From the NCBI GenBank assembly GCA_902773895.1, contig CACYGB010000019.1, positions 1-34,940 of the forward strand: a stretch of DNA of 34,940 nucleotides. Reading direction: 5' to 3'. Below, one piece after another: positions 1-34,940 of the stretch (the first letter of the stretch is position 1; each line of letters starts with the position of its first letter). The DNA is from an uncultured Eubacteriales bacterium. Lineage in GTDB: Bacteria > Bacillota > Clostridia > Christensenellales > Aristaeellaceae. The position numbers and the translations under genes were made by a program. The notes under the pieces were generated by a model, which worked only from the letters and a program-made list of their open reading frames with translations, searched no databases and had not been told where the DNA came from.

Positions 1-22
1 CATCTTGTGCTCTTGAGAGCGA

Positions 23-99
23 CTGGGTGTAGCGCAGCTTGGTAGCGTGCTTGAATGGGGTTCAAGAGGCCGAGAGTTCAAATCTCTCCACCCAGACCA
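23..99 (+). tRNA. tRNA-Pro (anticodon GGG)
   Basis: A full cloverleaf can be folded by hand: a 7-bp acceptor stem (CTGGGTG with CACCCAG), a 4-bp D stem, a 5-bp anticodon stem (CTTGA with TCAAG) around the 7-nt loop ATGGGGT, and a 5-bp T stem (GAGAG with CTCTC) around TTCAAAT. The anticodon is GGG at 57-59, so it reads CCC/CCU proline codons. The discriminator A (96) and CCA (97-99) are encoded. The GTAGCGCAGC...GGTAGC D-arm is typical of bacterial tRNA-Pro. No promoter can be seen in the 22 bases before it. Confidence 0.95.
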
Positions 100-101
100 A
101 A

Positions 102-139
102 AAAGCCTTGAAACATCGTTGTTTCAAGGCTTTCTTTTT
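102..139 (+). terminator. Rho-independent terminator of tRNA-Pro
   Basis: A 13-bp perfect stem (102-114 with 121-133) and 6-nt loop ATCGTT are followed by a T-rich tail (131-139). It starts three bases after the tRNA CCA, so the tRNA transcript ends here. Confidence 0.9.
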
Positions 140-347
140 GTCCACACCCCAACCGTACCTCTACCGATGCTTAAAGGGTTTCGATAGATCGCGGCATGAT
201 TCCCTGCTTGTTGGTTTTCTTCATTGCGGGATTCCTCCATTCTGATGAATGTCAGATACTACAAGCACCTGAATCTATTTTTGAACATGAGCTAAGATTC
301 TTGTTGTCTTGGATAAAAGGCGGTCTTATTTTATACCGGGTCTTTTT
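140..347. other. AT-rich spacer with no recognisable gene
   Basis: No reading frame here has a credible ribosome binding site or protein character. The stretch is visibly richer in A+T than the rest of the window and separates the tRNA terminator from the convergent acetyltransferase terminator. Confidence 0.5.
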
Positions 348-394
348 CTATATAAAAACGCACTTTCACCACAAGAAGGCGGTGAGCAAGTGCG
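348..394 (-). terminator. Rho-independent terminator of the minus-strand acetyltransferase
   Basis: On the minus strand a stem of CGCACTT (394-388) with AAGTGCG (365-359), extended by TCACC/GGTGA with a 2-nt bulge, is followed by TTTTTATATAG (358-348). It begins 24 bases after the stop of the gene at 419-901. Confidence 0.8.
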
Positions 395-418
395 CCCTTG
401 AATCTGACAAACTGAAAT

Positions 419-901
419 TTATAATTCCCGTTTCAAATAACCGCATGTGAATGGGAAAAAGTCAAATTTTTGGGTTCCTATATGAACAGCCCCATTCTGT
501 TCATACCATTTACGAAGGACAGTGTTCTCTTCGACTATTCCGATATTCACGGTACGACATCCCATTCTTTTCGCAAGGGCAAAAGAATGCTCCAACAACT
601 GCTTGCCGATTCCACGATGTCTGTATTGCGGCAGGACAGCAAGATTATTCAATTCGCATGCTCCGTTTTCCTGAATCAGAAGAGAGTAATACCCGCATAA
701 AACACCGTCTTCTTCAGCGACAAACATAGGCCTGTGTTCTTCATCCATTTGCCAATACAGCCTCTCCTCGGAAATGGCAAAAGCAGTGAATCTTGGCGCG
801 GTCACTTCTGTAAACCCAAACTCGTCTGCGACAGTCATAAAACTACTTCGTATCAGGTTCACGCAGAATGGTATATCTTCCCGCTTTGCTTCTCGTATCA
901 T
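419..901 (-). CDS. GNAT-family N-acetyltransferase
   Basis: A 160-residue single-domain protein of the usual GNAT length. The acetyl-CoA pyrophosphate-binding loop (Q/RxxGxG/A type) is RHRGIGK at residues 94-100, preceded by a beta strand with NNLAV (85-89) that commonly leads into that loop. The family transfers an acetyl group from acetyl-CoA to an amine; the substrate cannot be told from sequence. The ATG start is supported by AGGAGA (plus-strand 907-912) 5 bases upstream on the minus strand. The gene stands alone, converges on the tRNA and ends in its own terminator. Its codon use and surroundings are AT-richer than the rest of the window, which suggests acquisition by transfer (inference). 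It could modify a small molecule such as an antibiotic or polyamine, or a protein terminus. Confidence 0.85.
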   Translation of the reverse strand: MIREAKREDIPFCVNLIRSSFMTVADEFGFTEVTAPRFTAFAISEERLYWQMDEEHRPMFVAEEDGVLCGYYSLLIQENGACELNNLAVLPQYRHRGIGKQLLEHSFALAKRMGCRTVNIGIVEENTVLRKWYEQNGAVHIGTQKFDFFPFTCGYLKREL

Positions 902-1389
902 GCAGATCTCCTCTACGAATCCAGATTTGTCGATTTAAGCAAGTATATCACGCCAAAGAGCGTCCGGCAACCTGCTCGCAAGATTCTTCGTTGGCTGCCA
1001 ACTATACTGGCCGCAAAGAATCTAATTCACCCATCACGGCACGTATCTCAGATATATTGGTATTCAGCTACCATACGAACCTGGAAGAAATCTGGGCGCC
1101 TGTGATTTCTTTGCTCGGCCGGTAATGCGGAAAACCTCATCCTTCCGCAGCAGTATGCAACGTAAAATAAGAATATGGGAAGACCAGGAACAGGGGGAGA
1201 GGGAATGGCGATCTTCGTGCTGCTGATTTTATCAGGAGAAACGAGGAAACAATCTGTCCTGTATGAAATCTGTTTTTTCAAAACATTGGCAAAAAGCAAA
1301 GGGAGAAATAAGCGATTCGGCCTGTATGAATAAATTGTAAGAAAACAATTCTCATTTCTTGCGATTTCATGGACGAAATGATAAAATGC
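902..1389. other. Intergenic stretch, no gene recognised
   Basis: About 490 bases with only short, unconvincing reading frames in all six frames. Visible structure: a 7-bp inverted repeat TGCGGAA/TTCCGCA (1126-1132 and 1143-1149) without a T tract; a palindrome ATTGT-N6-ACAAT (about 1334-1349); and ATTTC-N6-GAAAT (1364-1379) just upstream of the -35 box at 1390. The last could be an operator for the sugar operon, but no known regulator motif was recognised. Composition stays AT-rich until the coding region begins. Confidence 0.5.
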
Positions 1390-1418
1390 TTGACAGATAA
1401 GACATGCGGTGCTATCAT
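1390..1418 (+). promoter_or_regulatory. Sigma-A promoter of the sugar ABC operon
   Basis: TTGACA (1390-1395), a 17-nt spacer and TATCAT (1413-1418) give a near-consensus housekeeping promoter. Transcription would start near 1425, so an in-frame ATG at 1404 is upstream of the mRNA and cannot be the start of the binding-protein gene. Confidence 0.85.
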
Positions 1419-1481
1419 ATTTGCAACATCTGGAAGGCCCGGAAGGGACCTTTCAAGAAAACGAAAAAGGAGTGTTCCCGT

Positions 1482-2461
1482 ATGAAAAAGATTCTTGCGA
1501 TCCTGCTGTGCGTGATGATGGTATGCGGCTGTGCCAGCGCGATGGCTGAGGGCCAGAAGGTCGGCGTTTCGATGCCCACCAAGGACCTGCAGCGCTGGAA
1601 CCAGGACGGCGAAAACATGCAGAAAATGCTGATCGAAGCCGGCTACGAAGTGGACCTGCAGTACGCTTCCAACGACGTGCAGACCCAGCTGAACCAGGTG
1701 ACCAACATGATCAACAACGGCTGCGCCGTGGTCGTGATCGCCGCCATCGAAGGTTCCTCCCTGGGCTCCGCCCTGGATCTGGCCAAGGAAAAGGGCATCC
1801 CGGTCATCGCTTATGACCGCCTGCTGATGGAATCCGACGCCGTTTCCTACTATGCCACCTTCGATAACTACAAGGTCGGCACCGTGCAGGGCACCTATGT
1901 GAAGGACGCCCTGAAGCTGGACGAAGCGGAAGGCCCCTTCGTGCTGGAAATCACCGCCGGCGACCCCGGTGACAACAACGCCAATTACTTCTACAGCGGC
2001 GCTATGGACGTGCTCAAGCCCTACATCGATGCCGGCAAGCTGGTTGTGAAATCCGGCCAGATCGAATTCGCCGACGTGGCCACCCCCACCTGGAAGACCG
2101 ACGTGGCCCAGACCCGCGCCGCCAGCATCCTGGGTTCTTTCTATGCTGATGGCTCCAACATCGATGCCTGGCTGTGCTCCAATGACTCCACCGCTCTGGG
2201 CGTTGAAAACGCTCTGGAAGACGGCTATGACGGCGAATGGCCCATCATCACCGGTCAGGACTGCGACAAGTCCAACGTGAAGAACATGATCGCCGGCAAG
2301 CAGGCCATGTCCGTGTTCAAGGACACCCGCACTCTGGCACCTATGACAACCACAAGATCGTGGTGCCTTCCTTCCTGTGCGAGCCCGTGTTCGCGGATGT
2401 GAACAACTATGTTGAACTGCTGATCGACTCCGGCTACTATCAGGCCTCTGACGTGCAGTAA
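1482..2461 (+). pseudogene. chvE: ChvE-like multiple-sugar ABC transporter binding protein, frameshifted by an internal deletion
   Basis: This is the extracytoplasmic sugar-binding protein that would feed the ATPase and permeases downstream. The start is ATG 1482 with AAGGAG at 1467-1472. Residues 1-25 are a signal peptide; VCGC could be a lipobox, or AMA before E a signal peptidase I site. The body is a periplasmic-binding-protein fold of the ChvE/ribose-binding type (KVGVSMPTKDLQRWNQDG near the N terminus, ITGQDCDKSNVKN near the C terminus). After VFKDTRTLA (about 2338) the frame is lost and stops at 2402, but the normal C terminus TYDNHKIVVPSFL...SGYYQASDVQ continues in another frame to TAA 2459-2461. 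Relatives carry about 20-25 more residues at this point, so an out-of-frame deletion fits better than a one-base error. Everything else in the operon is intact, so a local assembly error is possible. The untouched frame would give 306 residues (1482-2402). Confidence 0.8.
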
Positions 2462-2482
2462 TGAATCAATAACCTATGGAAA

Positions 2483-2511
2483 GATGCAGGCGGGCGGTGC
2501 CCGCCTGCATC
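2483..2511 (+). promoter_or_regulatory. Strong intercistronic hairpin between binding protein and ATPase
   Basis: A 13-bp perfect GC-rich stem (2483-2495 with 2499-2511) with the 3-nt loop GGT lies 21 bases after the binding-protein stop. Only GTTTC follows, so it is at best a weak terminator. In binding-protein-dependent transporters such hairpins often stabilise the upstream message and reduce read-through, giving more binding protein than membrane components; that role is inferred here. Confidence 0.7.
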
Positions 2512-2567
2512 GTTTCGGATTATAAAGACCCTGATTTTCCATCTGACGGAAAGGTTGGAGAAAAGCC

Positions 2568-4112
2568 ATGGCCAAAATTCTGCTGGAAATGAAAAATATC
2601 ACCAAAACGTTTCCCGGCGTCAAGGCGCTGGACAACGTGAACCTGCAGGTGGAGGAAGGCGAAATCCATGCGCTGGTGGGTGAAAACGGCGCCGGGAAAT
2701 CCACCTTGATGAACGTGCTCAGCGGCATTTATCCCTACGGCACGTATGAAGGCGATATTATCTATGACGGAAAAACGTGCAAATTTTCCAATATCAAGGA
2801 CTCCGAAAAACTGGGCATCGTGATCATTCACCAGGAACTGGCCCTGGTGCCGGAAATGACCATCGGCGAAAACATGTACCTGGGCAATGAGTGCGGGCAC
2901 AGATTCGCCATTGACTGGAACAAAACCTATTCCGAGGCGGATAAATACCTGAAGATGGTGGGCTTGTCCGAAAGCTCCAAGGTGCAGGTTAAAACCATCG
3001 GCACCGGCAAGCAGCAGCTGGTTGAAATCGCCAAGGCCCTGGCAAAGAAGGCGAGGCTGCTGATTCTGGATGAACCCACATCCTCCCTGAACGAAGAAGA
3101 TTCCCGCGCGCTGCTGGACCTGATGCTCAGCTTCAAAAAGCAGGGGATGACCATGATCATCATCACCCACAAGCTGAACGAGGTATCCTACGTGGCGGAT
3201 AAAATAACGGTCATCCGGGACGGCACGACCATCGAAACCATTGATAACCACGGGAAGGAGCCCGTCAGCGAGGAACGCATTATCAAGGGCATGGTAGGCC
3301 GTGAAATGACGAATCGCTTTCCCAAACGCGAAGGGGTCCAGATCGGCGATATTGAAATGGAGGTCAGCCACTGGACGGTGCATCATCCGCTGTACCCGGA
3401 GCGCAAGGTGGTGGACGATGTGTCCATGTATGTGCGCAAGGGCGAAGTGGTGGGCATTTACGGCCTGATGGGCGCCGGACGGACGGAGCTGGCCATGAGT
3501 ATTTTCGGCCAAAGTTACGGCGTCAATTTTTCCGGCGAACTGAAGCTGAACGGGCGGCATGTGAAGCTGCGCAAAAGCGAGGCCGACGCGATCCGCCACA
3601 AAATCGCCTATGTCACGGAGGACCGCAAGGGCAATGGCCTGGTGCTTTCCCAGTCCATTAAGGTGAACACCTCCCTGGCCAATCTGAACGCCATTTCATC
3701 CCGCACCGTCATTGACGGCGATAAGGAATACGCCGTGGCAGAGGAATACCGGGACAAACTGAAAATCAAAACGCCTTCGGTGGAGCAGCTGGTGGGCAAT
3801 CTGTCCGGCGGAAACCAGCAAAAGGTGCTTTTGGCCAAATGGATGTTTGCGGAACCGGATGTGCTGCTGCTGGATGAACCGACCCGCGGGATCGACGTGG
3901 GCGCCAAGTATGAAATCTACTGCATCATCAACGATCTGGCCGCCGCGGGCAAATGCGTGGTGCTGATCTCCTCCGAACTGCCGGAGGTGCTGGGCATGAG
4001 CGACCGGATTTACATCATGAACGAAGCGAAAATCGTGGGCGAAATGAAAGCGGAGGACGCCACCCAGGAAAACATCATGGCGATGATCCTCAGATCAGGA
4101 AGGGGTGCGTAA
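2568..4112 (+). CDS. mmsA: Multiple-monosaccharide ABC transporter ATP-binding protein
   Basis: A 514-residue tandem ABC ATPase of the AraG/MglA/GguA class, which energises uptake of monosaccharides such as xylose, arabinose, glucose or galactose. The first half has Walker [10 protein letters not shown] (38-46), a degenerate signature IGTGKQQ (144-150) and Walker B LLILDE (164-169). The second half has the degenerate P-loop GLMGAGRTE (Arg for Lys), a canonical signature LSGGNQQK and Walker B VLLLDE followed by [10 protein letters not shown]. This asymmetry is usual for sugar ABC ATPases of this class. The start ATG has GGAG at 2557-2560. The gene follows the damaged binding-protein gene after a hairpin and is two bases from the permease start, so it is translated with it. 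The exact sugar cannot be read from the ATPase. Confidence 0.95.
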
Positions 4113-4114
4113 CC

Positions 4115-5410
4115 GTGAGCGAGAAATCCGTTGCCTCCCGGAAACAAAGCATTTCAGACCTTATGCAAAAACACAAGGTCGGCGCATTTTTTCAAAAATA
4201 CACCATGATCATCGCCCTGGTGGCGGTCACCATCGTGTTTGCCAATTGGCCCGGGAAAGAGGGCATGATCCTGCTGCCCTCCAACCTGAACGGCCTGATC
4301 GCCGAAAACGCCTACGTGTTCGTGCTGGCCACCGGCATGCTGCTGTGCATCCTGACGGGCGGCAACATTGATCTGTCCGTGGGCAGCGTGGTGTGCTTTA
4401 CGGCCGCCATCGGGTGCGTGATGATGGCCGCCGGGGCCAACATGTGGCTGACGGTGCTGGTGATGCTGTTGATCGGCCTTGCCATCGGCGCTTTCCAGGG
4501 ATTCTGGATCGCCAAAGTGCGGGTGCCGGCCTTCATCGCCACCCTGGCCGGCATGTACGCGTTCCGCGGCTTTTCCAATGTGGTGCTCAACGGCTACCGC
4601 GTGGACATCAGCAATGAAACCTTCCTGATGCTGTTCGGCAACGGCAAATCCAGCTTCATCCCTGATGTGATCCGGCAGGCCAATCCCGGCCTGGACGCCG
4701 TGTTTACCAAGGACAACGCTTTCCTGGCCGGGCTGCTGGGACCCAGTTTCGTAACCAAATTCAACCTTACCTGCATGTGCATCGGCATCCTGGCGGTGAT
4801 TGCTTTCGCGGTGTTTCGGGTGCGCAAGATCCTGGTGCAGAAAAAGCTGAACATCCATCAGTCGATCCCGGGCCAGATCTTTTCTCTGATCGTCATTTCC
4901 GCGCTGGTGCTGTGGGTCAGCTACAAGCTGGCCTGCTACCGCGGCTTCCCCATGGTGCTGATCTGGATCGGCCTGGTGCTGGGCATTTACGCCTACATCA
5001 CCACCAAGACGCCCATCGGCCGTCATCTGTACGCCGTGGGCGGCAATGAAAAGGCCACGGCCCTTTCGGGCGTCAAGACCCGCAACGTTTACTGGTTTGC
5101 CTATGCCAACATCGGTCTGCTGGCCGGCCTGGCCGGTATCCTGACGGCGGGCCGAGCGAAGGGGATCGACCCGGTTTACGGCGAAGGCTATGAAATGGAC
5201 GCCATTGCCTCCTGCTTCATCGGCGGCGCCTCGGCCTACGGCGGCACCGGCAAGGTGTCCGGCATGATCATCGGCGCCATCCTGATGGGCGTCATCAACA
5301 AGGGCATGATCATCGTGGGCGTGGATACCAACTACCAAAAAGTGGTCAAGGGCATCGTGCTGCTGCTGGCGGTCATGTTCGACGTGCTGTCCAAGCGGCA
5401 GAAGCGGTAA
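4115..5410 (+). CDS. mmsB: Multiple-monosaccharide ABC transporter permease, first copy
   Basis: A 431-residue polytopic membrane protein of the sugar ABC permease family (BPD_transp_2, as in MmsB/GguB/XylH). The family hallmark LTGGNIDLSVGS follows the second hydrophobic segment, and the C-terminal half carries GRHLYAVGGNEKA and the loop with EMDAIASCFIGGASAYGG. About ten hydrophobic segments can be counted. The start is GTG 4115, two bases after the mmsA stop, with AGGAAGGGG at 4097-4105; the frame is open further upstream but only inside mmsA. It pairs with MmsA in the cytoplasmic membrane. A second, clearly different permease follows directly, so the transporter may use a heterodimeric channel (inference). 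Confidence 0.93.
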   Translation: MSEKSVASRKQSISDLMQKHKVGAFFQKYTMIIALVAVTIVFANWPGKEGMILLPSNLNGLIAENAYVFVLATGMLLCILTGGNIDLSVGSVVCFTAAIGCVMMAAGANMWLTVLVMLLIGLAIGAFQGFWIAKVRVPAFIATLAGMYAFRGFSNVVLNGYRVDISNETFLMLFGNGKSSFIPDVIRQANPGLDAVFTKDNAFLAGLLGPSFVTKFNLTCMCIGILAVIAFAVFRVRKILVQKKLNIHQSIPGQIFSLIVISALVLWVSYKLACYRGFPMVLIWIGLVLGIYAYITTKTPIGRHLYAVGGNEKATALSGVKTRNVYWFAYANIGLLAGLAGILTAGRAKGIDPVYGEGYEMDAIASCFIGGASAYGGTGKVSGMIIGAILMGVINKGMIIVGVDTNYQKVVKGIVLLLAVMFDVLSKRQKR

Positions 5411-5431
5411 CGCGGGAAGGAGGAGTGAATC

Positions 5432-6601
5432 ATGGATAAAAAGACGATTCTTGCCGCGTTCAAGAAAAACGCGATGCTGGTGGTCACGATCCTGGTGTAC
5501 CTGTTTTTCCTGATCCTGACCCAGGGCGGCATCTTCAGTCCTTCCAGCTTTACGGAGCTGATCAACCAGAACGCCTACGTGTACATTCTGGGCGCCGGCA
5601 TGCTGATGTGCATGCTCACTGGCGGCAACATTGACCTGAGCTGCGGCGCTTTCGTGTGCCTGCTGGGCGCGTTTGGCGGCGTGTTTATGATCGTGCAGGG
5701 GATGGGCACCGGCGTATCCATTCTGCTGCTGCTGCTGATCGGCATCGTGTACGGCGTGATCCTTGGCTATCTGGTGGCTTATGTGCATATTCCGCCGTGG
5801 ATTGCCACGTTGGCCGGGTATCTGGCCTTCCGCGGCTGGGGCACCGCCATTCTGTCCGCCAATTCCAAAACGGGCTCCCTGGCGCCTTTCCCGGTGGATT
5901 TCCAGCGTATCTTCTACGGCCGGGTCTTTCCATCGGAAAAAGGCGTGTTCAACTGGCCCTGCTTCCTGTTCGGCCTGCTGGCGGCGTGCCTGATCATCTT
6001 CCTGGTGTTTGCCACCCGCAGGAACCGCCTGGCCAAGGGCTATGAGGCGGACAGCGTGAAATCGGCGGCCCTCAAGAGCGGCCTTGGCAGCGCTGCCATC
6101 ATCCTGGTGATGACAAAGCTTTCCATGGACGGCGGCATTCCAACCACCCTGCTGTGGGTGGCGGGCGTCGTGCTGATTTACAGCTTCATTACCAGCAAGA
6201 CCACCATTGGCCGTCACTTCTACGTGGTGGGCGGCAATATGGAGGCTGCCCGGCTGTCCGGCGTCAACACCCGCCGCATCATGTTCATGGCGTATCTGAA
6301 CATGGCTGTGCTGACGGCGATCGCCACCATGACCGTGATTGCCCGTTCCCAATCCGCCTACGCGGACGTGGGCAAGAACTTTGAAATGGACGCCATTTCC
6401 GCCTGCGTGGTGGGCGGCGTATCTGCCAGCGGCGGCGCGGGCACGGTGCTAGGCATGGTGATCGGCGCGACGCTGATCGGCATCATCAACCTGGGCATGA
6501 GCCTGATCAGCCTGGACGCCAACTACCAGCGTGTGGTCAAGGGCTTCGTGCTGCTGGCTGCCGTGGTGTTTGACATCCTGTCCAAGAAACGCCAGAAGTA
6601 A
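5432..6601 (+). CDS. Sugar ABC transporter permease, second paralogue
   Basis: A 389-residue membrane protein of the same family as the preceding gene: LTGGNIDLSCGA after the second hydrophobic segment, then GRHFYVVGGNMEAARLSGV and EMDAISACVVGGVSASGGAG. It is about 40 residues shorter and differs throughout, so the pair is an old duplication, not a recent copy. AGGAGG at 5418-5423 supports ATG 5432. It ends the operon: a 10-bp hairpin and then a terminator follow. Most MmsAB-type systems have one permease that dimerises; two permeases suggest a heterodimer or a switch in substrate range (inference). It could equally be labelled mmsB. Confidence 0.9.
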   Translation: MDKKTILAAFKKNAMLVVTILVYLFFLILTQGGIFSPSSFTELINQNAYVYILGAGMLMCMLTGGNIDLSCGAFVCLLGAFGGVFMIVQGMGTGVSILLLLLIGIVYGVILGYLVAYVHIPPWIATLAGYLAFRGWGTAILSANSKTGSLAPFPVDFQRIFYGRVFPSEKGVFNWPCFLFGLLAACLIIFLVFATRRNRLAKGYEADSVKSAALKSGLGSAAIILVMTKLSMDGGIPTTLLWVAGVVLIYSFITSKTTIGRHFYVVGGNMEAARLSGVNTRRIMFMAYLNMAVLTAIATMTVIARSQSAYADVGKNFEMDAISACVVGGVSASGGAGTVLGMVIGATLIGIINLGMSLISLDANYQRVVKGFVLLAAVVFDILSKKRQK

Positions 6602-6605
6602 GGGG

Positions 6606-6690
6606 TTTTCCACTGCCGAACAGTGGGGAAACAAGGCTTTCCTGCATGTCATTTCAAAATGCCCCGTGGCTTCTGTCACGGGGCTTGTTA
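6606..6690 (+). terminator. Double hairpin ending the sugar operon
   Basis: The first stem pairs 6606-6615 with 6621-6630 around CCGAA. The second, GCCCCGTG (6661-6668) with CACGGGGC (6677-6684), is followed by TTGTT and is the likely terminator, although the T tract is short and read-through into the next small gene is possible. Confidence 0.65.
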
Positions 6691-6707
6691 AAGGAGACGG
6701 TTCCTGC

Positions 6708-6959
6708 GTGAACAATTATAAAACCCGGTCCAGCCTGATGGGCGTTGTGGCCGCTTACCTGCTGTACACGGCCTTTGAATTGTACCAGGGAAGGAATAAC
6801 CCCGATACGACCATGACCCCGGCGGTCATGATCCTGTTTATCGTGCTGTTTGTGATTGCCGCCGGCGCGCTGATCGTGTATGCGTACCGTTTGTGGAAGC
6901 GCGGCACGCAGGAAGAAAAGGAAAAAGCCCGGGAGGATGATCCGGACAGTATGAAATAA
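6708..6959 (+). CDS. Small two-helix membrane protein, unknown function
   Basis: An 83-residue protein beginning at GTG 6708, with AAGGAG at 6691-6696 about 11 bases upstream. The frame is open back to 6531, but the upstream part lies inside the permease gene and the operon terminator, so the GTG is preferred. There are two hydrophobic segments, about residues 9-24 and 34-58, followed by a highly charged tail (KRGTQEEKEKAREDDPDSMK). The gene family was not recognised. It sits between the sugar operon and another small unknown gene and may be read through from the operon. Its position after a weak terminator does not show whether it belongs to the transporter. Confidence 0.6.
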   Translation: MNNYKTRSSLMGVVAAYLLYTAFELYQGRNNPDTTMTPAVMILFIVLFVIAAGALIVYAYRLWKRGTQEEKEKAREDDPDSMK

Positions 6960-6999
6960 CCGGAAAGAACGAAAAAAGTGCCAAGCAGAGGAGGACCGG

Positions 7000-7440
7000 A
7001 TGGAAGCGTTGTTCGCGGCCCTGGAACAGGCTTTTGCAGATTACCGGACGGATCTGGAAAACTATGAAAAGAAGAGCAAGCCCACGGACGGACTGCTGGG
7101 CTTTGGCCATTCCCTCCGGGATGACGCCTGCCACGAACGCCTGGATGAACGGATAGAACGGACGGTTGCCGGTATCCGGGAGGCAAAACCTGATCCGAAT
7201 CAGGCGGAAAGGGCGGTACGTCTGCTGCTGGATCAAGGAAAAAGAACGGATTGGCCGCTGGCTGCGCAGTGGATGCTGCGGGCTGTGGAGCGCCACGCGC
7301 TGCCCCTGATCCCGTTCCTGAGCAAGGACGACGCGTCCGCGTTCCTGCAGGATTACACAAGCCGGTACCGCCCCTGGGACAGGCTGCCGGCACAAAAGCA
7401 GGTGTACAAGGCACTGAAAGCGCAAAGCCGGGAAAAGTGA
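7000..7440 (+). CDS. Hypothetical protein, small soluble, charged
   Basis: A 146-residue protein with no signal peptide or membrane segment; GAGGAGG ends 5 bases before ATG 7000. It looks wholly helical and is rich in Glu, Arg, Lys and Leu, with two conserved-looking aromatic stretches (TDWPLAAQWMLRAVERHALPL and SRYRPWDRLP). No family or catalytic motif was recognised. It lies 40 bases after the small membrane-protein gene in the same direction, so the two may form one transcript, and a strong terminator follows 36 bases after its stop. Confidence 0.65.
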   Translation: MEALFAALEQAFADYRTDLENYEKKSKPTDGLLGFGHSLRDDACHERLDERIERTVAGIREAKPDPNQAERAVRLLLDQGKRTDWPLAAQWMLRAVERHALPLIPFLSKDDASAFLQDYTSRYRPWDRLPAQKQVYKALKAQSREK

Positions 7441-7476
7441 TTGAATCGTTTCGCCGATCCATCCGTCAATGACCCG

Positions 7477-7520
7477 GGCCCCGCGGCTGATTTACCGTTT
7501 CCGCGGGGCCGCATTCTTTA
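7477..7520 (+). terminator. Rho-independent terminator
   Basis: A perfect 10-bp stem GGCCCCGCGG (7477-7486) with CCGCGGGGCC (7501-7510) encloses a 14-nt loop and is followed by GCATTCTTTA. It closes the transcription unit of the two small genes at 6708-7440. Confidence 0.8.
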
Positions 7521-7548
7521 TCGGAGAAAAGAAAAATGAAAAAAACAC

Positions 7549-7577
7549 TTGACAGGGGTAAGAAAATGCATTATAAT
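7549..7577 (+). promoter_or_regulatory. Perfect-consensus sigma-A promoter for a short RNA
   Basis: TTGACA (7549-7554), exactly 17 nt, then TATAAT (7572-7577). This is one of the two perfect promoters in the window, the other being the uraA promoter. The predicted start is G7584. There is no coding gene downstream on this strand before a terminator about 90 bases later. Confidence 0.85.
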
Positions 7578-7583
7578 TGCTTT

Positions 7584-7679
7584 GTGGTTAGAAAATACTA
7601 ACTGCAAAAAACAACACACCTCCTTTTCTTCTCCCTGGGCGGGCGCTGTGCGGCATCACAGCGCCCGTTCTCTTTTGTT
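7584..7679 (+). ncRNA. Candidate trans-acting small RNA with CU-rich, anti-Shine-Dalgarno-like seed
   Basis: The predicted transcript is about 95 nt. It has three parts in order. First is a 5' stem-loop, GTTAG (7587-7591) with CTAAC (7598-7602). Second is an unpaired A/C-rich then CU-rich stretch containing CACCTCCTTTTCTTCTCCC (7618-7636), close to the 3' end of 16S rRNA and complementary to AAGGAGGTG-type ribosome binding sites. Third is a 10-bp GC-rich terminator stem (7641-7650 with 7657-7666) followed by GTTCTCTTTTGTT. This architecture is that of known Firmicute sRNAs (FsrA, RsaE, the Listeria LhrC group), which block translation through C/U-rich loops. No convincing ORF lies inside. The inverted repeat over the start site could alternatively be an operator. 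The family was not recognised; the assignment is an inference from promoter, fold and seed. Confidence 0.6.
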
Positions 7680-7689
7680 GATGACGCCG

Positions 7690-8393
7690 TCAATCCCTCC
7701 AACAGGGGAAACGGTCCAGCGGGATGCCGGACGGGCCGCTTTTTCGCTCGTTCCCGCAGGGAAAAGCACCCGGCCGCATGGGCGGCGGGCCGTTCCAAGA
7801 TCCGGGGCTTTCTTCCTGCCGGCATGCAAAAAGATCCATGGGATGGCAGCGGAAATCTCCTTCCGACATGGCAAAGGGATCCAGCCGGGGATACAGCGGG
7901 CGCGGATCGGGGCAGCAGGGACCGCCCGATACCGGGCAAGGGGACAACCCTTCCACCAGCCACTCCAGGGCGACCTCCCGGTCGTTTCCCTGGTTGGCCA
8001 TGCAGCGGTTCCAGGCCGGACAGCAGATTGAATGAACACCTGTCCGCGCCAGCTTTCCTTTTCGGGGCATCGTTCATGAAGCGTCAGCTCCGCTTCCAAA
8101 GGAAGCTCTGCCTGAAAAACGCGGCCACAGCGGTCCTGCAGGCGCAAGGCCACGGGTACGTTTACCAGCAGCGTCAGGCCGCTGCAGCCCCGGCGGGGCA
8201 ATTCATGCCATTGCGGCGTGCTGCACACGGCGGCGTCCGGCACGGAGAAGGGCGGCTGCGCATCCCGGGGCAATAAATCGGGACACAGGAAAACGCATTC
8301 CGGCCGCCTGTGCAGCTTGCCGCAGGCCAGAATGCGCTGTAAAAGATAGCCGCCCCCTGGGGGCGGCATGGAATGATGGAAACAGTTTTTCAT
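7690..8393 (-). pseudogene. Unknown clostridial-type protein, reading frame probably broken
   Basis: ATG 8393 has a good AGGAGG (plus-strand 8401-8406) 7 bases upstream. The first ~120 residues look like real protein, with a Cys-containing N terminus and a beta-rich middle (LLVNVPVALRLQDRCGRVF, then AELPLEAELTLHE) resembling a hypothetical family I have seen in Clostridia. After about VFIQSAVRP (near 8000) codon choice in this frame becomes poor. Natural codon use moves to the -1 frame (GNDREVALEWLVEGLSPCP...), which runs to a TGA at 7690. The original frame continues to 7656, inside the terminator stem of the convergent small RNA. A single-base indel near 8000, real or from sequencing, explains this best. 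It is the last gene of the minus-strand group. Function unknown. Confidence 0.5.
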
Positions 8394-8425
8394 GGTATCC
8401 CCTCCTTTCAGGGTGATACCACATC

Positions 8426-9622
8426 TTATTCCGGCAGGCCGTTATCGGTGTATGCCAAGGGACGGCCGTAGCGGTCGTACAGGATGGCCATGTCGTATTT
8501 TTTCTGGTGCCAGGCGCGCTTGATGTTCCATTGAAAATCGCAGGCGCCTTCGGTGCTGCGGGTGCCGACGGTGAATTCCCCGCCGGGGGAAAGGGAAACA
8601 TCGGGCAGCGTCACCAGGTCGTCGCCACGGGAGGAAAACAGGATGGCGCCGTTTAAGTCCATCGCTTCTGAACCGCCGTTGACGATGGTGAGCACGTCGT
8701 TTTTCACGTTCATGCGCAGCGACACTTTTTCCGCCCGCAGCGGCACATCCTGCCAGAAAACGTCGGTGACGGTGGGGGTTTCGTTTTCCAGGGTGACCAG
8801 CCAGGCGTCGTGGGCGTCCTGCGTTACGTAGACGGCGCTGCCCACGGCGGACAGGCGGCTCAGCGTTCCGCGGGCCGGAGTATCCGATTCCTCCAGGGCG
8901 CTGGTGGTGATCAGGGATACCTTGGGCTGCACGGCGCGCAGCATATTCAGCGTGGAGGCCTTGCTGTCGCCGTGATGGCCCACCTTCAGCACGTCCGTCA
9001 GGGTGAAGGCCTTGACCTTCAGCAGGTCGTATTCCTCATCGTCCTTCATATCGCCGGCAAACAGGATGCTGCCCTGGGGGCAGGCAAACCGCAGCACCAG
9101 GGAGTTGTTGTTTTCATTGTCGTCATTGACGGTGGTGGGCCCCAGCACGGTCAGGGAGCCGGTTTGTCCCGCCGGGATCACGTCGCCCGCCTTCAGCCAG
9201 GTAACGGGCATGCCCCGACCGGCGGCGGCTGTCTGGGCCGGGTGCTGCCCCGGCTTGACGTCGTAATAGATTTCCGGCGCGTACCAGGCGTCGATTTCCA
9301 CGTCGCTGGCGGCCAGGGCCGTCAGACCGCCGAAATGATCCTTGTGGCAGTGGGTCAGAAACACGCCGTTTAGGCGCGTCACGCCGTACTGCTTCAGCAT
9401 GGTTTCCAGCGCCCCGTAGGTCTGGTCGTAGCCGGCGTCGATGAGGAACGCCTGATCCTCCCACAGCAGTAGCAGGCAGTCTGCCTTGCCGATGTTGGGC
9501 ACCACCAGCCGCACGGCGTTTTGCTCGGTGGCCTGGGTCGGCGCGGGAATGCTCCAGGAAACGATCCCCGCGATCACAAAGAAAAGCGCCAGAATTTTCG
9601 TCAATACCTTCACCTTTTTCAT
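8426..9622 (-). CDS. Secreted ComEC/Rec2-like metallo-beta-lactamase-fold hydrolase with C-terminal lamin-tail domain
   Basis: A 398-residue protein with an N-terminal signal or anchor (residues 1-31, hydrophobic 8-24, then APTQA). The metal-binding motif is THCHKDHFGG (HxHxDH at 91-96), followed by ILFAGDM with the bridging Asp and LKVGHHGD with a further His. This arrangement is that of the soluble ComEC/Rec2 hydrolase domain and its stand-alone relatives, some of which are extracellular nucleases or phosphodiesterases. Residues from about 305 to the end (LTIVNGGSEAMDLNGAIL ... YDRYGRPLAYTDNG) read as a lamin-tail domain, a small Ig-like fold common on secreted bacterial nucleases. A role in degrading or binding extracellular DNA or nucleotides is inferred. 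GAAAGG lies 8 bases before the ATG. A terminator separates it from ricT, so it probably has its own promoter. Confidence 0.88.
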   Translation of the reverse strand: MKKVKVLTKILALFFVIAGIVSWSIPAPTQATEQNAVRLVVPNIGKADCLLLLWEDQAFLIDAGYDQTYGALETMLKQYGVTRLNGVFLTHCHKDHFGGLTALAASDVEIDAWYAPEIYYDVKPGQHPAQTAAAGRGMPVTWLKAGDVIPAGQTGSLTVLGPTTVNDDNENNNSLVLRFACPQGSILFAGDMKDDEEYDLLKVKAFTLTDVLKVGHHGDSKASTLNMLRAVQPKVSLITTSALEESDTPARGTLSRLSAVGSAVYVTQDAHDAWLVTLENETPTVTDVFWQDVPLRAEKVSLRMNVKNDVLTIVNGGSEAMDLNGAILFSSRGDDLVTLPDVSLSPGGEFTVGTRSTEGACDFQWNIKRAWHQKKYDMAILYDRYGRPLAYTDNGLPE

Positions 9623-9688
9623 TCCTCCAGCCTTTCGTACGGCACAGGCCGGATTCCTCCGAACCGGGAAAAAGCAATTATTCTTTTG

Positions 9689-9712
9689 AAAAAGAGCGGT
9701 GTTTGGCCGCCC
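9689..9712 (-). terminator. Terminator after ricT (works in both directions)
   Basis: On the minus strand GGGCGG (9712-9707) pairs with CCGCTC (9699-9694) around a 7-nt loop and is followed by TTTTTC. The plus strand also has TTTT after the stem. It lies about 20 bases downstream of the ricT stop. Confidence 0.7.
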
Positions 9713-9733
9713 TTTTCAGCCTGATGCGATGGA

Positions 9734-10741
9734 TCAGGTTTCGTCTTCGGTAATATCCTGCATGTCTGCCGTCTCGTCTTGGGCAATATCTTCGATTTCG
9801 GCCAGCGCCTCGTCTTCCGAAATGCCTTCGTCCAGCGCGAATTCCTTTATGGATTCCTCGTCGGGCGTATTGTCGGCGTCCGGCTCCGGCGGGGCGGCCT
9901 TGGCGCTTTCCGCTTTGGGGGCACGGGGCGCGGGGGAAACGCGCTGCACCTGCTCCAGGGGATAATCCTTTTGCTCGGTGCTGTCGCCCTTGGGGATGCG
10001 CACCCGCACGGTTTCCTTGAGGATGTTCAGATCCACCACCGTGCCGTTGCCGTCCGGCGTGATCACTTCCTTGCCCACCTTGGGCATCCGCTTGCGGGTG
10101 GCTTCGTAGTGATCTTCTTCATACTTCAGGCAGCACATCAGCCGGCCGCAGACCCCGGAAATCTTGGTGGGGTTCAGGGACAGATTCTGTTCCTTGGCCA
10201 TTTTGATGGATACGGGCTGGAAATCGCCCAGGAAGGCGCCGCAGCATACCGGCCGGCCGCACAGCCCCAGGCCGCCCATCATCTTGGCTTCATCACGGAC
10301 GCCGATCTGGCGCAGTTCGATGCGGGTGTGGAACACCGCGGCCAGATCCTTGACCAGGGAGCGGAAATCCACCCGCTTATCCGAGGTGAAATAGAACAGG
10401 ATCTTGGAATTGTCGAAGGTGTATTCGCAGCCCACCAGCTTCATCTGCAGCTTGTGCTCGTCCACCTTTTTCTGGCACATGGCCATGGCGTTCTTTTCCT
10501 TGGAGCGGTTGTCGGCCTGGTGCTGGGCGTCGTCCGCCGTGGCGATGCGGATCACCTTTTTCAGCGGCGGCGTGATTAAATCATCATTCACTTCTTTGAC
10601 GCCGGTGACCACTTCGCCATATTCCACGCCGCGCACCGTTTCCACGATCACGGCGTCCCCGGCGGTGGGCCACAGGGGGCCCGGATCGAAATAATAGAGC
10701 TTGCCTGCGTTCCTGAAGCGAACGCCGATTACTGTTGCCAT
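9734..10741 (-). CDS. ricT: PSP1-domain protein RicT (YaaT), regulator of RNA processing
   Basis: A 335-residue protein with the PSP1 region at residues 1-210. Six cysteines occur in the pattern typical of the family: C161, C166, C167 (LCGRPVCC) and C198, C203, C204 (VCGRLMCC). In Bacillus subtilis, RicT with RicA and RicF forms a complex with [4Fe-4S] clusters that stimulates RNase Y cleavage and phosphorelay. The C-terminal third (from about residue 265) is a low-complexity, Pro/Ala then Glu/Asp-rich tail. The start ATG overlaps the end of holB, with GGAGG inside holB 9 bases upstream. The order darA-holB-ricT matches Bacillus. No ricA or ricF is visible in this window. Confidence 0.93.
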   Translation of the reverse strand: MATVIGVRFRNAGKLYYFDPGPLWPTAGDAVIVETVRGVEYGEVVTGVKEVNDDLITPPLKKVIRIATADDAQHQADNRSKEKNAMAMCQKKVDEHKLQMKLVGCEYTFDNSKILFYFTSDKRVDFRSLVKDLAAVFHTRIELRQIGVRDEAKMMGGLGLCGRPVCCGAFLGDFQPVSIKMAKEQNLSLNPTKISGVCGRLMCCLKYEEDHYEATRKRMPKVGKEVITPDGNGTVVDLNILKETVRVRIPKGDSTEQKDYPLEQVQRVSPAPRAPKAESAKAAPPEPDADNTPDEESIKEFALDEGISEDEALAEIEDIAQDETADMQDITEDET

Positions 10742-11733
10742 GAATTTGCTTCCTCCGATATGGTTTGCATCAGTTCCTCCGCCAGGGCGGCCCAGCCGAC
10801 GTTGGCGGCCTTCTGCTGCCGGGCGGACAGAATGGATTCCAGGATTTTGCGAAGGTCAAAGGCCGTGGCGCCCTGAAAATGCGGCGGAAAATCATCGTCG
10901 ATGTCCGCCTGGCCGGTCATTTTTCCGTGCAGCAGCGCGCGGATTTCCTGCTCCAGGATGTCCAAAAGCCGGTCGCCGTTATCCTTTTGATCCTTCAGCA
11001 GCGCGGCGGCCTGGGCGATGTCGCTGACCTTGCGGACGCTCAGGAACGTGCGCCGCACCAGGTCCCGGGCCTGCCAGTAGCTTTCGTCATCCTGCATGGA
11101 AAGGGCCTTGCCCAGGCTGCCTTCGCTGTAGCGGGCCAGGGCGTTGGCCCGGTCCGCCGGGATGCCTTTTCCTTCCAGCGCCCGGCGCAGCCTGTCCAGG
11201 GGCCAGGGCTGCATGCGGATGCAGCGGCATCGGGAGCGGATGGTGGGTAGGATGGCGGTTTCATGATCGCTGGTCAGAAAGAAATAGGTGCCTTCCTCCG
11301 CTTCCTCCAGGGTTTTCAGCAGGCAGTTCTGTGCCTGCGGGGTCATCCGTTCGGCGTTCTCCATCACGATCACCCGGCATCTGCCCTCCAGCGCGTGGCG
11401 GGACAAGGCGTCGATCATGGTGCGCAGCGTGTCCACCTTGATGGTTTTCTCCCGGGGGGCCGGCGCGGGGAAGAGGGCGTCCGGATGGGTGCGGGCGGCA
11501 AAACGCCTGCAGTCCCGGCATACGCCGCAGGGCTTTTCGCCTTTTCCCGTGCAAAGCAGCCCCTGGGCCAGCAGCCGCGCTACGGTTCTTTTGCCGATGC
11601 CGCTTTCCCCGGTGATCAGCGTGGCGTGGGCCAGGCGGCCCGCCTCAAAATCACGGCAAAGGGCGAGGAGCGTTTCGCTCCCCGCCGCACATTGCCGGAT
11701 GGTCAGCCCGACGGGCGCGTCAGTACTTGACAA
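10729..11733 (-). CDS. holB: DNA polymerase III subunit delta prime
   Basis: A 334-residue clamp-loader subunit. It carries an AAA+ P-loop-like GESGIGKRT (42-50), a four-cysteine zinc module (C61, C69, C72, C75) and the sensor motif SRC (167-169), all as in HolB/DnaX-type clamp loaders. It acts with DnaX and HolA to place the beta clamp on DNA. The start is uncertain: the earliest position is TTG 11733, overlapping the end of darA by 14 bases, with GGTGGA in darA as the only possible binding site. No better start with conserved sequence exists downstream. Overlaps at both ends show one translationally coupled operon with darA and ricT. Confidence 0.9.
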   Translation of the reverse strand: MSSTDAPVGLTIRQCAAGSETLLALCRDFEAGRLAHATLITGESGIGKRTVARLLAQGLLCTGKGEKPCGVCRDCRRFAARTHPDALFPAPAPREKTIKVDTLRTMIDALSRHALEGRCRVIVMENAERMTPQAQNCLLKTLEEAEEGTYFFLTSDHETAILPTIRSRCRCIRMQPWPLDRLRRALEGKGIPADRANALARYSEGSLGKALSMQDDESYWQARDLVRRTFLSVRKVSDIAQAAALLKDQKDNGDRLLDILEQEIRALLHGKMTGQADIDDDFPPHFQGATAFDLRKILESILSARQQKAANVGWAALAEELMQTISEEANSWQQ

Positions 11734-12049
11734 ACTGGTCCACCGTCAGCACGAACACTGTCGCGCCGCCTACGGTCACTTCAATGGGATAAGAAGCGTA
11801 AATGCCGGAGCTGCTGCCCATGGTGACGGGGGAAGTGGCGATCTGCTTGCGGCTTTTGCATACTTTCTCGATAATGGACATGCAGCCGGCAAAGCGGTCG
11901 TCCTCCACGCCCACCAGCAGCGTGGTATTGCCGGATTTCAGGAAGCCGCCGGTGGTAGCCAGCTTCGTCACGCCGTAGCCTTCATCCATCAGATTGTTGA
12001 TCAGGCGGGAAGAATCCTCGTCCTGAACGATGGCGATAATCAGTTTCAT
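11720..12049 (-). CDS. darA: Cyclic di-AMP receptor DarA (PII-like, YaaQ)
   Basis: A 109-residue PII-like protein. It begins MKLIIAIVQDEDS, continues with LATTGGFLKSGNTTLLVGV (the nucleotide-binding T-loop region) and ends TVFVLTVDQFVKY, all typical of DarA/PstA. These trimeric cytosolic proteins bind the second messenger c-di-AMP, although the downstream target is largely unknown. ATG 12049 has AGGAG 8 bases upstream; the frame is open upstream but lacks family similarity. The gene opens the operon with holB and ricT and has a clear promoter at 12108-12136. Confidence 0.93.
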   Translation of the reverse strand: MKLIIAIVQDEDSSRLINNLMDEGYGVTKLATTGGFLKSGNTTLLVGVEDDRFAGCMSIIEKVCKSRKQIATSPVTMGSSSGIYASYPIEVTVGGATVFVLTVDQFVKY

Positions 12050-12107
12050 ACGGTTCACTCCTTTCGGAAGAATCATCATCGGAAGAAAGAAACACTTCCT
12101 CATTCCA

Positions 12108-12136
12108 ATTATACATGTTTTTTGCGCAAATATCAA
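12108..12136 (-). promoter_or_regulatory. Sigma-A promoter of the darA-holB-ricT operon
   Basis: On the minus strand TTGATA (12136-12131), a 17-nt spacer and a perfect TATAAT (12113-12108). The predicted start near 12101 gives a leader of about 50 bases to darA. Confidence 0.85.
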
Positions 12137-12175
12137 CCGTTTTGCACGGAATTCCTTTCCACGGTACGCCGGGGC

Positions 12176-12204
12176 TTGTCTTTTGGCGGGGTTCTTGATA
12201 GAAT
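12176..12204 (+). promoter_or_regulatory. Sigma-A-like promoter of the CotH-family gene
   Basis: TTGTCT (12176-12181), 17 nt, TAGAAT (12199-12204), diverging from the darA promoter. The match is moderate. A sporulation sigma factor cannot be excluded for a CotH-family gene, but no such motif was recognised. Confidence 0.55.
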
Positions 12205-12239
12205 AATATGAAATGTGCAGAATGGGAAGGCGGAGGAAA

Positions 12240-13958
12240 ATGAAGCGATTCAGGCGAATCCTGGCGGCGATTCTGGTTTTTGCGACGGTTTTGCCGCTGG
12301 TATGCACTGCCGCGCCGCGGGCAGCCCTGGCGGCGGAAAGCTACAAGCTGTATTTCGGCCCTCAGGCGAAAACGACCTTCAAAAACACCGCGGTGAAGCC
12401 CCTGATGACCAGAACGCGGGTGTACGAGTACAAATCCTACCGGCATTACGTATTTCTGCCGCCCACGTGGGATCATACGAAAATGAAGGTGTACATGACC
12501 GGCATTTCCTCCGTAACTCTGAACGGGAAGAAATACAAAAACGGGGACAATATTTCTTTGCCGCTGAACAAATCCATCCGGCTGCAGACGGCCCGGGGCA
12601 CATCCCTGACGCTGATCGCCATGCAAAGCGCAAAACTGCCCACGATGTACATCACCACTGCCAGCAAAAGCTGGACCAAACTGCATGAAAGCAAGGATTA
12701 CCGGGAAAAGGGAAGCATGCAGCTGGTGAACGCCAACGGCACGGTGCAGTATTCCGGCGGCCTGGAGTATATCCGCATCCGCGGCAATTCCTCCGCCGAG
12801 AAGATCAAGAAGCCCTATCAGTTCAAGCTGAGCAAATCCGCGTCCCTGTGCGGCATGGAAAAGGACAAAACCTACTGCCTGCTGGCCAATTTTCTGGATC
12901 CGTCCAACCTGCGCAACAAGATCTGCCTGGATATTGCCCGGTACAGCGGCGCGTACGCCTATGTGCCGGACGCGGAATTTGTGGACGTTTACCTGAACAA
13001 CGATTACCGCGGCGTGTACCTGCTGACGGAAAAGAATGAAATCGACAAGGACCGGCTGAACATTACCAATCTGGAGAAAAAGAACGAGAAGCTCAACGGC
13101 AAGGAAAAACTGCCCCAGTTCGGACGTGTTGGAAAGAACAAGATGGATCCCGGCACGTACAAGTATTACAAGCTTCCCCAGGAACCGGAGGACTATACCG
13201 GCGGGTATCTGGTGCTGCTGGATCATCCAGCCTACTATACCCGGGAGGCGTCCGGCTTCGTCAGCAGGCAAGGCCAGCCTTTTACCATCCAGGAACCCAA
13301 GTACGCCGGCAAAAAGCAAGTGGAATACATTTCTTCCGTGGTGCAGCATGCGGAGGACGCCCTGTTCAGCAAAAGCGGCAAGGACCCGGCCACCGGCAAG
13401 CACTACACGGAGCTGATCGACCTGAATACCATGGTGCACCGGTATCTGCAGGCGGAGGTGGTCAACGATCACGACGGCCAGCGTCCCTTTATTTACAAGG
13501 ATTCCGACAAGGTGGATACGAAAATTTATTTCGGCCCCGTCTGGGATCAGGACAGCACCTTCGGCGCCTCTCACGCCCGCAGGAACGCCAACGAAGTCAG
13601 GATCTACAAAAAATCCAGCGGTTCCAAGTATTTCTGGTTCCCGGCCGCTTACCAGCACAGCGATTTCAGGAAAGCGGTACAGGCTGCGTACAGGAAAACC
13701 TATGTGCCGGCCATGAACATCCTGCTGGGCAAGGCCAAGGATCCCAAGGGCGTTCTGAAATCCCTGGACCAGTACGCCGCCGCCATCAAGGCGTCCGCAT
13801 ATATGGATCTGGCCCGCTGGCCCATCAACACCCGGCACGTGTATAAAGGAATGAACACCCATTCCGGCAACACGCTGGAGGAAAGCGTTCAGTTCATCAA
13901 AACGTATATCACCAAGCACAATGCGGTGCTGGATAAGCTGTACGGCGTCAGGAAATAA
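12240..13958 (+). CDS. Secreted CotH-kinase family protein
   Basis: A 572-residue exported protein. The signal peptide (residues 1-32) ends near AALAA. A small beta-rich segment (about 35-140) precedes the CotH domain, which shows IRIRGNSS (about 178-185), the LANFLDPSNLRNK stretch, the EFVDVYLNNDYRGVYLLTE core and the metal/ATP motif VWDQDSTFG (about 433-441). In CotH the last motif is usually WDxDxxFG; here the second position is Gln and the two aspartates are kept. CotH of Bacillus phosphorylates spore-coat proteins, while many relatives are secreted enzymes or cellulosome parts with unknown targets. GGAGG at 12232-12236 is unusually close (3 bases) to ATG 12240. It has its own promoter and no coat-protein neighbours, so a spore role is not shown. 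Confidence 0.88.
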   Translation: MKRFRRILAAILVFATVLPLVCTAAPRAALAAESYKLYFGPQAKTTFKNTAVKPLMTRTRVYEYKSYRHYVFLPPTWDHTKMKVYMTGISSVTLNGKKYKNGDNISLPLNKSIRLQTARGTSLTLIAMQSAKLPTMYITTASKSWTKLHESKDYREKGSMQLVNANGTVQYSGGLEYIRIRGNSSAEKIKKPYQFKLSKSASLCGMEKDKTYCLLANFLDPSNLRNKICLDIARYSGAYAYVPDAEFVDVYLNNDYRGVYLLTEKNEIDKDRLNITNLEKKNEKLNGKEKLPQFGRVGKNKMDPGTYKYYKLPQEPEDYTGGYLVLLDHPAYYTREASGFVSRQGQPFTIQEPKYAGKKQVEYISSVVQHAEDALFSKSGKDPATGKHYTELIDLNTMVHRYLQAEVVNDHDGQRPFIYKDSDKVDTKIYFGPVWDQDSTFGASHARRNANEVRIYKKSSGSKYFWFPAAYQHSDFRKAVQAAYRKTYVPAMNILLGKAKDPKGVLKSLDQYAAAIKASAYMDLARWPINTRHVYKGMNTHSGNTLEESVQFIKTYITKHNAVLDKLYGVRK

Positions 13959-13987
13959 TGCGCGGCAAAGCGCTTGGGAATGTGCGC

Positions 13988-14016
13988 TTGTCATTTTTCC
14001 CGGATTGTGGTAAAAT
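13988..14016 (+). promoter_or_regulatory. Sigma-A promoter of the plsX operon
   Basis: TTGTCA (13988-13993), 17 nt, TAAAAT (14011-14016). The leader contains CTGTGG-ATT-CCGCAG, a small hairpin. No FapR-type operator (TTAGTACC-like) is visible, unlike Bacillus plsX operons. Confidence 0.75.
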
Positions 14017-14056
14017 AAATAAGTCTGTGGATTCCGCAGGCTGAGGAGTGATACGA

Positions 14057-15064
14057 ATGATCCACATTTATTTGGACGCCATGGGCGGCGACAACGCCCC
14101 GCAGTGCACCGTGGAGGGCGCTGTGGAAATCCTGCGTGCCGATCCGGACCTGAAAATTACCCTGGGCGGCGTATCGAAAGAAATTGAGCCGTACCTGAGC
14201 GGGGCGGACGACGTGCGCGGCAGGATCACGGTGGATGAATGCACGGAAGTCATCACCAATCACGACGCGCCGGTGATGGCCATCCGGCAGAAGAAAGACA
14301 GCGCCCAGGTCAAGGGTATGCTGATGGTGCGCGACGGGGAAGCGGACGGCTTCGTGTCTGCCGGCTCCACCGGGGCTACGCTGGCGGGCGGCATGTTCCG
14401 CCTGGGCCGCATTCCCGGGGTGGAACGCCCGGCGCTGGCGCCGCTGCTGCCCAACGGCAAGGACTTTTTCTGCCTGATCGACTGCGGCGCCAACGTGGAC
14501 TGCCTGCCCGCTTATCTGCCGCAGTTCGGCATCATGGGCAGCGCCTATATCGAATGTGTCCGCGGGGTGAAGGAGCCCCGGGTGGGCCTGGTGAACATCG
14601 GCGCGGAAAGCGAAAAAGGCAACGCCCTGGCCAAGGCTGCTTATCCGCTGATGGAGCAGGCGCCCTTCCGTTTCATCGGCAACGTGGAAGGCCGCGATAT
14701 TACGGCGGACGTGGCGGACGTGGTGGTCTGCGACGGGTTCTCCGGCAACCTGATTTTGAAATTCATGGAAGGCGTGGCCGGCACCCTGCTGGGTATGATC
14801 AAAAAGGAGATCAAGGCGGATTTCCGCAGCACCCTGGGCGGATTGCTGGCTAAGCCCGCGTTCAAACGCGTGAAAAAGACCATGGACTATACCGAGGTGG
14901 GCGGCGCACCGCTGCTGGGCGTGCAGGGCGTGGTGGTGAAGGCCCACGGCTCCAGCAACGCCCACGCCATTGCCTGTGCCATCCGTCAGGCCGCGCTGAT
15001 GAAGCGCAAGGGCCTGGTTGAGGATATTGAAAAGAAAATCGCCAAGCAACTACAGGAATCATAA
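14057..15064 (+). CDS. plsX: Phosphate acyltransferase PlsX
   Basis: A 335-residue protein that makes acyl-phosphate from acyl-ACP, the first committed step of glycerophospholipid synthesis in most Gram-positives, at the membrane surface. The N terminus IYLDAMGGDNAP is the family signature. SAGSTGATLAGG, the DCGANVDC stretch and VVCDGFSGNLILK are further conserved blocks. ATG 14057 is chosen over GTG 14048 because GAGGAG (14043-14048) is 8 bases upstream of it. acpP follows after 14 bases, which fits since ACP carries the substrate. The order plsX-acpP-rnc-smc-ftsY is the standard Firmicute arrangement, here without fapR and fabD/fabG. Confidence 0.95.
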   Translation: MIHIYLDAMGGDNAPQCTVEGAVEILRADPDLKITLGGVSKEIEPYLSGADDVRGRITVDECTEVITNHDAPVMAIRQKKDSAQVKGMLMVRDGEADGFVSAGSTGATLAGGMFRLGRIPGVERPALAPLLPNGKDFFCLIDCGANVDCLPAYLPQFGIMGSAYIECVRGVKEPRVGLVNIGAESEKGNALAKAAYPLMEQAPFRFIGNVEGRDITADVADVVVCDGFSGNLILKFMEGVAGTLLGMIKKEIKADFRSTLGGLLAKPAFKRVKKTMDYTEVGGAPLLGVQGVVVKAHGSSNAHAIACAIRQAALMKRKGLVEDIEKKIAKQLQES

Positions 15065-15078
15065 AGGAGGAAACGACA

Positions 15079-15309
15079 ATGGTATACGAAACCGTAGCGC
15101 AGATGATCGCCAAGCAGCTGAAAATGGACGTGAAGGACATCACCCCCGACAAGCGCCTGGTGGAAGACCTGAAGGCGGACAGCGCCAACGTGATGGTGCT
15201 GATCATGGATCTGGAAGATCAGTTCAACATGACGGTGGACGACAGCGCCATCACCACCCTGAAAACGGTGGGCGACGTGGCCAAGTACATCGAGGAAAAG
15301 CAGGCGTAA
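15079..15309 (+). CDS. acpP: Acyl carrier protein
   Basis: A 76-residue acidic four-helix protein of the usual ACP length. The phosphopantetheine serine is S35 in the sequence KADSANVMVLIMDLE. The usual DSLD motif reads DSAN here, an uncommon variant at the start of helix II, which contacts partner enzymes. AAAGGAGG precedes ATG 15079 by 8 bases. It carries acyl chains for fatty-acid and phospholipid synthesis and sits directly after plsX, whose substrate is acyl-ACP. It is very probably the housekeeping ACP because of its position, although the motif variant leaves some room for a specialised carrier. Confidence 0.93.
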   Translation: MVYETVAQMIAKQLKMDVKDITPDKRLVEDLKADSANVMVLIMDLEDQFNMTVDDSAITTLKTVGDVAKYIEEKQA

Positions 15310-15318
15310 GGAAATCAC

Positions 15319-15348
15319 CAGCGCACTCACCTTGCCGTGGGTGCGCTG
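15319..15348 (+). promoter_or_regulatory. 12-bp hairpin in the rnc leader
   Basis: 15319-15330 pairs with 15337-15348 over 12 bp (one T-G pair) around the 6-nt loop CTTGCC. No T tract follows, so it is not a terminator. It lies between acpP and rnc, 24 bases before the rnc start. In enteric bacteria RNase III cuts a stem in its own leader to limit its synthesis; the same role is plausible here but not shown. Confidence 0.65.
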
Positions 15349-15372
15349 CGTAAGTATCAAGGAGATCGGTTT

Positions 15373-16038
15373 ATGACGGCGGATTACGAGGCCCTGCAGG
15401 AGGCGCTGGGCTACCGGTTCGGCCAGACGACGCTGCTGAAGCTGGCGCTGACCCATCCTTCGTTCAGCGCGCATCATAATCAGCGGCTGGAATTTCTGGG
15501 CGACGCGGTGCTGGAATTGTGCGTCAGCGAAAAAATCTATGACCGGCACCCGGAAATGCACGAAGGCGCCATGACCCAGCTGCGTCAGAAACTGGTCCGG
15601 GAAGAAAAACTGGCGGAGGTGGCCCGGCAGATCCGTCTGGGCGACGCGCTGCTGATGGAGAAAAGCTGCGCCGCATCCGGCGGACGGACGAACCCCAGCG
15701 TGCTGTGCGACGCCTTTGAGGCGGTGCTGGCGGCAGTGTACCTGGACGGCGGCTTTGACGCGGCCCGGGCCGTGGTGACCCGCCTGATCGGGGATTGCTC
15801 CGAAACCGGGGAAAACGACGCCAAGAGCGCCCTGCAGGAATATCTGCAGGGCCAGGGCAAACCTATGCCCGCCTATGAAACCGTGGGCGAGGAAGGCCCG
15901 CCTCACGACCGGGTGTTCACTGCCGCTGTGCTGATCGGCGGCAAAGAGGTCGCCCGGGGCAGCGGCAAAAGCAAAAAGCGGGCGGAACAGGAAGCGGCGG
16001 CCGCCGCGCTGGTCCTTATCAAGCGTTCGGGGGAATAA
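15373..16038 (+). CDS. rnc: Ribonuclease III
   Basis: A 221-residue double-strand-specific endoribonuclease that processes rRNA precursors and some mRNAs. The catalytic signature NQRLEFLGDAVL is at 36-47 (E40 and D44 bind metal), and the second acidic cluster DAFEAVLAAVYLDGG is at 113-127 (D113, E116). A double-stranded RNA-binding domain fills about 148-218, ending in the lysine-rich GSGKSKKRAEQEAAAAAL. ATG 15373 is supported by AAGGAG at 15359-15364; the open frame upstream runs through the leader hairpin and lacks family similarity. smc starts 6 bases after its stop. Confidence 0.96.
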   Translation: MTADYEALQEALGYRFGQTTLLKLALTHPSFSAHHNQRLEFLGDAVLELCVSEKIYDRHPEMHEGAMTQLRQKLVREEKLAEVARQIRLGDALLMEKSCAASGGRTNPSVLCDAFEAVLAAVYLDGGFDAARAVVTRLIGDCSETGENDAKSALQEYLQGQGKPMPAYETVGEEGPPHDRVFTAAVLIGGKEVARGSGKSKKRAEQEAAAAALVLIKRSGE

Positions 16039-16044
16039 AGGAGA

Positions 16045-19000
16045 ATGCGGCTTCAAAAGCTGGAAATACACGGATTCAAATCCTTTGCCGACCGGACGGA
16101 AATCGTCTTCAATCAGGGCATCACGGGGATCGTGGGGCCCAATGGTTCCGGCAAAAGCAACATCGGCGACGCTGTGCGCTGGGTGCTGGGCGAACAAAGC
16201 GCCCGGGTGCTGCGCGGCGCGAAAATGGAAGACGTCATTTTCAACGGCACTGCCAAGCGCAAACAGGCCTCGTACTGCGAGGTCTCTTTGACGTTCGAAA
16301 ATGAGGACGGCGCCCTGAAATCCAATTTCGCCGAAGTGGTTGTGACCCGCCGGGTGTACCGCAACGGCGACAGCGAATATTACCTGAACAAAACGGCTTG
16401 CCGCCTGCGCGATATTCTGGAGCTGTTCCGGGATACCGGCATCGGCCGCGAAGGCTATTCCCTGATCGGCCAGGGCCGGATCGACGAGATCCTGTCGGTG
16501 AAAAGCGAAGACCGCCGGCAGGTGTTTGAGGAAGCCGCCGGCGTGATGACGTACCGGGTGCGCAAGGAGGACGCCGAGCGCAAGCTGGCCCGCACCCAGG
16601 ACAACCTGAGCCGGGTCAATGATATTCTGGAGGAGCTGGCCTCCCGGGTGGAGCCTTTGGAGCAGCAGGCGGCCGTGGCCAGGGAATACCTGGAACTGGC
16701 TGAGCGGCTGCGCACCCTGGAAATCAATATTTTCCTGATCCGCCACGACAAGGTCAAGGAGCGTATCGCCGCCCTGGACCAGACGCTGGAAGGATTGCGG
16801 GACGTGCTGCTGCATCACGAGGCCCGGCTCAATGAAAACACCGCGGAGCGGGAAAAGCTGGAGGAAGCCATCAGCGCGCTGGAGGAGGAGCTGGCGCAGG
16901 CGCGCCGGGAGCATCTTTCCGCCAACGAAACGCTGCATGACATGCAATCCGCCCGGGAAAGCACCCGGCACCAAATCGAATCCGCCCGGGAAAATCTGGA
17001 CAGGATCGCCGGGGAAATGGAGGATACCAAGCGGCGCCGGGCTGATTTGCGCGTCCTTTTTGAACAGGGAGAGCAAAGCACTCAGGAAAGCCGCAGCGCC
17101 ATCGAGCAGGCTCAAAAGGAGCTGGACCGGGAGCAGGAAAAGCTGAACGGCCTGCTTTCCGATGCCCAGGAAAAAGAAGAAACCCTGGACCAGCATAAAG
17201 CGGATATTCTGAACGCCATGAACCGGCTCAGCGACGCCAAGGCCCAGCAGGCCCGGCAGCAGGCCATGTGCGCCCAGATGAAAAACCGGCTGACGGAAAT
17301 CGAGCAGGCGGTGAAGGAGGGCGGCGAAAAGCAGCTGACCCTGGTCCAGGCGCTGCGCGCCGCGGAAAAGCAGGCGGGCGAAGTGAACCAGGGGCTGGAG
17401 CAGCTGAAAAACGACGCGGCAGCGTGCGAAGGCCGGCTGCGGGCACTGACGGAGGAAACGCAGAAAACGGCGGAGCAGGCCCAGAACCTGAACCTGAAAT
17501 ACCAGGCGGACGTAAGCAGGCTTCGGCTGATGGAAGAAATGAGCCGGGAGATGGAAGGCTACAACCAGTCCGTCCGCCGGGCGCTTTCCTATGCGCAAAA
17601 CGACCGCAGCGTCCGCGGCGTGGTGGCCAGGCTGATGCAGGTGCCCAAGGAACTGGAAACCGCCATTGATATGGTGCTGGGCGGCGCGCTGCAGAATATT
17701 GTGACGGAGGACGAGGAAGCCGCCAAGCGGATGATCGACTACCTGCGCAACAACCGGCTGGGCCGCGCCACCTTCCTGCCCATGACCAGCGTCAACTCCC
17801 GGGTGCTTACCGGCGAGGAACGGCGCCTGCTTTCCATGCCCGGATGCCTGGGCGTGGCCAGCGAACTGATTTCCTACGATCCCCAGTACCGGGGTATTAT
17901 GGAAAACCTGCTGGGACGCACGGTGATCGCCCGGGATCTGGACAGCGGCATCCCCATCATGCGGGCAGGGCGTCATGCCTTCCGCCTGGTCACCCTCAGC
18001 GGCGACGTGATGCACTCCGGCGGCTCCATGACCGGCGGCACCGCGCAGAAGAGCGCCGTAAGCCTGCTGGGCCGCGAGCGCGAAATGAAGGAACTGCAAA
18101 AGACGCTGGAAACGGAGAAAAAAGACCTGGCCGCCCTGCGGGACCGGCTGATGGCCATGCAAAGCGACCGGGAGGAGCTTAAGCGTCTGCGCAACGAAGC
18201 CATGGACCGGGTGCATCAGGAAGAAATCGCCGTGGCCCGGGAACAGGAGCGCGTTTTCAACGCCAAGGCGGAATTGAATGCCGCCGCCGAGCAGCTGGAC
18301 CGTACCCGCAGCGCCCAGGTGCAATTGAAAGAAAGCATCGCGGAGCTGGAGACGGATCTGGCCCGGGTCCAGAGCCAGGCGGAGAACGAAACGGTGGACC
18401 GGGAAGCCATGGACCAAAAAACGGAACTGCTTCAAAAGGCCCTGCTGGATGCCCGGGAAAAAGCGGAAGTCCAGCGGGATCTGGTGACGAAGCTGCGGCT
18501 TCAGTTTGCCGAACTGACCCATGCCCTGGACACCCTTCGCCGGGACAAGGCCCGGCAGGACCAGGAAATGCTGGCGCTGGACCGTGCGATGGAGCAGCTG
18601 GAAAAAGACCAGTCCGCCCGGCGGCAGCAGATGCGGGAAGCGGAGGAAACCCTGCGCCGCCAGGAAGCGGAATGTGCCCGGCAGGAAGAGGCGGTTTCCT
18701 CCTGGGAAAGCAAAGTGGCGGACCTGGATACCCGGCGGCAGGAAAAAAGCGCCCGGCAGCGTGAATGCGTGCGCCAGAGCGAAGAAATGCACAAGGCTTA
18801 CGATGAAGACAGCATGAAGCTGCACCGGACGGAATTGAGCCGGGACCGGGCGGACAGCGAGCTGAAGGGAATGACCGATCACATCTTCAATACCTACGAC
18901 CTGACCTATGCCGGGGCGGAGGAATCCCGGGTGGAAGGGCATTTTGACCTGACCGGCAGCGAGCGGGAAGCCGCGTCATTGCGGGGCCGTATCCGGGAAA

Positions 19001-19602
19001 TGGGCCATGTGAACGTGGGCGCCATCGAGGAGTATGCCGCCACCAAGGAACGCTTTGACGATCTGACGGCCCAGCAGCAGGACCTGACCAAAGCGGAAGA
19101 GGATCTGCAAACGCTGATCGCCCGGCTGCTGACCCAGATGGAAAAGCAGTTTGTGGTGGAATTTGCGAAGCTGGGCGAATTCTTCAAGGAAACCTTTGCC
19201 CGGCTCTTTGGCGGCGGCCAGGCGGAATTGAGGCTTACCGATCCCGACGACGCCCTGAACTGCGGCATCGAGATCATTGCCCAGCCCCCGGGGAAAAAGC
19301 TGCAGCTGCTCAGCCTCCTGTCCGGCGGGGAACGCGCGCTGACGGCCATCGCCATTTTGTTCGCCATGCTCAAGCTCAAGCCCACGCCGTTCTGCATCCT
19401 GGATGAAATCGAGGCGGCCCTGGACGAAGCCAATATCGGCTATTTCGCCGATTATCTGTCTGAATACAAAAAGACCACCCAGTTCGTGGTGGTCACGCAC
19501 CGCAAGGGCACGATGGAACGCTGCGACGCGCTGTACGGCGTGGCCATGCAGGAACGCGGTGTCAGCGGCATGGTGTCCGTGAATCTGCAGGATTACGAGT
19601 AA
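16045..19602 (+). CDS. smc: Chromosome segregation protein SMC
   Basis: A 1185-residue full-length SMC ATPase, which with ScpA and ScpB compacts and segregates the chromosome. Walker A is GPNGSGKSN (31-39). Two long coiled coils, rich in Glu, Gln, Arg and Ala, flank a hinge at about 520-670 (RGVVARLMQVPKELE ... GSMTGGTA). The C-terminal head has the signature LLSGGERALTAIAI (about 1091-1104) and Walker B FCILDEIEAALDEAN (about 1116-1130). The GGAG site ends only one base before the ATG, so initiation may depend on coupling with rnc, 6 bases upstream. ftsY follows after 12 bases. Length and all motifs are normal. Confidence 0.97.
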   Translation: MRLQKLEIHGFKSFADRTEIVFNQGITGIVGPNGSGKSNIGDAVRWVLGEQSARVLRGAKMEDVIFNGTAKRKQASYCEVSLTFENEDGALKSNFAEVVVTRRVYRNGDSEYYLNKTACRLRDILELFRDTGIGREGYSLIGQGRIDEILSVKSEDRRQVFEEAAGVMTYRVRKEDAERKLARTQDNLSRVNDILEELASRVEPLEQQAAVAREYLELAERLRTLEINIFLIRHDKVKERIAALDQTLEGLRDVLLHHEARLNENTAEREKLEEAISALEEELAQARREHLSANETLHDMQSARESTRHQIESARENLDRIAGEMEDTKRRRADLRVLFEQGEQSTQESRSAIEQAQKELDREQEKLNGLLSDAQEKEETLDQHKADILNAMNRLSDAKAQQARQQAMCAQMKNRLTEIEQAVKEGGEKQLTLVQALRAAEKQAGEVNQGLEQLKNDAAACEGRLRALTEETQKTAEQAQNLNLKYQADVSRLRLMEEMSREMEGYNQSVRRALSYAQNDRSVRGVVARLMQVPKELETAIDMVLGGALQNIVTEDEEAAKRMIDYLRNNRLGRATFLPMTSVNSRVLTGEERRLLSMPGCLGVASELISYDPQYRGIMENLLGRTVIARDLDSGIPIMRAGRHAFRLVTLSGDVMHSGGSMTGGTAQKSAVSLLGREREMKELQKTLETEKKDLAALRDRLMAMQSDREELKRLRNEAMDRVHQEEIAVAREQERVFNAKAELNAAAEQLDRTRSAQVQLKESIAELETDLARVQSQAENETVDREAMDQKTELLQKALLDAREKAEVQRDLVTKLRLQFAELTHALDTLRRDKARQDQEMLALDRAMEQLEKDQSARRQQMREAEETLRRQEAECARQEEAVSSWESKVADLDTRRQEKSARQRECVRQSEEMHKAYDEDSMKLHRTELSRDRADSELKGMTDHIFNTYDLTYAGAEESRVEGHFDLTGSEREAASLRGRIREMGHVNVGAIEEYAATKERFDDLTAQQQDLTKAEEDLQTLIARLLTQMEKQFVVEFAKLGEFFKETFARLFGGGQAELRLTDPDDALNCGIEIIAQPPGKKLQLLSLLSGGERALTAIAILFAMLKLKPTPFCILDEIEAALDEANIGYFADYLSEYKKTTQFVVVTHRKGTMERCDALYGVAMQERGVSGMVSVNLQDYE

Positions 19603-19614
19603 GGAGGGTTCGGT

Positions 19615-20511
19615 ATGGGCTTTTTTCAGCGCCTGAAGCAGGGCCTGACCAAAACCAGAGGCGGCCTGACGGACAAAGTGGATGAACTGGTGAAAAACAC
19701 CCGGGAAGTGGACGACGATTTCTTTGACGAATTGACGGACATCCTGATCCTGGCCGACGTGGGCATGGCCGCCACCACCGATATTATGGAAAAGCTGCGC
19801 GCCCGCGTCAGCGAGCAGAAAATCAAGGATGCCGACCAGGCCAAACAGCTGTTCAAGCAGATCATCGTGGAGGAAATGAACATCCCGCGGCCTTCGCTGC
19901 GCTGGCCCATGGTGATGTTCGTGGTGGGCGTCAACGGCGTGGGGAAAACCACCACCATCGGCAAGCTGGCCCTGCGGTTCCAGGAAATCGGCCGCAGCGT
20001 GATGCTGGCCGCCGCCGACACCTTCCGCGCCGCCGCCGACGAGCAGCTGGCCGTGTGGGCGGAGCGCGCCAAGGTGCCCATCATCCGCGGTCAGGAGGGC
20101 GGCGATCCCGCCTCCGTGGTGTACGACGCCGTGCAGGCAGCCAAGGCGAGGAAAACCGATCTTTTGATCGTGGACACCGCCGGCCGGCTGCACAACAAAA
20201 AGAACCTGATGGATGAGCTGTCCAAAATGCGCCGCATCATCGACCGGGAATACCCCGAAGCCGAAATGCGCTGTATGCTGGTGCTGGACGCCACCACCGG
20301 GCAAAACGGCATCCAGCAGGCCAAGCAGTTCAAGGAAGCGGCCGAAATCGGCGGCATCGTGCTGACCAAGCTGGACGGCACCGCCAAGGGCGGCGTGGCC
20401 ATCGCCATCCGCAAGGAGCTGAATATTCCCGTGTGGTACATCGGCGTCGGCGAAGGCATCGACGATTTGCAGGCCTTCGACGCCAAGGAGTTTGTGGAAG
20501 CGCTGTTCTGA
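19615..20511 (+). CDS. ftsY: Signal recognition particle receptor FtsY
   Basis: A 298-residue SRP-type GTPase that docks ribosome-SRP complexes at the membrane. The helical N domain (1-95) is followed by the G domain with G1 GVNGVGKTTT (105-114), DTFRAAA (135-141), DTAGR (187-191) and TKLDG (251-255). It lacks the long acidic A domain of enteric FtsY and begins with the short amphipathic MGFFQRLKQGL, as usual in Firmicutes. AAGGAGG ends 8 bases before the ATG. It is the last gene of the plsX-acpP-rnc-smc-ftsY run; a small GC-rich structured region and a new promoter follow. Confidence 0.97.
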   Translation: MGFFQRLKQGLTKTRGGLTDKVDELVKNTREVDDDFFDELTDILILADVGMAATTDIMEKLRARVSEQKIKDADQAKQLFKQIIVEEMNIPRPSLRWPMVMFVVGVNGVGKTTTIGKLALRFQEIGRSVMLAAADTFRAAADEQLAVWAERAKVPIIRGQEGGDPASVVYDAVQAAKARKTDLLIVDTAGRLHNKKNLMDELSKMRRIIDREYPEAEMRCMLVLDATTGQNGIQQAKQFKEAAEIGGIVLTKLDGTAKGGVAIAIRKELNIPVWYIGVGEGIDDLQAFDAKEFVEALF

Positions 20512-20581
20512 CGGAAAGAAAATTTCCGCCATCCGACCGCCGGCGGGGGAATCCGGGCTGCAACAGCCGGTTTCCTGCCGG

Positions 20582-20610
20582 TTGCCGGCGGGATAGGACT
20601 ATGATACAAT
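20582..20610 (+). promoter_or_regulatory. Probable promoter of the GNAT/hydrolase/murF-like/ddl group
   Basis: TTGCCG (20582-20587), 17 nt, TACAAT (20605-20610). The -35 is moderate and the -10 good. Just upstream (20516-20590) are GC-rich inverted repeats, including CGGAAA/TTTCCG, without a T tract. They may form a weak end for the ftsY transcript. Confidence 0.6.
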
Positions 20611-20629
20611 GTGTGGGGGATTGGCTGTC

Positions 20630-21100
20630 ATGACTGCGCTGCTGCGTTTGTTTTCCCGCAAGCCCATGTTTTCCGACGGGGTCATTGACCTGTTCCTGAG
20701 CAATGAGGACGTGCGGGACGAAAGCTGCGGGATCGAGGACGGCTATACTTTCTACATCTATCCGCACGGAACCAGGCACTATGCCGGCTACGTTTCCCTG
20801 CGGCTGGGGGAAAGCCCCGGGCTGTATTACCTGGGCCACATCGGCTACCGGGTGGAGGAAAAATACCGGGGAAACGGCTATGCGGCGCGGGCCTGCCGGC
20901 TGATCCGCCCGTTCCTGTGCAAATTGCGCCTGGGCAGCGTGGTGATCACCAACAACGTGGAAAACACCGCGTCCAGGAAAACCTGCCAGCATCTGGGCTG
21001 CGTTCTGGAACGCATCGCCGACGTGCCGGCGGAGTACCGGGCCCTGTGCGCCGGGGCGCGCCAGAAATGCCGGTATATCTGGCGCATGGATGAAACGTAA
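20630..21100 (+). CDS. GNAT-family N-acetyltransferase
   Basis: A 156-residue acetyltransferase. The core GYRVEEKYRGNGYAARACRL (about 72-91) contains the acetyl-CoA loop RGNGYA and is followed by VVITNNVENTASRKTCQHLG, the typical N-x-x-S and C-terminal GNAT block. The substrate is unknown; the motif spacing recalls the ribosomal-protein and small-molecule acetylating branch. ATG 20630 is chosen because the -10 box covers 20605-20610, which excludes the upstream in-frame ATG at 20609; GGGGGA lies about 10 bases before it. The alpha/beta hydrolase gene follows after 33 bases in the same direction. Confidence 0.85.
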   Translation: MTALLRLFSRKPMFSDGVIDLFLSNEDVRDESCGIEDGYTFYIYPHGTRHYAGYVSLRLGESPGLYYLGHIGYRVEEKYRGNGYAARACRLIRPFLCKLRLGSVVITNNVENTASRKTCQHLGCVLERIADVPAEYRALCAGARQKCRYIWRMDET

Positions 21101-21133
21101 ACATCATACAATACCGGAAAGGGGGATGCGCGG

Positions 21134-21910
21134 ATGCGGCTGACGGCCAAGGGGATTGAGATCCATTACGAGCAGCGGGGCGAGACGGGAAAGCCGGAAG
21201 TGCTGCTGCTGCACGGCTGGGGCTGCACCGTTCAGCATTTTGAACCCATCGCCAACGATCTGAGCCGGGACTATCATGTGACATTGATCGATTTTCCCGC
21301 GCACGGACAGTCCCAGCGTCCCCCGGAGCCCTGGGGCGTCAAGGAGTTTTCCGAGTGCACCCTGGAGGTGATCCGGAAGCTGGGCATCGCGCCCTGCGAC
21401 GTGATCGCCCACTCGTTTGGCTGCCGGGTGACGCTGTATCTGGCGTCCCACTGGCCGGAAACGGTGAAGCGGCTGGTGATCACCGGCGGCGCGGGTATCC
21501 GCAAGCCGGAAACGGACGAACAGCGCCGGCGCAGGGAAGCGTTTCAGCGGAAAAAGAAGCTGCTGCAGGGGCTGGCCAAGGTGCCCGGCATTGGCGGCGC
21601 GGCGGAAAAAAGCCTGGAAGCTCTGCGCAACAAATACGGTTCCGCCGATTACAAGGCGCTGGACGAGGAAATGCGCAAAACCTTCGTGATGGTCATCAAT
21701 GAGGACCTGCGGCCCCTGCTGCCGCAAATCAAGGCTTCGACCCTGCTTATCTGGGGAGAGAAGGACCAGGATACGCCGCTGTGGATGGGACAGACCATGG
21801 AAAAGGAAATCCCGGACGCGGGGCTGGTGGTATTTGAAAACGACGATCATTTCGCGTATCTGCGCCAATGGCCGCGCTTTGTGGCCGTTGTGCGGGCATT
21901 TTTGACCTGA
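21134..21910 (+). CDS. Alpha/beta-fold hydrolase
   Basis: A 258-residue single-domain hydrolase without signal peptide. The oxyanion strand VLLLHGWG is at 23-30, the nucleophile elbow IAHSFG has S94, the acid is D211 (or D213) in WGEKDQDTP, and the histidine is H239 in DDHFAY. The cap segment (125-165) is very basic and helical (QRRRREAFQRKKKLL). The substrate is unknown; esterase, lipase-like or C-C hydrolase activity are all compatible. It is 12 bases from the murF-like gene, which suggests co-transcription with cell-wall genes, but the sequence gives no direct reason to assign it to peptidoglycan metabolism. Confidence 0.85.
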   Translation: MRLTAKGIEIHYEQRGETGKPEVLLLHGWGCTVQHFEPIANDLSRDYHVTLIDFPAHGQSQRPPEPWGVKEFSECTLEVIRKLGIAPCDVIAHSFGCRVTLYLASHWPETVKRLVITGGAGIRKPETDEQRRRREAFQRKKKLLQGLAKVPGIGGAAEKSLEALRNKYGSADYKALDEEMRKTFVMVINEDLRPLLPQIKASTLLIWGEKDQDTPLWMGQTMEKEIPDAGLVVFENDDHFAYLRQWPRFVAVVRAFLT

Positions 21911-21922
21911 AGGGTGAGCCTT

Positions 21923-23563
21923 ATGAACCGTATCGCGCTGATTATTCAAATTCTTGGCCGGGCTGCCGGGATGGTGCTGGCGTCCCGGCTGCTGCTGCAT
22001 TATTTCCAGCTGGAGAGCTATCAGTTCCAGGGCTACTTCCGCACGGTGCGGCGCCAATGGAAAAAGGCGCTGCTGCCCGGCGTTCTGCTGGCCCTGGGCT
22101 GCCTGGAAACGATGATGCTGCTGGCTCTGGTTTTCGGCAGCGCTGATTCGGGCAGCGTGCTGGTCAATATTCTGTGGGGCATGCTGACGGCGGGCATCGG
22201 GTATCTGCTGCACCGGCACGCGGTGAAAACGCCGCAGAAGAAAAAATTTGCCCTGACAGCCCGGATGAAGCGGCTCTATACTGTGCTGGCGCTCGTTTGC
22301 CTGGCGTTTTCGCTGCTTCCCTGGCTGCTGACCCGGGGAATGCCGGAAAACCTGCCCACGGCGGCGTTTTTGCTGCGCACCTTCGCGCCGCTGCTGCTGC
22401 CCATGCTGCTGCTTCCGCTGGCTGTGGCGCTTGCCGGGATCCTGGCGCTGCCAATTGAACGGCTGATTTTCCATCTGTATTTCCGGGACGCGGAAAAGAA
22501 ACTGCTGGAAAACGACCGGCTGATCCGCATCGGCATTACCGGCAGCTACGGCAAAACCAGCACCAAATTCATCCTGGCGGAAATCCTGTCGCAAAAATAC
22601 AACGTGCTGGCCACGCCGGCGTCCTTCAACACGCCCATGGGCGTTACCCGGATCGTGCGGGAGCGGCTGACGCCGTCCCATCAGGTGTTCATTGGCGAAA
22701 TGGGCGCAAGGCACGTGGGGGAAATCAAGGAACTGAGCCGCCTGGTGCACCCGCAGATCGGCATCCTGACCGCCGTGGGCCCCCAGCATCTGGATACGTT
22801 TAGGACCATCGAACGCATCGAAAAAACCAAGTACGAGCTCATCGACGCCCTGCCGGACGACGGCCTGGCGGTGTTTTTGAACGACGACGGCATCGTGAAA
22901 AAGCTGTACGACAAAACGGAAAAGAGCAAGCTGCTGGCCGCCTCTGAAATGGGCGACGCCTGGGCGGAGGATGTGACCGTATCGCCCGCCGGGTGCCGCT
23001 TCACCCTGAAATTCAAAGAGGGCGACAGCATCGCGTGCGAAACGGTGCTGCTGGGCGAACACAATGTAAGGAACATCGTCACGGCCAGCCTGGTGGCGCG
23101 GCGGCTGGGCCTTTCCGATCAGCAGATCGCCCGGGGCATCAGCCAATTGAAGCCCGTCGAGCACCGGCTGCAATTGCTGAAAACGCCCAACGGCATCGGC
23201 GTCATCGACGACGCGTTCAACACCAATCCCCGTTCCAGCAAGGAAGCGCTGAAGGTGCTATCATCCTTCCCGGGCAAGCGTATCATCGTGACGCCCGGCA
23301 TGGTGGAACTGGGGGAGAAAGAAGACCAATACAACGAGGAATTCGGTCGGGCCATGGCGGAATGCGTGGACGTGGCTGTGCTGGTTGGCAAAAAGCACAC
23401 GTCGCCCATTCGCCGGGGTCTGACGGAACAGGGGTTCCCGGCGGACAATATCCATACGGTGGCGTCCCTGGAGGAAGCGGTGGCCGTCGTCAACGGCATG
23501 ATCCGCCCCGGGGACACCGTGATGTATGAAAACGACCTGCCCGATCATTACAGTGAAAACTGA
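21923..23563 (+). CDS. Membrane-anchored MurF-like Mur ligase
   Basis: A 546-residue protein with two parts. Residues 1-185 contain about five hydrophobic segments (5-28, 48-72, 78-97, 119-137, 150-178). The rest is a Mur-ligase catalytic region with the P-loop GITGSYGKTSTK (204-215), IGEMGARHVGEIKEL, GPQHLDTF, a central LLGEHNVRNIVTAS, and the C-terminal domain with VIDDAFNTNPRSSKEAL. These features match MurF, the ligase adding D-Ala-D-Ala to UDP-MurNAc-tripeptide. The usual MurF N-terminal substrate domain is replaced by the membrane region. It is followed by ddl after 15 bases, which supports a D-Ala-D-Ala substrate. ATG 21923 is preferred (AAGGGTGAG at 21910-21918); GTG 21914 is possible. 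It may be the only MurF or a paralogue acting on lipid-linked substrates. Confidence 0.85.
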   Translation: MNRIALIIQILGRAAGMVLASRLLLHYFQLESYQFQGYFRTVRRQWKKALLPGVLLALGCLETMMLLALVFGSADSGSVLVNILWGMLTAGIGYLLHRHAVKTPQKKKFALTARMKRLYTVLALVCLAFSLLPWLLTRGMPENLPTAAFLLRTFAPLLLPMLLLPLAVALAGILALPIERLIFHLYFRDAEKKLLENDRLIRIGITGSYGKTSTKFILAEILSQKYNVLATPASFNTPMGVTRIVRERLTPSHQVFIGEMGARHVGEIKELSRLVHPQIGILTAVGPQHLDTFRTIERIEKTKYELIDALPDDGLAVFLNDDGIVKKLYDKTEKSKLLAASEMGDAWAEDVTVSPAGCRFTLKFKEGDSIACETVLLGEHNVRNIVTASLVARRLGLSDQQIARGISQLKPVEHRLQLLKTPNGIGVIDDAFNTNPRSSKEALKVLSSFPGKRIIVTPGMVELGEKEDQYNEEFGRAMAECVDVAVLVGKKHTSPIRRGLTEQGFPADNIHTVASLEEAVAVVNGMIRPGDTVMYENDLPDHYSEN

Positions 23564-23578
23564 CGGAGGATAAATTCT

Positions 23579-24796
23579 ATGAGCAAAATGCAGCTGGGCG
23601 TGATTTACGGCAGCCGTTCCTGCGAGCATGACGTATCCATCATCAGCGCCGTGCAGCTGATGCGCAGCGCGGACAGGGAAAAGTATGACGTGATCCCGGT
23701 GTACATTACCCGGAAAGGGGAATGGTTTACCGGGGACGCGCTGCTGGACATGAAAACCTACACCCATTTCGATCCCTTCATGAAGGGCGTCACCCCGGTG
23801 CATCTGGATCTGACCGCCGGCAGCGGCGCGCTGCTGCACTATGTGCCGGCCAAGGGCCTGTTCGGCGGCGGCAAGGAAGAAATGGTGGCGCATCTGGACT
23901 GCGTGATCCCGGTAATGCACGGGCTCCATGGGGAAGACGGCTCCCTGCAGGGCCTGCTGGAAATGGCCGATCTGCCCTATGCCTCCAGCGGAGTCACCGC
24001 CTCCGCCATCGGTATGGACAAAATCGCCATGAAGCGGTTTTTCAAGGCCTTTGATTTTCCCATTCTGCCGGATGCGGCGCTGACCCGGTCCCAATGGGAA
24101 AAGGATGCCGGCGCGGCCATGGACCGGGTTGAAAGAGAAATCGGCTATCCGGTGTTCGTCAAGCCCGCCTGCCTGGGCTCCTCCATCGGCGTCAGCCCGG
24201 CCAAGAATCGGCAGGAACTCCGGGACGCGCTGGATCTGGCCTTCTCCTACGACCGTCGGGTGCTGGTGGAGCAGGGGCTGGATCACCCCATCGAAGTGAA
24301 CTGCTCGGTGCTGGGCTTCGACGGGGAACGACGGGCATCCGTGCTGGAAATGAGCAACGCGGGGGAAGGGTTCCTGGATTTTGCCGATAAGTATCTGCCC
24401 AATCACGGCGCCAGCAAGGGCATGGCTTCCTCCAAGCACGTCATTCCCGCGCCGGTGGGAGAGGAACTGACGAAAACGCTGCAGAACCTGTCCATGGAAA
24501 TTTTTGACGCCATGGACTGCAAAAGCGTGGTGCGCATCGACTACATGATCGACCGGCATTCCGGAAAGCACTATATCACGGAAATCAACACCATTCCCGG
24601 TTCGCTGGCCTTTTACCTGTGGCAGCCGACGGGCCTGCCCTATGCCAAATTGATTGATGAAATGGTGTCCTGTGCCCTGAAAGCCCATCAGGAAAAGGAA
24701 CGCAATTCCTTCGCCTTCTCTTCCGATATTCTGTCCGGCGTACAGCTGGGCGGAAAGACCGGCAAGCTGGGCGGCAAAATGGGCGGCAAGCTGTAA
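23579..24796 (+). CDS. ddl: D-alanine--D-alanine ligase
   Basis: A 405-residue ATP-grasp enzyme joining two D-alanines for peptidoglycan. The N terminus has GSRSCEHDVS (11-20, the variant of GGxSxEHxVS), KPACLGSSIGVS (195-206) binds ATP, DYMID and EINTIPGS (335-342) bind metal. The omega loop carries DKY (270-272): Tyr is kept where D-Ala-D-lactate ligases have Phe, so normal, vancomycin-sensitive dipeptide specificity is expected (inference from the DdlB Tyr216 rule). The enzyme is longer than usual because of a C-terminal tail ending in a Gly/Lys repeat, GGKTGKLGGKMGGKL (391-405). GGAGGA lies 8 bases before the ATG. A terminator follows. Confidence 0.95.
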   Translation: MSKMQLGVIYGSRSCEHDVSIISAVQLMRSADREKYDVIPVYITRKGEWFTGDALLDMKTYTHFDPFMKGVTPVHLDLTAGSGALLHYVPAKGLFGGGKEEMVAHLDCVIPVMHGLHGEDGSLQGLLEMADLPYASSGVTASAIGMDKIAMKRFFKAFDFPILPDAALTRSQWEKDAGAAMDRVEREIGYPVFVKPACLGSSIGVSPAKNRQELRDALDLAFSYDRRVLVEQGLDHPIEVNCSVLGFDGERRASVLEMSNAGEGFLDFADKYLPNHGASKGMASSKHVIPAPVGEELTKTLQNLSMEIFDAMDCKSVVRIDYMIDRHSGKHYITEINTIPGSLAFYLWQPTGLPYAKLIDEMVSCALKAHQEKERNSFAFSSDILSGVQLGGKTGKLGGKMGGKL

Positions 24797-24803
24797 AACG
24801 ATC

Positions 24804-24838
24804 AAAGACCTTCCCGCGGGGAAGGCCTTTTTGTTTTT
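24804..24838 (+). terminator. Rho-independent terminator after ddl
   Basis: AAAG-A-CCTTCCC pairs with GGGAAGG-C-CTTT around a tiny loop (roughly 24804-24830), followed by TTTTTGTTTTT. It ends the murF-like/ddl transcript. Confidence 0.9.
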
Positions 24839-24893
24839 AACCCAGCGGATTTTGACGGGAGTTCCATGAATTTCCAAAGACGATAAAAAAACA

Positions 24894-24922
24894 TGGTAAA
24901 ACCCGGAAGGATGTGCTATAAT
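24894..24922 (+). promoter_or_regulatory. Extended -10 promoter of alr
   Basis: A perfect TATAAT (24917-24922) is preceded by TG one base upstream (TGC-TATAAT, the extended -10 form), with a weak -35 TGGTAA (24894-24899) 17 bases away. The leader to the TTG start at 25022 is about 95 bases; no regulatory RNA was recognised in it. Confidence 0.75.
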
Positions 24923-25021
24923 ACAAGTACTGACGGCTGGATCGTCTTGTTTGCGTTATGCTGATTGCGCGGGACCCTTCCCAAAGCCGCCGGGAAATGA
25001 CAGCGAAACGGGAGGCTGCCC

Positions 25022-26143
25022 TTGCAGTACCGGGGAACATTCATTCAGGTAGATTTGCAGGCCATCGCGGAAAACACCGCGGCGCTGAAACGCTCCATCA
25101 TGCCCGTGGCGCACATGATGGCGGTTGTGAAAGCCAATGCCTATGGCCACGGCCTGATTCAGGTGGCGCGCACGGCGCTGGAAAACGGCGCGGATTGGCT
25201 GGGCGTGGCCATTCCCGAGGAAGGGGAGGCGCTGCGTCAGGCGGGCATTACCGCCCCGATCCTGGTGCTGGGCGGCGTCAATGAGCGCGGAGCGGAAGCC
25301 AGCGTGTGCTTCGGGCTGACCCAGGCCGTGTTCGACGAAGAACGGGTGCGGCTGCTGGAGGACGCTGCGGCGCGGCAAAAGCGTATTGCCCAGGTGCATT
25401 TGAAATGCGACACCGGCATGGGCCGCATCGGCGTCAGGACGGAAAAGGAACTGCTGGCCGTGCTTGCGGCCATTCGGCGGTCGCCCCACGTCCGCCTGAC
25501 CGGCGCGTTTACCCATTTTGCCGATGCGGACGGGGAGGATGACGCCTACTCGCTGGAGCAGATCCGCCGGTTCGAAGCGATGAAAAAGCTGCTGCCGGAA
25601 GGCCTGCTCCTTCATGCCGCGGCCAGCGCCGCCGGCGCCCGGTATCCCCAGGCGCGCTACGACATGGTGCGGGAAGGCATTTCGCTCTACGGCTGCCAGC
25701 CGGTAAAGGAAGCGCCGACGGTGCGGCCCGCGCTGTCCTGGCATACGGAAGTGGTGTTTGTCAAGGATCTGCCCGCTGGCGAGGCGGTCAGCTACGGCTG
25801 CACCTTCCGGGCGGACAGGGCAATCCGGGTGGCCACGCTGCCCGTGGGATACGGCGACGGCTATCACCGTGCCCTGAGCGGCAAGGCGCAGGTGCTGATC
25901 GGCGGCGTCCGGTGCCCGGTGATCGGCCGGGTATGCATGGACCAGATCATGGCGGACGTGACGGACGTTCCCCATGTGCGCACCGGGGCGCCCTGCGTGC
26001 TGCTGGGAAAACAGGGAAACGAAGAAATCACGGCGACGCAGCTTGCGGCCTGGGCCGGCACCATCAGCTATGAAATGCTTTTGGCCGCTACGGCCAGGGT
26101 GCCGATCCACTATATAACAAAGGCGGAGGATCAGGGATGCTAA
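25022..26143 (+). CDS. alr: Alanine racemase
   Basis: A 373-residue PLP enzyme converting L- to D-alanine, the substrate of Ddl upstream. The PLP lysine is K37 in VVKANAYGHG and the opposing catalytic tyrosine is Y258 in VSYGCTFR. MVREGISLYG, LPVGYGDGY and GRVCMDQIMADVTD are conserved blocks. The usual HxANSA stretch reads HAAASAA (198-204), losing the Asn, a mild deviation. The start is TTG 25022 with GGAGG at 25011-25015, 6 bases upstream; no ATG in the right place exists. The last 7 bases overlap the next gene, so the two are coupled. With ddl and the murF-like gene it completes the D-Ala-D-Ala branch. Confidence 0.96.
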   Translation: MQYRGTFIQVDLQAIAENTAALKRSIMPVAHMMAVVKANAYGHGLIQVARTALENGADWLGVAIPEEGEALRQAGITAPILVLGGVNERGAEASVCFGLTQAVFDEERVRLLEDAAARQKRIAQVHLKCDTGMGRIGVRTEKELLAVLAAIRRSPHVRLTGAFTHFADADGEDDAYSLEQIRRFEAMKKLLPEGLLLHAAASAAGARYPQARYDMVREGISLYGCQPVKEAPTVRPALSWHTEVVFVKDLPAGEAVSYGCTFRADRAIRVATLPVGYGDGYHRALSGKAQVLIGGVRCPVIGRVCMDQIMADVTDVPHVRTGAPCVLLGKQGNEEITATQLAAWAGTISYEMLLAATARVPIHYITKAEDQGC

Positions 26144-26946
26144 ACGGTGCGAAAAAGAAAAAAGACAAGCGGGAACTGGTATATAAACCTTATTTGAAGG
26201 GCGACTGGAAGGAAGATTCCGTATTCAGGCAGGCCCTGAAAATCGTGGGTTATTACGCCATTTTCGTTTTTGTATTCGTTGTGATCGGCGGCATGATCCC
26301 TTCCGGAAGCACCTTTGTGACCTGGCTGCTGAATCTGGTGCTGGTGGCCTTCTGCTGCGCGCTGCTGTACCTGAACGGCGCCCGGGAAGGGGAAAGCCAG
26401 GTGGCCCTGGGTGAAATCGCCTATACCCGGCAGGAGAACGGAAAGACCGTGGATCCCCAGGAGAAGGCCCGCTGCTTCCACCCGCTGAAAGGCTGGTTTA
26501 CCATGCTGTGCGGTGTGGCGGTGGTGATCGCGCTGGCGGTGGCGCACGCCCTGCTGGCGAGGAAGCAGGTTTATGCCCTGCAAAGCCTGCCGGAATGGGT
26601 GACGGATCAGGGCGGCGATGTGATGAAACCCTTGGCTTATTACCAGCAAGGCGGTTCCTTCGGCGCTGCGGACATTTTCCGGGTGATCGGCAGGCTGCTG
26701 ATTTTCCCCTTTGCCCAGATTGCCCGGCTGTACGGCACGGACGCGCTGCTGACGGTGGACCGGCTGAGCCCGCTGCTGGTGTGCATTCCCGCGCTGGGGT
26801 ATCCGCTGGGCTACCTGACCGGGCCCCGTTCCCGCGCCATGGTCCACGGCGACATCAAAACCAGCCGGAAAAATTATCAGCGCCGCCAGCGCAAGGCCCT
26901 CAAAGCCCGGCGCCAGCGCACTGAAAAGAAGAATGAGTTGATCTGA
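26137..26946 (+). CDS. Polytopic membrane protein, unknown function
   Basis: A 269-residue protein with about five hydrophobic segments (roughly 34-56, 62-80, 125-146, 183-202, 210-227). It starts with a Lys-rich stretch (KKKKDKRE) and ends in a strongly basic tail (RKNYQRRQRKALKARRQR), consistent with cytoplasmic ends. The ATG overlaps the alr stop, GGAGG lies 9 bases upstream, and the TGA overlaps the rsmD start (TGATG), so it is translated as part of an alr-rsmD-coaD operon. The family was not recognised and no transport or catalytic motif is evident. Confidence 0.75.
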   Translation: MLNGAKKKKDKRELVYKPYLKGDWKEDSVFRQALKIVGYYAIFVFVFVVIGGMIPSGSTFVTWLLNLVLVAFCCALLYLNGAREGESQVALGEIAYTRQENGKTVDPQEKARCFHPLKGWFTMLCGVAVVIALAVAHALLARKQVYALQSLPEWVTDQGGDVMKPLAYYQQGGSFGAADIFRVIGRLLIFPFAQIARLYGTDALLTVDRLSPLLVCIPALGYPLGYLTGPRSRAMVHGDIKTSRKNYQRRQRKALKARRQRTEKKNELI

Positions 26947-27530
26947 TGCTGCGCATTATTGCCGGGGAAAAGAAATCCCGAAAGCTGAAAACGCTGGAAG
27001 GCACGGAAACCCGGCCCACGGCGGACAAGGTGAAGGAAGCGCTGTTCAGCATCCTGGTGCGGCGCGTGTACGGCGCCAGGGTGCTGGATCTGTACGGCGG
27101 CAGCGGCGCGCTGGCCCTGGAGGCGCTCAGCCGCGGGGCGGCGGAGGCCGTGATCAACGACCAGTCCATGAAGGCCTGCCGGGTGATCCGCGAGAATGTG
27201 GAGACGCTGGGGTACCAGGATCGTGTTCGGCTCATGCAGATGAAGGACCTGGCCGCGGTGGAAGCGCTGGAAAAAACGGAAGCGCCGTTTGACCTGATTT
27301 TTCTGGATCCGCCGTATAAAATGGATTGTTCCGCTTTGTGCGGCAGGCTGGAAAAAAAGCTGCTGGCCCCCGACGGTATCATCGTGGTGGAGCACGCCCG
27401 GGAAACGCCGCCCAAGGCGCTGCCGCCGCTGCAGTGCGGCGACCGGCGGGAGTACGGCATCACGGGATTGAGCTTTCTGGAGAGGATGAGCAAGGATGGC
27501 GAGCAAGTGCCTGTATCCGGGCAGCTTTGA
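26946..27530 (+). CDS. rsmD: 16S rRNA (guanine(966)-N(2))-methyltransferase
   Basis: A 194-residue SAM-dependent methyltransferase. The N-terminal IAGEKKSRKLKT and ETRPTADKVKEALFSIL are family signatures, the SAM loop is DLYGGSGAL (48-56), and the catalytic DPPY is at 121-124. It methylates G966 of 16S rRNA (E. coli numbering) on the small subunit. ATG overlaps the previous stop by one base. It overlaps coaD by 35 bases in another frame, a tight version of the rsmD-coaD pair common in bacteria. Confidence 0.95.
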   Translation: MLRIIAGEKKSRKLKTLEGTETRPTADKVKEALFSILVRRVYGARVLDLYGGSGALALEALSRGAAEAVINDQSMKACRVIRENVETLGYQDRVRLMQMKDLAAVEALEKTEAPFDLIFLDPPYKMDCSALCGRLEKKLLAPDGIIVVEHARETPPKALPPLQCGDRREYGITGLSFLERMSKDGEQVPVSGQL

Positions 27531-27975
27531 CCCGGTAACGCTGGGACATATGGATTTGATCCGCCGCTGCGCCGCGATGTATGACGCGGTGGTGGTGGGC
27601 GTGCTGCATAATCCGGAGAAAAAGGGCTGCTTTCCGGTGGAAAAACGTGTGGAGATGCTGAAAAAAGCATGTGCCGGCCTTCCCAATGTGCAGGTGATTT
27701 CCTACGGCGGCCTGCTATCCTCCCTGACGAGGGAAACGGGCATCCGCATCGTGGTGCGGGGCGTCCGGAACGTGGGGGATCTGGAAAATGAAATGACCAT
27801 GGCGCGGATCAACCGGCAACTGGACCCGGGGCTGGAAACGGTGTTCCTGCCTGCGTCGCCGGAACGCGGCGAGATCAGCGCCAGCATGGTGCGCCAGCTG
27901 GCGTCCTTCGGGGCGGATCTGACGCCCTTTGTGCCCAAAGAAGTGCTGCCGGATATTCTGGCAGCTTTCAAGTAA
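27496..27975 (+). CDS. coaD: Phosphopantetheine adenylyltransferase
   Basis: A 159-residue nucleotidyltransferase for the penultimate step of coenzyme A synthesis. It shows YPGSFDPVTLGH (7-18) with the TxGH motif, RGVRN (88-92) and ISAS (127-130, the usual ISSS). Length is normal. It starts inside rsmD (35-base overlap) with GAGAGG about 10 bases upstream and AAGG adjacent to the ATG. It provides CoA and, indirectly, the phosphopantetheine for the ACP encoded elsewhere in this window. Confidence 0.96.
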   Translation: MASKCLYPGSFDPVTLGHMDLIRRCAAMYDAVVVGVLHNPEKKGCFPVEKRVEMLKKACAGLPNVQVISYGGLLSSLTRETGIRIVVRGVRNVGDLENEMTMARINRQLDPGLETVFLPASPERGEISASMVRQLASFGADLTPFVPKEVLPDILAAFK

Positions 27976-28009
27976 TGTTTTTTCAATGATACGATAAGGA
28001 GGTTTTCCC

Positions 28010-28633
28010 ATGGCTGCCGAGAGAATCACCACCCTTGCGATCGCGGACCGCATTCAACTGGCCATCAACAATGCCAAGGCTGTGCCTTTTACGGGCAAAG
28101 TGATGGTTGACAAGGACGACCTGACGCGCCTGCTGGGCCAGCTCAGCGCCAGCATGCCCGAAAACCTGGCGCTGGCGGATTCCGTGTTGGCGGAAAAGCA
28201 GCAGATCCTGGACGATAGCCGCCGCACCGCGGAAGCCACCACCCGGGAAGCGACCCAGCAGGCCCGCACTGCTGTGGAAAATGCCAACGACCAGGCTCAG
28301 GCCACGCTGAACGACGCCCAGAGCCGCGCCGCGGACACCCTGCGCAGCGCCACCGACCAGGCCAACGCCATGGTGGCCGACGCCCAGAACCGCGCCAACG
28401 CCATGATTGCCGACGCCCAGGCCCGTGCCCAGCAGCTGGTGGCGGACAGCGAAATCATTGCCCGCGCCCAGGCGGAGGCCCAGGAAATGCTGGAAAGCAC
28501 CCACCGGGAGTGCGAGGATTATTCCAACCGGGTGCGCGGCGCCATCGCCCAGATGATGGACCAGGCGGACCGCGGCCTGGCGCAGCAGCTGGATTCCCTG
28601 CGGGGACTGAGGCAGGATCTGGCCAACCAGTAA
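28010..28633 (+). CDS. Coiled-coil protein built of 11-residue repeats
   Basis: A 207-residue soluble protein. Residues 74-161 divide cleanly into eight 11-residue units, best seen in ANAMVADAQNR (118-128) and ANAMIADAQAR (129-139), flanked by AQATLNDAQSR, AADTLRSATDQ and AQQLVADSEII. Such hendecads form right-handed coiled coils, as in parts of the ATP synthase b stalk and DivIVA-like proteins. The N-terminal 60 residues contain VMVDKDDLTRLLGQL, a possible folding or binding module. No signal peptide or membrane segment is present. AAGGAGG precedes the ATG by 7 bases. It lies 34 bases after coaD. Similar coiled-coil genes after coaD are often labelled simply as ATPase-like; the function is unknown. 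Confidence 0.75.
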   Translation: MAAERITTLAIADRIQLAINNAKAVPFTGKVMVDKDDLTRLLGQLSASMPENLALADSVLAEKQQILDDSRRTAEATTREATQQARTAVENANDQAQATLNDAQSRAADTLRSATDQANAMVADAQNRANAMIADAQARAQQLVADSEIIARAQAEAQEMLESTHRECEDYSNRVRGAIAQMMDQADRGLAQQLDSLRGLRQDLANQ

Positions 28634-28664
28634 AAAAATTGATCGGAAAATCACAGAAAATGTC

Positions 28665-28693
28665 TTGACAGGAAGCGGCCTGACGGCTATACT
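28665..28693 (+). promoter_or_regulatory. Sigma-A promoter of the rpmH cluster
   Basis: TTGACA (28665-28670), 17 nt, TATACT (28688-28693). The leader of about 80 bases has a 6-bp hairpin AATGCC-AACA-GGCATT (28740-28755) just before the ribosome binding site AGAAGGAG, which could tune rpmH translation. Confidence 0.88.
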
Positions 28694-28781
28694 ATAATGG
28701 CTGTTTTGTGGTGCTTTCTATCACAATACGCCAGACATCAATGCCAACAGGCATTTGGAATTAGAAGGAGTTGTTGCCGTC

Positions 28782-28916
28782 ATGAAACGTACTTATCAGC
28801 CCAAGAAACGCCAGCGCAATAAGGTGCACGGCTTCCGTGCCCGCATGAGCACCAAGAACGGCCGCAAGGTGCTGTCCCGCCGCCGCCGCCGCGGCCGCAA
28901 GGAGCTGACGGTCTGA
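28782..28916 (+). CDS. rpmH: 50S ribosomal protein L34
   Basis: A 44-residue, strongly basic protein beginning [20 protein letters not shown] and ending in an arginine-rich block ([12 protein letters not shown]), the complete L34 pattern. AGAAGGAG lies 11 bases before the ATG. It opens the rpmH-rnpA-yidD-yidC-khpB cluster. In most Firmicutes dnaA lies divergent to rpmH, but here the hendecad protein gene is upstream, so this locus is not visibly at the origin. Confidence 0.97.
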
Positions 28917-28948
28917 TCCGTTTCTCCTTAGTTTCTTGCATGGCTTAG

Positions 28949-28996
28949 CCCGCCCCGACGCATGCCAACGTGCAAAAAACCGTGGGGCGGGTTTTT
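28949..28996 (+). terminator. Partial terminator between rpmH and rnpA
   Basis: CCCGCCCC (28949-28956) pairs with GGGGCGGG (28984-28991) around a 27-nt loop that can itself form a small stem, followed by TTTTTCC. It should cut expression of rnpA and the following genes relative to the abundant ribosomal protein, a known need of this cluster. Confidence 0.8.
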
Positions 28997-29044
28997 CCTG
29001 CTTTATGGGAAAAGCAGCGGGAAAGCCCAAGGGAGGAGCAGGTC

Positions 29045-29377
29045 ATGCAGCAGCAGTATCGGATGCGGAAAAACGGCCAGTTCCGGTATGTGTACCGGAA
29101 GGGCAAAGGGTCTGCCTGCCGGGAAATGTCGGTGGGCTTTGTGAAGGGGCCCAGGCTGCTGGTGGGTTTTTCCGTGAGCAAGAAGATCGGCAACGCTGTG
29201 ACGCGCAACAAGGTGCGCCGCAGGCTGCGGGAAGCGTTCCGGGCGGAACTGCCCCGTCTCAAGCGCGGGCTCTATGTGGTCACGGCGCGGGACGCGGCAG
29301 CCCAGGCGGATTATCGCAAATTACAGTCCGGCCTTGCCTATTTGCTGAAAAAGCAGAACCTGTATCGGGAAGAATGA
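29045..29377 (+). CDS. rnpA: Ribonuclease P protein component
   Basis: A 110-residue basic protein that helps the RNase P RNA bind pre-tRNA. The signature [13 protein letters not shown] is at 54-66, preceded by [19 protein letters not shown] 29045 has AGGAG 6 bases upstream; the frame is open further back, but that part crosses the terminator hairpin and lacks similarity. yidD follows after 4 bases. Confidence 0.95.
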
Positions 29378-29381
29378 AGCC

Positions 29382-29630
29382 ATGAAACGGATATTGCTCC
29401 GGCTGATCCGCTTCTACCAAAGGCAGATCAGCCCCCGGAAGCGGGCTTGCTGCCGGTTTGTGCCCACGTGCTCCCATTACGCGTACACCGCTGTGGAGCG
29501 CTACGGCCCCGTTCGCGGGGGTTGGATGGCGGCCAAAAGAATTGCCCGCTGCAATCCATTTTCCCGGGGCGGATACGATCCAGTGCCCCAGGACCCCAGC
29601 AATGTCATTAGGAGGGACGAGAATCCTTGA
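29382..29630 (+). CDS. yidD: Membrane protein insertion efficiency factor YidD
   Basis: An 82-residue protein with the family core [14 protein letters not shown]...[20 protein letters not shown] followed by [24 protein letters not shown]. All conserved cysteines (C23, C24, C30, C57) are present. It is thought to help YidC-dependent insertion at the inner face of the membrane. The TGA overlaps the TTG start of yidC (TTGA), so translation is coupled. Confidence 0.95.
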
Positions 29631-30685
29631 ATGCCGTAACTGATTTCCTTTATGGAGTGCTGACATCCATCAACGGCGTGGTGAACAACTACGGCGTTGC
29701 CATCATCGTGTTTACCATCCTGATGCGCATGATCTGCCTGCCCTTTGACTACCGCAGCCGCAAAGGCATGCGCAAAATGGCGGTGATTCAGCCCAAGCTG
29801 ACCGAGCTGCAGAAAAAATACGGAAACGACAAGGAAAAATTCCAGCGCAAGCAGGCCGAGCTGATGCGCAAGGAAGGTTACAATCCTTTGAGCGGCTGCC
29901 TGCCCATGCTGCTGACCTGGCCGCTGATGATCGCTATGTTCGCCGCCATGCGCGCCATCGCCAACGAGCAGATGGCCGTGCAGGTGTTCCGTTATCTGGC
30001 CGGGGAAACGGACAACGTGATCGGCACGGCCGACCGCTTTCTGTGGGTTAAAAACATCTGGATCACCGATTCTCCCTTCGCGTCCATCGCCCCCACGGCG
30101 GAAAACCTGCGTATGCTGACAAACGACGTGTGGCAGCGTGCTCTGGCCCAGTTTGAAAGCAATCCGGACGCTATGGCCGCCATCAACGCCAGCATCCAGT
30201 CCGTTGCGGAAAACGCCGTATTGGATTTCTCCACCGCAGACGCCATGAAGCTGACGGTGGCCAACATGGTGCAGGCCCTGCAGGGAATGCCCGGGTATAA
30301 AGCCGCGGTGGCCACTGTGCCCGACTGGAGCGGCATAAATTTCCTGCTGTTCAGCGTCACGCTGTACCAGCAGTATAACGGCCTGCTGATATTGCCTATC
30401 CTGGCTGGCGTCACCCAGGTGCTGTCCACCAAGTTCAATCCTCAAATGCAGGAACAGCCACAGCCCACGGCCAACGGCCAGCAGAACGGCATGAGCAACT
30501 TTATGAAGTACTTCTTCCCGATCCTGTCCGTGTTCTTCTGCCTGACGTCCAATGCCGGTTTCTCCGTGTACTGGGTCACCTCCACGTGCTTCATGTGGGT
30601 GGAAGGCATTGCGATCAGCAAAGTGCTGGAAAAGCAGGATAAGAAAAAAGCGCAATCCGTAAGCGGAGAGGGGTCTGTCAAATAA
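29627..30685 (+). CDS. yidC: Membrane protein insertase YidC
   Basis: A 352-residue Gram-positive-type YidC/Oxa1 insertase without the large extracytoplasmic domain of enteric YidC. The first hydrophobic segment (about 18-35) leads into the basic loop [34 protein letters not shown], whose Arg in the helix is the family's substrate-contact residue, and [22 protein letters not shown] follows. Further segments lie near 240-270 and 290-325. The start is TTG 29627 with AGGAGGG at 29610-29616; the nearby ATG 29630 hits a stop after two codons. The stretch between the second and third helices (about 110-235) is long and hydrophilic. The stop overlaps the khpB start (TAATG). Confidence 0.95.
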
Positions 30686-31596
30686 TGAAAGAATACGAAG
30701 TTACCGGCCGCACGATCGAAGAAGCCATTTCCGAAGGGCTGGAGCATCTGGGCGTATCCATCAGCGATGTGACGGTGGATATCCTGGAAGAAGGCAGCAA
30801 AGGCCTGTTTGGCTTGTTTGGTTCCCGGCCTGCCAAGGTTCGCCTGAGCCTGAAGGACGACGCCAATGAAGCGGATGAAGCCCGCGCCATCCTGCAGGAC
30901 GCCCTGAAGGAAGAACCCCGGAAGGAACAGGCGCCCAAAAAGGAAAGCAAAAAAGCCCCCAAGGCTGAAAAGAAGCAGGAAGCCAGGGCTGAAACGGCCG
31001 AAAAGCCTGAAAAGGCTGAAAAGACCGAAAAAGCCGAAAAGCCCGCGGCCAAGCCCCGGAAACCCCGGGAAAGCAAAAAGCAGGAGGAAGCCGTCCAGGC
31101 ACCCGCCGAGCCCAAGGAAATCGTTCCCGCGGAGCAGGCGGATCGCGCTACCGCCGCCGGCCGCGCCCAGGAATTTTTGCAGGATCTGACGAAGCTGATG
31201 GGCGTGAATGTTTCCGTCGCCGTAGCCACGGACGAAGAAGGGAATGTGCGCGTGAACATGGAAGGCGATACCCTGGGCATCCTGATCGGACGCCGGGGCG
31301 AAACGCTGGACGCGCTGCAGTACCTGACCAGCCTGCAGGTGAACAAGGGCCAGAGCAATTACACCCGCGTGACGCTGGACACCGAAGGCTACCGCTCCAA
31401 GCGGGAAGAGGCACTGGTGCGCCTGGCCAACCGCATGGCCAACCGGGCCCAGAAAACGGGCCGCAAGGTGAGCCTGGAGCCCATGAATCCCTACGAGCGC
31501 CGTATTCTGCACAGCGCCCTGCAGGATCATCCCGCTGTTACCACCCATTCCGAAGGGGAAGAGCCCAACCGGCACGTGGTGATCACGCTGAAATAA
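30685..31596 (+). CDS. khpB: RNA-binding protein KhpB (Jag/EloR)
   Basis: A 303-residue protein with Jag-N (1-55, with GSKGLFGLFG at 38-47), a long low-complexity linker (75-150) of Lys/Glu/Ala/Pro repeats such as EKPEKAEKTEKAEK, then a KH domain (GXXG = GRRG, 202-205) and an R3H domain (235-303, ending NRHVVITLK). KhpB pairs with KhpA to bind RNA and regulate cell elongation in Firmicutes. The linker is a typical but length-variable feature. It is coupled to yidC (TAATG) and followed by a strong terminator. Confidence 0.95.
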   Translation: MKEYEVTGRTIEEAISEGLEHLGVSISDVTVDILEEGSKGLFGLFGSRPAKVRLSLKDDANEADEARAILQDALKEEPRKEQAPKKESKKAPKAEKKQEARAETAEKPEKAEKTEKAEKPAAKPRKPRESKKQEEAVQAPAEPKEIVPAEQADRATAAGRAQEFLQDLTKLMGVNVSVAVATDEEGNVRVNMEGDTLGILIGRRGETLDALQYLTSLQVNKGQSNYTRVTLDTEGYRSKREEALVRLANRMANRAQKTGRKVSLEPMNPYERRILHSALQDHPAVTTHSEGEEPNRHVVITLK

Positions 31597-31627
31597 GCGG
31601 ATTCCTTTCCGAAAAAAATGCATTTAT

Positions 31628-31658
31628 GGCACAGATGCTCAATCTGTGCCGTTTTTTT
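31628..31658 (+). terminator. Rho-independent terminator after khpB
   Basis: A perfect 9-bp stem GGCACAGAT (31628-31636) with ATCTGTGCC (31642-31650), loop GCTCA, followed by G and seven T residues. It ends the rpmH-khpB cluster. Confidence 0.95.
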
Positions 31659-31709
31659 ATGCAAAAATCCAAAATAACCACTATATCTTGTTTTTTTGAC
31701 AAATTCCGG

Positions 31710-31738
31710 TTGACAAGCTGGATAAAAACGGCTATAAT
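31710..31738 (+). promoter_or_regulatory. Perfect-consensus sigma-A promoter of uraA
   Basis: TTGACA (31710-31715), 17 nt, TATAAT (31733-31738). Transcription should begin near 31745, directly in front of the PyrR-type leader. A strong promoter combined with attenuation is the usual design for pyrimidine genes. Confidence 0.92.
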
Positions 31739-31744
31739 CTCCAC

Positions 31745-31856
31745 GGTTCATCTTTAAGGCGGTACTGTGAGACCGGCAAGAGACGGAACATGCTTGTCCA
31801 TGCGTGCGATGGCGCGCTGAAAGTCTTGCGCGGTGCTGCCGGGCAGGGCTTTTTTG
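31745..31856 (+). promoter_or_regulatory. PyrR-dependent attenuator leader of uraA
   Basis: The RNA from about 31750 has TCTT (31751-31754) pairing with AAGA (31778-31781) and an inner CGGT/ACCG stem around ACTGTGAG, with GGCAAGA after it. This fits the PyrR-binding anti-antiterminator of pyr leaders (ctttaa ... GTgAGacc ... GCAAG). A terminator follows: AGTCTTGC (31822-31829) with GCAGGGCT (31843-31850), an inner CGG/CCG stem, then six T residues. When UMP is high, PyrR would bind and let the terminator form, lowering uracil uptake. The match is by eye; the intervening antiterminator was not fully traced. After the terminator a TTCG-capped hairpin (31862-31875) precedes uraA. Confidence 0.8.
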
Positions 31857-31912
31857 ATATGAACGCTTCGGCGTTGATATAAATCATTCTTGAGAATGGG
31901 GGAAACGTACCG

Positions 31913-33331
31913 ATGAAACTGGTGTACGACATCAACGACAAGCCGCCAATCAAAAAGAATCTGATCTACGCGTTCCAGCAGCTGCTGGCTATCATGGCCG
32001 CTACGCTGCTGGTGCCTATCCTGGTGGATGGGACCGGTACCTACATGAGCCAGCCCGCGGCCCTGTGCGGCGCAGGCTTTGGCACGCTGTTCTATCTGTT
32101 CGTGGCCACCAAGAAAAAGAGCCCCGTGTTCCTGGGTTCTTCCTTTGCCTTCATTAGCCCCCTGGCCGGCGCCGTGACCTTCGGCTTCCTGGGCATCTTC
32201 CTGGGCGCCGTGTTTGCGGGTCTGGTGTATGTGATCATTGCGCTGATCGTGAAAAAGACCGGCTCCGAATGGGTGAACAGGCTGCTGCCTCCCGTGGTCA
32301 TCGGCCCCACCGTGGCCCTGATCGGCTTGAGCCTGTGCGGCAGCGCCGTGAAGAATATCGCTAATCTGAATGGTGACTACAGTTTTGTGAAGCTGGTGGA
32401 AGGATTTACCGGCACCATTACTGCAGAAAACCTGGCAGAGGCCACGGAGATCGGGTTCTTCTCCGGCTACAGCCTGATTCATATCCTGGTGGGTATTATT
32501 GCTTTTATCATCACCGTGTACGCCTCCACCAAAGGCGGCAAGGGCATGAAAATGATCCCCTTTATCATCGGTATCCTGGGTGCCTACGTGATTGCCCTGG
32601 CTTTGACCCTGATCGGCAACGCAGCCAACCTGGACGCCTTGAAGCTGGTGAACCTGTCCGCCTTTGACAACATGCAGCTGTTCAAGGTCCCGCGCTTCAC
32701 CTTCCTGGGCATTTTCGGCGCTTATGAAGAGGCCACCAACAAAGTGGCCAGCATGGGTGACGTGATCAGCATCCTGGTGCTGTTTGCCCCTGTGGCTTTC
32801 GTGACCCTGGCCGAGCACATCGCAGACCATAAGAACCTGAGCACCATCATCGAGCGGGACCTGATTACCGATCCCGGTCTGGACCGCACCCTGATCGGCG
32901 ACGGCGTAGGCTCCATTGTGGGTTCCTTCTTCGGCGGCTGCCCCAACACCACGTATGGCGAATCTGTGGGCTGCGTGGCCATTACCGGCAACGCCTCCAT
33001 CAGCACCATTGCCATTGCCGCTGTGTACTGCATCATCCTCAGCTTCTTTGATCCCTTCGTGTGCTTCGTCAATTCCATTCCTTCCTGCATTGTGGGCGGC
33101 GTGTGCATCGCCCTGTACGGCTTCATTGCCGTATCCGGCCTCAAAATGCTGCAGCCTGTGGACCTGAACGACAACCGCAACCTGTTCGTGGTAGCGGCCA
33201 TCCTGGTGCCCGGCATCGGCGGGCTGACGCTGAATTTCGGCGCCGTGACCATCAGCAGCATCGCCACCGGCCTGATCCTGGGCATCCTGATCAACGTGAT
33301 CTTCAACAAGCGGGCTGAAGCCGGCAAATAA
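31913..33331 (+). CDS. uraA: Uracil permease, NCS2 family
   Basis: A 472-residue nucleobase:cation symporter (NCS2, UraA/PyrP type) with about 14 hydrophobic segments. The N-terminal YAFQQLLAIMAATLLVPILV, the FLGSSFAFISPLAGA segment and the TTYGESVGCVAITGN block (helix 10 region) are family signatures; the last holds the Glu that binds uracil. It imports uracil with protons. GGGGGA lies about 10 bases before ATG 31913. The PyrR-type leader upstream agrees with pyrimidine control and supports uracil over xanthine as substrate. Confidence 0.93.
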   Translation: MKLVYDINDKPPIKKNLIYAFQQLLAIMAATLLVPILVDGTGTYMSQPAALCGAGFGTLFYLFVATKKKSPVFLGSSFAFISPLAGAVTFGFLGIFLGAVFAGLVYVIIALIVKKTGSEWVNRLLPPVVIGPTVALIGLSLCGSAVKNIANLNGDYSFVKLVEGFTGTITAENLAEATEIGFFSGYSLIHILVGIIAFIITVYASTKGGKGMKMIPFIIGILGAYVIALALTLIGNAANLDALKLVNLSAFDNMQLFKVPRFTFLGIFGAYEEATNKVASMGDVISILVLFAPVAFVTLAEHIADHKNLSTIIERDLITDPGLDRTLIGDGVGSIVGSFFGGCPNTTYGESVGCVAITGNASISTIAIAAVYCIILSFFDPFVCFVNSIPSCIVGGVCIALYGFIAVSGLKMLQPVDLNDNRNLFVVAAILVPGIGGLTLNFGAVTISSIATGLILGILINVIFNKRAEAGK

Positions 33332-33366
33332 TTCTGAAAAAACAAGGAAATTCCTTGAAAAAACGC

Positions 33367-33395
33367 TTTACAAACCACGCTTGTCATGTTAAAAT
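33367..33395 (+). promoter_or_regulatory. Promoter of rpsO, overlapping the uraA terminator
   Basis: TTTACA (33367-33372), 17 nt, TAAAAT (33390-33395). The -10 box lies in the loop of the uraA terminator hairpin and the spacer in its left arm, so one stretch serves both to end one transcript and to start the next. Confidence 0.7.
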
Positions 33396-33411
33396 GACAG
33401 GCGTGGTTTTT
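33374..33411 (+). terminator. Rho-independent terminator after uraA
   Basis: A 14-bp stem (33374-33387 with 33394-33407, one T-G pair), loop GTTAAA, then TTTTTA. It lies 42 bases after the uraA stop. Confidence 0.88.
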
Positions 33412-33510
33412 AGAACCGCTTCCACGGGACCAGCGATACTCCAACGCCTTCCTGTGACTGCGGCGATTGAAGCAGGGGACTGACCACACCCCAAGAAGGA
33501 GGAAAACACC
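33412..33510 (+). promoter_or_regulatory. Structured leader of rpsO, possible S15 autoregulatory site
   Basis: About 100 transcribed bases precede rpsO, without an ORF. They hold GC-rich segments able to pair (CAGCGATACTCC, CCTTCCTGTGACTGCGG, GCAGGGGACTGACC) before AAGGAGG at 33496-33502. Ribosomal protein S15 commonly binds its own leader in bacteria, so an S15-responsive RNA is plausible. I could not fit one known S15 leader class by eye. Confidence 0.4.
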
Positions 33511-33774
33511 ATGGATAAGGAACTCAAGGCCCAGATCATGCAAACCTACGGCCGCCACGAAGGCGACACCGGTTCCCCCGAAGTACAGGTGGCTCTGCTC
33601 ACCGAACGGATCAATCACCTGAACGAGCACCTGAAGCTGAACAAGAACGACCATCATTCCCGTCGTGGTCTGCTGCTGATGGTTGGCCAGCGCCGCGGTC
33701 TGCTGGATTACCTGAAGAAGACCGACATCGAACGGTATCGTGAACTGATTGCCAAGCTGGGTCTGCGTAAATAA
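33511..33774 (+). CDS. rpsO: 30S ribosomal protein S15
   Basis: An 87-residue protein of normal length with the S15 blocks [20 protein letters not shown] and [23 protein letters not shown]. It binds the central domain of 16S rRNA early in 30S assembly. AAGGAGG lies 8 bases before the ATG. The following pnp gene is the usual partner, here separated by a strong terminator. Confidence 0.97.
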
Positions 33775-33783
33775 GACGCATGG

Positions 33784-33820
33784 GGCTATCGGCTGGAGAA
33801 GATTCAGCCGATAGCCTTTT
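33784..33820 (+). terminator. Rho-independent terminator between rpsO and pnp
   Basis: A perfect 12-bp stem (33784-33795 with 33805-33816) and 9-nt loop are followed by TTTTGTTG. It partly uncouples pnp from rpsO. Confidence 0.9.
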
Positions 33821-33869
33821 GTTGTTCACGCCGGCGCGGAGAGAAGTGTGTGAGGAGAAGAGAAAGAAA

Positions 33870-34316
33870 ATGGACTACAAAGAGTATTCAATGGAATTTG
33901 CGGGCCGGAAACTGACCCTGGAATTCGGCAAGTATGCCCAGCAGGCCGGCGGCAGCTGCCTGGTGCGGTATGGCGACACCGCCGTGCTGGTGAACGCTAC
34001 GGCGTCGGACAAGCCCCGGGAAGGCGTGGATTTCTTCCCCCTGACCGTGGACTTTGAAGAAAAGCAGTATTCCGTGGGCAAGATCCCCGGCGGCTTTATC
34101 AAGCGGGAAGGCCGTCCCACCGAAAAGGCGACCCTGACCTGCCGCCTGATCGACCGTCCGCTGCGTCCCCTGTTCAACAAGGGCATGCGCAACGACGTGC
34201 AGGTGGTGGCCCAGACTCTGTCTGTGGACCCGGACACCCCGCCGGAATTCCCGGCCATGCTGGGTTCCTCCATCGCGCTGATGGTCAGCAACATTCCCTG
34301 GGGCGGCCCCACCATC
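33870..34316 (+). CDS. pnp: Polyribonucleotide nucleotidyltransferase, N-terminal fragment
   Basis: The first ~148 codons of PNPase, the 3'-5' phosphorolytic exoribonuclease of the degradosome. Clear RNase PH-domain blocks are [64 protein letters not shown] and [22 protein letters not shown] at 33853-33857 precedes ATG 33870. After Trp-Gly-Gly-Pro the PNPase sequence (normally continuing with small residues and VRVG) is lost, and the same frame enters an unrelated transporter. The second PH domain, KH and S1 domains are missing. The truncation is most simply an assembly join, so the organism probably has an intact pnp. Confidence 0.9.
34293..34316. other. Probable chimeric junction
   Basis: Up to about 34310 codons are GC-rich (CTG, GCC, GTG, CGC); after it they are AGA, GCA, GCT, ACA and GTA. 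The bases for Ile-Pro-Trp-Gly-Gly-Pro-Thr-Ile fit both PNPase (NIPWGGP) and CitMHS transporters (PWGGPTxRAA), so the two sources share about 16-24 bases here. This is typical of an assembly path crossing a short shared word. Confidence 0.8.
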
Positions 34317-34940
34317 AGAGCAGCTACAGCTTTAGGAGAGGAAAACCCTGCAGCATTCTTCATGCCCGATCTCCCCGCAGTAATCGCAGGTATCGTAGCA
34401 GTATTCGTTATCGCATTCTTCCTCGGAAAAGCTGAAAAGAGCCGAATCGCCAATAGCGAAGGAGGAGCACTTGCAGCATATGTTGAACCCGAGCTTTCAG
34501 AAGCTGAAAAGGCTCTCCTGAGACCCAAGAACTTCTGGATCAACGTTCTTCTGATCGTTGCAGCCATTCTCTGCCTGCTCTTCTCAGGTTTTGCACCTGC
34601 AGTAGTATTCATGGTATTCTACGTACTTGCGACCCTCATCAACTATCCTAAGGTAAAGGATTCCAAGGAAAGAGTTGACGCTCATGCAAAGGCTTGCCTC
34701 ATGATGTGCTCTGTACTGTTCGCAGCCGGATGCTTTACAGGTATCATGAAGGGAACGGGAATGATCACAGCTATGGCATCAGCACTCGTAGACATCATCC
34801 CTCAGGCCCTCGGACAGTTCTTCCCTCTGATCGTAGGTATCATCGCTACACCCGCTTCACTGCTCTTCGACCCCGACTCTTTCTACTATGGAGTTCTTCC
34901 GGTCCTGGCAGAGACAGCAAAGGGATTCGGCGTTGCATCT
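34317..34940 (+). CDS. CitMHS-family citrate/metal transporter, internal fragment
   Basis: An open frame of 208 codons without start or stop, running off the window. It reads as the middle of a CitMHS (citrate-Mg/Ca:H+ symporter) protein: GGPT(I)RAATAL at the join, a hydrophobic segment with [16 protein letters not shown], a charged linker with [14 protein letters not shown], paired helices, [19 protein letters not shown] and [23 protein letters not shown], all family blocks. Codon use (AGA, GCA, TTC, CTC) differs from every other gene in the window. It probably belongs to another organism. Only the fragment's identity is supported, not a link to pnp. Confidence 0.85.

Follow-up and report, generated by a model that had tools for sequence, protein, structure and literature searches.

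The locus and its predicted RNA

The window analysed in this study, that is, the whole stretch of 34,940 nucleotides, carries on its plus strand a compact element that begins with a sigma-A promoter at 7549-7577 (TTGACA at 7549-7554 and TATAAT at 7572-7577, 17 bp apart). The first-pass annotation, made from the letters of the DNA, had called this promoter perfect, and it scored 12 of 12 and was the sole promoter-like match in positions 6000-10000, a segment whose shuffles gave a mean of 1.0 matches at the laxer 9-of-12 standard. With the start taken from the -10 box, the predicted transcript covers about 95 nt (7584-7679). The earlier description of this RNA, with a hairpin at the 5' end, a CU stretch left unpaired and then a strong terminator, was borne out by folding: the predicted structure, which ends in a 14-pair terminator, has an energy of -35.7 kcal/mol and was matched in stability by none of 200 shuffles (z = -5.26).

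The palindromic box GTTAGAAAATACTAAC occupies 7587-7602 (+4 to +19) and is the predicted operator of a DtxR-family iron repressor; the RNA of this region folds as the 5' hairpin (7584-7605). Further downstream lie the unpaired CU-rich seed CCTCCTTTTCTTCTCCC (7619-7635), complementary to extended Shine-Dalgarno sequences, and an intrinsic terminator, whose stem-loop (7637-7670) runs into a T-rich stretch. Of the 11 terminator-like sites counted in 6000-10000, where shuffles gave a mean of 5.2, it has the most pairs. The apex of this terminator, GTGCGGCATCAC (7648-7659), includes the loop TGCGGCATC. The AGGAGG-type sites near 8401, 15066 and 33496, proposed earlier as examples of what the seed could pair with, do precede ATG codons, the first of them on the minus strand.

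A convergent ORF (7656-8393, minus strand) and a gene for a metallo-beta-lactamase-fold protein (8426-9622, minus strand) serve as synteny markers, since the second gene and the N-terminal part of the first are kept beside the sRNA in four relatives (G015, G027, G009 and G021). Relatives align to the convergent ORF only to about residue 174, so its 3' part, which runs into the terminator, may be frameshifted or non-coding. The two neighbours are thus common to 4 of the 11 other carrier loci and are missing from the remaining 7 within the stretch compared.

The first-pass annotation had also seen no evident ORF; mechanical ORFs do cross the element in the window. ATG was absent from the predicted transcript in 4 of 9 stand-alone copies, and its positions differed among most of the other 5 in a comparison of ATG starts only; on these grounds a short-ORF reading of the element was rejected.

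At gathering score, an Rfam scan of the window returned one tRNA and nothing at the sRNA, and the 12 homologous loci described below matched no family; below threshold, 7440-7760 gave ten matches, the best at E 0.075, which were taken as chance. A second perfect TTGACA-TATAAT promoter lies at 31710-31738, followed by a leader that, read by eye, presumably resembles a PyrR-type attenuator and had no Rfam match at gathering score.

Homologues and conserved parts

The idea of a new small RNA gained support from the covariance search of related Clostridia that had been suggested along with it. The covariance model of the seed-terminator unit (R1), built from 9 copies, gave 14 matches at E <= 0.01 in 29 genomes of the genus, of which 12 (E <= 2.1e-8), one per genome, were accepted as convincing homologues; two others, in G017 (E 1e-4) and G026 (E 0.0075), were dropped as they were without the TGCGGCATC loop. 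The predicted RNA gene is conserved in 12 of 29 genomes and has no Rfam match at gathering score. A convincing copy was absent from the other 17, near-complete genomes among them, which counts against the explanation that we prefer.

Outside the genus, no convincing R1 match was found among 300 genomes of the family (genus included), a search run with stricter filters that are prone to losing weak matches. Eight places in 7 non-genus genomes (E 0.003 to 0.009) were rejected, none having the TGCGGCATC loop; reading by eye of the 130 nt upstream of the dropped weak matches showed neither promoter nor box, though one of these places had no upstream sequence. All blastn matches at E <= 3.5e-4 among 100 relatives came from the same genus, and the best one outside it had E 0.0068. 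A seed-plus-loop scan of the contigs of 84,980 species, with a pattern blind to the diverged G002 and G025 copies and in a collection that may omit the window's own genome, returned 9 stretches on contigs equal in length to nine of the carrier contigs; all were labelled as Clostridia, Clostridiales or Christensenellaceae, and the labels of 4 of the 9 named rumen or omasum. The window's bacterium may itself come from a rumen. Within the genomes searched, the predicted sRNA family occurs in a single genus of uncultured Clostridia, and in the PMC literature no paper evidently describing this RNA was found within the terms searched.

Nine of the 12 copies are stand-alone genes, and all nine have the promoter TTGACA-17-TATANT. 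Their box lies 7-10 nt past the -10 hexamer, and a variable linker separates it from the CU seed, after which comes the terminator. The CU-rich stretch is among the best-kept parts and is predicted to be mostly unpaired (mean unpaired 0.56 to 1.00 across the stand-alone copies): CCTCC is identical in 12 of 12 copies, and 8 of 12 keep all 17 nt of the seed, in contrast to the linker, which varies. In the terminator helix of 9 sequences, 96% of cells are paired, a value reached by 0 of 500 shuffles, and changes on both sides occur at 6 of 14 pairs, a number reached by 1 of 500 shuffles. The apical TGCGGCATC is invariant in 12 of 12 copies while the stem below it covaries. These data indicate that the predicted promoter, the box just past the start, the anti-Shine-Dalgarno CU stretch and the terminator are kept as a unit, and this conservation among homologues makes the element more than a product of chance.

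The box, its putative regulon and a DtxR-family regulator

The inverted repeat at +4 to +19 had been suspected of adding regulation, which is very probably correct, as GTTAGN6CTAAC precedes iron-uptake genes elsewhere. The canonical DtxR/IdeR box is the 19-bp TTAGGTTAGSCTAACCTAA; the present box shares its GTTAG/CTAAC half-site core, set around a centre of 6 bp. Its spacing is not that of the IdeR box, and it also differs from a Fur box. The exact box is found in 10 of the 12 sRNA copies (7 stand-alone and 3 at the promoter of a small ORF) and is one base off in G019 and G025. Since all 12 promoters retain the 6-bp centre of free sequence, and since the predicted 5' fold differs in G019, the box looks more like an operator acting as DNA than like a hairpin acting as RNA.

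In the window's own genome, the exact box occurs 5 times against 0 for the reversed pattern, each time preceding a gene: two of the boxes stand before a DUF3793-flavodoxin pair, and one each before the sRNA, an FTR1 permease and a MacB-like ABC transporter. A search of this genome that tolerated one mismatch found fewer boxes than controls (15 vs 31), which counts against our explanation. Over the 29 genomes, 115 exact sites were found against 38 for the reversed pattern, with more boxes than controls in 23 genomes, equal numbers in 2 and fewer in 4; the absence of the exact box from 3 genomes again counts against it.

All 115 sites were compared with reference proteins. The genes downstream were the sRNA (10), feo (13), FTR1 (10), DUF3793 (23), half-ABC (11), MacB-type ABC (6), DUF6796/HTH (10), a secreted protein (5) and other genes (7), the ABC and some other labels being given by eye. 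At 20 boxes no gene was assigned, a further point against our explanation, and the 18 stretches covering these sites, read by eye, held no further seed-terminator unit. Because the reference proteins came from the sites themselves, this tally is a description of the regulon, not a blind test of it. Pfam supported two examples of FeoA and a single one of FTR1, of DUF3793, of flavodoxin and of a DtxR-family regulator, the flavodoxin being confirmed in the own genome only. Boxes are more numerous in carriers of the sRNA than in genomes lacking it (one-sided p = 0.004), and remain so if the box of the sRNA is subtracted (one-sided p = 0.021), both values being uncorrected for kinship. We infer that the box shared by the sRNA, feo, FTR1 and DUF3793 promoters would be the operator of an iron regulator.

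DUF3793 genes have two boxes in front of them, 54-78 bp from each other, at locus L063 (6149-6241) and in nine genomes (G002, G005, G011, G015, G017, G020, G025, G027 and G028), and a single exact box stands at this place in G010. The twin arrangement suggests that repression there may be cooperative.

A DtxR-family protein of 124 residues is encoded near the FTR1 box of the own genome. It barely passed one Pfam cut-off (26.2 vs 26) and modestly passed the other. It was matched in 27 of 29 genomes at E <= 1e-5; the 38 matches in the genus were assigned by similarity to this query, the only such protein checked against Pfam. Eight of the 38 lie within 1 kb of a box, whereas about 0.1 would be expected under a rough uniform model; as nearness to a box was how the query came to notice, the count without it is 7 of 37.

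Proposed function and origin of the RNA

We consider it fairly probable that the element represents a new family of iron-repressed, Shine-Dalgarno-mimicking sRNAs standing behind a DtxR-type box in uncultured, partly rumen-derived Clostridia. In the proposed mechanism, an iron-loaded DtxR-family repressor would cover +4 to +19 and block transcription, and under low iron the sRNA would be made together with iron importers and flavodoxin, the protein that stands in for ferredoxin in many bacteria when iron is short. The CU stretch would then pair with extended, purine-rich ribosome binding sites resembling GAAGAAAAGGAGG, and translation of the paired mRNAs would drop, sparing iron. Repression via the box is strongly suggested by these sequence comparisons, and the pairing of the CU stretch with mRNAs we infer from the nature and conservation of the seed. 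If this is true, an iron-sparing sRNA exists in uncultured Clostridia under a switch that is probably of the DtxR family rather than of the Fur type, and the regulon of its box has been sketched from sequence alone.

RsaE/RoxS and LhrC also direct unpaired CU-rich or C-rich seeds against ribosome binding sites and answer to different regulators. The first-pass annotation had likened the element to FsrA, RsaE and LhrC, which stands as a functional comparison and not as kinship: the LhrC Rfam model gave 17.5 bits on the window locus against a gathering score of 110, RsaE was not among the cmscan matches for 7440-7760, and the window and the 12 homologous loci had no match at gathering score to the FsrA family, for which we take an Rfam model to exist. 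FsrA of the Gram-positive Bacillus subtilis is described as an iron-controlled sRNA whose C-rich motif binds Shine-Dalgarno sequences (PMC9410917). It shares with the present RNA a C-rich or anti-Shine-Dalgarno motif and the iron control predicted here, but it is under Fur, whereas the box here is GTTAGN6CTAAC, with DtxR-family genes near some boxes. IsrR of Staphylococcus is an iron-repressed sRNA with unpaired C-rich regions (PMC9410917); it has three such regions and two Fur boxes in 174 nt, against one CU region and one DtxR-type box in the present element. MrsI of Mycobacterium tuberculosis is an iron-starvation sRNA with a site for the DtxR-family protein IdeR in its promoter and a six-nucleotide seed against the hypF and bfrA mRNAs (PMC8628891), and, compared by description, it is alike in its DtxR-family site, which is a prediction for the present RNA, and unlike in the seed. 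The best reading of these comparisons is a new sRNA family that would be an analogue, not a member, of FsrA, IsrR or MrsI.

To look for targets, 7 carrier genomes were searched for the 15-nt complement of the seed, as many as 2 mismatches being tolerated. This gave 118 matches (7 of them the sRNA itself) against 192 for the reversed pattern; the complements were therefore not enriched over this control. Forty of the 111 non-self matches were inspected; all end in AGGAGG, and in 31 cases an ORF of 40 codons or more begins 2-13 nt further on. A Pfam check covered 10 of these 31 ORFs, with the first 90 residues of each. G011 supplied the two that were judged to encode iron proteins: a rubrerythrin and a DUF362 protein, whose ferredoxin-like motifs were noted by eye. 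With one common seed in both tests, the pairing of rubrerythrin orthologues in carriers (10) against non-carriers (15) gave a one-sided p of 0.024, and that of DUF362 orthologues (7 against 9) a one-sided p of 0.045, neither corrected for kinship or multiple tests. The rubrerythrin test used 25 of 28 matches, omitting three at 71-77% identity, one of which was the only match in G001; the DUF362 test used all 16, two of which look mis-started. Strong rubrerythrin pairing was also seen in G003, G006, G005 and G013, which lack the sRNA. As the sites are not enriched and the rubrerythrin and DUF362 signals are weak and have counter-examples, no target is named here.

The lack of an enriched set of complementary sites, together with the constant TGCGGCATC above a covarying stem, would also fit a box-controlled RNA that chiefly does something other than pair with mRNAs: its CU stretch and invariant loop could bind a protein or another RNA (as a sponge), or titrate something other than ribosome binding sites. 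We regard this as unlikely, since the conserved stretch is anti-Shine-Dalgarno and predicted to be open, and since the C-rich motif of FsrA binds the Shine-Dalgarno sequence (PMC9410917). On a doubtful but wider view, the RNA would mimic the 16S rRNA tail under an iron switch, shift between an mRNA 3' end and a free gene within one genus and carry two conserved interaction sites, the anti-Shine-Dalgarno stretch and the terminator loop; the loop might recruit a protein or RNA partner that gives a promiscuous seed its selectivity, or the RNA might dampen translation broadly in iron starvation. The terminator loop offers a second conserved module that is testable.

In three relatives (G021, G023 and G002), the seed-terminator unit is the 3' end of a small-peptide mRNA with the order TTGACA, TATACT, exact box, ORF (60, 54 and 41 codons, respectively), seed and terminator, the stop codon lying 33-41 nt from the loop. 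The G021 locus is syntenic with the window locus, so G021 has the 3'-end form where the window has a free gene. The peptides (contigs C86, C127 and C28, respectively) have, by eye, a hydrophobic N-terminal half and cysteines, two being cysteine-rich; those of G021 and G023 belong to no Pfam family at cut-off, and none of the three to an NCBIfam family at cut-off. Under the preferred iron-sparing reading, the RNA in these relatives would be made as the 3' end of a box-controlled small membrane-peptide mRNA and may act from there.

The same arrangement and synteny could mean that the unit is merely the terminator or 3' untranslated region of a box-regulated membrane-peptide gene that decayed in most carriers and left a remnant, which we find quite improbable: a remnant would drift, but the seed, outside the ORF, is kept in the stand-alone copies, and all 9 retain the TTGACA promoter and its 17-bp spacing. 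In a DNA tree of rubrerythrin (25 genomes, G001, G015, G017 and G027 being left out; a single gene with several weak nodes), the 3'-end forms stand in two places and sRNA carriers in both deep groups, which is compatible with, though not decisive for, an ORF-bearing ancestor with repeated loss. If the iron-sparing reading is true, the 3'-end form, the free form and absence make up a natural series in one genus of how regulatory RNAs arise from, or leave, mRNA tails.

A box that responds not to iron but to manganese, or to some other regulator sensing metals or redox state, is very improbable, as feo, FTR1 and DUF3793 genes make up 46 of the 115 sites and no manganese transporter was recognised at a site in an assignment not aimed at such genes, even though the best NCBIfam models of the own regulator are MntR, both below cut-off, and one box site adjoins a ZIP transporter gene. 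In G028 (L153, contig C1, 201-781), a DtxR-family regulator gene and the sRNA lie tail to tail, about 125 bp apart.
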